Positions 1 through 52,611 of a stretch of DNA of 52,611 bases are shown one piece after another. The notes under the pieces are model-generated. The model was not told the origin of the DNA and ran no database searches. It saw nothing but the letters and a program-made list of their open reading frames with translations. The translations under genes and the position numbers were made by a program. Every line of letters starts with the position of its first letter. The stretch's first letter is position 1. The stretch lies in the NCBI GenBank assembly GCA_025362495.1, contig JANYGI010000009.1:1-52611 (forward strand), written 5' to 3'. This stretch comes from Byssovorax sp. GTDB lineage: Bacteria; Myxococcota_A; Polyangia; Polyangiales; Polyangiaceae.

Positions 1-190
1 TTCGAAGGTTCCGGCGACCTCTCCGACCGCGCCGAGCGCGGCGGGAAGGTTCGCCGGAGCGCTCGGCACGCCGGGGACGACCAGCGACGGATCGTTTAGG
101 ATCTTGGCTGGACAGCATGGACGATCGGAAGGGTGGGGCGCCGCGAGAACGCTTCGCGCGCGGGCAATCCCACTCTAAGGTGCGCCTCGG
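1..190. other. upstream stretch, no supported gene
   Basis: High-GC sequence before the first kinase gene. The minus strand has an open frame running off the left edge (translation ending in alternating Ala/Val/Gly/Pro) and the plus strand has a frame closed by TAG at 97-99. Neither has a convincing start or recognisable domain. It may hold the end of a neighbouring gene plus the kinase promoter, but I see no clear -35/-10 pair. Confidence 0.3.
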
Positions 191-1906
191 ATGCCTCTCA
201 AGCCCGGCGACCGCATCGATCGCTACACCCTCGTCGCGCCCCTCGGCGCGGGCGCGCAGGGCGCAGTCTGGAAGGTGATCGATCCGCTCGACGGGGGCGC
301 CGAGCGCGCGCTCAAGCTGGTGCCGACGAGCGGGCTCTCGGCCGAGTCGTTCGAGCGCGCGCGCCGCGAGGCGCAGTCGCTCGCGAGCGCGCCGCACCCG
401 AACCTCATCGCCTGTTACGGCCTCTTCGAGGATGTGGCCGCGGGGCTCGTCGGCATCGCGCTCGAGCTCGTCGACGGCGATCCGTTGCAGGAGGCCACGG
501 GCGATCCGCGGATGACGGCCGCGCACCGGAGCGCGCTCCTCGTGCAGCTCGCCGAAGCCCTGGCGTTCGTGCACGGATCGAAGCTGGTTCACCGCGATTT
601 GAAGCCCGAGAACGTCCTCGTGACGGCGGCGTTCTGGGCCGAGCCGACGCGCCCGGGGACGATCAAGCTCGTCGACTTCGGCCTCGCGATCCAGGTCGGC
701 AACCCGCGGCCGCTCACGCAGGTGGGCGGCGTCCTCGGCACGGCGCCGTACCTCGCGCCCGAGGCGATCGTGCCCTCGGTCGCGCCCGACGCGGCGCTCG
801 GGTACGCGCGGGACCTCTTCGCGTACGGCGTCCTCGCCTACGAGCTCCTGCTCGATCGCCACCCGACGGGCCTCGAGTGGGACGCTTCGCCCGTGCAGTT
901 CGTCCGCGCCTACGCGGCGGCGGCGACGAGCGGGAAAGCGTGGCCGCCTGCGGGGCTGCCGGCGCGGTGGCAGGAGCCTGTCGCGCGCTGCCTCGCCATC
1001 GACTCGACCGAGCGTCCGGCCTCCGGCGTCGCGCTGCTCGAGCTGGTGCGCGCGGGCGCGTCGATCCCGGATCCGCAAGGCGCGATCGATCCGGCGCTCT
1101 GCGCGACGGTGGTGGCGCCGTCGATCGACGCGAGCGAGATCGCGCCCACGGCTCCACCGATCGTCGCGCCTCGCGCTCCCTCACCGCCGCGGCCGTACAC
1201 CGTGCGCCTCACGCCGGCGCCGACGAAGCGTGGATCAGGCTGGATCCTCGCGGTGATCGGGCTCGTCGCCGTCGGCGTCGCCGCCGCGATCCTGCTGCTG
1301 CTCCGCCAGCCGCGGCCCGCCGGCGCCGGCCACGCGACGCCGACCGCGACGCCCGCGCCGGCTCCGCAGCCCAGCGCGATCGCGACGCCCGGCGCGAGCG
1401 CCGCGACGGCCGCCGCCTGCCCCGCGATCTGCTGCGGGGGGACGGCGTGCACCGGCGCTCCGAACAACGGGCGCGGCTGCTCCTCCGGCCGCACGTGCGT
1501 CCCCGGCTCGTGCGACGCCCGCATCGCCGAAGGCGGCGACTGGCTCCTCCGGATCGTGGGCGCCTCCGCCAACGGCAAAGAGATCTCCCCGCGCCCCGAG
1601 GTCTGCGTTCGCCACACCAGCGCTCGCGGCAACGAGCCCTGGTCGTGCACGCCCGCGGGAAGCGCCGATCCGCGCGCGGCGAGGCTCCGTATCACGACGA
1701 CCGAGCTCGCCGGCGACGGTATCGACATTTCGATCAACCGCTCTCCCAAGGCCCCTCCCGTCATCGGCAAGGGTGTTCACCTCGGCGGAGTCGGCGTCGC
1801 CGCGCTGTGCAAAGGCCTCAATTTCCGGTTCACCGGGAGTGACCACCTCGCCTACGCGGTGACGACGTTCCTCGACGACGCGAGCGAGGCGGGCGGGTCG
1901 AACTGA
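191..1906 (+). CDS. Ser/Thr protein kinase with transmembrane segment and Cys-rich extracytoplasmic tail
   Basis: Hanks-type kinase of 571 aa. The kinase domain spans about residues 10-285: Gly-rich loop GAGAQGAV at 19-26, invariant Lys near 42, catalytic HRDLKPEN (Asp136, Asn141), DFG at 162-164 and an APE-like motif at 190-192. A Pro/Ala linker leads to one transmembrane helix (about 351-371), so the C-terminal 200 residues should face the periplasm. That part opens with a cluster of eight or so cysteines (410-441) and then a domain I do not recognise, presumably a disulfide-stabilised sensor. The ATG at 191 places the kinase fold at the extreme N-terminus, as usual in myxobacterial kinases. 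It ends 3 nt from the convergent LysR gene. The kinase call is firm; the ligand and target are unknown. Confidence 0.93.
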   Translation: MPLKPGDRIDRYTLVAPLGAGAQGAVWKVIDPLDGGAERALKLVPTSGLSAESFERARREAQSLASAPHPNLIACYGLFEDVAAGLVGIALELVDGDPLQEATGDPRMTAAHRSALLVQLAEALAFVHGSKLVHRDLKPENVLVTAAFWAEPTRPGTIKLVDFGLAIQVGNPRPLTQVGGVLGTAPYLAPEAIVPSVAPDAALGYARDLFAYGVLAYELLLDRHPTGLEWDASPVQFVRAYAAAATSGKAWPPAGLPARWQEPVARCLAIDSTERPASGVALLELVRAGASIPDPQGAIDPALCATVVAPSIDASEIAPTAPPIVAPRAPSPPRPYTVRLTPAPTKRGSGWILAVIGLVAVGVAAAILLLLRQPRPAGAGHATPTATPAPAPQPSAIATPGASAATAAACPAICCGGTACTGAPNNGRGCSSGRTCVPGSCDARIAEGGDWLLRIVGASANGKEISPRPEVCVRHTSARGNEPWSCTPAGSADPRAARLRITTTELAGDGIDISINRSPKAPPVIGKGVHLGGVGVAALCKGLNFRFTGSDHLAYAVTTFLDDASEAGGSN

Positions 1907-1909
1907 CAC

Positions 1910-2878
1910 CTACGCCGCCGCGCGGCTCTCGCGGAGGAGCGCCCGGATCTGGGGCGACAGCGCGCGCCCCGACAGGAACAGATCGCGAAACCACCGCTGG
2001 GCGGGATCCTCGTCGTGGCGCTGCGACCACAGGGCGACGACCTGCGCCGCGGGCAGCTCGATCGGCGGCGCGAGCACGCGGAGGCCGAAGAGCTCGTGGG
2101 CGCGCTGCGCGACGCTGCTGGCGATGGTGCAGATCAGATCCGAGGTGCGAACGGCCAGCGGCGCCGACATGAAGTGCGGCACGCGGAGCGCCACGCGGCG
2201 GGTCGCGCCGACCTTCGCGAGCGCGCGATCGACGGCGCCGTCACGCCGCCCCTCGACGCTCACGAGCACGTGGCCGAGGGCCGTGTACGTCGCCAGATCG
2301 AGCCGCCGCTTGATCGCCGGGTGACCCTTGCGCGCGATGACGGCGAAGGGATCGCGGTACACGTCCGCGCGCCGCAGACCGGAAGGCGCGATCGATTGCG
2401 ACGCGCCGATCAGCGCGAGATCGACGTCGCCGAGGACGAGCTCCGGCACCGTGGCCGGCGAGAAGCGCTCGATTTCGAGGCGCACGAGGGGCGCGTGCTT
2501 GCCGAGGTAAGCGAGCACGTCGGGCAGCGTCGTCAGCTCGAAGTAGTCGACGGTGGCGACGCGGAAGGCGCGGGTCGAGGTCCGCGGATCGAAGGCCTCG
2601 GGCAGCGCGAGGGCGCGGCGCAGCGCCTCGAACGCGGCCGGCAGCGCCGCGCGGATCTGGATCGCGCGCGGCGTGGGCGCGAGGCCGCGGCCGACGGGCG
2701 CGAGGAGCGGATCGCCGAAGAGCTCGCGCAGCCGCGAGAGCGAGTGGCTCATCGCCGACTGGCTGACGTGGACCCGCCGCGCCGCCGCGCTGACGCTGCC
2801 CTCGACCAGGAGCGCTTCGAGCGCAGGGAGCAGGTTCAGGTTGATGGCCCGGACATCGATGACGCTCATACCTGGCAT
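1910..2878 (-). CDS. LysR-family transcriptional regulator
   Basis: 322 aa, normal LysR length. The winged helix-turn-helix lies at about residues 12-70, with the typical run of LEALLVEGSVSAAARRVHVSQ and then SAMSHSLSRLRELFGDPLL. The rest fits a type 2 periplasmic-binding-like effector domain. The start at 2878 is used here; a second Met three codons in (MSVIDVRAINLN) is equally possible. It is divergent from the SDR-hydrolase fusion, with fewer than 50 nt between start codons, the classic arrangement in which a LysR protein controls both itself and the divergent gene. The short intergenic segment (2879-2926) is the likely operator region, though no clean T-N11-A box stands out. The inducer cannot be told from sequence. 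Confidence 0.93.
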   Translation of the reverse strand: MPGMSVIDVRAINLNLLPALEALLVEGSVSAAARRVHVSQSAMSHSLSRLRELFGDPLLAPVGRGLAPTPRAIQIRAALPAAFEALRRALALPEAFDPRTSTRAFRVATVDYFELTTLPDVLAYLGKHAPLVRLEIERFSPATVPELVLGDVDLALIGASQSIAPSGLRRADVYRDPFAVIARKGHPAIKRRLDLATYTALGHVLVSVEGRRDGAVDRALAKVGATRRVALRVPHFMSAPLAVRTSDLICTIASSVAQRAHELFGLRVLAPPIELPAAQVVALWSQRHDEDPAQRWFRDLFLSGRALSPQIRALLRESRAAA

Positions 2879-2926
2879 TAGAACCCTTCACTTTTCCTCA
2901 TGCACGCGGCAACGCATCCTGGCCGC

Positions 2927-4744
2927 ATGAAGACGAACGAGAACCAGCACGAGAACGAGGTCGAGGTCCTGGTCACCGGCGGCACGGGCCTGATCGGGCG
3001 ATGGCTCCTCGCGGAGCTGACGAAGACGCGGCGGGTGGCGGCCATCGTGCGGAGGGCGGGCGAGCGCGGTCCGGAGCTCCGCGGCTTTATCGACGCGCAC
3101 GGCGGTGACTCGAGTCGCTTGCTGATTGTCGAGGGCGACGTGGAGCAGCCGTCGCTGGGGCTCACGGCCGGCTTCGACCAGGTGCGCGACGTCTACCACC
3201 TGGCGGCGCTCTTCGCGTTCGGCCTCGGCGCGGACGAGGTGCGGCGGTGCAACGTCGATGGCAGCCTGCACGTGGCCGCGTGGGCCCTCGCGCGGCCGGC
3301 GCTGCGGCGCTTCGTCTTCCTCGGCGGCTATCGCATGATGCACTCGAGCGTCGAAGGCGCCGCGGAGGGCCCTTTGCCGGAGGCCGAGCGCGCGGCGCTC
3401 TACCGCGATCACGGGGCCTACGAGGCCTCCAAGCACGATGCCTATCGCCGGGTCCGGAGCTTCGCCGCCGGGCATGGCCTGCGCTGGACGGCGGTCCACC
3501 CGAGCGGGGTCATCGGCGACTCGCGCACGGGAGAGACGACGCAGACCACCGGGCTCGGCGCCACGGTGGAGAAGCTCTGGGAGGGTCGTTTGCCGGCGCT
3601 GGTCGGCACCGAGCGCACGTTCCTCCCGCTGGTGACCGTCGATTACCTGGCGCGGTTCCTCGCCAGCGTGCCCGAGCGCGCCGAGACGATGGGACAGGAC
3701 CTCTGCGTCCTCGATCAGGCGACCCCGAAGCTCCCCGCGCTGGTGCGGGACATCGCTGCTCATCTCGGCGTGGCGGCGCCGACCAGGGTCCTCCCGCTCG
3801 GCCTGGTGCGCGCTCTGCCCCAGGCCATCACCGGCCTCGCGCCCGAGAGCCTGGGGTTCCTCACCGAGGATGCCTATGACACCACCGCTGCCGACGCCCA
3901 CGCCGCGGCGACGGGTCTCGTGATGCCCTCGATCGACGTCGCGGTGCAGCGCTGGTGTGATTACCTGGTGGCGACTCGGTTCCTCGCGCAGCCCGGCGGC
4001 GATCGCGGGGCGCTCCGGGAGGGTGCTTATCACGTGGGCGATCCGGTCACCGCCGACGTGGTCTATCTGCACGGCCTCCCCTGGAACGGCGATGCGTGGA
4101 AGCCGGTCGCCGATCGCGTCGGCGGATCGTCGGCGCGCGTGGATCTGCCTGGCCTCGGCCGCTCGACGCCGAGCGACCTCGACGACGTGGCGTGGCTCGA
4201 CCGGCTCCTCGCGCAGCGGACGCGGCCGGTCGTGCTCGTGGGGCACTCGCTCGGCGCGGCGATGGCGGTGCGTTACGCTCACGCGCACCCGGGCAAGGTT
4301 CGCGGCGTCGTCCTGGTTTCACCGGCATTTCTGCAGCCCGCGGCGCCCGCGTACGTGAAGCTCCGGCCGCTCGTCGCGCTCACGCTCCGCCGCTCGACGT
4401 CGGCCGACCTCGCTCGAAGGCTGTTGCCGGAGCAGGCCGGAGCGCCGCTGGGCGCGCCCGCGGTGGCCAGCGCCCGCGTCGATCTGCAGCGAAAAGGCGT
4501 GGCTTCCCGGATCGCGCGGTCGCTCGCGCAGGCGACGTCGCGACGGGTGCGGGCGACGCTGCGACGACAGCTCGACGAGCTCGAGCCCGGCGTCGTGCTC
4601 GTCCACGGCTCGCGCGATCCCCTGGAAATCGCGACCGATCGGGTGGTCTACGTCGTTGACGGCGCCGGCCACGCCCCGCACTTGACACGAACGGACGAGG
4701 TCGCCGCCATCATCGCCGCGTTCGCGCCGGCCCCGCCGTCGTGA
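2927..4744 (+). CDS. fusion of extended SDR (NAD(P)-dependent epimerase-like) and alpha/beta hydrolase
   Basis: 605 aa with two enzymes in one chain. Residues 10-345 form an extended SDR: nucleotide-binding TGGTGLIG at 17-24 right after beta-strand 1, and a catalytic YEASK (YxxxK) further on. Residues 370-605 form an alpha/beta hydrolase: VVYLHGLPWNG for the oxyanion region, the nucleophile elbow GHSLG (Ser about 441), a late acidic residue in HGSRDPLE, and the catalytic His in GAGHAPHL. The start at ATG 2927 puts the Rossmann strand near the N-terminus; ATG 2900 would add nine residues. Both active sites look complete. A reductase/epimerase coupled to an ester or thioester hydrolase suggests sequential steps on a small hydrophobic substrate, but this is inference. 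Likely controlled by the divergent LysR gene. Confidence 0.88.
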   Translation: MKTNENQHENEVEVLVTGGTGLIGRWLLAELTKTRRVAAIVRRAGERGPELRGFIDAHGGDSSRLLIVEGDVEQPSLGLTAGFDQVRDVYHLAALFAFGLGADEVRRCNVDGSLHVAAWALARPALRRFVFLGGYRMMHSSVEGAAEGPLPEAERAALYRDHGAYEASKHDAYRRVRSFAAGHGLRWTAVHPSGVIGDSRTGETTQTTGLGATVEKLWEGRLPALVGTERTFLPLVTVDYLARFLASVPERAETMGQDLCVLDQATPKLPALVRDIAAHLGVAAPTRVLPLGLVRALPQAITGLAPESLGFLTEDAYDTTAADAHAAATGLVMPSIDVAVQRWCDYLVATRFLAQPGGDRGALREGAYHVGDPVTADVVYLHGLPWNGDAWKPVADRVGGSSARVDLPGLGRSTPSDLDDVAWLDRLLAQRTRPVVLVGHSLGAAMAVRYAHAHPGKVRGVVLVSPAFLQPAAPAYVKLRPLVALTLRRSTSADLARRLLPEQAGAPLGAPAVASARVDLQRKGVASRIARSLAQATSRRVRATLRRQLDELEPGVVLVHGSRDPLEIATDRVVYVVDGAGHAPHLTRTDEVAAIIAAFAPAPPS

Positions 4745-4859
4745 ACGCGCCATCCGCCCGGTGCTCCCGCCGCCGACATCACGGCAGATCGCTGTCGACA
4801 CGACGCCGTGGCGCCCCTACACCACCGGCCCATGTCACGGGCGCCGGAGGCCGGCCCCC

Positions 4860-4866
4860 AAGGAGG
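4860..4866 (+). promoter_or_regulatory. strong ribosome binding site deciding a GTG start
   Basis: AAGGAGG, a full anti-Shine-Dalgarno match, sits 7 nt before GTG 4874. It argues for that start of the DUF420 gene instead of upstream in-frame ATG codons (4808, 4832), whose added residues look non-coding. Confidence 0.75.
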
Positions 4867-4873
4867 ATCGCCG

Positions 4874-5449
4874 GTGTCGACCGAAGCAGTGGTTCTGGAG
4901 CGGAAAATGAACCGGGTCGCGTGGGCCCTCTCCGCCGTGGTGCTGGCGCTGGTCGGCCTGATGCGCGCGGTGCACATCCCGAGTCCGATCGACTTCAGCT
5001 TCCTGCCGCCGATCCACGCGACGCTGAACGCACTCACCGCCGTGACGCTGGTGGCGGCGCTGGTGTTCATCAAGCAGAAGCAGATAGCAAGGCACCGGGC
5101 GGCCATCTACGTGTCGATCGGCCTGAGCGTGCTCTTCCTGCTCTCGTACGTGGTCTATCACTTCACCTCGGCCGAGGTGCGGTTTGGCGACCTCAACCAC
5201 GATGGCAAGCTCGATCCCGCCGAGCTCGCCGCCGTGGGCGGGATGCGCCCCGTGTATCTGATCCTGCTGATCACCCACATCACCCTTGCCGGGACGATCC
5301 TGCCGTTCATCCTCTTCACGTTCAACCGCGCCTTCACCAAGCAGTACGCGCGCCACAAGGCCATGGCCCGCTGGGTGTTCCCGCTGTGGCTCTACGTCGC
5401 GGTGACAGGGCCTCTCTGCTATCTGATGCTCCGCCCGTTCTACCCTTAG
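4874..5449 (+). CDS. DUF420 family membrane protein with an EF-hand-like loop
   Basis: 191 aa with four or five hydrophobic helices, matching the DUF420 (YozB-like) family: PIHATLNALTAVTLVAALV, a YVVYHF motif, conserved His residues (including LLITHITLAG) and a closing WVFPLWLYVAVTGPLCYLML. Family members often sit near cytochrome oxidase/SCO genes, so a role in respiratory-chain assembly has been suggested, but no such genes are here. The odd feature is a loop between helices, DLNHDGKLDPAE, which fits the 12-residue EF-hand calcium loop exactly (D1, N3, D5, G6, D9, E12) and would lie on one face of the membrane. It follows the SDR-hydrolase gene after 129 nt and may be transcribed independently. 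Confidence 0.85.
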   Translation: MSTEAVVLERKMNRVAWALSAVVLALVGLMRAVHIPSPIDFSFLPPIHATLNALTAVTLVAALVFIKQKQIARHRAAIYVSIGLSVLFLLSYVVYHFTSAEVRFGDLNHDGKLDPAELAAVGGMRPVYLILLITHITLAGTILPFILFTFNRAFTKQYARHKAMARWVFPLWLYVAVTGPLCYLMLRPFYP

Positions 5450-5544
5450 ACATCGACGCGTCGAGAGCGCCTTCGCCCCGCCGCTCCCGCTGGAATCAGA
5501 AATTGTCCTTGCCCCACGGCGAGGCGCCGGCTCAGCATGACGTC

Positions 5545-5712
5545 ATGGCTGCTCGCGAACCTCACGCCCTCGAGTCGGATCCGTTCTGGAAGGCGGTCAT
5601 GAGCGCGCCGATCGAGGACGGCGAGCCCTCCGAGGCGGAGCTGCTCGCCGTCGAGACCGCCAAGCGCGACGGTGGCTGGGTGGACGGCGAGAGCCTCGCT
5701 TCTCGCGAATGA
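5545..5712 (+). CDS. small hypothetical protein, antitoxin-like
   Basis: 55 aa, ATG at 5545. The acidic composition and the pattern DPFWKAVMSAPIEDGEPSE followed by a Glu/Ala-rich helix resemble the C-terminal parts of type II antitoxins (Phd/RHH-type proteins commonly have a segment of the form API-D-EP-x-x-E). No toxin-sized partner follows, and the next 290 nt are non-coding repeat sequence. It could be an orphan antitoxin, a remnant of a toxin-antitoxin pair, or an unrelated small protein. GC-rich third positions support coding. Confidence 0.45.
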   Translation: MAAREPHALESDPFWKAVMSAPIEDGEPSEAELLAVETAKRDGGWVDGESLASRE

Positions 5713-5760
5713 CCTGCTCTGGCTCTGGAGGGGTTCGCTATCGACTGCATATCTCCCTCT

Positions 5761-5941
5761 GATGTGGGGCGGGCCTCCGTGCCCGCCGCATGGACTACCC
5801 GGAGCCACCAGAGCCGGGTGGGAATCTGCTCCTGCTCTCCATATCCGGGCTTCGTTGCGGGGTGCTCGCCGTCGGAGCCGGGTTTGCGAGTGGGGCGCTA
5901 TGCACACTCCATGTGGCGGGCACGGAGGCCCGCCCCACACC
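5761..5941. repeat. REP-like inverted doublet
   Basis: Two 33-nt arms, 5761-5793 and 5909-5941, are inverted copies of each other with two mismatches. Each arm is itself a hairpin: GGCGGGC, a 6-nt loop ACGGAG, then GCCCGCC (in one orientation). This nested arrangement, two inverted palindromic units about 115 nt apart, resembles a REP doublet (BIME) or a non-autonomous element mobilised by a REP-associated transposase. The flanks (5713-5760 and 5942-6002) are noticeably AT-richer, with short GATCTATC repeats. I see no gene in 5713-6002. Confidence 0.7.
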
Positions 5942-6002
5942 AGATCTATCGATCTATCCATCTAAATAGAGAGATAGAGCTGTATTCGGTGGAAGAAGCG
6001 CT

Positions 6003-7328
6003 CTACAGCGCGATCACCGGATCAGCCTCGATCCCCAGCAAGCGCGCGCGGATCTCGCCGACGAGGTAGATCGATCCCGTCACGAGGATGGTGTCGCCGG
6101 GGCGGCTCGCGGCGATCGCCCGCGCTATCGCGTCATGCGGATCTGCCACCATTTCGCCCGGCGCGAAGGCGCCGAGCTCGCCGAGCGCGGCGGGGGCGCG
6201 GCCCTTGGGCTCGGTGTAGTACCGACGCGCGCAGAGCGGCGCGAGCGGCCCCAGCATCTCGGGCCAGCGCTTGTCGGCCAGCGCGCCGAACACGAGGGCG
6301 CGGCGCCCGGGATCTCCGCCGGGATCGTCGGCCGCGAAGAGCTCGGCCAGCGCGTGCGCGCCCTCGGGGTTGTGCGCGCCGTCGAGGATCACCGTCACCT
6401 GCTCGGCGTCGAGGCGAACGCGCTCGTAGCGCCCGGGCCAGCGCGCCGTGGTGAGCCCCACGAACGCCGCGGCGACGGGCTCGATCAGCAGGTGATGCTG
6501 CGCGAGGCAGCGCGCGATCCCGAGAGCGACCGCGGCGTTGTCGGCCTGGTGGCGACCGCCCAGCGCGAGCTTGCCGTGGAAGCGATCGCCTTCGGTGGGG
6601 CCGTGCAGATCGGTGACGCCGCCGGCCCAGCGCGCGCCGATCGTGCCGGGCTCGAACGCGCCGTCGCGCCGCACGCGGGTGATCGATCCAGCCCCGACCT
6701 TCGCCGCGACCTCGACGATCGCGCGCTCCGCTTCGAGCGGTAACGGGCCGAGCACGACGGGCGCGCCGCGCTTCAAAATCCCCGCTTTTTCCCGGGCGAT
6801 CAGATCGATCGTGTCGCCGAGGATCGCCGTGTGCTCGAGCGCGATCGACGTCACCGCGGTGCAGAGCGGGGCGGCGATCACGTTGGTCGCGTCGAGGCGA
6901 CCGCCGAGGCCGACCTCGAGGACGGCGAGCTGCACGCGCGCCTCGCGAAAGGCGTGAAAGGCCGCGACCGTGAGGCTCTCGAAGAAGGTGAGATCGGGGC
7001 GGCAGTGATCGAGCACGGCCGCGAGCGAGCGCTCGAAGCTCACGTCGTCAATCGGCTCGCCGCCGATGCGGATCCGCTCGGCGAAGCGGCACAGATGAGG
7101 CGACGTGTAGAGCCCGGTGCGCAGCCCCGCGGCGCGCGCGATGGCCTCGATCATCGCCGATGTGCTGCCCTTGCCGTTGGATCCGGCGATGTGCACCGCG
7201 CGCAGGCCGACGTGCGGATTGCCGAGCGCGGCGAGCGCATGCTCGACGCGATCGAGGCCGAGCATCATCCCCCGCGGCACCCTCGCCTGGAGGGCGGCGA
7301 GCTTCGCGACGAGGGGCGACGTCGTCAT
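6003..7328 (-). CDS. folC: bifunctional folylpolyglutamate synthase/dihydrofolate synthase
   Basis: 441 aa, typical FolC length. The ATP-binding loop HIAGSNGKGSTSAMI lies near residues 43-57. A Mur-ligase-like central domain follows, with TSPHL and the FFESLTVAAF segment, then LEVGLGGRLDATN, a strong FolC signature. The C-terminal domain contains ILDGAHNPEGA, also diagnostic. It adds L-glutamate to dihydropteroate and folates in the cytoplasm. The start ATG at 7328 overlaps the accD stop by 4 nt (ATGA), so translation is probably coupled. The accD-folC order is also found in other Proteobacteria such as E. coli. It is the last gene of the CoA-transferase/accD operon, and 3' of it lie the REP-like repeats. 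Confidence 0.95.
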   Translation of the reverse strand: MTTSPLVAKLAALQARVPRGMMLGLDRVEHALAALGNPHVGLRAVHIAGSNGKGSTSAMIEAIARAAGLRTGLYTSPHLCRFAERIRIGGEPIDDVSFERSLAAVLDHCRPDLTFFESLTVAAFHAFREARVQLAVLEVGLGGRLDATNVIAAPLCTAVTSIALEHTAILGDTIDLIAREKAGILKRGAPVVLGPLPLEAERAIVEVAAKVGAGSITRVRRDGAFEPGTIGARWAGGVTDLHGPTEGDRFHGKLALGGRHQADNAAVALGIARCLAQHHLLIEPVAAAFVGLTTARWPGRYERVRLDAEQVTVILDGAHNPEGAHALAELFAADDPGGDPGRRALVFGALADKRWPEMLGPLAPLCARRYYTEPKGRAPAALGELGAFAPGEMVADPHDAIARAIAASRPGDTILVTGSIYLVGEIRARLLGIEADPVIAL

Positions 7329-8176
7329 CGGCGCGGGCGGTTGCTGGTCAGGTGGTTGAGGATCGAGACGATCTTCGCCTTCATTTCCAGGCGCGAGACG
7401 ATGGCGTCGACCATCCCGTGATCGAGGAGGAACTCGGCGCGCTGGAAGCCCGGCGGCAACGTCTGGCGGATCGTGTTCTCGATGACGCGCGCGCCGGCGA
7501 AGCCGATCAGGGCCTTGGGCTCGGCGATGTTCACGTCGCCGAGGAAGGCGAAGCTCGCCGCGACGCCGCCCGTCGTTGGGTGGAGCAGCACCGAGATGAA
7601 CGGGAGCCGCGCCTTGCGGAAGCGCTCGAGCGCCGAGACGCTCTTGGCCATCTGCATGAGCGAGAGGATGCCCTCCTGCATGCGGGCGCCGCCCGACGCT
7701 TGCAGCAGCACGACGGGGAGCTCTTCCTCGACCGCGCGCTCGAAGAGGCGCGTCACCTTCTCGCCGACGACGGAGCCCATGCTGCCGCCCATGAACGCGA
7801 AGACGAAGGCGCCGTACGCGACGGCGCGTCCATCCATCCGGCCGCGGCCGATGTCGATCGCCTCGGGGGATTTCGTCTTCTTCTGCGAGGCGGTGACGCG
7901 CTCTTTGTACGAGCGTCCATCGCTGAAGCGGAGCGGATCGCCGGGCACGAGGTGGGCGTCCCACGGCTCGAGCGCCTCGTCGAGGAAGAGGCGCTGCCAG
8001 CCATCGGCCTCGAGCTTGTGGTGATGGCCGCAGAGCGAGCAGACCTCGAACGTGGCCGCGAGCTCGCCCGCCGTGAGCGTCTGGCCGCAGCCGTCGCAGC
8101 GGCGAAATACGCCGGCGCCGAGCGATCGCTTCTCGCTCGCGTCGGTGCTGGGGAGGTTTTTTTCAGGCCACGCCAT
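7325..8176 (-). CDS. accD: acetyl-CoA carboxylase carboxyltransferase subunit beta
   Basis: 283 aa. The N-terminal zinc finger has two CxxC pairs (CDGC and CSLC, about residues 28-52). The carboxyltransferase fold follows, with the acyl-CoA-binding VVLLQASGGARMQEG and the GGVAASFAFLGD motif. With AccA it transfers CO2 from carboxybiotin to acetyl-CoA, the committed step of fatty acid synthesis. accA, accB and accC are not in this window. It starts 2 nt after the CoA-transferase B stop and overlaps folC by 4 nt, so it sits in a compact operon. Identification is firm. Confidence 0.96.
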   Translation of the reverse strand: MAWPEKNLPSTDASEKRSLGAGVFRRCDGCGQTLTAGELAATFEVCSLCGHHHKLEADGWQRLFLDEALEPWDAHLVPGDPLRFSDGRSYKERVTASQKKTKSPEAIDIGRGRMDGRAVAYGAFVFAFMGGSMGSVVGEKVTRLFERAVEEELPVVLLQASGGARMQEGILSLMQMAKSVSALERFRKARLPFISVLLHPTTGGVAASFAFLGDVNIAEPKALIGFAGARVIENTIRQTLPPGFQRAEFLLDHGMVDAIVSRLEMKAKIVSILNHLTSNRPRR

Positions 8177-8178
8177 GA

Positions 8179-8844
8179 CTACGCGGCCGGGAAGCTCATC
8201 TCGAAGATGTCCGAGGGGATGTGGAGCGTGGGCTCCGTCTTCTCCTGGATTTCACGGGCCGAGACGCCCGGCGCGAGCTCGCGCAGCACGAGGCCTTCCG
8301 GCGTGACGTCGATCACCGCGAGGTCGGTGATGATCCGATGCACGACGCCGCGCCCCGTGAGCGGGAGCGCGCACTGGTTCAAGATTTTCGGGGCGCCGCC
8401 CTTGGCCGCGTGATCCATGATCACCACGACGCGCTTGGCCGCGGCGACGAGGTCCATCGCGCCGCCCATGCCCTTGACCAGCTTGCCGGGGATCATCCAG
8501 TTGGCGAGGTCGCCCTTCTCGGAGACCTCCATCGCGCCGAGGATCGCGAGATCGATGTGGCCGCCGCGGATCTGCGCGAACGAGTCGGCGCTGGAGAAAA
8601 TCGCCGAGCCCGCGAGCATCGTCACAGTCTCTTTGCCGGCGTTGATGAGGTCCGCGTCTTCGGTGCCCGCGACCGGATACGGCCCGATGCCGAGCAGCCC
8701 GTTCTCACTCTGGAGCACGACCTCGATGCCCGCGGGGATGTAGCTGGCGACGAGCGTCGGCATGCCGATGCCGAGGTTGACGTAGAAGCCGTCTCGCAGC
8801 TCCTGCGCCGCGCGCTGGGCGATCTGCTCTCGGTTGAGTCCCAT
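8179..8844 (-). CDS. scoB: 3-oxoacid CoA-transferase subunit B
   Basis: 221 aa. The family motif [14 protein letters not shown] contains the catalytic Glu that forms the enzyme-CoA thioester. [13 protein letters not shown] and the C-terminal [19 protein letters not shown] are typical of beta subunits of succinyl-CoA/acetoacetate CoA-transferases. I use ATG 8844, which lies two nt beyond the A-subunit stop and has AAAGG upstream; a TTG at 8850 would overlap the previous gene. It partners the A subunit encoded immediately upstream and activates acetoacetate or a related 3-oxo acid using succinyl-CoA. The exact acyl substrate is not certain from sequence. Confidence 0.93.
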
Positions 8845-8846
8845 GA

Positions 8847-9605
8847 TCAAGCCTTTGCTTTCTGGACCGTGCGGCGCTCGATGCGCTTCTCGTAGCTCGC
8901 GCCCTGGAAGATGCGCTGCACGAAGACGCCGGGCGTGTGGACGTGATCGGGTGAGAGCGAGCCGACCTCGACGATCTCTTCGACCTCGGCGATGGTGATC
9001 TTGGCCGCCGTCGCCATCATCGGGTTGAAGTTCATCGCCGTGTGGCGGTAGACGAGGTTGCCGTAGCGGTCGCCCTTCCAGGCCTTGACGATGGCGAAAT
9101 CGCCTTTGATCGCCGGCTCGAGGACGTAGTCGCGGCCGTCGAACGAGCGGACCTCTTTCTTCGCGGAGTAGGTCTTCACGGCGCCGCCGCCGGGCTCGTA
9201 CATCACCGGCATGCCGCCCTCGCTCACCGCGGTGTAGGCGCCCGTGGGCGTGTAGAACGCGGGGATGCCGGCGCCGCCCGCGCGGAGGCGCTCGGCGAGG
9301 GTGCCCTGCGGCGTGAGCTCGACCTCGAGCTCGCCCTTCAAGTACTGGCGCTCGAACTCCTTGTTCTCGCCGACGTAGGAGGAGATCATCTTCCGGATCT
9401 GCTTGTTTTGAAGCAGGATCCCGAGGCCGAATTCGTCGACGCCGCAGTTGTTGGAGACGACGACGAGATCCTTCGTGCCTAGCTCGCGCAGGGCGGCGAT
9501 GGCGTTCTCGGGGATGCCGCAGAGGCCGAAGCCGCCGGCGAGCAAGGTGGCCCCGTTCGGGATGTCGCGGACCGCGTCGAGCGCGCTCTTGAAGACCTTG
9601 TCCAT
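8847..9605 (-). CDS. scoA: 3-oxoacid CoA-transferase subunit A
   Basis: 252 aa. Typical alpha-subunit motifs are the glycine-rich [16 protein letters not shown] near residues 21-36, [15 protein letters not shown], and [14 protein letters not shown]. It forms a heterotetramer with the downstream B subunit. It is the first gene of the minus-strand operon scoA-scoB-accD-folC. Its promoter should lie in the 112-nt interval shared with the divergent murein endopeptidase gene. Supplying acetoacetyl-CoA/acetyl-CoA next to the acetyl-CoA carboxylase gene suggests co-ordination of ketone-body use with lipid synthesis; that link is inferred from position only. Confidence 0.93.
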
Positions 9606-9717
9606 ACGCGCAGGATTGCTAGCTCAACTGCGCTTGGCTGGGAATGGGGAGGGCTGCGCGAAGGGCGTGACGCGCCGCATTTGGCCCACCTCGCGCGGAC
9701 GCTGTATCCGCTTGGTC

Positions 9718-10821
9718 GTGCCTTCGACGGACCGTTTCGTGTTGACCGCCCTCTCGCTCGTCGCGCTCCTCGGCTTCGCCCCGAGCGCGCAGGCCGCTCC
9801 GCGCACCGGCCACGGCGCGCGCCATGGCCGCCGCGCCGCGGTGGAGGCCCCGTCCGCGCGGGCCCCTCGCGGCGGGGCGCCGACGCCCGCGAAGATCGAC
9901 AAGCCCGCGGCGAAGCCCGAGAAGGCCGACTCGATCGGCAGCCCGAACGAAGGGCACCTCGAGGGCGGCGTGCACCTCGACGTGACGAAGCCGTACTTCC
10001 GCGTCGTGCCCATGTACACGTCGGGCGACGTCCGCTGGGGCCTCCCGCAGATGATGAGCCTGCTCGATCGCGCGGCCCACGCGGTGAACAAGCGCTACCC
10101 CGGCTCGGTGCTCGACGTCGGCGACATCTCGCAAAAAGGCGGCGGCGACGTGTCGCGGCACCACTCGCACGAGTCGGGTCGCGACGCCGACGTCGGCTTC
10201 TACGCCGTCGACGCCAAGGGCAAGCAGCTCCATCACCACGGCTTCATCAAGTTCGACGCCGCGGCCGAGTCGCCGACCATGCCGGGCGCGCACTTCGATC
10301 TCCCGCGCAACTGGTTCCTGGTCGAGCAGATGCTCACCGATCCTGGCGCGCGCGTGAGCCACATCTTCATCGCCGAGCCCCTGCGGCAGCGGCTGCTCGG
10401 CTACGCGAAGACCCACGGCGTGACGCGCGCGCTGCTCGATCACGCGCAGATCGTGATGATGCAGCCGACGGCGTCGCTGCCGCACGACGATCATTTCCAC
10501 GTGCGGATCTCCTGCCCCGGGACGATGCGCGGCACCTGCATCGAGCTCGCGAAGAACCTCCCCCACGGGAAGGACCGCGTGGCGCATCACGCGCGCACTC
10601 CGCTGCACACGCCGGGCAAGGTCGCGATCGCGCACAGCGCGTCGGCGGGCCACACCCGGGGCGGCGTCGGCGCCAAGCACCCGCCCGCGCTCGCCGGCTC
10701 GGCGACGACCGATCCGTTCGCCGACGTGGGCGCCGAGGCCGACGACACCGAGGCCGACGCCGACTCGGCCGAGGTGAAGGACGCCGTCGACGACACGGGC
10801 GCGATCCGCATCACCGACTGA
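9718..10821 (+). CDS. penicillin-insensitive murein endopeptidase-like peptidase (M74/MepA-type)
   Basis: 367 aa from GTG 9718. A signal peptide is visible (FVLTALSLVALLGFAPSAQA), so the product is secreted to the periplasm. The M74 zinc motif HHSHESGRDAD (His148-Asp158) and the later DDHFHVRI supply the metal ligands found in LAS-type (lysostaphin/D-Ala-D-Ala/Sonic hedgehog) peptidases. It probably cleaves D-Ala-meso-DAP cross-links in peptidoglycan. The last 100 residues are a low-complexity His/Ala then Asp/Glu-rich tail (alternating D, A, E near the end) that is not part of the catalytic fold. Divergent from scoA. Upstream TTG 9712 is an alternative start. Confidence 0.85.
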   Translation: MPSTDRFVLTALSLVALLGFAPSAQAAPRTGHGARHGRRAAVEAPSARAPRGGAPTPAKIDKPAAKPEKADSIGSPNEGHLEGGVHLDVTKPYFRVVPMYTSGDVRWGLPQMMSLLDRAAHAVNKRYPGSVLDVGDISQKGGGDVSRHHSHESGRDADVGFYAVDAKGKQLHHHGFIKFDAAAESPTMPGAHFDLPRNWFLVEQMLTDPGARVSHIFIAEPLRQRLLGYAKTHGVTRALLDHAQIVMMQPTASLPHDDHFHVRISCPGTMRGTCIELAKNLPHGKDRVAHHARTPLHTPGKVAIAHSASAGHTRGGVGAKHPPALAGSATTDPFADVGAEADDTEADADSAEVKDAVDDTGAIRITD

Positions 10822-10841
10822 ATGGCCTGCGAATCAAGCCC

Positions 10842-11852
10842 CTAGAAGGTACCGCGCAGCTCGAAGCCGGGCCCCGTCGGCACCAGCGTGACGCCGGCCT
10901 TCGGCGGATCCGCGGGCTTCTTCGGGCTGGTGACGAACCACAGGATCCCCGCGCCCGCGAGGCCCGCGAGGCCCACGCCGAGGGTGATCGCGGAGACCGT
11001 CGCGTCGGTCTGGCCGCTGGCGATCGCGTCGCGCGCCGCCGGCGTGTCCTTGCAGTGCGTGAGGTTGACCTGGTCCTTGCAGCTCGCCGTCACGGTGGAG
11101 ATCGTGCTGCCGCGCATGCCGTAGAAGATGCCCGAGGTGATCAGCGACGCGACGCCGACGCCGCCCGCGATGAACACCGGCGCGCGTGATCGCGGCGGAG
11201 GCGGCGGAGGCGGCGGCGCCTCGGTCGGCGCCGGCGCGACCTCGACGTCGTTCACCTCGACCTCGAGGTGCTCGCGCGCGCGCTCTTCGAGCTTGAGATC
11301 CTTGTGAAACGTGACCTTGCCCGCCGCGTCTTGCACCTCGATCGCGTGGTCGCCGGGATCGACCGGCGTGGCGACGCCGATCGCCGCGGCCGCGACGGGC
11401 GCGGCGTCGAGGAGGATCTTCGACGTGAGCACCTTGCCCGTGACCGTGAGCTGCAGCGTGGGGACGCGCTCGCGCAGCGCGTCGGCGCGCTTCGGCGCGT
11501 TCTCGGCGACCTCGGCCGCGGTGGAGCCGGCGCGCTTGGCCTCGTCGGCGGCGAGATCGAAGCCGTTGATCGCCTCGACGAGGTGGCCGAGGTTCTCCTC
11601 GCAGAGCGCGATGTGGAAGCGCACCTGCGGCGTCATCTTCACGCCGGCGACCTTCTTGAATTTCTCGAGCGCGCCCTCGTAGGACTTCTGCTTCTCGAGC
11701 TCTTTGCCTTCGTTGAAGAGCTGGCGCGCGGCGGCGAGCTCTTCGGGCGTGGCCTGCGCGAACGACATCGTCGGCGCGGCGAACGCGGCGCCGACGACGA
11801 GCGCGCCCGCGACCTTTCGGGTCCACGCCGCGGTTCTCCGAGAGATTCCCAT
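10842..11852 (-). CDS. TPR-containing envelope protein with PEGA-like middle and two C-terminal TM segments
   Basis: 336 aa from ATG 11852. A signal peptide (residues 1-33, ending near SFAQA) is followed by a tetratricopeptide-like region (AARQLFNEGKELEKQKSYEGALEKF). A beta-rich part follows (VPTLQLTVTGKVLTSKIL...DPGDHAIEVQDAAGK) that looks like the substrate-decoration segment common in myxobacterial TPR/PEGA proteins. Then comes an eight-proline run and two hydrophobic segments (about 237-258 and 293-312). Such proteins are abundant in Polyangia and mostly uncharacterised. It is convergent with the endopeptidase gene, 20 nt between stops, and divergent from the glutathione transferase gene. 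Function unknown; an envelope location is likely. Confidence 0.8.
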   Translation of the reverse strand: MGISRRTAAWTRKVAGALVVGAAFAAPTMSFAQATPEELAAARQLFNEGKELEKQKSYEGALEKFKKVAGVKMTPQVRFHIALCEENLGHLVEAINGFDLAADEAKRAGSTAAEVAENAPKRADALRERVPTLQLTVTGKVLTSKILLDAAPVAAAAIGVATPVDPGDHAIEVQDAAGKVTFHKDLKLEERAREHLEVEVNDVEVAPAPTEAPPPPPPPPRSRAPVFIAGGVGVASLITSGIFYGMRGSTISTVTASCKDQVNLTHCKDTPAARDAIASGQTDATVSAITLGVGLAGLAGAGILWFVTSPKKPADPPKAGVTLVPTGPGFELRGTF

Positions 11853-12008
11853 CACGGGGCACGATACCCGGAATCGCGCCTCTTGCGGACGTCCGCGACA
11901 CGTCGCACCCTCGCGCCCGCCCAGCGCCGAGCTCCGATGGTAGAACCCGACCATGCGGCGCCGTGACGGCCCCAACCCCGGCCCCCCGCGGGCTTGCACG
12001 AGGAACCG

Positions 12009-12626
12009 ATGAGCCTGATTTTCTACTACGCCCCGATGACCAGCGCGACGCGCATCCACTGGGCCCTCGAAGAGCTGGAGATGCCTTACGAGAAGAAGAA
12101 GATCGATCTCGCGAAGGGCGAGCAGAAGGCGCCCGAGTACCTGGCGATGAACCCCAACGGCAAGGTCCCGCTGGTGTTCGAGGACGGCGTGGCGATCTAC
12201 GAGTCGCTGGCGATCTTGATCTACCTGGGCGAGCGCTACGGCGTGGACAAAGGCCTGTTCCCGAAGCCGGGGATGGAGCGCGCCGAGAGCCTGACCTGGC
12301 TCTGCTGGGCCCAGGGGACGCTCGCCGACGCCGGCGGGCGGATGATGCGGAACACGTCGGAGCGCTTCCCCGAGGACGAGCGCAACGCCAAGGCGGGTGA
12401 GAGCGCGAAGAAGGAGCTGCAAACGGCCCTGGGCATCGTGGAGCGCGCTCTGGAGGGAAAGGAGTACCTGGTGGGCGGGAAGTTCTCGTACGCCGACCTG
12501 GCCGTCGCGGGCTTCGTACCGTTCCTGGCGCGGCTCGGCGCGGACCTCTCGTCGTTCAAGAACATCCAGGCGTGGAGCGCCCGGTGCACGGCGCGCCCCG
12601 CCCTCGCGCGGGCGATGCAGGGCTGA
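12009..12626 (+). CDS. glutathione S-transferase family protein
   Basis: 205 aa. The N-terminal thioredoxin-like domain begins IFYYAPMTSATRIHWALEEL and includes the cis-Pro motif NPNGKVPLVFEDG and the glutathione-gamma-Glu contact segment YESLAILIYLGERYG. The C-terminal helical domain ends with a DLAVAGFVPFLARLG stretch carrying the N-capping Asp. ATG 12009 with GAGGAA upstream is the best start. It conjugates glutathione or an analogous thiol to electrophiles, or acts as a reductase; the substrate is not predictable. Stands alone on the plus strand. Confidence 0.92.
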   Translation: MSLIFYYAPMTSATRIHWALEELEMPYEKKKIDLAKGEQKAPEYLAMNPNGKVPLVFEDGVAIYESLAILIYLGERYGVDKGLFPKPGMERAESLTWLCWAQGTLADAGGRMMRNTSERFPEDERNAKAGESAKKELQTALGIVERALEGKEYLVGGKFSYADLAVAGFVPFLARLGADLSSFKNIQAWSARCTARPALARAMQG

Positions 12627-12807
12627 GAGCGCCTGACAGCTGCTCCCATCGCGGGGCTGCCGATACGCGGCGCTCCGACCGCGAAATCCAGGGGGTGCGG
12701 CAGGCGGGAAATGGCGCCTCCCCTGCCGAAATCCCTTCGCGAACAGGGGCATCGCGCGCCGTCGCACTTTACTAAACGCGCAGTTCAGTGCACCGTTGGC
12801 TCAACCC

Positions 12808-13050
12808 ATGAGTGCTGCCATCTCGCCTTTCGCCGCTGATTCTGGGTGCCCGGACAGCGACGGTCCCGATTTGACGCGACCTTCCGTGGACGACGGCGAC
12901 GAACACGACGAGGCGACGATGCGCGCCTGGGCGGACGACATCGCCGAGCGCGTTGTCAACCTCTGGACGGGCCGCGCCGAGGTGACACCGATCGCGAGCA
13001 CGCTCCGCGAGGTCGGCGAGCGCAGCCGCGGCCACAAGCGCCGCACGTAG
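12808..13050 (+). CDS. small hypothetical protein
   Basis: 80 aa from ATG 12808. The first half is acidic and probably disordered (many D, S and P). The second half could form an amphipathic helix (ATMRAWADDIAERVVNLW). It ends in a basic tail, GHKRRT. No family recognised. The preceding 180 nt (12627-12807) hold no other candidate. Strong G/C third-position bias supports coding, but the length leaves doubt. Confidence 0.5.
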   Translation: MSAAISPFAADSGCPDSDGPDLTRPSVDDGDEHDEATMRAWADDIAERVVNLWTGRAEVTPIASTLREVGERSRGHKRRT

Positions 13051-13085
13051 CGCCCCGAGCGGCCCGCCTCGAAGCGCCGGAAAAC

Positions 13086-13207
13086 AGCCGGATCTGAACG
13101 CAAAGGCGCAGAGACGCGAAGACGCAAAAAGGCGGGAAGAGAGCCGGAATTCATGATTTGAATTCCGGCTTTTCTGCGCCTCTGCGCCTTTGCGTTGAAT
13201 TCCGGTT
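13086..13207. repeat. large interrupted palindrome with AAAGGCGCAGAG-type arms
   Basis: The outer arms carry AACGCAAAGGCGCAGAG on the left (about 13098-13114) and its reverse complement on the right (about 13179-13195), both flanked by CCGGA-like ends. The centre is a perfect 12-bp stem (13142-13153 with 13159-13170, AGCCGGAATTCA/TGAATTCCGGCT, loop TGATT). The whole unit is about 120 nt between a small gene and the infB operon terminator. Motifs like CGCAAAGGCGCAGAGACGC recur as dispersed repeats in many unrelated bacterial genomes, from my general recollection. It could be a dispersed palindromic repeat; no protein is encoded. Confidence 0.7.
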
Positions 13208-13260
13208 CTCGGGATCGTTGCAGCTCCAACGATCTGCGATCGCGATCGCGATCCCACAAA

Positions 13261-13309
13261 AAGCAAAACGCCCGCCCGGCTCGAACTCTCGTTCGTGCTC
13301 GGCGGGCGT
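13261..13309 (-). terminator. rho-independent terminator of the rimP-nusA-infB operon
   Basis: Read on the minus strand, just after the infB stop: ACGCCCGCC (13309-13301), an inner stem of five pairs (CGAAC/GTTCG) with loop, then GGCGGGCGT (13276-13268), followed by TTTGCTTTTT. The stem is nine GC-rich pairs and the T-tract follows directly. Its position shows infB is the last gene of the operon; rbfA, often next in other genomes, is absent here. Confidence 0.85.
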
Positions 13310-13320
13310 CGCGGTTCACA

Positions 13321-16300
13321 TCACAGCTTGGTCTTGATCTCTTCGATCTCGAAGGCCTCGATGATGTCGTTCGTCTTGATGTCGCTCTGGTCCGCGAGCG
13401 AGATACCGCACTCGAAGCCCTCGGCGACTTCCCTCGCTTCGTCCTTGAAGCGACGCAGCCCGGAGATCTTGCCCGACCACACCACGACGCCGTCGCGGAT
13501 GAGGCGAGCCTCGCAGTTGCGACGGATCAGACCGCTCTGGACCATGCAGCCGGCGACGATGCCGTACTTCGTGATGTTGAAGACCTGTCGAACCTCGGCC
13601 TTGCCGAGGGGCTTCTCGATCTTCGTGGCGGGCAGCAAGCCCTCCATCGCCGAGCGGATGTCGTCGATGGCGTTGTAGATGATGTTGTAGAGGCGAATCT
13701 CGATTTCCTCGCTCTCGGCGAGGGCGGCGGACTTGCCTGCGGGTCGGACGTTGAAGCCGACGATGACGGCCTTCGACGCCACGGCCAGGTTCACGTCGCC
13801 CTCGGTGATGGCACCGACCGCCGCGTGGACGATCGTGACCTTGACCTTGGGCGTGGTGAGCTTGGACAGCGACTGGACCACGGCCTCGACCGAGCCCTGC
13901 ACGTCACCCTTGATGATCAGCTTCAGCTCGAGCTGATCGGCCTCGGAGAGGCGGGTCGTGAGGGCCTCGAGCGACATGCGCGAGTCCTGCGGGATGAGCG
14001 GCTTGGCCTTTTTGCGCCGCGTATCGGCGATCTCTTCGGCCGTCTTCGCGTCCTTGACGGCGTGAACGGGATCGCCCGCGCTCGGCACTTCGTTGAGGCC
14101 GAGGACCTCGACCGGGGTGGCCGGGCCAGCCTCGGTGACGGTGCGACCGAGCTCGTCGGTCATCGCGCGGACCTTGCCCCACGAGCCGCCGACGACGATG
14201 TTGTCGCCTGCGCGCAGGGTACCGTCGAGCACGAGGACACGAGCGACGGGGCCGCGACCACGATCGAGGAGGGCCTCGATCACGGTGCCGCTCGCGCGCT
14301 TGGCCGGGTTGGCCTTGAGCTCGAGCACCTCGGCCTGGAGGAGCACCTTCTCGAGGAGGGCGTCGATGCCTTCGCCCGTCTTCGCGGAGACGTTGGCGAA
14401 CATGGTGTCACCGCCCCACTCGTCGGCCTGGAGGCCGAATGAGGCGAGGTCGCGCATGATCTTCTCGGGATCTGCGCCCGGCTTGTCCATCTTGTTGACG
14501 GCAACGACGATCGGAACCTTCGCGGCCTTGGCGTGCGCGATGGCTTCCCTCGTCTGCGGCATCACGCCGTCGTCGGCAGCGACGACGAGGATGACGATGT
14601 CAGTCGCCGAGGCGCCGCGGGCGCGCATGGCGGTGAAGGCCTCGTGGCCCGGGGTGTCGAGGAAGGCGACAGTGCCGCGAGCCGTCTCGACGCGGTACGC
14701 GCCGATGTGCTGCGTGATCCCGCCGGCCTCACCCGAGGCGACGGTCGCCTTGCGGATGCGGTCGAGGAGCGACGTCTTGCCGTGATCGACGTGACCCATG
14801 ACGGTCACGATCGGCGGGCGCGTGACCGACTCGACGTCGGTCTCCGTGTCCGTTTCCATGGCGAGGTTGATCGCGTCCGTCTCGCTGACGGCGACGTCTT
14901 CGACGCTCCAGCCGAACTCACCCGCGAGGATCTTCGCCGTGTCGGCGTCGAGGGTCGAGTTGATGTTCACGCCCGTCATGCCGAGCGACAGGAGCCGCAT
15001 GAGCACGTCGGTGGACTTGAGGCTCATCTTGCCAGCGAGCTGCTGGAGAGTGACCTGGTCCTCGATCTTGATGACCTTCTTGTGGGCGCCCATCTCCTGC
15101 GTCGACACCATCGTGGACTTGCGTCCCATCTGGTTGTTGAAGCCGGGGCGACCGCGGAAGTTGTTCTGGCCAGGGCGACCGCCGGGGCCGCGGAAGTTGT
15201 TCTGGCCGGGGCGATTCGGCGGACCGTAGTTGCCAGGAGCACCGGGGCGAACGGGCGCCGCGTTGGTGCGCGGATCGTAGACCGTGCGACGCGGGGGGAC
15301 CGGGCCGACACGAGGCGCAGGCATGGGCACGCCGGGGCGGCCTTGCCAGGTCTCGATGCCGGTCTTGGGAGGCGAGGAAGCGCGCGGAGGCGCGCCGGGG
15401 GGCGGTGTCGTCAACGTTCCGGGCTTGTCCTTGCTGGCGTTCGCCGACAGCGGCGTGGTGCCGCGCGGCGGGGCCGACGTCGGACGCATGGGCGGCCGCG
15501 CGGGATGATTGGCAGCCGGAGCAGGCGCGGGCTCGGGAGCACGCGCGCGAACCTCGGCTTCGATTGCAGGCGCTGCAGGAGCAGCGGGACGCGGCTCCGA
15601 CGAGGCCGGAGCGATGGGCGGCGATGCGACCACCGCGACCGGCTCGGGAGCCGGAGTGACCGGACGCGCTTCGACGACGGGAGCTGCAACCGGCGCGGGC
15701 GTCGGTGAAGCCGCCGGCTCGGGCTCGAACATCTCCATCGGCGGCGGCGCGATCGCCGGGCGATTGGGCTTGGCAACGCTGCCAGGCGGGCTCGCCTTGC
15801 TGGCCGTGGCAGCCGCGCCCGCGGTGCCAGGACGGCTCGGCTTGCTCGGCGGCGCCGCGACGACGACTTGCGGTGCCGGCGCAGCGGGCTGCGTGATCGT
15901 CACCGTGGGCTCCGTCGCCTTCACGCTCACCGTCGCCGCGACAGGCGCGACCGCAGGCGCAGACGGCAGGGGAGCCGCTGCGACCACCGGCTCGCGTGCT
16001 CGCGATGGAGGGGCCGGAGGCGCGACGCGCATACCGACGGAAGACGGCGGCGAAGGTGCACGCACCCGCGCTGACGGCTCTGCCGGCTCGACGCCGCGAC
16101 CCGATGCCGGTGAGCGAGGCGTCGATCGTGCGGCCATGGGATCAGGCCCCGTGGACGACGGGCGAGCGGCGGGGACCCCCGGGGAGGACTCCGCTGCTTC
16201 CGGTCGCGCACGACGCTTCACCACGGTCGGACGAATGCGTTCCTCAATCACCTCGGGGGACTTTTGTCGCTCCAGATGGCGCTTGAGACGCTCGACAATC

Positions 16301-16425
16301 TCGGGCTCCACGGCGCTCATGTGATTGCGCACGTCGCCGACCCCCATGGACTGGAAGAGCCCAACCAGGGTCTTCTGATCCATGTTGAGCTGCTTGGCTA
16401 CCTCGTAGACCCGAACCTTACTCAT
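13321..16425 (-). CDS. infB: translation initiation factor IF-2
   Basis: 1034 aa, about 150 longer than E. coli IF-2. Starts at ATG 16425 (MSKVRVYEVAKQLNMDQK, the small IF2_N domain) with AGAGG upstream. A low-complexity region rich in Pro, Ala, Val and Ser occupies roughly residues 60-400, ending with repeated GRPGQNNFRG units. After a second IF2_N domain comes the GTPase domain: GHVDHGKTS (G1), DTPGHEAF (G3), NKMDKPG (G4) and SAKTGEG (G5). Domains II, III and the fMet-tRNA-binding C-terminal barrel follow. It positions initiator tRNA and promotes 50S joining. Last gene of the operon, 30 nt after the ylxR/L7Ae gene. Identification is certain. Confidence 0.98.
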   Translation of the reverse strand: MSKVRVYEVAKQLNMDQKTLVGLFQSMGVGDVRNHMSAVEPEIVERLKRHLERQKSPEVIEERIRPTVVKRRARPEAAESSPGVPAARPSSTGPDPMAARSTPRSPASGRGVEPAEPSARVRAPSPPSSVGMRVAPPAPPSRAREPVVAAAPLPSAPAVAPVAATVSVKATEPTVTITQPAAPAPQVVVAAPPSKPSRPGTAGAAATASKASPPGSVAKPNRPAIAPPPMEMFEPEPAASPTPAPVAAPVVEARPVTPAPEPVAVVASPPIAPASSEPRPAAPAAPAIEAEVRARAPEPAPAPAANHPARPPMRPTSAPPRGTTPLSANASKDKPGTLTTPPPGAPPRASSPPKTGIETWQGRPGVPMPAPRVGPVPPRRTVYDPRTNAAPVRPGAPGNYGPPNRPGQNNFRGPGGRPGQNNFRGRPGFNNQMGRKSTMVSTQEMGAHKKVIKIEDQVTLQQLAGKMSLKSTDVLMRLLSLGMTGVNINSTLDADTAKILAGEFGWSVEDVAVSETDAINLAMETDTETDVESVTRPPIVTVMGHVDHGKTSLLDRIRKATVASGEAGGITQHIGAYRVETARGTVAFLDTPGHEAFTAMRARGASATDIVILVVAADDGVMPQTREAIAHAKAAKVPIVVAVNKMDKPGADPEKIMRDLASFGLQADEWGGDTMFANVSAKTGEGIDALLEKVLLQAEVLELKANPAKRASGTVIEALLDRGRGPVARVLVLDGTLRAGDNIVVGGSWGKVRAMTDELGRTVTEAGPATPVEVLGLNEVPSAGDPVHAVKDAKTAEEIADTRRKKAKPLIPQDSRMSLEALTTRLSEADQLELKLIIKGDVQGSVEAVVQSLSKLTTPKVKVTIVHAAVGAITEGDVNLAVASKAVIVGFNVRPAGKSAALAESEEIEIRLYNIIYNAIDDIRSAMEGLLPATKIEKPLGKAEVRQVFNITKYGIVAGCMVQSGLIRRNCEARLIRDGVVVWSGKISGLRRFKDEAREVAEGFECGISLADQSDIKTNDIIEAFEIEEIKTKL

Positions 16426-16455
16426 GCACCTCTGCTCCAAAATTCGACGATCTGG

Positions 16456-17439
16456 TCAGCCGGGGCGGCGACCTCGCGTGAAGGTTGCCCGCCCACGTTC
16501 CCCTCGAGAGTCGGATCGCGCAGGCGGAGCCTGCGGTCCGGGCGAGGAGCCCATGGTCACGGTGCGGGGACGGTGTTTTCCGCCGTCCGGGGCCGGAGCG
16601 CAAGCGCTCGCGGCGTTGGAGCCATCCTGCCGGGGTTGATCGCTTTGGGCGACCCCCTTTTGGCGGGGCTCGTCGAGAGATTTGGAGCGGGCGCGCGGCG
16701 CGCTGCCCTTGGTGGCCGATCGCGGCCCCGACTTCGCGGGGGTGGCCGTGACGCCGTCGGCGATGTGAATCGCCTCGAGGAGCGCCGCCGCGAGGTTGCG
16801 CGAGGAGATGGCGACGATGCCGACGCCGACGCGGTTCGCTCCGGTGCGCGAGGCCCCGTGCACGAACTCCGCGAGGCGAAGCTTGTCGCCCCAGGCGACG
16901 CCGCAGCCTTCGACGACGGCCTGGCGGACCTCGTTCATGTCCGAGACCTCGGCGTCGCGAGCGACCACGATGAGGTCTGCGTCGCCGCGACTCCAGGCGG
17001 CGCGGACCGCGTCGGCGCCGATGGCGAGCTTGCGCGAGCGCTTGGCCGAGAGCAGGAGCCCCTCGATCCGTCGGTCCGTGGAGCGGCGAATCGCCTCGGC
17101 GAGCGCTTCACGCGTGAGCGGGAGCAGCTCGCCCGCGTCGGTGACGAGCGTGTTGGTCTTGACCTTCGCAGATCGCGCGAGGCCGCGTTCGACCGCTTTT
17201 TGCAGGCATTCGGGGCGCGGGTGCACATGCGCGCCCCGACCGAATCCGCCGCCGCGCGCGTCGACTGCGACCTCACCCTCGGGGCTGACGATCAGCCGGA
17301 CGAGCGTGTGATTGCCAGCGACGTCGACGCGTTCACCGCAGCCCACGCACGAGCGCACGGGGCCATGACCGTCCTCCCGATCTTCCGATCGGTCGGCGGC
17401 GATGGACGCGCTCTCGTGGTGAACTGCAGCTTCGATCAT
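16456..17439 (-). CDS. YlxR (DUF448) / L7Ae-like fusion with long disordered tail
   Basis: 327 aa. Residues about 28-100 are a YlxR domain: RSCVGCGERV and GRGAHVHPRPECLQKAV. The next 90-100 residues (SKRSRKLAIGADAVRAAWSR... DLIVVARDAE...) fit an L7Ae/YlxQ-type RNA-binding fold. In other bacteria ylxR and ylxQ are separate small genes between nusA and infB; here they are one chain. The last 100 residues are Ser/Pro/Arg-rich and probably disordered, with basic charge suited to RNA contact. Known YlxR work links it to RNase P in Thermotoga/Firmicutes, but the role here is unknown. It lies 22 nt after nusA with AAGGG before the ATG. Confidence 0.9.
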   Translation of the reverse strand: MIEAAVHHESASIAADRSEDREDGHGPVRSCVGCGERVDVAGNHTLVRLIVSPEGEVAVDARGGGFGRGAHVHPRPECLQKAVERGLARSAKVKTNTLVTDAGELLPLTREALAEAIRRSTDRRIEGLLLSAKRSRKLAIGADAVRAAWSRGDADLIVVARDAEVSDMNEVRQAVVEGCGVAWGDKLRLAEFVHGASRTGANRVGVGIVAISSRNLAAALLEAIHIADGVTATPAKSGPRSATKGSAPRARSKSLDEPRQKGVAQSDQPRQDGSNAASACAPAPDGGKHRPRTVTMGSSPGPQAPPARSDSRGERGRATFTRGRRPG

Positions 17440-17461
17440 GGATTCCCTTCGCGTTCAGGCC

Positions 17462-19111
<1,650 letters not shown>

Positions 19112-19136
19112 GAGTGCCTATATCTCCTGCTCTTGA

Positions 19137-19709
19137 CTATCGCTTCGCGGACTGGCTCTTGCGCGGGCCGGCCTTCTTTTTGGGCTGGGGCAACAGCTCG
19201 AATACGAGCTGCGCCTCGACCACATCCGCCAGGGGCGCCTCGATGCGCTTGCCGTCCACGAGCACTGCGATGATCTCTGGTTTTGAGGCGTCGAGCGTCC
19301 CCCGGAGGAGGCGCTGCCCGTCCGACGCGGGCTTCGACAGCTTCACCTTGGCCGTCATCCCCGAGAAGCGGGCGAAATCTGCCGCTGTGCGTAGCGGTCG
19401 GTCGAGCCCCGGGGAGCTGACTTCGAGGTGGTAGCGGTGCGGGATGATCTCCTCTGCTTCGGGGGCGTCGAGCACCGCCGAGGCATCTTTCGAGACCTCC
19501 GAGCAGTCTTCGAGCGTCACCCCGCCGGCGAGGTTCGTCGTCGTCCCACCTTCACGTTCGATGGTGATCCGCAGCGTCCAGCCCGTGCGCTCCGTCAACC
19601 ACTCGAGGTCGACCAGGGAGACGCCGTGCGCAGCAAAGACGGGCACCAGGGCTTCGCTCACGCGGCCCAGGTCGACTCCAGCTTTGATCTGCGTTGCGGG
19701 TTGATTCAT
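19137..19709 (-). CDS. rimP: ribosome maturation factor RimP
   Basis: 190 aa from ATG 19709. RimP signatures are GVSLVDLEWLTERTGWTLRITIE, VTLEDCSEVSKDASAVLD and the highly conserved YHLEVSSPGLDRPLRTAADFARFSG. It assists 30S subunit maturation in the cytoplasm. First gene of rimP-nusA-ylxR/L7Ae-infB, with a 25-nt gap to nusA. The start lies only 2 nt after a U-tract, leaving little room for a Shine-Dalgarno, so translation may depend on the hairpin being read through, or a start a few codons later (GTG of VDLGRV) may be used. Confidence 0.94.
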   Translation of the reverse strand: MNQPATQIKAGVDLGRVSEALVPVFAAHGVSLVDLEWLTERTGWTLRITIEREGGTTTNLAGGVTLEDCSEVSKDASAVLDAPEAEEIIPHRYHLEVSSPGLDRPLRTAADFARFSGMTAKVKLSKPASDGQRLLRGTLDASKPEIIAVLVDGKRIEAPLADVVEAQLVFELLPQPKKKAGPRKSQSAKR

Positions 19710-19711
19710 GG

Positions 19712-19745
19712 AAAAAAAAGCCGATTCCCTAACTGGGAATCCGGC
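19712..19745 (-). terminator. intrinsic terminator/attenuator immediately before rimP
   Basis: On the minus strand: GCCGGATTCCC (19745-19735), a 5-nt loop AGTTA, GGGAATCGGC (19729-19720; ten pairs with one bulged G), then eight T residues (19719-19712), ending 2 nt before the rimP ATG. The structure is a textbook rho-independent terminator, but the nearest upstream gene on the strand ends at 20140, almost 400 nt earlier. That favours an attenuator in the operon leader over the 3' end of that gene. Premature terminators in rimP leaders have, to my recollection, been proposed in Proteobacteria. Confidence 0.75.
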
Positions 19746-20139
19746 TCTGCGGATCCGCCTAGTTGTCGCCGGCACCATAGACGAATCTGAAACCCTGTGC
19801 AAGAGGGTCGGATTCAGCAAGGGCCCCGCCCGGGAAGAGGCGAAATGGCTCGCCTTTCCTGGTCAGCGGCGGCGCGGTCGTGGACCGCGTCGGGCAGCAC
19901 CCGAACGATCCAGGTTGCCCCGTTTCGCTCGTGTTGGAGGGCGCGGGAGTACCACACCGGCGGGCGTCTGCCCAGCTCCGGGATGCAGAGCGCCGAACAA
20001 AATGTCCCGTCGCCGGCCTGCGGATCCGCGGCGCTCGCCCGCGTTGCCCGGATTCGACGTGCATTCGCACGCCTTCATCCGCGCGCCTTGGCGAGCTTGC
20101 GTCTCCTTGGCCGGCTCGGTCCCGTTTTGTTCGGCGCTC
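19746..20139. other. rimP operon leader/promoter region with an inverted repeat
   Basis: 394 nt without a supported gene. It should contain the promoter and leader RNA of the rimP operon. A 15-nt sequence, GAGCGCCGAACAAAA at 19988-20002, recurs inverted at 20125-20139. The two could pair in RNA, or form operator-like arms around the promoter. I looked for the initiator tRNA gene that precedes rimP in enterobacteria and did not see a cloverleaf. Confidence 0.45.
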
Positions 20140-20907
20140 TCAGTACAGCGTCGTTTCCCCTGCGCGAAGGCCGAGCGTGCTCGATTTCCACGAGAGAAGC
20201 GGCTCGAGCAAGGCCTTGGCGAGCGCGGCCGTCGCGGGCTCTTCGATCTCGACGAGGGCCGTGACCTTGAGCGCGTAGTTGCGGAGAGCCGAGGCGAAGC
20301 GTTCGAGCGCGGGGCGCAGGCTCGAAACGACGACGGGCGGCTCGGCCGGGTTCGCGTGGCTGGAGAGGCCGAGGAGCGATCCGTACAGGCGATGCGAGTC
20401 GACGAGCGCGTCGATGAACGGCTGGCCGCCGAGCGCGCGCAGGCGATCGCCCGTCTCCATCTCGGCGATGAGGTCGAGCCGGAGCTCGGACTGGCTCCAC
20501 TCGAGCTCGTACGGAAGCAAGATGAACGAGAGGCCGTCGGGGTAGAGCTCGGCCAGGAGCGCGTAGCCTTCGCGCGATTGCGGCATCGTCTCGGGCAGCT
20601 TCGAGAAGCCGGTGAGCCAGTCGAATAGCGCGCTCCAGCAGCCATCGAGGACCGCGTCGGCGCCGGCGAGCACGCTCGGATCGGCGCCGCCCATCGCCTT
20701 GGATCGAGCGGCGGCGGCGATGCGGAGCGCGCCGAGCTCTTCCTCCAGCGCATCGCGCGCGCGGACGATCGATCGCGGCAGCTCGCGCGACGCCGCCGCG
20801 GCGAGCAGCTGATCGCCCACGGCCACCGCTCCGCCGGCGTCGAAGCGCGGCAGCTGGATCAAGTCCTCGGCGCTGGCGATGGTGGTGTCGGCGAGGCGAG
20901 GGATCAT
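20140..20907 (-). CDS. conserved hypothetical protein downstream of serA
   Basis: 255 aa from ATG 20907. No signal peptide. The protein is mostly helical with Leu/Ala-rich stretches (e.g. SIVRARDALEEELGALRIAAAARSK), a Trp/Phe-rich middle (CWSALFDWLTGFSKLP) and an aliphatic C-terminal part. I do not recognise a family. It begins 14 nt after the serA stop on the same strand, so the two are probably co-transcribed. This is the only functional hint, and it could mean a role in serine or one-carbon metabolism or mere readthrough. Base composition matches the neighbours. Confidence 0.75.
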   Translation of the reverse strand: MIPRLADTTIASAEDLIQLPRFDAGGAVAVGDQLLAAAASRELPRSIVRARDALEEELGALRIAAAARSKAMGGADPSVLAGADAVLDGCWSALFDWLTGFSKLPETMPQSREGYALLAELYPDGLSFILLPYELEWSQSELRLDLIAEMETGDRLRALGGQPFIDALVDSHRLYGSLLGLSSHANPAEPPVVVSSLRPALERFASALRNYALKVTALVEIEEPATAALAKALLEPLLSWKSSTLGLRAGETTLY

Positions 20908-20921
20908 CGACGGAGGGGGCC

Positions 20922-22130
20922 TCAGGCCAGGTTGGGCAAGGCGACGACGTCGACGTGGAGGACCTCTTCGAACGCGCCGATCTCCTTCATGCACGAGTCG
21001 CTGGGGCGGCCCGAGACGCGGATCTTGGAGCAGGTCGCGTGCGCGCCTTCGAAGACCGTGTTGGAGATCTCTTCGATGTTGATCCCGTGGCGCTTGAGGA
21101 CGCTCAGCGTGTTGGCGAGGACGCCGACCTTGTCGAGCATGCGCACGACGATCGCGAAGCGAGCCGGCGACGTCGCGCAGATGTTGACGACGTTGGGGAT
21201 GGACTCTTCCGTGAGGAAGCAGCGCACGATCCGCGCTGTTTCGCGGGCGATCGCGCGCTGCGCCTGCTCGGTCGAGGCGCCGATGTGCGGGGTGCCGTAG
21301 ACGACGCCGCTCTTGAGGATCGGGGCGTCGAAGGGCGCGGTGCCCGTGGCCGGCTCGCTCGCGAAGACGTCGAGGCCGACGCGCAGGCCCTTCTTCGGGA
21401 TCAGCTCTTCGAGGGCCTCGTAGTCGAGCACCTCGGCCCGCGCGGCGTTGATCACGATCGCGCCGTCGGGCAGCGCTTCGAGGACCTTGCGGCTGATGAT
21501 CCCGCGCGTCTGCGGCTTGAGCGAGAGGTGCACCGTGAAGACGTCGGACTTCGAGGCGAGCTCTTCGAGCGAGCGCGCGAAGCCGACGTCCATCTTCTGG
21601 GCGCGGTTGGCCGAGAGCGATCGCGACCAGGCCCACGGGATGAGGCCGAAGGCGCGCGATCGAGCGAGCACGTCCTGACCGATGGCGCCGAGGCCGGCGA
21701 TGCCGATGCGCTGTCCGAGGAGGCCGCGCGCCGCGGAGTACTGCGACTTCTCCCAGCGGCCGGCGCGGAGATCGATGGTGGCGTCGACGATGCGGCGATC
21801 GAGCGCGAGGATGAGGCCCATGGTGACCTCGGCGACGGCGGCGCCGTTCTTCCCCGGGCAGTTCGCGACGTAGACGCCGCGCGCGCTCGCGGCGACGACG
21901 TCGATGGTGTTCACCCCGGCGCCGGCGCGGATGATGAGGTTGAGCTGTTTGCCCGCGTCGATGGCTTTCGCCGTGACTTCCGTGGAACGGACGACCAGGA
22001 TCCCCACGCCTTCGAGGGCGTCCGGGAGCGTGTCCCGGGTGAGCTCGGGTCGGGAAACGATTTCAATGCCGAGGACCCGGAGCTCCTCGAGCGCCTGGAT
22101 GTCTATTTTGTCAGCGAGCAGGAGGCGCAT
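20922..22130 (-). CDS. serA: D-3-phosphoglycerate dehydrogenase-type 2-hydroxyacid dehydrogenase with ACT domain
   Basis: 402 aa from ATG 22130. The D-isomer 2-hydroxyacid dehydrogenase fold shows IRAGAGVNTIDVVAASARGV, NAD-binding GIAGLGAIGQD, catalytic Arg in INAARAEVLD, Glu in GLDVFASEPATG, and His in GTPHIGAST. An ACT domain at about 325-402 (RFAIVVRMLDKVGVLANTLSVLKRHGINIEEIS) is expected to bind serine or another amino acid as feedback inhibitor. It carries out the first step of serine synthesis. The length is close to E. coli SerA (about 410). The 5' end overlaps, head to head, a plus-strand lipoprotein gene. A related dehydrogenase for another hydroxyacid cannot be excluded, but the ACT domain favours SerA. 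Confidence 0.88.
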   Translation of the reverse strand: MRLLLADKIDIQALEELRVLGIEIVSRPELTRDTLPDALEGVGILVVRSTEVTAKAIDAGKQLNLIIRAGAGVNTIDVVAASARGVYVANCPGKNGAAVAEVTMGLILALDRRIVDATIDLRAGRWEKSQYSAARGLLGQRIGIAGLGAIGQDVLARSRAFGLIPWAWSRSLSANRAQKMDVGFARSLEELASKSDVFTVHLSLKPQTRGIISRKVLEALPDGAIVINAARAEVLDYEALEELIPKKGLRVGLDVFASEPATGTAPFDAPILKSGVVYGTPHIGASTEQAQRAIARETARIVRCFLTEESIPNVVNICATSPARFAIVVRMLDKVGVLANTLSVLKRHGINIEEISNTVFEGAHATCSKIRVSGRPSDSCMKEIGAFEEVLHVDVVALPNLA

Positions 22131-23082
22131 CGTTGGGGGCACGCTACCAGAAAAGCTCGCGGTCGCCGCGTGTCTTCTCGGGGGTCTCGCCGCGTGCAGC
22201 TCGGACCACCATGTGTCGGCCTGGGGCGGGGCCGGGACCCCGGATCTCGCGGCCTTCATCGAGAGCCCCGACCTCGACGCGCGCCTCGCCCTCGTCGACG
22301 CCGAGACCGCGGCGCACGGGCTGCATTTGACGCGCGAGATCCCGATCGTGCTGCCGCACGGCGGGGGCCCGGCGCGGATCCGTGGCTACGAAGGCATCGA
22401 CTCGCTCGGCCGCCCGGTTCACGCGATCCGGGTGGCGACGACGCGATCGGTGGTGATGGCCGCCGGGCCGCTCGATCCGCGGGAGACCGCGCGCGACGTC
22501 GCGACCGAGCTCGTCCCAGCGCTGATGACGGACGACGGCGGGCGCGCCGCGGCCTTCCAGTCGGGCACGGATCTGACGGGCGACGGGGCGACGTCGGTCG
22601 TGGCCCGCAGCGAGACGGGGCAGCTCACGATCTGGCGGGTGACGTCGCTCGGCGCGTCGCCCTACCCCGTCGTGATGGCCGCGCCCGCGACGCTCGGCCT
22701 CGACGTCGACGGCGACGGGCGCGTCGATCTCGTCGGCAATTTGGTGGCAGATTCACCTGACTCTATTTCGCCGCGGCTCAACGACGCGGCGACGTTCGAC
22801 GGCGTGCGCTTCTCGGATCGCACCGAGGGGGCGCGCGCCTTCCACGCAGCGCTCGTCGAGGCCGCGAAGAGCGACGACAAGGCGAGCGACGAGGTGCGGA
22901 TCCGCCGCGCGATCGAGCGCGCCTGGCACGCGGTGCTCGCGGGACGATCGAAGGACGAGGCCTTGAAAGAGCTGGCGAGCGAGGCCGTCCCCCCGCGCCT
23001 GCGCGTCGCGTTCGATCACTACGTGAGCGTGATCAGTTCGGTACCGGGAGGGCCGGCACCGCGAACGCCTGGCGGAACGTGA
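22099..23082 (+). CDS. lipoprotein with calcium-loop-like repeats
   Basis: 327 aa if started at ATG 22099 (TTG 22108 is the alternative). A basic n-region (SRRRIVGG), a hydrophobic segment and the lipobox LAAC give a lipoprotein about 33 residues in. Two motifs, DLTGDGATSVVAR and DVDGDGRVDLVGN, have the Asp/Gly spacing of FG-GAP/VCBS or dockerin-like calcium loops. The C-terminal part is helical and charged. The 5' end overlaps the serA start region by about 30 bp and the 3' end overlaps the convergent outer-membrane gene by 50 bp, both unusual. Expected to be anchored in the envelope; partner unknown. Confidence 0.7.
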   Translation: MSILSASRRRIVGGTLPEKLAVAACLLGGLAACSSDHHVSAWGGAGTPDLAAFIESPDLDARLALVDAETAAHGLHLTREIPIVLPHGGGPARIRGYEGIDSLGRPVHAIRVATTRSVVMAAGPLDPRETARDVATELVPALMTDDGGRAAAFQSGTDLTGDGATSVVARSETGQLTIWRVTSLGASPYPVVMAAPATLGLDVDGDGRVDLVGNLVADSPDSISPRLNDAATFDGVRFSDRTEGARAFHAALVEAAKSDDKASDEVRIRRAIERAWHAVLAGRSKDEALKELASEAVPPRLRVAFDHYVSVISSVPGGPAPRTPGGT

Positions 23083-24832
23083 AGACGATGTCGCCCGGGA
23101 AGCCGCCCGCCGGGACGACGCCGCGGGTGAGCGGGAAGCCCCAGTCGACGCGGAGGACGACGCGATCGAGCTGCGGAAAGAGCACGCGGAGGCCGAAGCC
23201 CGCGCTCTGCTTGAGGCGCATTTTGTCGAAGCCGTCGAACGCGTCGCCCGTGTCGAAGAAGACCGCGCCGGCGAGCTGGCAGCTCAGGATCTGCGCGGCG
23301 CGCGAGCGGTACTCGAGCGTCGCCGCGACGACGTCCTTGCCGATGAAGGCGCCGCTCGGGTAGCCCCGCGGCCTGGTGTCGCCGCCGAGCGAGCTCTTGG
23401 CGTTGAGGTAGTTCGTGTAGCGATCGAGCACGCGCGCGTCGAAGTGGAGGCGGCCTACCGGCGTGCGCGGCGTCGTGAAGCGCACGCCCGCGTCGATCGA
23501 GCCATCGGGCACGCCGGTCGTCGTGAATTCGTTGGTGAGCTCGACGTAGGCCTTGGCGAGCCCGTCGCCGAGCGGCACCGAGTACGCGCCGGCCGCGTAG
23601 ACCGCGACGAAGCTGCGCGACGATCCCAGGGCCGTCGTGATCGGCGCGACGCGGAGGTAGGCGTCGTGGCCGTTGATGAAGTTCTCCTGGAGGCCGAGCG
23701 TCTCGAAGTCGAGGACGGTGATGTAGCTGTTCGCGTGACTGCGCAGCTGGACGTACGGGCCGATCTGCGTGTCGCTCACGGGGACGGCGCGGGTGACGAA
23801 ATCGGCGCTGGCGACGGGCCCGAAGCGCGAGAGATCGTCGGTGCGGTAGACGTTGCGGCTGGCGAGGACGCCGACGGTCACGTCGTTCTTGATCGTCGTG
23901 CCGAAGGAGCGCGTCACGTCGTAGTGACCGATGAGCGAGTCGCTCTTGTAGATGTACGGGATGTCTTCGACGATCGATGTCGCCTTGGAGTCGAACGTGC
24001 GCAGCTTGCTCCCGATGAAGCGGCGCACCGTTTCCCCGCGCCACTTGATGTCGGAGCTCCAGGCCCAGAGCGCCTTCGTCGAGTAGAGCGGCTGCCCGTA
24101 GGCGAGCTCGCCGTACGAGCCTTCGGTGGCGCCCGTGAGGCGGTTGACGATCACGCCGCCCGATACGTCGGCGTTGATCCGGCTACCGGCGATGCGCGGG
24201 AGAATGTAGTGGCCACCGAACGACAGCGTGTCGAGGCGCCGCTCGAAGCGCGCCGAGAGCGTCTGGTGCGTGCCGAGGAAGTTTTCCTCGCTGGGCTCGG
24301 CCAGGAAGTACTCGAGCCGGCCGCCCGCGACGCGGAAGTCGGTGTTCAAGCGCAGGCTCCAGATGTCCTTGGTGATCACCAGGAGCCGCACGCGATCCGG
24401 GGCGCTGCCGACCATCGGCGCGGCGAGCACCAGCGAGACCTGGCGGGTGTTGCGGAGGTTGCGCTCGGTCTCGTCGACGAGGGCCTGATCGTAGCGCCGC
24501 CCCTTCGGTTGCAGGACGTCCTGCGCGATCACGTACGGCTTCGAGGTGACGTGGAACCAGTTGACGAAGCCGAGGAAGATCTCGGGGATGAAGTCGCGCT
24601 TCTCGAACACGTCGAGGCGCACGGTCTCGATGCTCTCGACGATCTTCCCATCGGGGCTCGGATCGATCGTGCCCTTCACCGTCGCGAGGGCGTTGTCGAG
24701 CGAGGTCTTCTCGTAGCCCGAGAGGCGCGCGCGCGGAGTGGGCAGCGCCGCGGGCTCGTCAGCGAGCGCCGTCGCCGCGGCGAACGAGAGCGCCAGGGTG
24801 ATCGCGATCGAGCCCGGGATGGCCGCCCGCAT
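23033..24832 (-). CDS. BamA/TamA- or ShlB-like outer membrane beta-barrel protein
   Basis: 599 aa from ATG 24832. A signal peptide (ITLALSFAAATALA) is followed by a region resembling a single POTRA domain (IETVRLDVFEKRDFIPEIFLGFVNWFHV... RLLVITKDIWSLRLNTDF, about 60-190). The remaining 400 residues alternate in the manner of beta strands, with many aromatic residues at strand ends, and finish GDIVFTFRQAF, typical of Omp85-type barrels. One POTRA is fewer than BamA (five), so a TamA/FhaC-like secretion or insertion role is more likely than the essential Bam role. It follows a TM protein by 11 nt, suggesting an operon. Its 3' end overlaps the convergent lipoprotein gene by 50 bp. Confidence 0.8.
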   Translation of the reverse strand: MRAAIPGSIAITLALSFAAATALADEPAALPTPRARLSGYEKTSLDNALATVKGTIDPSPDGKIVESIETVRLDVFEKRDFIPEIFLGFVNWFHVTSKPYVIAQDVLQPKGRRYDQALVDETERNLRNTRQVSLVLAAPMVGSAPDRVRLLVITKDIWSLRLNTDFRVAGGRLEYFLAEPSEENFLGTHQTLSARFERRLDTLSFGGHYILPRIAGSRINADVSGGVIVNRLTGATEGSYGELAYGQPLYSTKALWAWSSDIKWRGETVRRFIGSKLRTFDSKATSIVEDIPYIYKSDSLIGHYDVTRSFGTTIKNDVTVGVLASRNVYRTDDLSRFGPVASADFVTRAVPVSDTQIGPYVQLRSHANSYITVLDFETLGLQENFINGHDAYLRVAPITTALGSSRSFVAVYAAGAYSVPLGDGLAKAYVELTNEFTTTGVPDGSIDAGVRFTTPRTPVGRLHFDARVLDRYTNYLNAKSSLGGDTRPRGYPSGAFIGKDVVAATLEYRSRAAQILSCQLAGAVFFDTGDAFDGFDKMRLKQSAGFGLRVLFPQLDRVVLRVDWGFPLTRGVVPAGGFPGDIVFTFRQAFAVPALPVPN

Positions 24833-24843
24833 CGCGCGCACGA

Positions 24844-25485
24844 TCAGAGCGCGTCGGTCGGCGCGTACGTCGCGAGGACGTTCACCTTGTAGCGCGCGTA
24901 CTGGTGCGGGATCGTCGCCCAGTCCGGCGTGGGCATCGCCTTCTTGATGCAACGAAGGAGCTGCTGCGCCTTGGCGCGCTTGAGCGTGCTCGATTTGCCG
25001 GCGAAGAGGTTGAGCTTCTTTTGCCGGAAGTCGGTTTCCATCACGAAGCTCACGGTGAATGAAGCCTTCGATGCCGGAGCGCAGGCGACGTTGTCGCGGA
25101 GCGTGCGGGCGAGGCTGTCTTCGAAGAACGTGACGTGATCGCAGCGCTCCGGAGTGGTCTTGCCGGGGCCGGGGTTCTCGCAGCGGATCGTCGTGGGCGC
25201 AGCCACGGTGACGCCGCCGGGCGGGCCTGCGTCGAACGAGACGATGTTGCTACCCGAGCCCGTCTCGGGCGCTCCGGCGTCGATCAGCGCGGCCGCGTCG
25301 GCGCTGGGGATCGACTCGGGCCGGGGACGCCGCCACAGGTAGAGCGGGACGGCGACGAGGATGAGCCCCGCGACGAGCGCGATGATGATCTGGAGACGCA
25401 CCGGCCGCTCGCCCCCGCCACGACCGAGGTAGCGGTACGGCGAGGGTTGCGAAGGAGGGCTGGAGGGGAAAGGAGGCCGGATCAT
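24844..25485 (-). CDS. membrane-anchored hypothetical protein
   Basis: 213 aa. Short Pro-rich cytoplasmic start, then one TM helix (IIIALVAGLILVAVPLYLWRR, about 32-52), then an extracytoplasmic domain with three or four cysteines (C around 101, 114, 136 and 179). The C-terminal pattern (SFTVSFVMETDFRQKK... LLRCIKKAMPTPDW... YKVNVLATY) recalls the short beta-alpha-beta domains at the end of TonB/AgmX-type proteins, but I cannot assign it. Upstream neighbour in a probable operon with the Omp85-type protein, so it may help assemble or regulate that barrel. Confidence 0.7.
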   Translation of the reverse strand: MIRPPFPSSPPSQPSPYRYLGRGGGERPVRLQIIIALVAGLILVAVPLYLWRRPRPESIPSADAAALIDAGAPETGSGSNIVSFDAGPPGGVTVAAPTTIRCENPGPGKTTPERCDHVTFFEDSLARTLRDNVACAPASKASFTVSFVMETDFRQKKLNLFAGKSSTLKRAKAQQLLRCIKKAMPTPDWATIPHQYARYKVNVLATYAPTDAL

Positions 25486-25560
25486 CAGCTCGGATGTGTC
25501 GACGCACGACTACCGCATCAACGCGCAATCCCCAACAGAATAAGCGATCTGCGGAGAAGG

Positions 25561-27252
25561 TCAGTCCACCAACGTGCGCGCGGGCCGCCCCGGTTCGCCC
25601 TTCACGAGGGTCGCCCCGAGCTCGAGGGTGTCGGGCAGCAGACCCTGCACCTGCGAGACGATCTGCTCGACGACGTGGCGGGCTTCTTCGATCGTCGGGC
25701 CGACGATCGAGACCGCGAACTTCAGCGGGCCAGTGCGCCCCGCGACCACCGGCGTGAGGCTGAGCAGGAGCATCTCGGTGAGCTCGACGACGCGCTGGGC
25801 GGCGCGGCGAAGCGCGAGCATTTCGAGGATGGTCGGGCGCTCGCTGACCTGACGGTTCGGCCCGCGGAGCTCGTAGCGCGCGACCTCCATCGGGGCCTCG
25901 GCCCAGTCACCGAAGAGGCCGTCTTCGTCGATCGCCTTGAGCAGGTGCTCGCGCACGAGGAGGCCCGTGAGCCCGTCGCGCTTGTGGAGGTACTGGCGCG
26001 CGCGCTTGTGCTGGAACGACTCGGGCGCGAAGCTCACCAGCTTGAGGCGGCACTCGCCGACCTGGGCCTCGCCGCCGTGGAGCAGCGCGAGCTGCGTTTT
26101 GCGCTCGTAGTTGTGATCGGCGTAGCTGCCGTTGGTGCTGCCGAGGTCTTCGATCAGCCACGAGCCGGACTGCCAGCGGAGCACGGCGTGCGTGCCCGAA
26201 ACAGTGGCCTCGGGCATCACCAGGTCTTGATCGCCGCGGCGACCGACGGAGAGCAGCGGCTTGTCGAGCGGGAGGAGCTGACCGACGATCTCCGGAGCGT
26301 TCGTCGCGTAGGTGACGAGCAGCCCCTGGGCGCCGGGGTTGAACGTGGTGACGACCGCACGACCGGGAGGCGGGCCGGGATCGAGCCGCTCGCGCGGGAG
26401 CTGGATCGGGCTCGTGGTGAGCTGCGTCGGGTTGAAGAAGCGCATGTGCCGCGCCTGCGGCCGCATCTGCGCGTCTTCGTTCATCCCGCGAAAGATCTGG
26501 CGGACCTCGTCGATCGAGAGACCGGCGGGGACGTCGAACATGATCTGCTGCCGCATCGTCTTCGCGCGCGGCTTGTATCCGGGCTCGGGGACGCGGCACG
26601 TCCACATTTCCCAGAGCGTGAGGGCCATCGCGTAGACGTCGTCGTCGGCGCTGGCGCCGCCCGAACGCAGGCGCTCGGGGGACATGTAGTTGGGGGTCCC
26701 GCCGTCGGGCGGGGCGCCGGGGCGCCGGGCCGAGGCGCGCGCGCGCTCTTGCGCGAAGCCGAAGTCGAGGATCACGGCGCGGCCTTCGCTGACCATGACG
26801 TTGCCGGGCTTCAGATCGCCGTGCACGAGGCCCTGCGCGTGGATCGCGGCGAGGCCGGCGCAGACCTCCGAGGCGATCTTGCGGAACTCGTCCGCGGTGT
26901 AGCCGCCCTGGGCCTTCTTCTTGCGGATGTGCGTGTGCAGCGTCTGCCCGGGGATCTGCTCCATCACGAGGATGGGGCCCCACGAGCTGGGCGCGAGATC
27001 GTGAACGCGGCAGACGTTCGGGTGGCTCACGGAGCGCGCGAGCAGCAGCTCCTGGCGGAGCGCTTCGTCGTCGCCGGGCATGCGCGACTCTTCGCGAACG
27101 ACCTTGAGCGCGACGGTTTGCTGGGTGGACCTGTCGAATGCCAGGAACACCTCGCCCATCCCACCTTTGCCGAGGCTCTGGCGGATATCGTAACGATCGT
27201 TGACGACCGTTCCGGGGGCAATGGGCGGGGGAGGGCTGGCTTTGGTGGTCAC
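25561..27252 (-). CDS. Ser/Thr kinase-FHA-degenerate GGDEF fusion
   Basis: 563 aa. Kinase domain at 20-275: Gly-rich loop GKGGMGEVF, Lys50, catalytic loop HGDLKPGN (Asp146, Asn151), DFG at 163-165, SPE in place of APE. The usual Arg before the catalytic Asp is Gly, so it is a non-RD kinase. FHA domain at about 335-405: SVGRRGDQDLVMP, SGTHAVLRW and DLGSTNGSY, the phosphothreonine-binding signature. Residues 423-555 start DGLTGLLVREHLLKAI, the opening motif of GGDEF domains, but the GGDEF catalytic signature itself is missing, so a nucleotide cyclase activity is unlikely. No TM segment; cytoplasmic. The architecture suggests a scaffold that binds phosphorylated partners. Divergent from the cobalamin-riboswitch lipoprotein region. 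Confidence 0.9.
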   Translation of the reverse strand: MTTKASPPPPIAPGTVVNDRYDIRQSLGKGGMGEVFLAFDRSTQQTVALKVVREESRMPGDDEALRQELLLARSVSHPNVCRVHDLAPSSWGPILVMEQIPGQTLHTHIRKKKAQGGYTADEFRKIASEVCAGLAAIHAQGLVHGDLKPGNVMVSEGRAVILDFGFAQERARASARRPGAPPDGGTPNYMSPERLRSGGASADDDVYAMALTLWEMWTCRVPEPGYKPRAKTMRQQIMFDVPAGLSIDEVRQIFRGMNEDAQMRPQARHMRFFNPTQLTTSPIQLPRERLDPGPPPGRAVVTTFNPGAQGLLVTYATNAPEIVGQLLPLDKPLLSVGRRGDQDLVMPEATVSGTHAVLRWQSGSWLIEDLGSTNGSYADHNYERKTQLALLHGGEAQVGECRLKLVSFAPESFQHKRARQYLHKRDGLTGLLVREHLLKAIDEDGLFGDWAEAPMEVARYELRGPNRQVSERPTILEMLALRRAAQRVVELTEMLLLSLTPVVAGRTGPLKFAVSIVGPTIEEARHVVEQIVSQVQGLLPDTLELGATLVKGEPGRPARTLVD

Positions 27253-27276
27253 GCGCGCGTGGCTAGCGTAGTCGTT

Positions 27277-27462
27277 TCACGCGTCTTCTCGAGGGTTCAC
27301 CGCACCGTGCAGGTCGGGCTCCGCGAGTCGAGCGAGTGCGGGGCCAAGCGTCGTCCATCTGCACGGAGAGCGCAACGAGTCTTGCAGGGGATTGAAGATT
27401 CGACCGCCGAGAATGGCGCCCGCGTCGGAGTAGTGCGGGAAGTTCGGCGTGGACAGAGGCAC
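27277..27462 (-). CDS. possible small protein upstream of the FHA kinase
   Basis: 61 aa from GTG 27462, ending 24 nt before the kinase start. Codon third positions are GC-biased. Composition is mixed, with aromatic, Pro and charged residues (PLSTPNFPHYSDAGAILGG). No family recognised, and no clear ribosome binding site. It may be a leader peptide or chance frame. The remainder of 27253-27584 shows nothing else coding. Confidence 0.3.
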   Translation of the reverse strand: MPLSTPNFPHYSDAGAILGGRIFNPLQDSLRSPCRWTTLGPALARLAEPDLHGAVNPREDA

Positions 27463-27584
27463 CGACGCAAGCCGCGCTTGACGACGTGGGCCCGATCGCC
27501 CTAAGCGCGCGCCGGGCTCCGAACCGCACGCCCTGCGGACCTCGGAGCCAGCTCGAAGCAGTCGACGCGCGCGCTCCAGCCAAT

Positions 27585-27775
27585 CCGAGGTCGGGCGCCC
27601 GCGCCGGACAACAGGGAAGCCGGTTCGAAGCCGGCGCGGCCCCCGCCACTGTACCCGGGGACGAAGGCGGAAATCACCACTGGATCAAGCCCGGCGCGCG
27701 AGCGTCGGAGGCGAGCCGGGAAGGTCCGCCGGAGGATGATCCGGGAGCCAGGAGACCTGCTGCGTCGAGACCGTC
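27585..27775 (+). promoter_or_regulatory. cobalamin (adenosylcobalamin) riboswitch
   Basis: The diagnostic elements occur in order: an ACAGGGAAGCCGG stretch and complementary CCGGC, GCGGCCCCCGCCACTGTA, CACTGG, a GCCGGGAAGG segment, then the B12 box GAGCCAGGAGACCTGC at about 27744-27759. GGTC at 27589-27592 pairs with GACC at 27769-27772, closing P1. A hairpin (CCTCC/GGAGG) and a GACGG/CCGTC stem-loop (27802-27824) follow and could form the expression platform. High B12 normally represses such genes. The next plus-strand gene, 150 nt on, is a lipoprotein of unknown function rather than a known cobalamin gene. Confidence 0.92.
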
Positions 27776-27926
27776 CGCGACCTCCGGGGTTGGAGGGATG
27801 TGACGGCTGCGCGACGCGTCCGTCTTGCCGCCTTTCCATCCATTCGCCTCGTGGTCGCTCCCTGGTGGAGCGCCGGCTCCACCTCCAGATCGCGAGGCGC
27901 GGGCGAGCGCCTCGACGGAGACGACG

Positions 27927-29234
27927 ATGACGAAGCAGATCGATGGAAACGCGGCGCGCGCGCTCGCGACGATGATGATGATCGGGAGCGCGGCCGTGGC
28001 CGCCGGGGCGTGCGACGGAGGCCAGATCTTGCCGCCGCCGCTGCCGGATACGACGAGCACGACGACCGGAATGGATCCGACCACGTCGAGCAGTACGGCG
28101 GGCTCGGGAGGCGCGGGCGGCTCGGGTGGATCGACCGCGACGACGACGTCGACGTCGACGAGCGCGAGCAGCAGCGGCACCGGCGGGGCGGCGCCGACGT
28201 GCCTCGACGGCGCGGCGATCGCCGACGTGCTGGCGATCAAGGATCCCTCGCTCTGCGCGATCGCGCGGTACGACGCCGCGGAGGCGCTCGGCTTCAACGC
28301 GCCGTCGTGGGGCGCGCATGGCGGACCGCTCACGCTCCGCGCAGGCAAGAACGGGACGTTCGATCTCGTGCGCTGGACGCCGCCCGCCGACACGAAAGGC
28401 ACGCTCACGAAGCAAGAGGTCAACGTCGATGGGAAGATCCCGACCGGCGCGTTCCTCGGCGGCCAGGCCGTCGATGTTCCCTTCTTCGGCTGGACGGCGC
28501 TCTCGTGGACGGGCGCGTTCCCGGACACCACCGGCGAGGTGCTGCTCGTGAAGGGCAGCGCCGTCGACAAGCGCTACGCGACGAGCGGAGCGTACGCGGC
28601 CGCGGGGATCGGCGCGGCGAACATGCAGGGTCGCCTGCTGCTGACGGGCCTCTCGCCGGTCGGTGACGCGAAGGCGGGCGCCAACGGGCTCTATGCTGCC
28701 GACACCTGCGGCACGCCCGCGCAACCCTCGCTGCTGCCGGGCATGGACGCGACGTGCAAGGCGCCGATCAGCGTCGCGACGTGGGGCGATTCGTCGGGCC
28801 CGGTCGCCGTCGATCACGCGGGCAACGCCTTCGTCATCGCGTCGAGCTTCGACGACACGCAGGAGGCGCGGGGCTTCGATGCGGCGTCGATCGCGCGCGG
28901 CGCGGCGCCGACGGCGGGCACCAAGCTCTTCACGATCCCGGGCTTCGGATCCAGCGTCGCGGCGCTCGCGCCGACGGCCACCGCGCCCGGCATCATCGCG
29001 TACCAGCCGAGCAGCTCGACGACGTTCCTGCCCGAGGACGCCATCGAGCAGCAGTACACCGTGACGGGCGGCAAGCTCGCCGCGATGGGCGTCCCCACGA
29101 CGCTCTTCCAGAGCGCCGTCCCCAACGCGCTGCTGTACGTGATGATCGACGATCAAGATCGTCTGTGGGTCGGAACTGATCAGGCCTCGCCGGCGACGGG
29201 CGCGACGTACGTCGTCGTCACGCGCAAGCCCTGA
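27927..29234 (+). CDS. secreted lipoprotein under cobalamin riboswitch control
   Basis: 435 aa from ATG 27927, with GGAG 6 nt upstream. Signal peptide with a lipobox near residue 26 (VAAGAC), then a Ser/Thr/Gly/Ala linker to about residue 90, as in other lipoproteins in this window. The remaining 340 residues contain repeating short beta-type segments such as GPLTLRAGKNGTFDLVRW, PVAVDHAGNAFVIASS and LYVMIDDQDRLWVGTDQ, spaced like blades of a beta-propeller. Several cysteines (about 91, 109, 251, 266) could form disulfides. Together with the riboswitch, this suggests a surface protein that captures corrinoids, comparable in concept to BtuG of Bacteroides (a propeller lipoprotein). The evidence is architecture and control only; no sequence homology is claimed. 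Confidence 0.8.
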   Translation: MTKQIDGNAARALATMMMIGSAAVAAGACDGGQILPPPLPDTTSTTTGMDPTTSSSTAGSGGAGGSGGSTATTTSTSTSASSSGTGGAAPTCLDGAAIADVLAIKDPSLCAIARYDAAEALGFNAPSWGAHGGPLTLRAGKNGTFDLVRWTPPADTKGTLTKQEVNVDGKIPTGAFLGGQAVDVPFFGWTALSWTGAFPDTTGEVLLVKGSAVDKRYATSGAYAAAGIGAANMQGRLLLTGLSPVGDAKAGANGLYAADTCGTPAQPSLLPGMDATCKAPISVATWGDSSGPVAVDHAGNAFVIASSFDDTQEARGFDAASIARGAAPTAGTKLFTIPGFGSSVAALAPTATAPGIIAYQPSSSTTFLPEDAIEQQYTVTGGKLAAMGVPTTLFQSAVPNALLYVMIDDQDRLWVGTDQASPATGATYVVVTRKP

Positions 29235-29240
29235 TCAAGG

Positions 29241-29261
29241 GGCCGCCCGGCCTCGATTTTT
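29241..29261 (+). terminator. weak terminator after the riboswitch-controlled gene
   Basis: A short GC stem GGCC-GCCC-GGCC, extendable by one or two pairs, followed by TCGATTTTT. A further 7-bp stem (GCCGCGG 29274-29280 with CCGCGGC 29294-29300) lies before the next gene. Plausible but short, so transcription into the downstream gene is not ruled out. Confidence 0.35.
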
Positions 29262-29337
29262 CCGTTGCGATGGGCCGCGGTGATTTTCCTTCCCCGCGGC
29301 ACATGGCATGCACGTAGCGTTGCGTGGCGGAGGCATC

Positions 29338-30249
29338 ATGACCGGGCTGGAACCCAGGGCCGATCAGGCAGTGCGGGACGCGGTGGATGCCTTCATCGAA
29401 GGCCGCCTCCGACCGGACTACGCGGGTGAGACGGTGTTCGAAACGAAGAACAGCCGCTACCGCCTCATGGACGGCGTCCTGTTCTCGGCGCCCGACGCCT
29501 CGCTCATCGGCGCCGAGCTCGTGGGATGGTTGATCGACTCGCCGCGACGCAGCTCCGTCGAGTCGGCGTGGCAAGCCACGTCGCGCGCGGTGCTCGTCGA
29601 TCGCCAGCGGGGCCGACACATCATCGTCACGTCGAGCACCCGGATGCTCCACCTCGAAGAAGAGTCGCCCGAGTCTGGATCACGCGAGGACCAGGATGGA
29701 TCATCGGTCCATCCTCCCATCCTCGAAGCGAGCGCCGCGACGACCCCGCCGACGCTGCCGCCTCCATCGGCTCGACCGCCCTCGGTCGATGCGCCCACGC
29801 TGCGCGCGCAGGCTTCGCCGCCCTTCGCGCTCGCGCCGTTGCCTCGCGTCCACGCGCCGCCGCGACCCATGCTCCAGCGCATCCCGCAGGCGACCGCTCC
29901 GAAGCCGCTCGCGCGTCCGCTCCCGTACCCCTCTGCGCCACCGCGGCGCCCCTCGCCGTCGCCTTCGCCGTTGCCCACGGCGGCCGCCGCGCAGATGGCG
30001 CCGCTGCCGCAGCCGGGACGCCTCCCGCAGTCACCGCCGATCACCTCGGCGCACCAGCCGATCGAGACGCTCGAAGAAGGCGCGCTGCAGATCGACAGCG
30101 ACGACGACCTCGAGGGGACCGATCCGAACGCGCCCCCGTTCCTGCTGGCGCGCCCCGCGTCGAAGCCCGCGTCAGTCGTCCCCGCGGCGCCGGCGAGCCA
30201 GCCGTTTCCGCTCGCGCGGGTAATGCAACGCGGAGCACCCCTCCGCTGA
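29338..30249 (+). CDS. hypothetical protein with Pro-rich tail
   Basis: 303 aa from ATG 29338 (GGAGG 4 nt upstream; an earlier ATG at 29308 has none). The N-terminal 110 residues look folded (AVDAFIEGRLRPDYAGETVFETKNSRYRLMDGVLFSAPD...). The rest is Pro/Ala/Ser-rich low complexity with basic runs, ending in an acidic patch (IDSDDDLEGTDPNAPP). No TM segment or signal peptide. No family recognised. It precedes a PEGA kinase that has its own promoter, so they are probably separate transcripts. Confidence 0.7.
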   Translation: MTGLEPRADQAVRDAVDAFIEGRLRPDYAGETVFETKNSRYRLMDGVLFSAPDASLIGAELVGWLIDSPRRSSVESAWQATSRAVLVDRQRGRHIIVTSSTRMLHLEEESPESGSREDQDGSSVHPPILEASAATTPPTLPPPSARPPSVDAPTLRAQASPPFALAPLPRVHAPPRPMLQRIPQATAPKPLARPLPYPSAPPRRPSPSPSPLPTAAAAQMAPLPQPGRLPQSPPITSAHQPIETLEEGALQIDSDDDLEGTDPNAPPFLLARPASKPASVVPAAPASQPFPLARVMQRGAPLR

Positions 30250-30412
30250 ATTCACGCCGCGTCGATCGCCCGAGCCTTCGCGCTCGAGGCGGCGCTGCTA
30301 GCGGCGACGAACGCGTGGATGATCCGGCATTCGCGGCCCGCTTCGAACGATTTTAGCGCAACGCGTCAACGCACTTCGAGGCGTGGGGATCGCGGCGCGA
30401 GACCCATCGTAA

Positions 30413-30442
30413 TTGACACCTCGAATGCGCACGGGCGACAAT
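30413..30442 (+). promoter_or_regulatory. sigma-70-type promoter for the PEGA kinase gene
   Basis: TTGACA at 30413-30418, an 18-nt spacer, and GACAAT at 30437-30442, giving a transcription start near 30449. The -35 is a perfect match and the -10 matches four of six. Because the start site would lie downstream of TTG 30444, the kinase must start at ATG 30516. Confidence 0.55.
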
Positions 30443-30515
30443 TTTGATAGATCCTCAGAACGGGCGATACGCGCCCTTCGACGATCGTCCCCCAAGCCCC
30501 CGCGAAGTTGCCGCC

Positions 30516-32201
30516 ATGCCCGAGAGCCGTCCAGAGGGCGCCGCCAGCGCCCGACCCGAGCAGGCCGGCCCCACCAGCAGGGGCGAGCCGGATCCGCTGA
30601 TCGGGCGCGTCGTCAACGGTCGCTTCAAGATCCTGTCGGTCATCGCCCGCGGTGGCATGGGCAAGGTCTACAAGGCCGAGCAGTCGCCGCTGAACCGCAT
30701 CTGCGCGCTCAAGGTCCTCAGCCCCAAGTACGAGGGCGATCGCGATCCGGAGTTCCACAAGCGCTTCTTCCTCGAGGCCTCCACGGCCGCGAAGCTCACT
30801 CACCCCAACACGGTGACGATCTTCGACTACGGGCAAGACGGCGACGATCTCTACTTCATCGCGATGGAGTTCATCGAGGGGCGCACGCTTCATCGTGTGC
30901 TCCGCGACGAGGGCTCGTTCGTCGAGATCCGCGTCGCGCACATCGCCGGGCAGATCTGCCGCTCGCTCCGCGAGGCCCACGCGCTCGGCGTCGTTCACCG
31001 TGATCTCAAGCCCGGGAACATCCTGCTGACCGATCGCGGCGACGAGCAGGACAACGTCAAGGTGCTCGACTTCGGCCTCGTGAAAGACGTCTCGGGCGAG
31101 GCCGAAGATCTCACCCAGGCCGGCCTCTTCATGGGCTCGCCGAAGTACATGGCGCCCGAGCAGATCCTCGGCGGCGAGATCACCGCGCGCACCGACATCT
31201 ACTCGCTCGGCGTGATGATGTTCGAGATGCTCAGCGGCCGCGTGCCCTTCGATCGCGGCGCGAGCGTCGGCACGCTGATGGCGCACGTGAACGACGTGCC
31301 CCCGCCGATGCGGCAAGTGAACCCCAAGCTCGTCCTCTCGCGCACGATGGAGAACATCGTCATGCGCTGCCTCGAAAAGGACGCCAACAAGCGCTTCGCC
31401 TCGATGAAGGACCTGCTCAACGCCCTCAAGCGCGTGGGCCTCGACGAGGGCGCGCCGATGATGACCGACACGCAGGAGAGCATGCCGATGGCGCGGCTCG
31501 ATCTGCTGGGCGCGTCGTCGGCCCGCGGCATCAGCGCCGACTCGGGGCCGCAGTCGGGGCCGCAGTCGGGCGCGCACCGATCGATCAGCACGCCCCCGGG
31601 CGACGGCCGCAACTCGTCGCAGATCACCGACTCGAGCCTCAGCCCCGCGCCCGCGCCGCCGCTCGACACCGACGCGATGGCGAAGATGCGGCCGAAGAGC
31701 CGGCCGTACGTCTGGCTCCTCGCCGCGGCGGTCGCGGCCGGCATCGCGGTGACGGTGATCGCCACGTCGAAGCAGCACCCGGGCGACGAGCGGCAGGCGT
31801 CGAGCGGCGCGCCCGCCGGCACCGGCAGCCCCGCGACGACGCAGCAGCCGACCGCGACGCCCACGACCACGACGACCGTCGCGGCGACGGATCCCGCGAG
31901 CACCGTGCGCACCGTGAAGGTCGAGAGCGATCCTCCGGGCGCCAGCGTCAACGAAGGCAACACCGAGGTCTGCTCGTCAACGCCGTGCGACGTCGTGTGG
32001 AAGGGCGACGCCGGCAAGGGCGAGCACAAGCTCCAGCTCAACAAGAAGGGCTTCAAGACGACGAAGCTCACCGTCTCGGCGACCGACACCAAGGTCTCCA
32101 CGAAGCTCGACGCTCCGCCGGCGGTCTACGTGGGACCGCGAACGCCGCAGCCGCCGCCCGACGGCACCGGGAAGCGCAAGCCGAATCCGTACGGGGACTA
32201 G
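30516..32201 (+). CDS. Ser/Thr protein kinase with TM segment and C-terminal PEGA domain
   Basis: 561 aa. Kinase domain at 34-305: ARGGMGKVYKA, invariant Lys near 66, HRDLKPGN (Asp163, Asn168), DFG at 185-187, and GSPKYMAPEQ, all present, so it is expected to be active. A Gly/Ser/Pro linker with a short GPQSGPQSG repeat leads to a TM helix (399-417), then a Thr-rich spacer and a PEGA domain (463-530: TVKVESDPPGASV... KLQLNKKGFKTTKLTVSATD) outside the membrane. PEGA domains are thought to bind surface structures or link sensors to the cell wall. A hairpin terminator follows the stop codon. Confidence 0.94.
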   Translation: MPESRPEGAASARPEQAGPTSRGEPDPLIGRVVNGRFKILSVIARGGMGKVYKAEQSPLNRICALKVLSPKYEGDRDPEFHKRFFLEASTAAKLTHPNTVTIFDYGQDGDDLYFIAMEFIEGRTLHRVLRDEGSFVEIRVAHIAGQICRSLREAHALGVVHRDLKPGNILLTDRGDEQDNVKVLDFGLVKDVSGEAEDLTQAGLFMGSPKYMAPEQILGGEITARTDIYSLGVMMFEMLSGRVPFDRGASVGTLMAHVNDVPPPMRQVNPKLVLSRTMENIVMRCLEKDANKRFASMKDLLNALKRVGLDEGAPMMTDTQESMPMARLDLLGASSARGISADSGPQSGPQSGAHRSISTPPGDGRNSSQITDSSLSPAPAPPLDTDAMAKMRPKSRPYVWLLAAAVAAGIAVTVIATSKQHPGDERQASSGAPAGTGSPATTQQPTATPTTTTTVAATDPASTVRTVKVESDPPGASVNEGNTEVCSSTPCDVVWKGDAGKGEHKLQLNKKGFKTTKLTVSATDTKVSTKLDAPPAVYVGPRTPQPPPDGTGKRKPNPYGD

Positions 32202-32208
32202 TCACGAT

Positions 32209-32226
32209 GGGGCCGCAAGCGGCCCC
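32209..32226 (+). terminator. hairpin after the PEGA kinase
   Basis: Perfect 8-bp GC stem GGGGCCGC-AA-GCGGCCCC starting 8 nt after the stop. No T-tract follows, so it may stabilise the 3' end or work with Rho. Confidence 0.5.
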
Positions 32227-32540
32227 AAACCCCGGCTCGCTTCGCTCGCCTTCGTCGATTGGAGCCGTGTCCGCCTTCTGCGCAGCGCGCGTGGAGGCGC
32301 GAGCACGCGCACGACAGACGACGACGGGAGAGGCGGGACGGCGAGTGCGTGCGCGCAGTGCGCGGGGTGATGTCCACCGCGAAGCATGAAACCGGGCGTG
32401 TTCTGTTGCCCTTGGCGCCCGTCCCTGATTGCATGGTCGGACGGACGCGGGGAGTTTTGCCGGGCTCCGCGTCTCCCGGCACTCTGGAACCGCCTGGATG
32501 GGATCCACCCTCAGGGTCTCGACGGGATGAAGAAGCGCGC
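32227..32540. other. leader region of the TonB-receptor gene
   Basis: About 310 nt without a supported gene. A hairpin (GACGCGGGGAG near 32448 with CTCCGCGTC near 32477-32485) lies in what would be the mRNA leader. I checked for cobalamin, TPP and FMN riboswitch signatures and saw none. Two AT-poor stretches offer no obvious promoter. Confidence 0.35.
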
Positions 32541-35246
32541 ATGACCCTCGCTCACCGACCCCGCTCCGCCCACGATCTCGCGCCCTCGCAGGCCTCGCCT
32601 CGCCCCCGACGACGAAGGTCCGCGCTGGTCGCGTCCGCGCTCGCGTTCGCGGCCCTGCTCGGCTCGACGAACGCGCTCGCCGACACCCGCACCGAGGCGC
32701 GCCGTCACTTCAAGAACGGCATGAGCCTCGTCGACAAGAAGAGGTTCACCGAAGGCATCAAGGAGCTCGAGAAGGCCTACGAGATCCTTCCCCACCCCAA
32801 CGTCGCGTTCAACATCGCGCAGGCGCAGGCGGAGGCCGGCAACCTCGACTTCGCCATTCGCGCGTACCGCACCTACCTGCAGAGCGATCCCCCCGACCGC
32901 GTCGACGTCGCGAAGATCATGCAGGAGCTCGAAGAGAAGCTCGCCGCGCAGAAGGCCGCCGCAGCGGGGCCGACGACGGGCACCGTGGAGCCCGGCAAGA
33001 CGGGCACCGAGCCCGGCAAGACCGGCACCGGCGAGCCTGGCAAGACCGATCAAGTCGAGCCCGGCAAGACCGGCACCGGCGAGCCTGGCAAGACCGGCAC
33101 CGAGCCCGGCAAGACGGGCACCGGCGAGCCTGGCAAGACCGGCACCGAGCCTGGCAAGACAGGCACCGAGCCCGGCAAGACAGGGGCTCCCGACAAGGGC
33201 GTAGGCGACGCCGATCGCGCCGACACCTCGCGCATCGTCGGTCAGGCCCGCACCGAAGACATCTACCAGGAGACCGTCGTCACGGCGTCGCGCAACGCGC
33301 AGAGCCCGCTCGACTCGCCGAACTCCACCGCGATCATCACCAAGCAAGACATCCATCTCTCGGGCATCACGCGCATCCCCGAGCTGCTCCGCCGCGTCGC
33401 CGGCATGGACGTCATGCAGATAACGGGCGGCGACTCCAACGTGTCGATGCGCGGCTTCAACAGCCGCCTCGCCAACAAGCTCCTCGTCCTCGTCAACGGG
33501 CGATCGGTCTACAACGACATCCTCGGCTCCACGTTCTGGGAGGCGCTCTCGATCGACGTCGATCAGATCGAGCGCATCGAGGTCGTGCGCGGCCCCGGCT
33601 CGGCGCTCTACGGCGCCGACGCCTTCACCGGCGTCGTCAACATCATCACGATCGCCCCCGGCGAGGGGAAGACGGGCATGCGCGTCGGGTACGGCGATCA
33701 CAACGAGGCCTATGGCTCGGGGTGGGCCGCGGGCCGCGATGGCGACTTCTCGTACCGCGCGTCGGCCGGCTACACGCGCCACCCGCGCTGGTCGAAGGAG
33801 ATCGCGCCCGGCCGCCTCGACGCCCAGATCAGCGACTTCGATCAGAACCTCGGCGGTGAGGACATCCGCATGGATATCCGCACCGCCGAGCGCATCAACA
33901 AGGACACCGAGATCTCCATCGGCGGCGGCTACTCGCGCTACTCGCTCGACGTCTACGGCATCGGCCCGATCAACGACTACACCGTCAAGGGCGACACCTC
34001 GGACGTCACCATCGATTTCAAGAGCAAGCACATCAACGCGCGCACGTACTTCACGCGCTTCGCGGTGCGCTCGGGCTTCGACTACACGTACCTCGGGCAC
34101 TCGGGCTACCCGGCCACGCCCGAGCAGAACTCGTTCGACGCCGAGGTCGAGTACGTCAACGACTTCAAGCTCCCCGAGGCGCTCAAGCACGACATCCACC
34201 TCGGCCTCGGCTACCGCCTCAAGAACGCCACGTGGGAGTACCTCCAGAGCGATCTGCCGACGGAGCACCACGGCTCGGTCTACCTGCAAGACTCGATGTC
34301 GGTGGGCAAGAGCTTCACCTTCGTGGCCTCGGGGCGACTCGACTACGTGCCGTACCTGACGCGGGTCATCGCCTCGCCCCGCGCCTCGGTGATCATCAAG
34401 CCCACCGATCGCCAGGCCATCCGCGTCTCGGGCTCGACCGCGTTCCGGACACCGAGCTTCCTCGAGTCGTACCTCGACCTGCCGCTCCAGCTCACGCTCC
34501 CCGGCGTCGAGCTGATCTCGGCCTCGAAGCGCGAGGACAACCCGCTCGCGAAGACGCAGCCCGAGCAGATCACCACGGTCGAGGCCAGCTACCTCAACCA
34601 GCAGAGCGACTCGTTCGAGTTCGAGCTCACCGCGTACTACAACCGCGTGACCGATCTCGTCGCGCTCGCCCCCAACCGGAACGTGTCGCTCTCGGGCAAG
34701 GCAAGCGGGCTCGGCGGCCTCGATCCGAACACCGGCCGCTACACCGTGTCGTACGGCGGCTGGGTCAACCAGTGCGACGTCCACCACGTCGGCGGCGGCG
34801 AGATCGGCGGCCGCCTCTACCCGGTGGAAGGCCTCGACATCTTCGCCAACTACGCGCTCAACCTCTCGACGCAGCAGCTCCCGCAGGGCTGCACCGCGCC
34901 CGAGGACAAGCGCACCAGCGCGCACAAGCTCAACGTCGGCGTGCAGGTCCGCACCAAGGCCGGGTTCAACGGCGAGGTCAGCTTCCACTACCAGTCCGCG
35001 CAGACGTGGGGCGAGCAGGTCGCCACGCCGACAGGCATCCTCGATCAGCAGTTCCCGCTCGCGGCGTACACGCTCTTCAACGCCCGCATCGGCTACCGCT
35101 TCTTCCACGACCGGGCCGAGATCTCGGGCACCGTGTACAACGCGCTCGCGGGCGTCGGCACCGACGACGGCGCGCCGACGCAGCAGCACCCGTTCGGGAA
35201 CCGCATCGGCCGCCGCTTCATGGGCTTCTTCTCGTACTCGCTGTGA
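32541..35246 (+). CDS. TonB-dependent receptor with N-terminal TPR domain and EPGKTG repeat linker
   Basis: 901 aa from ATG 32541. Signal peptide (ALVASALAFAALLGSTNALA), then a TPR-like helical domain (RRHFKNGMSLVDKKRFTEGIKELEKAYEILPHPNVAFNIAQAQ, about 45-140) that would sit in the periplasm. Next come nine copies of EPGKTG(T) as a linker (about 150-214). Then the receptor proper: a TonB-box-like QETVVTAS, a plug domain (NSTAIITKQDI... ELLRRVAGMDV... GSALYGADAFTGVVNII) and a 22-strand-type barrel to the C-terminal aromatic residue. It would import a scarce ligand (siderophore, corrinoid or glycan) across the outer membrane with TonB energy. It is followed 5 nt later by a lipoprotein gene, almost certainly co-transcribed. 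Ligand unknown. Confidence 0.9.
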   Translation: MTLAHRPRSAHDLAPSQASPRPRRRRSALVASALAFAALLGSTNALADTRTEARRHFKNGMSLVDKKRFTEGIKELEKAYEILPHPNVAFNIAQAQAEAGNLDFAIRAYRTYLQSDPPDRVDVAKIMQELEEKLAAQKAAAAGPTTGTVEPGKTGTEPGKTGTGEPGKTDQVEPGKTGTGEPGKTGTEPGKTGTGEPGKTGTEPGKTGTEPGKTGAPDKGVGDADRADTSRIVGQARTEDIYQETVVTASRNAQSPLDSPNSTAIITKQDIHLSGITRIPELLRRVAGMDVMQITGGDSNVSMRGFNSRLANKLLVLVNGRSVYNDILGSTFWEALSIDVDQIERIEVVRGPGSALYGADAFTGVVNIITIAPGEGKTGMRVGYGDHNEAYGSGWAAGRDGDFSYRASAGYTRHPRWSKEIAPGRLDAQISDFDQNLGGEDIRMDIRTAERINKDTEISIGGGYSRYSLDVYGIGPINDYTVKGDTSDVTIDFKSKHINARTYFTRFAVRSGFDYTYLGHSGYPATPEQNSFDAEVEYVNDFKLPEALKHDIHLGLGYRLKNATWEYLQSDLPTEHHGSVYLQDSMSVGKSFTFVASGRLDYVPYLTRVIASPRASVIIKPTDRQAIRVSGSTAFRTPSFLESYLDLPLQLTLPGVELISASKREDNPLAKTQPEQITTVEASYLNQQSDSFEFELTAYYNRVTDLVALAPNRNVSLSGKASGLGGLDPNTGRYTVSYGGWVNQCDVHHVGGGEIGGRLYPVEGLDIFANYALNLSTQQLPQGCTAPEDKRTSAHKLNVGVQVRTKAGFNGEVSFHYQSAQTWGEQVATPTGILDQQFPLAAYTLFNARIGYRFFHDRAEISGTVYNALAGVGTDDGAPTQQHPFGNRIGRRFMGFFSYSL
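32988..33183 (+). repeat. in-frame tandem repeat coding for EPGKTG units
   Basis: Nine consecutive units of 18-24 nt (GAGCCCGGCAAGACSGGCACC-like, S = C or G) within the receptor gene, encoding EPGKTG with small variations (GT, GTG, DQV). The near identity of codons shows recent duplication, so copy number may vary among strains. Confidence 0.85.
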
Positions 35247-35251
35247 ACGTC

Positions 35252-36859
35252 ATGGACCACCGCATGAACGCCACCTCCGATCAGACGACCCCGCGGCTTC
35301 GCGGCTCCATGCTCGCCCTCGCGGGGCTCTCGCTCTTCGCGGCCGGCGCGAGCTCGTGCGGCGATCCCGACGTGTTCCTGCCGAGCTACCTCGCCGGCGG
35401 CCCCGCCGGGGCGCTCGACGGGACCATCACCTACGCGGGCCCGCTCCCGTGCACCGAGCAGCAACACATCGTCGGCGCGGCCGTGCTCCTGGTCTTCGAC
35501 GTCAACCTGCTCCCGCCGCCCGAGGGCCTCGGGACGACGGCCACGAGCCTCGGCGTCGTCGCCGGCGAGAAGCTCTTCGCGGGCGTGCGCGGCCGCCTCA
35601 CGTTCAAGAGCGACGGCTCGCGCTGGTGCCCCGCCGCGAGCGTCGCGCCCGTCACCGTCACCGCCGACTGGGCCGTCGGGCCGCTCGCGGCCGGCGTCTT
35701 CCAGGTCCGCGGCTTCTACGATCTCGACGGCAACTTCGATCCCGGATTCAAGATCCAGAACCTCCCGACCAAGGGCGACATCGGCGGCGGCGCCATCGAC
35801 AACGCGGCCGCGGTGCTCGCCGGCGCGGCGCCGATCTACCGAGAAATCGGCCTTGGCGTCGTGCAGAGCGACGGCTCGCGCAAGATCCCGGACACCGGCT
35901 CGCACGTCGGCGGCGTGGCCGTCACGCTCGGCCTCCCCCTGCCGCTCGAGCGACCGATCTTCTACGCGAAGGGCGTCCTCGACGAGACGCCGCTGAAGAA
36001 CAAAGACCCGCTCAACGTGAAGATGCCGTCCGACTTCCAGCTCGCGACGTTCAGCACCTTCAGCCCCGCCGCGACCGAGTCGTCGCTGATCCGTCTCACG
36101 CTCGCCGCGGGCGTCCCCAAGGAAGAGGTCGACACCGCCGCGGCCTCGCCCTTCGACCTGCCCGTGAAGAACGCGACCCCGCCGACGATCTTCTACTCAC
36201 GGCAGGACGTGAACGGCGACGGCGTGATCAACGCCGTCGATCACGTCCCCGACTCGGAGCAGATCCCCTCGCTCTTCCCGCTCTCGGTCTTCGCCAAGCT
36301 CACCGACAAAGACGACCTCAACAACCAGCCGAACCCCGCCGTGGTGATCCAGGCGCTGACGATCTACCAGTCGCTCACCGCCACGGCGTTCGCGCCGGCC
36401 ACACTCGCGTCGGCCGAGCCCGAGGCCATCGTCGCCATCCGGCCCGCGGCGCTCTGCATCGATCCGGGCGACCCGAGCAAGCCCGGCGTCTTCGTGATCT
36501 CGCACCAGACCGACAAGGCGATGAACACCATCATCCCGGACGAGAAGGCCCTCTCCGCCGCGCTCGAGCTCCAGTTCCACCGCAAGGTGTCGATCGTCTA
36601 CGGCTGCCTCCCCGAGGGCCGCTACGGGGTGAACCTGATCTACGGCACCGGCCAGGCGTGGTCGGTGCCGAACGAGGCCGGCGTCTGCGCGGCGAGCGAG
36701 CCGCAGACCAGCGACGGCAAGGGCTGCTCGGAGGGCGACGGCAAGCCGCACCGCGCGCGGCTCCTCTCGCAGACCGGCGTCCTGACCATCACCGCGCCCG
36801 GGGACGCCGCCTACTGCAAGGCGCACCCGACGCCCGCCGCCTGCCTCGCGGCGAAGTAG
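35252..36859 (+). CDS. lipoprotein partner of the TonB-dependent receptor, with EF-hand-type motif
   Basis: 535 aa from ATG 35252 (ATG 35264 possible), 5 nt after the receptor stop. Signal peptide ending in ASSC gives a lipoprotein. The mature part is mainly beta with an internal DVNGDGVINAVDHVPD that matches a dockerin/EF-hand calcium loop, and DLDGNFDPGF as a second weaker one. Several Cys pairs near the C-terminus (residues about 405, 469, 485, 496, 521 and 530) suggest disulfides. TonB receptors that import large ligands are commonly paired with surface lipoproteins that seize the ligand; this pairing is inferred from position. No sequence family recognised. Confidence 0.82.
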   Translation: MDHRMNATSDQTTPRLRGSMLALAGLSLFAAGASSCGDPDVFLPSYLAGGPAGALDGTITYAGPLPCTEQQHIVGAAVLLVFDVNLLPPPEGLGTTATSLGVVAGEKLFAGVRGRLTFKSDGSRWCPAASVAPVTVTADWAVGPLAAGVFQVRGFYDLDGNFDPGFKIQNLPTKGDIGGGAIDNAAAVLAGAAPIYREIGLGVVQSDGSRKIPDTGSHVGGVAVTLGLPLPLERPIFYAKGVLDETPLKNKDPLNVKMPSDFQLATFSTFSPAATESSLIRLTLAAGVPKEEVDTAAASPFDLPVKNATPPTIFYSRQDVNGDGVINAVDHVPDSEQIPSLFPLSVFAKLTDKDDLNNQPNPAVVIQALTIYQSLTATAFAPATLASAEPEAIVAIRPAALCIDPGDPSKPGVFVISHQTDKAMNTIIPDEKALSAALELQFHRKVSIVYGCLPEGRYGVNLIYGTGQAWSVPNEAGVCAASEPQTSDGKGCSEGDGKPHRARLLSQTGVLTITAPGDAAYCKAHPTPAACLAAK

Positions 36860-36869
36860 CGGCCGCCGG

Positions 36870-36906
36870 GATCGTTGGTGCTCCAACGGTTGGTGCTCAA
36901 ACGATC
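36870..36906. terminator. hairpins between convergent genes
   Basis: GTTGG (36874-36878), loop TGCT, CCAAC (36883-36887), inside a larger pair GATCGTT (36870-36876) with AACGATC (36900-36906). The outer arm overlaps the stop codon of the minus-strand oxidoreductase. It could terminate transcription from both sides. Confidence 0.45.
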
Positions 36907-37892
36907 GGAGCGCCCATCCGCAGCAGCACCTTCCCGAACGACTGATCCGCGGCCACGTAGGCGTGCGCCGCGCCGGCCTCCTCCAGCGGGAAGACGCGGT
37001 CGACCACCGATTTGACGATCCGCTTGGCCACGAGGGGCGAGAGGTTGCGCTCGAGCAGCTGCGCCGCCTGGATCTTCTCCTCGAGCGGGCGGGCCCGCAT
37101 CACCGTGCCGGTGATCTGCACGCGCTTGCGCAGCACGAGGCCGAGGTCGAGATCGCACTGGATCCCCGCGGTGAGGCCCACGAGCACGATCCGGCCGCGC
37201 GGCGCCATCGTGCGCAGATCCTCGGCCACGTAGGCGCCGCCGACGAGCTCGAGCACCACGTCCGCGCCGGCGCCGCCGGTCGCGTCGAGGTACGCCGCCG
37301 CGAACGTCGGCCCGCGCGTCAACAGGCCCACGTCGAGGCCGAGCTCGCGCGCGCGCTCGAGCTTGTCGGCCGTGCGCGACGTCCCGCCGACGAAGCAGCC
37401 GAGCGCCCGCGCGATCTGGATGCCCGCCGTGCCGACGCCGCTGCCGGCCGCGTGGATCAGCACGCGCTCGCCCGGCTGCAGGCGCGCTTGCACCACCATC
37501 GCGTCGTACGCCGTGAGGAAGGCCTCGGGGATCGCCGCGGCCTCCTCGGACGAGAGTCCCGCCGGGATCGGCGCGACCTCGCGCTCGTGCACGACGAGCT
37601 GCTCGGCGTAGGCGCCGCCCGCGACGAGGCCATACACGCGGTCGCCCGGCGCATAGCGGGTCGCGCCCGGGCCCACCGCGTCGATCACGCCCGCGTACTC
37701 GAGGCCGGGGATGTCGCTCGGTACGCCGGGCGGCGCCGGGTAGAAGCCGGCCCGCTGCAGCAGATCGGCGCGGTTGACGCCGGCGTACTCGACCCGGATC
37801 CGCACCTGCCCGAAGCCGGCCTCCGGCGCCGGGACGTCTCGAAGGGTGAGGACCTCGGGCCCGCCCGGCTCGCGAATGACGATGGCTCGCAT
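36897..37892 (-). CDS. NAD(P)H quinone oxidoreductase, zinc-independent MDR (PIG3-like)
   Basis: 331 aa, ATG 37892, preceded by AGGAGA. Medium-chain dehydrogenase/reductase with ADLLQRAGFYPAPPGVPSDIPGLEYAGVIDAVG, the nucleotide-binding motif GSGVGTAGIQIARALG, and no catalytic zinc ligands, typical of the quinone oxidoreductase/TP53I3 branch. It reduces quinones or enals with NADPH in the cytoplasm. C-terminal FPLEEAGAAHAYV is the conserved family end. It stands alone between convergent and co-directional neighbours. Confidence 0.92.
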   Translation of the reverse strand: MRAIVIREPGGPEVLTLRDVPAPEAGFGQVRIRVEYAGVNRADLLQRAGFYPAPPGVPSDIPGLEYAGVIDAVGPGATRYAPGDRVYGLVAGGAYAEQLVVHEREVAPIPAGLSSEEAAAIPEAFLTAYDAMVVQARLQPGERVLIHAAGSGVGTAGIQIARALGCFVGGTSRTADKLERARELGLDVGLLTRGPTFAAAYLDATGGAGADVVLELVGGAYVAEDLRTMAPRGRIVLVGLTAGIQCDLDLGLVLRKRVQITGTVMRARPLEEKIQAAQLLERNLSPLVAKRIVKSVVDRVFPLEEAGAAHAYVAADQSFGKVLLRMGAPIV

Positions 37893-37960
37893 GACGATTC
37901 TCCTGGCGCGTACATGGCGCCGTGGCTCGATCCGGGAAGGCCTGCTCTCCAGGCGAGCAG

Positions 37961-39127
37961 TCAGGGGTGGACGCTGGCCCAGGCCTTGTCGTCGTTCACC
38001 ATCTGCGTGAGGAACTGGTTGAGAGTGACACCCTTCGTCGTCAGCTTCGGATTGAAGAAGAGCACGTGAGCGCTGTTGTCGACGAGGAACGACTTCAGGT
38101 TCGGGTTCGGCGCGAAGTAGGTGGTGAGATCCTGCTCGAGGCCGGTGTTGAACTGGTCGGTGGTGATGCCCGAGAACTGCGACAGCACGGTGTCCTTGGT
38201 GTACGACAGGAGGGCTCCGCGGTGGTCCGGGAAGGCCTTGGCGTAGAAGCCAAAGAGCGCGTCGAGCCCCTTCGAGCAGTCGGTGCAGCCCGGGGGCAGC
38301 GTCGCCGGTAGATTCCACTGCTTGCTCTCGGTCGGCCCAGCCCCGTTGCCCAGCGCGTCGATCGCCGCGGGCATCGGGGTGCCCGAGTCGTCGATGAGAT
38401 CGACCCGCACCTTGCCGAAGGCCTCCTGGGTTTGCCACCAGTTCAAGAGCGCGCCGAAGCCGCCGGCACTGCTGCCAGCGAGGTAGACGCGGTCGGCCGC
38501 GGGGAACGTCGGCACGATGCGCTTGAGGTAAGCGCTGATGTTGTCGAAGCCAGCGTGCTTGGCGGTGTGGGTGCCATACGTCACCGTGTTGCTGCCGGCG
38601 TGGACGTCGCCCGTGCAGTACGGCACGTAGACAAAGCTGTAGTCCTTGAACGGGTTGTCGGCGGCCGCGCGATCGAAGAAGCCGCCGCTCTGGGCCAGGG
38701 CACCGGCCTTGTCCGCGGCGAAGCTCGTCGCGCCATAGCCACCCTCGAAGTTCGCGGCCGTCTTCGCCGTGTAGCAGGTGAGCTCGCTCCAGCAGGCGCC
38801 GCCGCCCTCCAGATAGACCATCACCCGGCTGCTCTTCTTGCTGAGATTGACGCCGATCCCGGTCGTCGAGCCGTCGGCGCAGAACGAGTCAGGGAACGGG
38901 ATCCAGGTCCAGGTGCTCTCCACCGCGTCGATGGGCGCGCCAGCCGGCGCGGCCCCGCCAGCGCCCGTGGTCGCGCTCGACGACGTGGTCGAGGTCGTGG
39001 TCGCCGCCGACGACGTGGACGAGGTCGCGCTGCCGCCGGCGCCGGTCGACGTCGTCGCGGGAGAGTCGGCGCTGGAGCAAGCCGGGAGAGCGAGGACGAC
39101 CAGGAGTGAAAGGGCAAGGGTACGCAT
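37961..39127 (-). CDS. pectinacetylesterase-family lipoprotein
   Basis: 388 aa. Signal peptide ending LPAC (lipobox, Cys17), then a Ser/Thr/Gly linker to about residue 65. Catalytic features of the pectinacetylesterase/NOTUM family are VYLEGGGACWSELTC, FVYVPYCTGDVHAG, the nucleophile GSSAGGFGA, and a late His in DNSAHVLFF. Expected on the cell surface, hydrolysing acetyl or acyl esters of polysaccharides or other substrates. The STG linker architecture matches the chitinase and ConA-like lipoproteins at the right end of the window. Promoter in the 116-nt divergent interval with the AAA+ gene. Confidence 0.87.
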   Translation of the reverse strand: MRTLALSLLVVLALPACSSADSPATTSTGAGGSATSSTSSAATTTSTTSSSATTGAGGAAPAGAPIDAVESTWTWIPFPDSFCADGSTTGIGVNLSKKSSRVMVYLEGGGACWSELTCYTAKTAANFEGGYGATSFAADKAGALAQSGGFFDRAAADNPFKDYSFVYVPYCTGDVHAGSNTVTYGTHTAKHAGFDNISAYLKRIVPTFPAADRVYLAGSSAGGFGALLNWWQTQEAFGKVRVDLIDDSGTPMPAAIDALGNGAGPTESKQWNLPATLPPGCTDCSKGLDALFGFYAKAFPDHRGALLSYTKDTVLSQFSGITTDQFNTGLEQDLTTYFAPNPNLKSFLVDNSAHVLFFNPKLTTKGVTLNQFLTQMVNDDKAWASVHP

Positions 39128-39243
39128 GCGCGCCAGGGTCGTTCAGATCCAGCGCGGCCGCCAGAGTCCATGCTTCGACGCCGCAGGATCGAGCACGATC
39201 TCGCTGGCGCGATCCGCCGAGGCCTTGCTAGACCGGCGCTCCC

Positions 39244-40575
39244 ATGACCCTCTCGCGCGGCTCGCTCGAGATGCTGGCGATCGTCGACACGCCGGGGATC
39301 TCGGGGCGGGCGCGGATGCTGTGCTTGCTCGAGGGCCTCCTCGGTCAGCGCTATCGCACGGTGAGGCCGGTGGTCGCGCGCCGGCGTCACCTCCGCGCGC
39401 TCGGCCTCGTCGAGCGCACGCCGCGCGGCGAGCAGCTCACGCGCGAGGGGCGCCGCCTCCTCGATGACCGCGCGCCGGAGGTCTGCGCCATCCGCGATCG
39501 CATCGACGAGCTCCTCGACGACGAGATCGACCTCGCCGAGGCGCGCCTCGAAGCGCCGCAAATCGCCTTGAAATCAAGCTCAGAACCCGCGCCTCGCGAG
39601 CGCGTGCGCGTCGATCTCACCGCCGACGACGTCCGCGCGTGCCTCCCCGACCTCGATCTCCCCGAGGCGCTGCTCGGCTGCGTTGCGGCGGCGCTGTCGT
39701 CGGGCAAGCACCTGCTGCTCACCGGGCCGCCGGGCACGGGCAAGACCGAGCTCGGCCTGGCGATCGGCGCGGCAGCGCAGGCCAGCGGCCACTGCGAGGG
39801 GCTCCTCGCGACCACCGCGTCGGCCGACTGGAGCGCGTTCGACACCCTCGGCGGCTACGCGCTGGAGCGCGATGGAACCCTGCATTTCCGCGCCGGCGTG
39901 GTGCTCGCGGCGATCGCCTCGCGCCGCTGGCTGCTCGTCGACGAGCTCAACCGCGCCGACCTCGATCGCGCGCTCGGCGAGTGGATGACGGTGCTCGGTG
40001 GCCGCAGCGCCGAGCTGCCGTACACGCTCGACGACGGGCGCCGCGTGGCGATCGGGCCCGGGGCCAGCGCCACCCACCGCGTCCTGCCGACGTTCCGGAT
40101 GATCGCCACCATGAACACCTGGGACCGCACCGCGCTCCATCGGCTCTCGTACGCGCTCACGCGGCGCTTCGCCGTCGTCCACGTCGACGTGCCCGACGAC
40201 GACGCCTACGCCCGCCTCCTCGATCGCGAGGCCTCGCGCGAAGGCCACGATCCGCCGCTCGATCCGGCGATCACCCGACGCCTCGCGGGGCTCTTCCGGT
40301 CCACGGGGCTCTTCGCGTATCGACCGATCGGGCCGGCGATCGCCCTCGATCTGATCCGCTACGTCCGGCGCCGCGACGCGGGCGGCGCCGGGCTCGCCGA
40401 GGCCCTCGCGATGTTCGTCGTGCCTCAGCTCGAAGGCCTCGCGAGCGACGCAGCGCCGGCGGTGATCCAGCTCTTCGAAGCCACGCTCGCGCACCTCGCC
40501 GCGGCGCCCGAGATCGCCGGGCTCGCGGCCAGGGTCGAGGCCGCCCTCGGCGTCCGCGAAGGCCCCGGATCGTGA
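39244..40575 (+). CDS. McrB-like AAA+ ATPase with N-terminal winged-helix domain
   Basis: 443 aa. Residues 1-100 resemble a winged helix (ISGRARMLCLLEGLLGQRY... ARRRHLRALGLVERTPRGEQLTREGRRLLDD). The AAA+ domain follows: Walker A GPPGTGKT (161-168), Walker B LLVDELNR (230-237), sensor/signature MNTWDR (290-295) followed by ALTRRF (304-309). This DELNR/MNT-x-DR/RRF pattern is that of McrB and AAA_5 relatives, rather than classical MoxR. The stop overlaps the next gene by GTGA. McrB proteins hydrolyse GTP and drive McrC-type nucleases; the N-terminal domain sets DNA specificity. Here the usual specificity domain is replaced by a winged helix. GTP versus ATP use cannot be told. Confidence 0.88.
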   Translation: MTLSRGSLEMLAIVDTPGISGRARMLCLLEGLLGQRYRTVRPVVARRRHLRALGLVERTPRGEQLTREGRRLLDDRAPEVCAIRDRIDELLDDEIDLAEARLEAPQIALKSSSEPAPRERVRVDLTADDVRACLPDLDLPEALLGCVAAALSSGKHLLLTGPPGTGKTELGLAIGAAAQASGHCEGLLATTASADWSAFDTLGGYALERDGTLHFRAGVVLAAIASRRWLLVDELNRADLDRALGEWMTVLGGRSAELPYTLDDGRRVAIGPGASATHRVLPTFRMIATMNTWDRTALHRLSYALTRRFAVVHVDVPDDDAYARLLDREASREGHDPPLDPAITRRLAGLFRSTGLFAYRPIGPAIALDLIRYVRRRDAGGAGLAEALAMFVVPQLEGLASDAAPAVIQLFEATLAHLAAAPEIAGLAARVEAALGVREGPGS

Positions 40576-41822
40576 GCGCCGAGCCTCCCTGGGAAGAGTT
40601 CCTTCGCCTTCATTTTCCGGGCTATCTGCTCCCCGACGCCGCGCGAGAGGCGCTGTCCGAAGCGGCCGCGATCCGCTTCCTCGACGCCCTCGGCGCGCGC
40701 CCCGGCGAGCTCGCCGTCCTCCGCGCCGCGAGCTTCGTCACGGCGCACGAGGCCGACCTCGACGCCTTCGTGCGCGTCGACCTACCCGCGCTGCTGCGCG
40801 CGCCGCGACGCCGCGCTTCGAGCGCCCTGGTGAGCTTCGAGGGCCACGCGCCCGGTCGGCTCGACGTCGCCGCCACGCTGCGATCGCGGCTCTCCGGCCG
40901 CGCCACGCGCTTCACCGTCCACGCGCCGACCGCGGGATCGCCTCGCCCCGAGGACGCCGTGGTGAAGTCGGTCGCGCGAAGGATCGTGGCGATCGCGACG
41001 ATCCTCGATCGCGCCGGCGTGCTCGCGCGCGCCGGGTGGAGCGCGTCGGTGGCGAGCTGGGCCCGCGCGCTCGCGGTCGCGCTCGCGTCCCCTGCCCTCC
41101 GCGCCGTCGCCGACGCGCCGATCACGGCGCACCACGAGCGCTGCGCGATCGCCGCCGTCCACCCGGCGTACGCGCGCGCGGCGGCGCTCCACCGCGCGCT
41201 GCGCGAGGGCCTCGACGATCGCTCCCCCGCGCGGATCGCTCGCGCCGTCGCCGCGGGAGCCCTCCTCCCGCGCGACGACGCCGCGCGCTTCGAGCTCGCC
41301 GTGCTCCTGCGCGTCGTCGAGGCCCTGGCCCTCCGCCTCGAGCCCGCGGGCTTCACGCTGCACCGCACGCTGCTCGGGCCGGGACGCCGCGCCGTCGTCG
41401 ATCTCGCGCGCGGCGACGACCACGTCCGCGTCCACTACAACCAGGCTTGCCTCGACCCCGGAGCTTACGACGCGGGGCTGCGACATTACCTCGGGCAGAC
41501 CGGTCGCCTGCGGCCCGACGTCACCGTGATCGTCGAGGCGCCTCCACGACCAGCGCGCGCCGTGGCGATCGAGGCCAAGCTCTCGGCCGATCCCTCGTAC
41601 CTGGCGCAGGGCCTGCAGGAAGCGTTTCTCTACCGCGCCGAGCTCGCGGCGCACCTGTCGGGGTGGCCCAAGGCCATCCTCGTCGCGTCGTCGCCGCTGC
41701 CCGGCGAGCCACGACGCGAAGACGACGTCATCGCGGTCGGGTGGGATCGCTGGGCGCCCGCGTCGGTGATCGACGGCCTCGTCGAAGGCTTGGTTGCTGC
41801 GCGCGAGGACGCTTTGAGATAG
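40572..41822 (+). CDS. PD-(D/E)XK nuclease-like partner of the McrB-like ATPase
   Basis: 416 aa from GTG 40572, overlapping the ATPase stop by 4 nt, so translation is coupled. The first 290 residues are mostly helical without a recognised domain. At the C-terminus are RPDVTVIVEAP (Asp316), then AIEAK (Glu334, Lys336) and QGLQEAFLYR (Gln346/Gln349), which matches the D...ExK...Q pattern of PD-(D/E)XK nucleases and McrC-type proteins. The pair thus resembles McrBC: ATPase/GTPase plus nuclease cutting foreign or modified DNA. McrC usually has its own N-terminal domain; how far this one corresponds is uncertain. Confidence 0.8.
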   Translation: MSAEPPWEEFLRLHFPGYLLPDAAREALSEAAAIRFLDALGARPGELAVLRAASFVTAHEADLDAFVRVDLPALLRAPRRRASSALVSFEGHAPGRLDVAATLRSRLSGRATRFTVHAPTAGSPRPEDAVVKSVARRIVAIATILDRAGVLARAGWSASVASWARALAVALASPALRAVADAPITAHHERCAIAAVHPAYARAAALHRALREGLDDRSPARIARAVAAGALLPRDDAARFELAVLLRVVEALALRLEPAGFTLHRTLLGPGRRAVVDLARGDDHVRVHYNQACLDPGAYDAGLRHYLGQTGRLRPDVTVIVEAPPRPARAVAIEAKLSADPSYLAQGLQEAFLYRAELAAHLSGWPKAILVASSPLPGEPRREDDVIAVGWDRWAPASVIDGLVEGLVAAREDALR

Positions 41823-41833
41823 GGCTCGACGTC

Positions 41834-42685
41834 GTGACCACCACTTCGCTCTTCGCCGATCATGCGCTGTCCGCGCGGATCGAGGGCACCGACGCCTTCT
41901 TCCTGTCGCAGTGCTACGAGGCCGTGCGCGAGCGCCTCCCGGACCGGGTCTCGGCCTGCGTCGAGATCGCCGGCGGCGTCGCCCCGTTCGTCGGCCTGCG
42001 CATCTCGCTCTCGCGCAGCGTCGGCCTGGGGATGTGCGGCCCGGTGAGCGAGGCCAATCTCGACGCGCTCGAAGGCTTCTACCGGCGGCATGGCTCCGAC
42101 GTCGATCTCGGTCTCTCGCCCTACGCCGATCCATCGCTGTTCGCCTCGCTCGGGCTCCGCGGCTTTCACCTCGTCGAGCTCGACACGGTGCTCGCTCGGC
42201 GGGTCGACGCGGCCACGCCCGACGCTTCCACGGGCAACATCACCGTGCGTCGCGCCACGCCGGACGAGGCCGCCGCCTGGGTCGACGCCTCTCTCGCGGG
42301 CTTCTCCGGCACCGACGCCAACGTGCCCGGCGAGATGTCGGCGTCGTTCGAGGCCGTGTTTCACGTCGCCGGAAGCCACGCGTTCTTCGCGCTGATCGAC
42401 GGCGTCGTCGCCGGGACCGCTGGCGTGTACATCCGGGCGAAGACTGCCAATTTCTTCGCCGCGAGCACCCTCCCCCACAGCCGCCTTCGCGGCGTGCAAA
42501 CAGCCCTGCTCCAGGCCCGCCTCCAGATCGCTCGCGAGGCGGGCTGCGACCTCGCGTTCACGCGCACCCTGCCCGGCGGCCCTTCGCAGCGCAACGCCGA
42601 GCGTCAGGGGTTTCACCCGGTGTACTCTCGCGCGCGGATGATCAAGCCGTTCTCGGCGCGACCGCTCGACCAGGAGATAGCATGA
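41834..42685 (+). CDS. GNAT-family N-acetyltransferase
   Basis: 283 aa from GTG 41834 (11 nt after the nuclease stop; no better start is visible). Residues 1-125 form an N-terminal part that some GNAT proteins carry. Residues 130-283 form a GNAT fold: ITVRRATPDEAAAWVDASL, the beta-strand pair HAFFALIDGVVAGTAGVYI, and the acetyl-CoA-binding loop RLRGVQTALL, then an acceptor-type region NAERQGFHPVYSRARM. The substrate (amine or protein) is unknown. The ATGA overlap with the following gene indicates that the two are translated together. Confidence 0.85.
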   Translation: MTTTSLFADHALSARIEGTDAFFLSQCYEAVRERLPDRVSACVEIAGGVAPFVGLRISLSRSVGLGMCGPVSEANLDALEGFYRRHGSDVDLGLSPYADPSLFASLGLRGFHLVELDTVLARRVDAATPDASTGNITVRRATPDEAAAWVDASLAGFSGTDANVPGEMSASFEAVFHVAGSHAFFALIDGVVAGTAGVYIRAKTANFFAASTLPHSRLRGVQTALLQARLQIAREAGCDLAFTRTLPGGPSQRNAERQGFHPVYSRARMIKPFSARPLDQEIA

Positions 42686-43554
42686 GCCGATCCCATGGAG
42701 CCCAGTCGATGATAGGCCCCCTCCTTCGCGTGCTCGTCAAGAGCCCGGAGCCGGCGTTCGCGGTGAGCGATCCCGCCGCGTGGCACTACACCGGGACACC
42801 CGATCTGGCCACGGCGCGGCGCGAGCACGAAGCCCTGGCGACGATCCTCCGCGACGACGGCGCCGAGGTGCTCTATCACGACGAGCCGCAGCCGGGCCGC
42901 GCCGACGCCGTGTTCGTCTTCGATCCGGCGCTGATCACCGATCGAGGCGCCATCATCCTCCGCATGGGCAAGCTCCTCCGCCGCGGCGAAGAGGCGGCCA
43001 TGGCCCGGCGCCTCGAGGATCTCGGGATACCGATCCTCGACGCGCTCCACGGCGACGCCCTGGCCGAGGGCGGAGACCTGCTGTGGGTCGATCACGACAC
43101 GCTGGCCGTCGGCCAGGGGTTCCGCACCAGCGCCGAAGGGCTCCGCCAGCTCACTGCCATGCTCCGCCCGCTCGGCGTATCGGTACTGCCCGTGGAGCTG
43201 CCGTATGGCGAGGGGCCCGACGCCTGCCTTCACCTGCTCTCGCTCATCAGCATCGTCGAGGACAAGGTCGCTGTCGTCTACCCCGGTCCGCTCGCCGCGA
43301 CCTTCCAGCAAGAGCTGAAACGCAGGGGGTTTCGCCTGATCGAGGTGCCCGAGGCCGAGTTTGCGACCATGGGCCCCAACGTGCTCGCCCTGCGACCGGG
43401 CCGGTGCGTGATGCTCGAAGGTAACCCGATCACGAAGAAGCGCCTCGAAGAGGCCGGCTGCGAGGTCCTCACCTACCAGGGCAACGAGATCTCCCTCCGC
43501 GCCGAGGGCGGGCCAACCTGCTTGACCCGGCCGCTCCTGCGCGGGAAAGAGTGA
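42682..43554 (+). CDS. guanidine-modifying enzyme, DDAH/arginine deiminase superfamily
   Basis: 290 aa from ATG 42682, overlapping the GNAT stop by 4 nt. The guanidino-group-modifying fold (five-bladed alpha/beta propeller) is shown by the acidic motif EGGDLLWV, His in GPDACLHLLSLI, and the nucleophilic Cys in GGPTCLTRP near the C-terminus. The length fits dimethylarginine dimethylaminohydrolase-like proteins. It would hydrolyse an arginine derivative to citrulline and an amine, or transfer an amidino group. The coupling to a GNAT suggests shared handling of a modified amino acid; no biosynthetic cluster surrounds it. Confidence 0.85.
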   Translation: MSRSHGAQSMIGPLLRVLVKSPEPAFAVSDPAAWHYTGTPDLATARREHEALATILRDDGAEVLYHDEPQPGRADAVFVFDPALITDRGAIILRMGKLLRRGEEAAMARRLEDLGIPILDALHGDALAEGGDLLWVDHDTLAVGQGFRTSAEGLRQLTAMLRPLGVSVLPVELPYGEGPDACLHLLSLISIVEDKVAVVYPGPLAATFQQELKRRGFRLIEVPEAEFATMGPNVLALRPGRCVMLEGNPITKKRLEEAGCEVLTYQGNEISLRAEGGPTCLTRPLLRGKE

Positions 43555-43610
43555 GCTGGTGACTCGGTCGCTGCGTTGACTCGCGGCGCCCCGCCCCCTA
43601 CCCTGGCGCG

Positions 43611-44537
43611 ATGCCGCTCGATCCCGTCGCCCGCGCCCTGCTCGATCAGATCGCCGCCAGCAGCGTGCCTTCCATCGAGACGCTGCCCGTCTCGCAGGCG
43701 CGCGCCGTCTTCGAGGCCTTGTCGAAGAACCGAGGCGACGTGCTCGCGCTCGCCCGCGTCGAGGATCGCAGCATCCCCGGGCCGGCAGGGGATATCCCGG
43801 TCCGCATCTACTCGCCCGAGGGCGAGGCGCCGTTGCCCGTCGTCGTCTTCTTCCACGGCGGCGGCTGGGTGATTGGCAGCCTCGATAGCCACGATGGGCT
43901 CTGTCGCGCGCTCGCCCGCGCCGTCCCGGCGATCGTCGTCGCCGTCGATTACCGCCTCGCCCCCGAAAATCCGTTCCCCGCCGGGCTCGACGATAGCTAT
44001 GCCGCGCTCGGTTGGGTCGCCGAGAACGCCGCCTCGTTCGGAGGGGATCCCGCGCGGCTCGCTGTCGGCGGCGACAGCGCCGGTGGTAACCTCGGCGCCG
44101 CGGTGACGCTGCTCGCGCGCGATCGCGGAGGCCCGAAGATCGCCCATCAGCTCCTCATCTATCCTGCCACGAACCTCCGGGGAGACACGGTATCCATGCG
44201 CGAGAACGCCGAGGGGTACTTTCTCACGCGCAGCCTCATGGCCTGGTTCGGCACCCGGTACATCACCCACGAGCAGACGGCGCTGCCCCACGCCTCACCG
44301 CTGCTCGCGCCGGATCTCGCCGGTCTGCCGCCGGCCACCGTGATCACCGCCGAGTTCGATCCGCTGCGCGACGAGGGCGAGGCCTACGCCGCGCGCCTGC
44401 GCGAGTCCGGGGTCCCCGTCGATGTCGCCCGCTACGATGGAATGATTCACGGCTTCATCACCATGCCAATCTTCCGCCAGGCGGGCGAGGCCATCGAGCT
44501 GGCGGTGGCCGGGCTGCGGCGATCGTTCGGAGTCTGA
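43611..44537 (+). CDS. HSL-family alpha/beta hydrolase (esterase/lipase)
   Basis: 308 aa, typical for this family. Oxyanion motif HGGGW, nucleophile GDSAGG, Asp in EFDPLRDEG, and His in GMIHGF, all in order, so the triad is complete. Cytoplasmic, with no signal peptide. Acts on short-to-medium acyl esters. Starts 56 nt after the DDAH-like gene. Convergent with a CocE-type hydrolase gene, with a hairpin cluster between. Confidence 0.94.
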   Translation: MPLDPVARALLDQIAASSVPSIETLPVSQARAVFEALSKNRGDVLALARVEDRSIPGPAGDIPVRIYSPEGEAPLPVVVFFHGGGWVIGSLDSHDGLCRALARAVPAIVVAVDYRLAPENPFPAGLDDSYAALGWVAENAASFGGDPARLAVGGDSAGGNLGAAVTLLARDRGGPKIAHQLLIYPATNLRGDTVSMRENAEGYFLTRSLMAWFGTRYITHEQTALPHASPLLAPDLAGLPPATVITAEFDPLRDEGEAYAARLRESGVPVDVARYDGMIHGFITMPIFRQAGEAIELAVAGLRRSFGV

Positions 44538-44549
44538 ACGATTGTCTCA

Positions 44550-44664
44550 GGGGGCTCCGCCCCCTCCCGGTGCCGGAAGTAAATTCCGGCACCTTCACCC
44601 CTGGTTTCGGGGCCCCAGCCCCGAAACGGCTGAGAAGCTGACCGAAAGACGGTCAGCGTCTCAG
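44550..44664. terminator. cluster of four hairpins between convergent genes
   Basis: Perfect stems: GGGGG/CCCCC (44550-44564), GGTGCCGGAA/TTCCGGCACC (44569-44593), TTTCGGGGC/GCCCCGAAA (44605-44626), and GCTGACCG/CGGTCAGC (44637-44657) enclosed by CTGAGA/TCTCAG (44630-44664). The last overlaps the stop codon of the minus-strand gene. They would stop transcription from both directions; no obvious T-tract. Confidence 0.6.
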
Positions 44665-46298
44665 TCGACGACGGAGAGTACGACAGCCGAGGGATGCTCG
44701 GGATCGTGGTACACGGACTGATCCGCCGCGACGAGCCGGATCGCCGTGCCGAGCGGCTCTCCCGTGCCGGGGTTGCGCGCAAAGCGAGGATGAGCGCCGC
44801 TGGAGATCTGGAGTCGCAGCCGGTGCCCGCGGCGAAAGCGGTGCGCCGCCGGCCAGAGAGCGAGGGCGAGCTTCAGGCTGCCATCTGCCTCCAGAGCGGG
44901 CGAGTCGGGGCGCACCCGCACGAGCGCATCACAGACGTTGATCGACTTCCCGGAGGGCGGAACATCGCACAGGCGCGCGAAGAAGTCCGTGTGCGCGAGG
45001 CTGGATCGGACGTGCAGCTCGGCCGTGACCGGGCCAATCACCTCGCGATCGCGGCGGAGCGGCTCGCTGGTGAAGGTGAGCACGTCCGGGCGCGACTCCA
45101 GCGCTCGATTGTCCGCCACACCGCTCCTTCCGTACAGCGACGGGCCGGCGACGGCGGGCGTGGGATCGGCCGGATCGTACCGGTAGCGGGTGGGCGGCGA
45201 GGCCAGCGGCGGTGACGCGGCGAGGATCCCGCCGGCGCCGAGATACCAGCGCTCCGGCTTCGCGCCCGGAGGCGGCCACTCCGAGAAATCGCGCCACGCC
45301 TCTGCCCCGGTAACGAAGACGCGCACCGGCGCCTCGCGCAGCGCCCGGCGATCGCCCAGCAGGTGCGCTTGCAGCCAGATCAACGACTCCTTCGCGGAGG
45401 CGCGGACCAGGCCTGAGCTCGTGTGCACCCAGGGGCCGATCGTCAGGTAGGGAGCGCGGCCGGCGGCGCGGAGAGCGGCGTAGTCGTCGAGCTGCCAGGG
45501 CAAGAAGATATCGTACAGGCCCCCGATGAGGTGAACCGGCGCGGTCACCTGAGCCACCTTGTCGCGGAAGCCGCGAGAGGGCCAGTAGGCGTCGCCAGGC
45601 GCGTTGTGAGCGAGCCACTGCTGGTAGAAAGGGCTCGTCTTCCCGATCGCCCGCGCGTCCGCCTCGGAGAGCGGGAGCTGCGCGAACACCCGCCGGAGGG
45701 TGCTCTTCGACCTCAGATTCGAGGCGATCACCTGGAGTGGTGACTTCTCCTGATTGGCCATCATGTACGTCCACGCCAGGGCGGTATCGAGCGTGAACGA
45801 CTCGCCCGCATAGGTCTCGCCGCGGAAGTCCGCCGTGGTGACCTGAGGCACCATCGCCTTCAGATCCGGGCCCGCCTCCGCGGCAATAGCCCACTGCACG
45901 AACCCGAGGTAGCTTGGCCCGACCGTGGCGAGCTCGCCGGAGTACCAGGGCTGCTCCCTCAGCCACGCGAGCGTCGCCAGGCCGTCGGCGCGCTCGGTGG
46001 CGAAAGGATCCAGGTAGCCGCCGGAGCCAAACGTGCCTCGGCAGCTCTGGATCACTACCTGGAACCCGCGCTCGGCGAAGGGCGCGCCGAACAGCGCGCC
46101 GAACAGGCCGGCCCGACCGTAGGGCGACCGCACCAGGATCGTGGGCAATCCCGGGCGGCCGCGCGGCGCGTAATGGTCGGTCAAGAGCGTGACGCGATCG
46201 GGCATCACGACCTTCAGATCCCGCTCGATGACGATATCGTGGGTATCGGCCGGCGGCAGATCGAGCAAGCGCGCGACGAGGCGGCTGACGAGAGACAT
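44661..46298 (-). CDS. CocE/NonD (X-Pro dipeptidyl-peptidase S15-type) hydrolase
   Basis: 545 aa. The N-terminal alpha/beta hydrolase domain has TILVRSPYGRAG, VVIQSCRGTFGSGG and the nucleophile GPSYLGFVQW. Asp of GLYDIF and His of GPWVHTS complete the triad. The C-terminal third is the jelly-roll domain (ADNRALESRPDVLTFTSEPLRRDREVIGPVTAELHV) typical of CocE. Cleaves ester or amide bonds of small molecules. It lies 67 nt after the SDR gene on the same strand and so may be part of the TetR-SDR-hydrolase unit. Confidence 0.92.
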   Translation of the reverse strand: MSLVSRLVARLLDLPPADTHDIVIERDLKVVMPDRVTLLTDHYAPRGRPGLPTILVRSPYGRAGLFGALFGAPFAERGFQVVIQSCRGTFGSGGYLDPFATERADGLATLAWLREQPWYSGELATVGPSYLGFVQWAIAAEAGPDLKAMVPQVTTADFRGETYAGESFTLDTALAWTYMMANQEKSPLQVIASNLRSKSTLRRVFAQLPLSEADARAIGKTSPFYQQWLAHNAPGDAYWPSRGFRDKVAQVTAPVHLIGGLYDIFLPWQLDDYAALRAAGRAPYLTIGPWVHTSSGLVRASAKESLIWLQAHLLGDRRALREAPVRVFVTGAEAWRDFSEWPPPGAKPERWYLGAGGILAASPPLASPPTRYRYDPADPTPAVAGPSLYGRSGVADNRALESRPDVLTFTSEPLRRDREVIGPVTAELHVRSSLAHTDFFARLCDVPPSGKSINVCDALVRVRPDSPALEADGSLKLALALWPAAHRFRRGHRLRLQISSGAHPRFARNPGTGEPLGTAIRLVAADQSVYHDPEHPSAVVLSVVD

Positions 46299-46365
46299 TC
46301 AACAGGCTTAACCGGCGAGCCCGCCGAGCGTCAAGGCCCGCGCACCGCCCTCGCCTCCGCGCGGA

Positions 46366-47187
46366 TCACCCCTGGAGGCCGAAGCGACCGTTGATCACGG
46401 CGACGTACTGCTCGTCCGTCATCCCTTTGCGCGCTTCGAGCATCGCCACCGCGTCGTCGCCCACGATATAGCGAGTCTGCTTCGTGCCGTCGGTCGCCGC
46501 CGCGAAGATGGCTTTGCCCAGGCTCTCGCTCGACGAGTAGCCGCCGCGGAAGCCCTCGAAGCTCGCGGTGACGGTGGCGACCGTACTGGCGTACACCCCG
46601 CCGTCGCCCTCGAAGGTCGGCACCATCGAGCGACCGGCGAAGTCCGTCGACACCCCGCCCGGAGCGAGCATCTTCACCTGGATCCCGAGCGGCGCGAGCT
46701 CGAAGCCCAGCGACTCCGAGAAGCCGACGATGGCGAACTTGGTGGCGTGATAGAGCGAGAACAGCGGGAAGGTGGTCAGTCCGCCGACCGAGGCGATGTT
46801 GATGATCACGCCCGATCGGCGCGCGCGCATCGAGGGCAGGACCGCGCGCGTGGTGTTAAAGACCCCGTACACGTTGGTGTCGAACTGCCTGGCGATGATC
46901 GCCTGGCTCGCGGCCTCGAAGGGGCCGACGGTGCCATAACCCGCGTTGTTGACGAGCACGTCGATGGCGCCGAAGGCCTCGATCGTCCGCGCCACGGCGG
47001 CGTTCACCGAGGCCTCGTCGGTGACGTCGAGGGCCAAGACCTCCACGCCGGGGAGCGCCTTCAAGGCCTCTCCGTCCTTCGGGTTGCGCATGGTCGCGGC
47101 GACGTTCCAGCCGTTCTCCGCGAAGGTCCGCGCGGCGGCGGCGCCAATACCCGTCGAGCAACCCGTGATGAGCACAGTCTTCTTCAT
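46366..47187 (-). CDS. classical short-chain dehydrogenase/reductase
   Basis: 273 aa. Nucleotide-binding TGCSTGIGAA (residues 8-17), NNAG (about 80), catalytic Ser in NIASVGG and YHATK (YxxxK), all complete. NAD(P)(H) enzyme acting on a ketone or alcohol, cytoplasmic. A TetR operator candidate, AGCGAAC-TCCT-ATTCGAT, ends 5 nt upstream of the ATG over the AGGAG ribosome site. Upstream by 53 nt is the tetR gene. Confidence 0.93.
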   Translation of the reverse strand: MKKTVLITGCSTGIGAAAARTFAENGWNVAATMRNPKDGEALKALPGVEVLALDVTDEASVNAAVARTIEAFGAIDVLVNNAGYGTVGPFEAASQAIIARQFDTNVYGVFNTTRAVLPSMRARRSGVIINIASVGGLTTFPLFSLYHATKFAIVGFSESLGFELAPLGIQVKMLAPGGVSTDFAGRSMVPTFEGDGGVYASTVATVTASFEGFRGGYSSSESLGKAIFAAATDGTKQTRYIVGDDAVAMLEARKGMTDEQYVAVINGRFGLQG

Positions 47188-47191
47188 GATG

Positions 47192-47209
47192 AGCGAACTC
47201 CTATTCGAT
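47192..47209 (-). promoter_or_regulatory. second operator candidate for the TetR protein
   Basis: AGCGAAC-TCCT-ATTCGAT, 7-4-7 layout, differs in one base of each arm from the palindrome next to tetR (47830-47847). It covers the region between the SDR start codon and its AGGAG. Binding here would block ribosome or RNA polymerase access to the SDR gene. Confidence 0.5.
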
Positions 47210-47240
47210 TAAAAAACAGACAAAAAAGGACAGGCCCTCT

Positions 47241-47828
47241 TCAGGCCTTCATCCCGTCCCAGCAGAGAGAGAATGCGGCTCGGCGCGTGGCCTCGTCGTC
47301 GGGCAGGGCCTTGCCGCGGATCAGCCCGGCCGTCTCGCGGACGGAGCCGCTGAGGCTCGCGGCGAGGAGCACCGTTGGAACCGGCTTCAAGATCTCCTGA
47401 CGCTTGCCCTCCTCGAGCACGGCGAGGAGGGGCGCCGCCAGCCGCGACGAGAGCGCGCGATCGGCGGCAGTGAACCACTGCGAGTTGTAATACTGCTCGT
47501 GAAACACCGACTCGGCGTAATGGTCGAGCCGGTTCTGCAGCCAGTTTTCCCAGGCCCGGCGGAGGCGGGCGCGGAGCGGGGCCGCGGGATCGTGGCCCTC
47601 CATGAGCCGGGCCGTCGTCGCCGTCTTCGTCTGCTGGTAGAGCTGGCTTATCAGCGCATCCTTCGACGGGTGATACACATAGAGCGTGCTCGTGGCTATC
47701 CCCGCGCCGCGGGCGATGTCGGCCATCGTCAGCCCGCTCAGGCCCGTCTGCTCGACGAGCGCGAACGTCGCCTGGGCGATCGCGCGCTCCTTCTCTTCGT
47801 CCTTCGGCCTCAACGCAGGGAGCAACAT
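47241..47828 (-). CDS. TetR-family transcriptional regulator
   Basis: 195 aa from ATG 47828. N-terminal HTH: FALVEQTGLSGLTMADIARGAGIATSTLYVYHPSKDALI (about 21-60), a strong TetR match. The C-terminal ligand/dimer domain is helical (WLQNRLDHYAESVFHEQYYNSQWF). Probably represses itself and the following SDR gene through two similar 7-4-7 palindromes. The start could be further upstream (TTG giving LTANEYSL before the Met), but the palindrome then lies within coding sequence. The ligand is unknown; the SDR and hydrolase suggest detoxification of a lipophilic compound. Confidence 0.92.
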   Translation of the reverse strand: MLLPALRPKDEEKERAIAQATFALVEQTGLSGLTMADIARGAGIATSTLYVYHPSKDALISQLYQQTKTATTARLMEGHDPAAPLRARLRRAWENWLQNRLDHYAESVFHEQYYNSQWFTAADRALSSRLAAPLLAVLEEGKRQEILKPVPTVLLAASLSGSVRETAGLIRGKALPDDEATRRAAFSLCWDGMKA

Positions 47829-47829
47829 G

Positions 47830-47847
47830 AGCGAATATTCATTCGCT
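47830..47847 (-). promoter_or_regulatory. operator candidate adjacent to the tetR start
   Basis: Perfect palindrome arms AGCGAAT-ATTC-ATTCGCT (7-4-7), 1 nt upstream of the tetR ATG. Its arms match the site before the SDR gene in all but two bases, which strengthens the call. Confidence 0.6.
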
Positions 47848-47946
47848 GTCAACCCCCGGCGCACGCTTTCCTGTTCGAGTCGCGACCGCGGGCCGTTCGT
47901 CGCCGGAGTGGACACCGGCGTCGGCGTCCACTCCGCGCTCGGCGTC

Positions 47947-49272
47947 TCAGTGGCCCGAGGTGTTCGAGGCCCAGATTGCCGCGCCGTTCTGGTAGATGAC
48001 CAGATTGCCGTCGTTCTGCACGGCCAGCTTGGAGCCTGAGTGTCCCCAGGTCCCGCTGGCCCACAGCGGGGCGTTGCTGGCGTTGTAGACGACGAGGTTG
48101 CCGTCGGCCTGCATCGTGGCGCGGACGCCGCCCTTCTGGTAGGTGCCCGAGGCCCAGAGAGCTCCGTGACCGTTCCAGTAGAGGACGAGGTTCCCGTCGG
48201 TCTGCATGGCGAGGGTGAAGCGCCCATCGCACGACGAGGTGCTCTGTCCGGCCATCAGGCTCTGCGCGGCGTTGACGGCCCCGCAGGCGCCGGCGTAGCT
48301 CATCGCGCACGAGCCGCTGCCGAGGTTGAGCCAGTTCTCCTGGATCAGGTAGTCGCGATTGCCCAGCTTCACGTTGGCGTGGCCGCCGTTGCCCGTCGTG
48401 TACTGCGAGCCGAACTGCCACGCACACTTGTCCGCGTTCTCGCCGTTCGAGTCGGTCCAGGCGTTGAGCAACGGATCGGTGACCGTCTCTTCGAGCTCGT
48501 GAGTCATGATCGAGACCATGTCATCGGCGCCGGCGTTGCCGTTCGGCGTCGTGCCGAGCGTACCGCACGAGCCGCCGCACTGGGTGGCGTTCCCGATGAA
48601 GGCGAACTTGACGTTGACGCCGTTGACGCCCTCGTAGGTGTGATAACCGCAGAAGCTGGAGCAGAAGCCCGCGTTGGTCACGTCGGCCGACGTGAGGACG
48701 AAGTAGACACCGTTCGAGTCGAGCGGGAGCTTGCCGCCGTTGATGGCGCTGGCGACGATCGTCCCGACGTCGTTGTTCGCGAGCGCGCCGCCGCGAGAGT
48801 AGCTGTCCGAGGTGGCGCCTTTGTACGTGACCGAGTTCTGGACGGTGCCGTTCGAGTTGTCGGAGTACGTCGTGTTGATGTTGAAATACGGCGAGCCGCC
48901 GACGTGAGACGCCCAGTCCGGGAGGATGGTCGTCGCCGAGTTGTTCGCCCAGTTGCCGTACCAGATGAAGTAGATGTTGGCGCCCGACGACATGACCGGG
49001 CCGCCGTTGTAGCTGATGCCATGACCGGTGCTGACGGCCTCGCCGACGGCGGCGATGTTCTCGCCGCCCGGCGCCGGGGCCGGGAGTGCGTCGCTCCCCA
49101 GCAGCCGCGCCGTGAAGCGCTCCGGGATCGTCGAGCCGTCGGCGGCAGGCGCCGCCAGGGTGCCATCGTCATTCAGATCCGACGGGCTCACGGCGCAGCT
49201 CGCGGGAGCCAGGAGCAGCGCCGCGGAGAGAACCTTGAACCCGAACGAACGGTGAAAGGATTTCGTGGGCAT
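47947..49272 (-). CDS. secreted EXORDIUM (PHI-1)-like protein with C-terminal bulb-type lectin domain
   Basis: 441 aa from ATG 49272 (GGAG upstream). Signal peptide (VLSAALLLAPASC, possibly a lipobox). Residues 85-305 match the phosphate-induced/EXORDIUM domain known from plants: GGPVMSSGANIYFIWYGNW, NGVYFVLTSADVTNAGFCSSFCGYHTY, and a TQCGG-SCGTLGTTPNGNAGADDMVS run. An HELEE motif (THELEETVTDP) could be a metal site. Residues 330-441 carry three copies of the QxDGNLVxY bulb-lectin motif, mannose-binding type. Likely an extracellular or surface carbohydrate-binding protein. Function in bacteria unknown. Confidence 0.86.
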   Translation of the reverse strand: MPTKSFHRSFGFKVLSAALLLAPASCAVSPSDLNDDGTLAAPAADGSTIPERFTARLLGSDALPAPAPGGENIAAVGEAVSTGHGISYNGGPVMSSGANIYFIWYGNWANNSATTILPDWASHVGGSPYFNINTTYSDNSNGTVQNSVTYKGATSDSYSRGGALANNDVGTIVASAINGGKLPLDSNGVYFVLTSADVTNAGFCSSFCGYHTYEGVNGVNVKFAFIGNATQCGGSCGTLGTTPNGNAGADDMVSIMTHELEETVTDPLLNAWTDSNGENADKCAWQFGSQYTTGNGGHANVKLGNRDYLIQENWLNLGSGSCAMSYAGACGAVNAAQSLMAGQSTSSCDGRFTLAMQTDGNLVLYWNGHGALWASGTYQKGGVRATMQADGNLVVYNASNAPLWASGTWGHSGSKLAVQNDGNLVIYQNGAAIWASNTSGH

Positions 49273-49683
49273 GACATCTCCAGAGGACGAGGAACGGCCT
49301 GCTCCTCGCGGTGACGAGGAGACACGAACGTGGATGAAGGACTGGGGGCGCCCTGGCGCCGAGTTCGTGAGGCGCGAGGTGCGCCGCGGAGCGCACTTGA
49401 GCAGGAACCCTGCCAGCCGCAGCGCCCCGGGGCAGCGCGCGAATTCACCGAGGTCCGCGCGAAGCCGATCCGAGCAGGTGAGCTGCCCGATCACGCCTCT
49501 GCGATCCAGGCGATCACCCCTCGGCGCGCCGTCGGCGGCGCTCGTCGGCGAAAACAGCCTCTCCGTGCCGCGAGCGCGGCTGGCCCGCCGGTTGCCAGGG
49601 GAGGCCGCGCAGGCACCCAGCCTCGATGCGAGAAGTCCTCAACCATGCTCACCCGCCTCCTGGCTTCCGACGAGAGGTATTCC
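49273..49683. other. divergent promoter region between two secreted-protein genes
   Basis: 411 nt. No frame in it has convincing start signals or domains, and the open frames seen are GC-driven. It should contain promoters for both the lectin gene (minus) and the chitinase gene (plus). A GAGAGG lies just before the chitinase ATG. I see no riboswitch or repeat. Confidence 0.5.
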
Positions 49684-50919
49684 ATGGCCATCCGATCGAT
49701 TCTGACGTGGTTGTGCGTCGCGGGTTGCGCGACGCTGGCAGGCGCCTGCAGCAAGGAACCTGGAACCGGATCGAGCGGAAGCGGCGGCGTGGGCGGCCTC
49801 GCGGGCACGAGCAGTGAGAGCAGCAGCGACACCGGCGGCGCCGCGACGAGCGGGCCGACGAGCAGCGCGGGTGGCGGCAGCAGCACGGCGACGAGCAGCA
49901 CCGGCGGCGGCACCGGCAGCAGCTTCGCCAAGCACGCTCTGGTCGGGTACTGGCACAACTTCGACAACCCGAGCGGCTGCGCGATCCCGCTGAGCCAGGT
50001 CTCCGACGATTGGGACGTGATCGTGGTGGCCTTCGCGCAGAACGATCCCGTCAGCAGCGGAGGTATCCTCTTCTCGCCTTACCCCGGCGAGACCATGCCG
50101 ACGGGCGGTTGCGCCGTCCTCGAACCGCGCCAGCTCAAGGCCGATATAGCTGCCAAGCGCGCCGCCGGGAAGATCGTCGCCCTGTCGCTCGGGGGCGCCG
50201 ACGGCAACATCACGCTCGAGAACGACGCCGACGAGGTCAATTTCGTCGAGAGCCTGACTGGCGTCCTCATGGACTGGGGGTTCGATGGGATCGACGTCGA
50301 TCTGGAGAGCGGGTCGGGCCTCGTCCACGGCTCGCAGATCCAGACCCGGCTCGTGAGCGCGATCAAGAAGATCAACCAGAACGTGGGCGGGAACATGTAC
50401 CTCTCCATGGCCCCCGAGCACCCGTACGTGCAAGGAGGCGTGGTGGCGTTCTCGAGCATCTGGGGCGCCTATCTCCCGATCATCGACGGCCTGCGCGACG
50501 AGCTCGATCTCTTGCACGTGCAGCTCTACAACAACAGCAGCGTACCCACGCCGAACACGCCGGAGTACGCCAGCGGGAAGCTCTACCCCGAGGCCACCGT
50601 GGATAACCTGGTCGTCTCCGTCACCATGCTGATCGAGGGCTTCACCACGGCAGGAGGGTGGCAGTTCAAGGGCCTGCCGGCGAGCAAGATCGCCTTCGGT
50701 CTCCCCTCCGGGCCGAGCTCGTCGAATTCGCCCGTCACCAGCAACGCCACGATCGAGAGCGCGTTCCACTGCCTCACCGAGGGGACGAGCTGCGGTGAGC
50801 ACGTGCCGTCCGCCAAGTACCCTGATTTCCGCGGGGTGATGACGTGGTCGATCAACTGGGACAAGCACGACGGATACCCGATGTCGAAGGAGATCGCCGG
50901 ATTCCTTCACGGATCCTGA
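49684..50919 (+). CDS. GH18 chitinase-like lipoprotein
   Basis: 411 aa from ATG 49684 (AGAGG 7 nt upstream). Lipobox LAGAC at residues 17-21, then a Ser/Gly/Thr linker to about residue 78. The GH18 TIM barrel begins HALVGYWHNFDNPSGC. The catalytic signature GFDGIDVDLES (DxxDxDxE) is intact, with the Glu acting as acid. YLSMAPEHPYVQ and a late MTWSINWDKHDGYPM match the family. Cleaves beta-1,4-N-acetylglucosamine polymers, at the cell surface. Consistent with predatory or saprophytic life. Next to it lies another surface lipoprotein. Confidence 0.92.
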   Translation: MAIRSILTWLCVAGCATLAGACSKEPGTGSSGSGGVGGLAGTSSESSSDTGGAATSGPTSSAGGGSSTATSSTGGGTGSSFAKHALVGYWHNFDNPSGCAIPLSQVSDDWDVIVVAFAQNDPVSSGGILFSPYPGETMPTGGCAVLEPRQLKADIAAKRAAGKIVALSLGGADGNITLENDADEVNFVESLTGVLMDWGFDGIDVDLESGSGLVHGSQIQTRLVSAIKKINQNVGGNMYLSMAPEHPYVQGGVVAFSSIWGAYLPIIDGLRDELDLLHVQLYNNSSVPTPNTPEYASGKLYPEATVDNLVVSVTMLIEGFTTAGGWQFKGLPASKIAFGLPSGPSSSNSPVTSNATIESAFHCLTEGTSCGEHVPSAKYPDFRGVMTWSINWDKHDGYPMSKEIAGFLHGS

Positions 50920-50942
50920 GCTCCCGGCGTAGCATCGCGCGC

Positions 50943-51860
50943 ATGGTGTTCCTGCGCTCCGTCTCTCTCGGGTCCGTGCTCCTCGTGCTCTCCGCGTGCG
51001 GCTCGTCGACGCCCTCCGGCGCCGGCGGATCCACCAGCTCCTCAGGAGGCGCCGGCTCCGGCGGTGGGGCGTCGTCGTCGAGCGCTGGCTCCGCGGCCGG
51101 GGGCGGCACCGCGACCAGCGCCACATCGACCAGCAGCGGCTCGACCGGCGGCGGCGCCGGCATGCCCGGGTGCGCGACGGCGGGAGTCGCCGTCTGCGAG
51201 GACTTCGAGGGCGCGGCCCTCGGCGCTTTCCCCGCGGGCTGGGGCAAGCGCGGCGACGAGTGGGGAGATCTCAAGAGCTTCGGCGTCACCGACGAAGAGG
51301 CCATGCGCGGCAAGCACAGCCTCAAGGTCCAGGTCGGCACCTCTGGCCAGCAGTTCATGGACTACAAGAAGCCTCTCGGCGGGCTCGCCAGCAGCCATTA
51401 CGGGCGCGCCTTCTTCAAGGTGAAGACGCCCGCGCCCTCGCCGTCTTCCGGCGTGTTGCACGGCGATCTCGTCGAGGGCCTCGGCCCGCACCCGGGCGGC
51501 GGGACCAACAACGTGCGCTGGGGGATCGTCGAGAACACCCAGATGAAGCACCAGTGGATCTACAACGTGCAGCCCGACCAGGGAGAGCCCGAGTTCGGGG
51601 AGGGCTCCGACTACGTTTACACGTGGACCGGTCAGTGGCAATGCATCGAGTGGTACTACGATCAGCCCTCGCAGACAGGCACCATGTGGCTCGACGGCGC
51701 GCAGATGCCGATGGTCCCCGGCACGAGCCACGTCGCGGAGATCCCCGTGTTCACCAGCCTCGGCGTGGGGTGGGCCAATTACCAGGACGCCGGAGCAGGC
51801 TTCACGGTGTACTGGGACGAGGTCGCGTTCGACACCAAGCGGATCGGCTGCGACAAGTAG
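50943..51860 (+). CDS. surface lipoprotein with ConA/Cip1-like beta-sandwich domain
   Basis: 305 aa from ATG 50943, 23 nt after the chitinase stop. Lipobox LSAC, then a Gly/Ser/Thr linker to about residue 76. The folded domain starts CATAGVAVCEDFEGAALGAFPAGW and has beta-sandwich spacing with Trp-rich strands (HQWIYNVQPDQGEPEF, WQCIEWYYD), resembling Cip1-type or polysaccharide-lyase-like ConA folds. It may bind or process a polysaccharide. Probably co-transcribed with the chitinase gene. Confidence 0.82.
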   Translation: MVFLRSVSLGSVLLVLSACGSSTPSGAGGSTSSSGGAGSGGGASSSSAGSAAGGGTATSATSTSSGSTGGGAGMPGCATAGVAVCEDFEGAALGAFPAGWGKRGDEWGDLKSFGVTDEEAMRGKHSLKVQVGTSGQQFMDYKKPLGGLASSHYGRAFFKVKTPAPSPSSGVLHGDLVEGLGPHPGGGTNNVRWGIVENTQMKHQWIYNVQPDQGEPEFGEGSDYVYTWTGQWQCIEWYYDQPSQTGTMWLDGAQMPMVPGTSHVAEIPVFTSLGVGWANYQDAGAGFTVYWDEVAFDTKRIGCDK

Positions 51861-51967
51861 CCTCGTGGAGCGGGAGAAGCCCTCGCCGGCGCCTCGCTGC
51901 GGCGCTGGCGCGGTCCACGCGCTCCTCGCGGTCACCGCGGCGCTCTTCCTCACGCCGGCGCTACGGA

Positions 51968-52147
51968 TCAGTGCCCGCCGTCGAAGAACACTCCACAGAT
52001 GCCATTGGACGGGAACCCGCCGTAGCGAATTCCGGAGAGTACGAAGACGTCGCCCATCTGGGCGTTGTTCACGTCGAACAGCTACATATCGCCGTCCAGG
52101 TTGCGATTGCTGGTCGCCGAGATGAAACCGCTGTCGGCGCTGCCGAT
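51968..52147 (-). pseudogene. truncated 3' end of a minus-strand gene with an in-frame stop
   Basis: Reading minus, an open frame ends at TGA 51970-51968, and its translation includes LFDVNNAQMGDVFVLSG and IRYGGFPSNGICGVFFDGGH, which looks genuinely coding. TAG at 52084-52082 interrupts it; a single change to a Tyr codon would restore it. The upstream part is missing where the sequence becomes AT-richer. Either a decayed gene or a sequencing error next to a false join. The 51861-51967 segment holds nothing I can name. Confidence 0.55.
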
Positions 52148-52152
52148 TATCG

Positions 52153-52611
52153 ATGACATCATCCTACGTCGATTTGCTGCTCGTGCTACTCGTATTCAGT
52201 GTACTCATTCTCGAAGTGAAATGGCTCTATCCTCGTTGGATAGTCAAAGTCGTACGCTCACCCGACGGGCTGACCCGACAGTATAGCATCGGTAGGATGA
52301 CTCGAACAGAGAGAGAGAGAACTGCTCCATTTCGATCTATGATGCGTCTCGTCTTAGGTTCGATGTCCGTACAGGAAGCGAGCATCTATTTACTCGAGCA
52401 ATACTACAAGGATTTTCCTGTCTTCAATCCTTGGTTAGAAAATGCCCATCAGTCGCAAACGAAACGATGCGCCACGTTATCAACCAAATCGTTCGGTTCA
52501 CAATCGAACTCGTCGACCGTAGCCGGTGGTGGCACAGGAAGCAAACACATGTTCAACGGTGATCTCGAACGATCCTTACGTGGATTCAATGACCGGTACG
52601 TTGCTAGATCG
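52153..52611 (+). CDS. partial frame of foreign-looking composition, runs off the contig
   Basis: Open from ATG 52153 to the right edge (153 codons), with an N-terminal hydrophobic stretch (YVDLLLVLLVFSVLILEV) like a signal anchor, then Arg/Ser/Gln/Asn-rich low complexity, including SQSNSSTVAGGGTGS. Codon use (many TTA, CGA, TCG, GTA and AAT) and about 47% GC differ sharply from the rest of the window. No family recognised. Could be a eukaryotic, plasmid or other foreign gene, or the product of assembly joining. Confidence 0.4.
   Translation, partial: MTSSYVDLLLVLLVFSVLILEVKWLYPRWIVKVVRSPDGLTRQYSIGRMTRTERERTAPFRSMMRLVLGSMSVQEASIYLLEQYYKDFPVFNPWLENAHQSQTKRCATLSTKSFGSQSNSSTVAGGGTGSKHMFNGDLERSLRGFNDRYVARS

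What the first reader, a model, noticed from the sequence alone, without database searches (positions are those of the whole stretch)
27585..29234. Cobalamin riboswitch in front of a lipoprotein of unknown function
The aptamer has every diagnostic element, including the GAGCCAGGAGACC box. The gene it serves is not a known cobalamin gene but a lipoprotein with a Ser/Thr-rich linker and repeated beta segments spaced like propeller blades. In Bacteroides, the propeller lipoprotein BtuG captures B12 at the surface. This could be a parallel invention in Myxococcota and a new B12-acquisition component.
Basis: partly seen in the sequence, partly recalled or inferred. Interest (0 to 1): 0.82.

Follow-up and report, generated by a model that had tools for sequence, protein, structure and literature searches.

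The report
B12-switched propeller lipoprotein of Polyangia
A soil-bacterium gene for a lipid-anchored, propeller-shaped protein sits behind a vitamin B12-sensing RNA switch, and the pairing is conserved in many relatives, which points to an undescribed protein family that may help these bacteria capture vitamin B12.

Summary
A complete cobalamin riboswitch (RF00174, 78.7 bits, cut-off 31.5) lies at 27571-27778 (+), the only one found in the 10.8 Mb genome. It precedes a 435-aa lipoprotein gene (27927-29234, +). The pairing is conserved: of 38 distinct homologous genes, 29 have an over-threshold aptamer just upstream on the same strand; one more shows the B12 box at a contig end. The other eight are four Sorangium genes and four second copies. 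A hairpin beside the ribosome-binding site is kept in 13 of 13 leaders examined, and two terminator-like sites follow the stop codon. AlphaFold gives a beta-propeller (pLDDT 94.8); the closest solved structures are mostly ones I recall as six-bladed, BtuG is seven-bladed, and PF16819 does not match. The genome has two MM-CoA-mutase-family genes but no CbiC, so it probably imports B12. Best reading: a new family, seen here only in Myxococcota-type records, of B12-repressed propeller lipoproteins that capture corrinoids at the outer membrane. The regulatory link is well supported; ligand binding, surface exposure and partner are inferred.

The parts
27571..27778 (+). Cobalamin riboswitch aptamer (RF00174)
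   Evidence: 78.7 bits, gathering 31.5, full model 1-189
27894..27913 (+). Hairpin (GAGGCGC, loop, GCGCCTC) with a G-rich loop just upstream of the ribosome-binding region; probable expression-platform element
   Evidence: four of five consensus pairs kept in 13 of 13 leaders, two of the four with changes on both sides; the fifth pair is broken in 4 of 13
27914..27926 (+). Purine-rich ribosome-binding region (GACGGAGACGACG) before the ATG
   Evidence: read from the sequence
27927..29234 (+). Lipoprotein gene: signal peptide with lipobox Cys (residue 29), Ser/Thr/Gly-rich linker, beta-propeller domain from about residue 90
29239..29282 (+). Two terminator-like stem-loops with T-rich tails directly after the stop codon; suggest a single-gene transcript
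   Evidence: 2 found, 0.7 (sd 0.9) expected from shuffles
32541..35246 (+). TonB-dependent receptor with N-terminal TPR region; possible but unproven partner
   Evidence: (same cluster in 6 of 21 loci)

Best explanation
The riboswitch senses corrinoid in the cytoplasm. When corrinoid is plentiful it closes the start of the lipoprotein mRNA, probably by docking a G-rich hairpin loop beside the ribosome-binding site onto the C-rich loop of the aptamer; when corrinoid is scarce the lipoprotein is made. The protein is exported, lipidated and held by a flexible Ser/Thr/Gly linker, most likely on the outer membrane. Its propeller captures corrinoids and hands them to a TonB-dependent receptor, from which they reach a BtuC-like permease. 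Shown by computation: the aptamer, its conserved pairing with this gene, the hairpin, the lipobox, the predicted propeller, two MM-CoA-mutase-family genes and no detectable CbiC. Inferred: loop docking, sign of regulation, surface location, corrinoid binding and partner.
For: Aptamer. Conservation: aptamer upstream in 17 of 20 strong homologous loci, in both more distant ones, L022 and L023, and in L143, in 5 of 10 loci (the other five: three Sorangium genes and two second copies), and in L170, L173 and L176 but not L180 and L181. Tree of 35 rows: the aptamer label changes 4 times against a shuffled mean of 8.1, 1 of 500 shuffles as low; the rows without it are Sorangium genes and second copies. 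In G000, G004, G013, G023, G029 and G044 one search counts one aptamer each, and it is the one at this gene (one search used stricter filters). Four hairpin pairs kept in 13 of 13 leaders. Propeller: pLDDT 94.8, pTM 0.92, Z about 18-21 to propellers. Need for import: no CbiC, two MM_CoA_mutase matches. One FecCD permease whose best NCBIfam model is BtuC, 203.9 bits, cut-off 461. A lipobox-like site by a permissive rule in 23 of 24 homologous loci. In G017 and G038 the same RNA lies upstream of an operon with a TonB receptor; the G038 one is by sequence closest to solved BtuB.
Against: No binding or expression data. Propellers bind many ligands and include enzymes. The gene does not adjoin a clear btuB; the nearest TonB receptor starts 3.3 kb downstream past two genes and its cluster is there in 6 of 21 loci only. 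In the three BtuB-like operon loci scanned (G004, G023, G044) no aptamer was found, so B12 uptake genes are not uniformly under the switch. Residue +2 after the lipid Cys is Asp in the window protein and in L141, an inner-membrane signal in E. coli, although in Myxococcus Lys +2 marks the inner membrane (PMC3222651, passages). The lipoprotein is not enriched in CbiC-lacking genomes: CbiC in 2 of 22 lipoprotein genomes and 6 of the other 75. The window's genome lacks the MetH activation domain, found in 17 of 22; a BtuB-like query gives it only a 29% match and the 420-aa operon lipoprotein none.
Confidence: 0.6

Rival explanations
1. The lipoprotein is B12-repressed for another reason: it is an envelope enzyme or binding protein (for example a quinoprotein-like or lactonase-like propeller) that compensates for loss of a B12-dependent step.
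For: Structural rows include a PQQ-bound sugar dehydrogenase at the top and gluconolactonases. Invariant residues (WGxHGGP, Arg60, Asp94, Asp207) could form an active site. In relatives B12 aptamers also precede genes that I read by eye as nrdAB, with metE further down in one locus, i.e. B12-independent substitutes (names recalled).
Against: No enzyme family model matches, and the profile finds no PQQ enzyme among PDB sequences at E 1. A lipid-anchored protein on a long linker, probably alone in its transcript, fits capture better than a replacement enzyme (judgement).
Confidence: 0.22
2. It is an extracellular sensor or adaptor for the Ser/Thr kinases encoded nearby.
For: Kinase genes lie on both sides here. 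A gene of the same cluster is on the divergent side in 9 of 21 loci, and in six further loci a different, larger kinase-like gene (cluster 5, read by eye) lies within the region. The propeller of the kinase PknD is among the structural matches.
Against: The kinase next to the gene is not the same across loci, and in several loci (for example L038, L040, L043, L047, L049) no kinase was seen by eye in the stretch fetched, some of which are short; the aptamer is kept in four of these five by the scans and as a B12 box at the contig end in L043. Such kinases are common in these genomes (recalled).
Confidence: 0.08
3. It is a true, highly diverged BtuG.
For: Same design: riboswitch-controlled lipoprotein with a linker and a beta-propeller.
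Against: PF16819 does not match this gene; the profile of 25 homologs lists no BtuG entry among PDB sequences at E 1; the closest structures are mostly propellers recalled as six-bladed, BtuG2 has seven (PMC10404256, passages).
Confidence: 0.08
4. The aptamer is a chance or decayed element with no bearing on this gene.
For: Its score is towards the lower end of the relatives' range, 64 to 115.5 bits.
Against: 29 of 38 homologs keep it, with a conserved hairpin beside the start codon in 13 of 13 examined.
Confidence: 0.02

Closest known systems
BtuG, surface B12-capture lipoprotein of Bacteroides
   Same: Lipoprotein, beta-propeller, under a cobalamin riboswitch, linker between lipid anchor and propeller
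   Different: No PF16819 match, closest structures mostly recalled as six-bladed rather than seven, not next to btuB, another phylum
BtuH, BtuJ (DUF4465) and BtuK lipoproteins of Bacteroides thetaiotaomicron
   Same: Accessory lipoproteins in riboswitch-controlled B12 loci that bind corrinoids (PMC12751083, passages)
   Different: BtuJ is published as a jelly-roll, not a propeller; no Pfam model, DUF4465 included, matches the window protein
BtuB-like operon of Polyangia (LIC_13355-like lipoprotein, BtuB-like receptor, 420-aa lipoprotein)
   Same: Cobalamin aptamer upstream in G017 and G038; lipoproteins involved
   Different: Different protein families; the 420-aa lipoprotein is not found in the window's genome
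PQQ sugar dehydrogenases, NHL domains, designed Pizza6 propellers
   Same: Overall fold, Z about 18-21 in the rows for these
   Different: 7-14% identity in those rows; no shared function shown

Membership tests
Cobalamin riboswitch (RF00174) | Covariance-model score above the curated gathering score | tested here: met
   78.7 bits against 31.5, positions 1-189 of 189
Cobalamin riboswitch (RF00174) | Position in the 5' leader on the strand of the gene | tested here: met
   148 bases from aptamer end to ATG; same side in the other positive loci
Cobalamin riboswitch (RF00174) | Expression platform that couples binding to translation or transcription | tested here: inconclusive
   conserved hairpin beside the ribosome-binding region; loop docking not tested
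Cobalamin riboswitch (RF00174) | Corrinoid binding and control of expression | not testable with these tools
   needs in-line probing or a reporter assay
BtuG | Match to PF16819 (DUF5074) | tested here: not met
   no Pfam family up to E 1; no PF16819 match listed on the window contig
BtuG | Seven-bladed beta-propeller | tested here: inconclusive
   propeller predicted; best rows mostly propellers recalled as six-bladed; blades not counted from coordinates
BtuG | Gene next to btuB | tested here: not met
   next gene is a 313-aa protein without family match; TonB receptor 3.3 kb downstream, 99 bits on the TonB-B12 model against a cut-off of 600
BtuG | Lipidated and exposed on the cell surface | tested here: inconclusive
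   lipobox read from the sequence (homologs); exposure cannot be tested here; +2 Asp noted
BtuG | Very tight corrinoid binding | not testable with these tools
   needs purified protein

The most novel reading that the evidence does not exclude
An independently evolved, non-BtuG propeller captures vitamin B12 on the surface of Polyangia. It is controlled by its own riboswitch as a stand-alone gene and serves bacteria that need B12 but do not make the corrin ring: a second solution to B12 capture with the same class of fold, released from the switch in Sorangium.
Probability: 0.5. Interest if true: 0.75.

Novelty: new variant of a known kind. Interest (0 to 1): 0.62.

Why it matters
Many bacteria that need B12 do not make it, yet the surface capture proteins I found described are those of gut Bacteroides. 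A conserved, riboswitch-controlled propeller family in Myxococcota would show that the strategy also arose in environmental bacteria, possibly independently, and it gives a testable candidate in a named, sequenced strain (Minicystis rosea DSM 24000). It also shows how a conserved riboswitch can suggest a role for a protein with no recognised family.

Tried and rejected
Pfam and NCBIfam on the lipoprotein: no family. PDB sequences with the profile: 27 weak hits up to E 1, mainly Pizza6 designs and asparaginases, none named BtuG. Foldseek ranked lectins and sialidases high with TM-scores of about 0.35-0.52, which I read as generic propeller matches. BtuG and BtuB structures were not in the rows shown, which excludes nothing. 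Viral contigs: no relative. RNA minimum-energy fold of the leader: z -0.9, uninformative. Sigma-70 promoter scan: none found. The idea that the lipoprotein marks B12 non-producers is not supported by the counts. Of I left out the two further hits in the own genome (L026, L029; signal and linker region only) and the short or weak hits L024, L027, L028, L030. My own gene caller is rough: it did not call the lipoprotein itself in L037, L039 and L045, and several regions were short or cut by contig ends, so neighbour counts are approximate. PF16819 gave weak hits elsewhere in these genomes, over the cut-off in 3 of 22, one of them the window's genome on another contig. Paper searches listed no description of this family; they cover open-licence PubMed Central only and two lists were cut (15 of 21, 12 of 599). 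In the second check I corrected the hairpin coordinates, the +2 residue of L141 and the statement on kinases; because of the last I raised the kinase rival from 0.07 to 0.08, and I lowered the chance-element rival from 0.03 to 0.02 only so that the odds add up to 1.

Full report
What is there. A full-length cobalamin aptamer (RF00174) lies at window 27571-27778 on the + strand, 78.7 bits against a gathering score of 31.5. It is the only over-threshold Rfam match in the window and the only RF00174 match reported for the whole 10.8 Mb genome, estimated 96.6% complete. The next gene on the same strand, 27927-29234, encodes 435 residues: a signal peptide ending in AVAAGA-C, a Ser/Thr/Gly-rich linker and a domain from about residue 90. 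Two terminator-like sites follow its stop codon at 29239-29282, 2 found in the stretch against 0.7 expected, so the transcript may hold this gene only.

The pairing is conserved. A search of 97 genomes (the own one included) found matches in 23. I worked with 20 strong loci outside the window's genome (L003-L021 and L025) and two more distant full-length ones (L022, L023), which with the window's own make 22 genomes; short or linker-only hits were left out. RF00174 was found just upstream on the same strand in 17 of the 20 and in both distant ones. Ten of the 11 were scanned, with 5 positive; the eleventh, L143, was positive. A profile search of 377 genomes drawn from the phylum found matches in 15, all labelled as the window's family or order. 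It added four genes, since one further locus, L180, appears to be the same gene as L142 by coordinates and sequence; three of the four carry the aptamer. Counting each gene once and the window itself, 29 of 38 homologous genes have an aptamer over threshold. The nine without: four Sorangium genes (L007/L124, L123, L125, L126); four second copies (L009/L131, L127, L181, L142/L180); and L014/L133, whose contig begins inside the aptamer and still shows the B12 box.

Tree. In a tree of 35 rows (34 of the 38 genes; L142 and L180 count as one) the label 'aptamer' changes four times, where shuffled labels need 8.1 on average, and 1 of 500 shuffles was as low. L133 was counted as positive there. The closest relative of the window protein is that of Minicystis rosea (55% identity). 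The four Sorangium genes form one group whose nearest row, L005, has the aptamer, so loss in Sorangium is the simplest reading. Both genomes with the Sorangium genus label (g19) in the set carry CbiC, a corrin-synthesis gene, one of them as a partial match at a contig end; this would fit relaxed control in B12 makers, but the number is small, and one of the two (G018) has no match to the lipoprotein.

How control may work. In 13 leaders examined (window and 12 loci, of the 29 available) a short hairpin lies just before the ribosome-binding region. Four of its five consensus pairs are kept in all 13, two of these four with sequences changed on both sides; the fifth pair is broken in 4 of 13. 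Its loop is G-rich in most rows and the aptamer has a conserved C-rich stretch, so docking of the two loops beside the ribosome site is plausible; this step is inference. No terminator-like site was found between aptamer and gene, which favours translational control. Repression is the usual sign for this class (recalled), but an activating corrinoid riboswitch is reported (title and start of abstract of PMC10653944, listing).

The protein. No Pfam or NCBIfam model matches. Residues invariant in 25 aligned homologs include WGxHGGP, Cys21, Arg60, Asp94, Gly114, Gly202 and Asp207 of the domain. AlphaFold2 from 25 sequences gives mean pLDDT 94.8 and pTM 0.92, nearly all beta. VIA-align places it at Z about 18-21 with propellers such as a PQQ sugar dehydrogenase, TRIM2 NHL domains and designed Pizza6; that most of these have six blades is recalled. 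BtuG2 of Bacteroides has seven blades (PMC10404256, passages), and BtuG was reported only in Bacteroidetes (PMC6143338, passages). PF16819, the propeller family reported beside DUF4465 genes (PMC13398666, passages), does not match this gene. By a permissive rule a lipobox-like site was found in 23 of 24 homologous loci, not in L137. The residue after the Cys is Asp in the window protein and in L141 and Gly, Ala, Ser, Thr or Pro in the other 22; none has the Lys that marks inner-membrane lipoproteins in Myxococcus xanthus (PMC3222651, passages).

Physiology. The genome has two matches to MM_CoA_mutase, a B12-dependent enzyme family, no CbiC and no methionine synthase activation domain, which 17 of 22 lipoprotein genomes have. 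It has one FecCD permease, whose best NCBIfam model is BtuC, though far below that model's cut-off. It therefore probably imports corrinoid; one synthesis marker was tested. In six genomes (G000, G004, G013, G023, G029, G044) a single aptamer is counted and it is the one at this gene. In the 22 lipoprotein genomes a BtuB-like receptor with E below 1e-80 occurs in 10, and the 420-aa lipoprotein beside it in the same 10; the window's genome has only a 29% receptor match and no match to the lipoprotein. CbiC occurs in 2 of those 22 genomes and in 6 of the other 75, so the lipoprotein is not tied to non-producers as such.

Surroundings. A TPR-bearing TonB receptor lies near the gene in the closest relatives (cluster in 6 of 21 loci) and a kinase of one cluster on the divergent side in 9 of 21; six further loci have a different, larger kinase-like gene within the region (by eye). 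None of these neighbours is as constant as the aptamer, so the aptamer-lipoprotein pair is the conserved unit. The receptor's plug resembles those of Cir and BtuB and it reaches 99 bits on the TonB-B12 model against a cut-off of 600, so it is a candidate partner only.

Verdict. That the gene is under B12 control is strongly supported by comparison, though not by experiment. That the protein captures B12 is the most economical explanation, at about 0.6. It works like BtuG in design, but it is not a member of that family by the tests made here.

Noticed in passing
L087 (G038) 769-5023; L082 (G017): Cobalamin aptamer upstream of a Polyangia B12-uptake-like operon: in L087 a LIC_13355-like lipoprotein, a BtuB-like receptor and a 420-aa lipoprotein of no family; in L082 the receptor and the 420-aa lipoprotein were seen.
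   Followed up: partly
L083, L084, L086, L088, L089, L095, L097: Other cobalamin aptamers in relatives precede genes read by eye as ribonucleotide reductase nrdA or nrdAB (with metE further down in L083), an aminotransferase cluster (L084) and cobalt transport genes (L097).
   Followed up: no
L099 857-2008 (G089) and L041 10636-11787 (G073): Another possible propeller lipoprotein: directly behind its own cobalamin aptamer in G089; in G073 a gene that looks similar by eye overlaps the end of the window-type lipoprotein gene.
   Followed up: no
L123, L124, L125, L126: Sorangium copies of the lipoprotein lack the aptamer; the Sorangium genome of L124 (G057) and another genome of its genus label (G018) carry CbiC.
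   Followed up: partly
L111-L119: A FecCD permease gene lies next to a gene read by eye as coaX (type III pantothenate kinase) in 9 of the 10 regions fetched.
   Followed up: no
window 35243-36859: A 538-aa probable lipoprotein without a Pfam or NCBIfam match over cut-off overlaps the end of the TPR-TonB receptor gene; the same cluster follows the receptor in L031 and L033.
   Followed up: no
G000:C20:23642-24022 (L193): A short PF16819-like stretch just over the family cut-off in the window's genome, on another contig than the lipoprotein.
   Followed up: no
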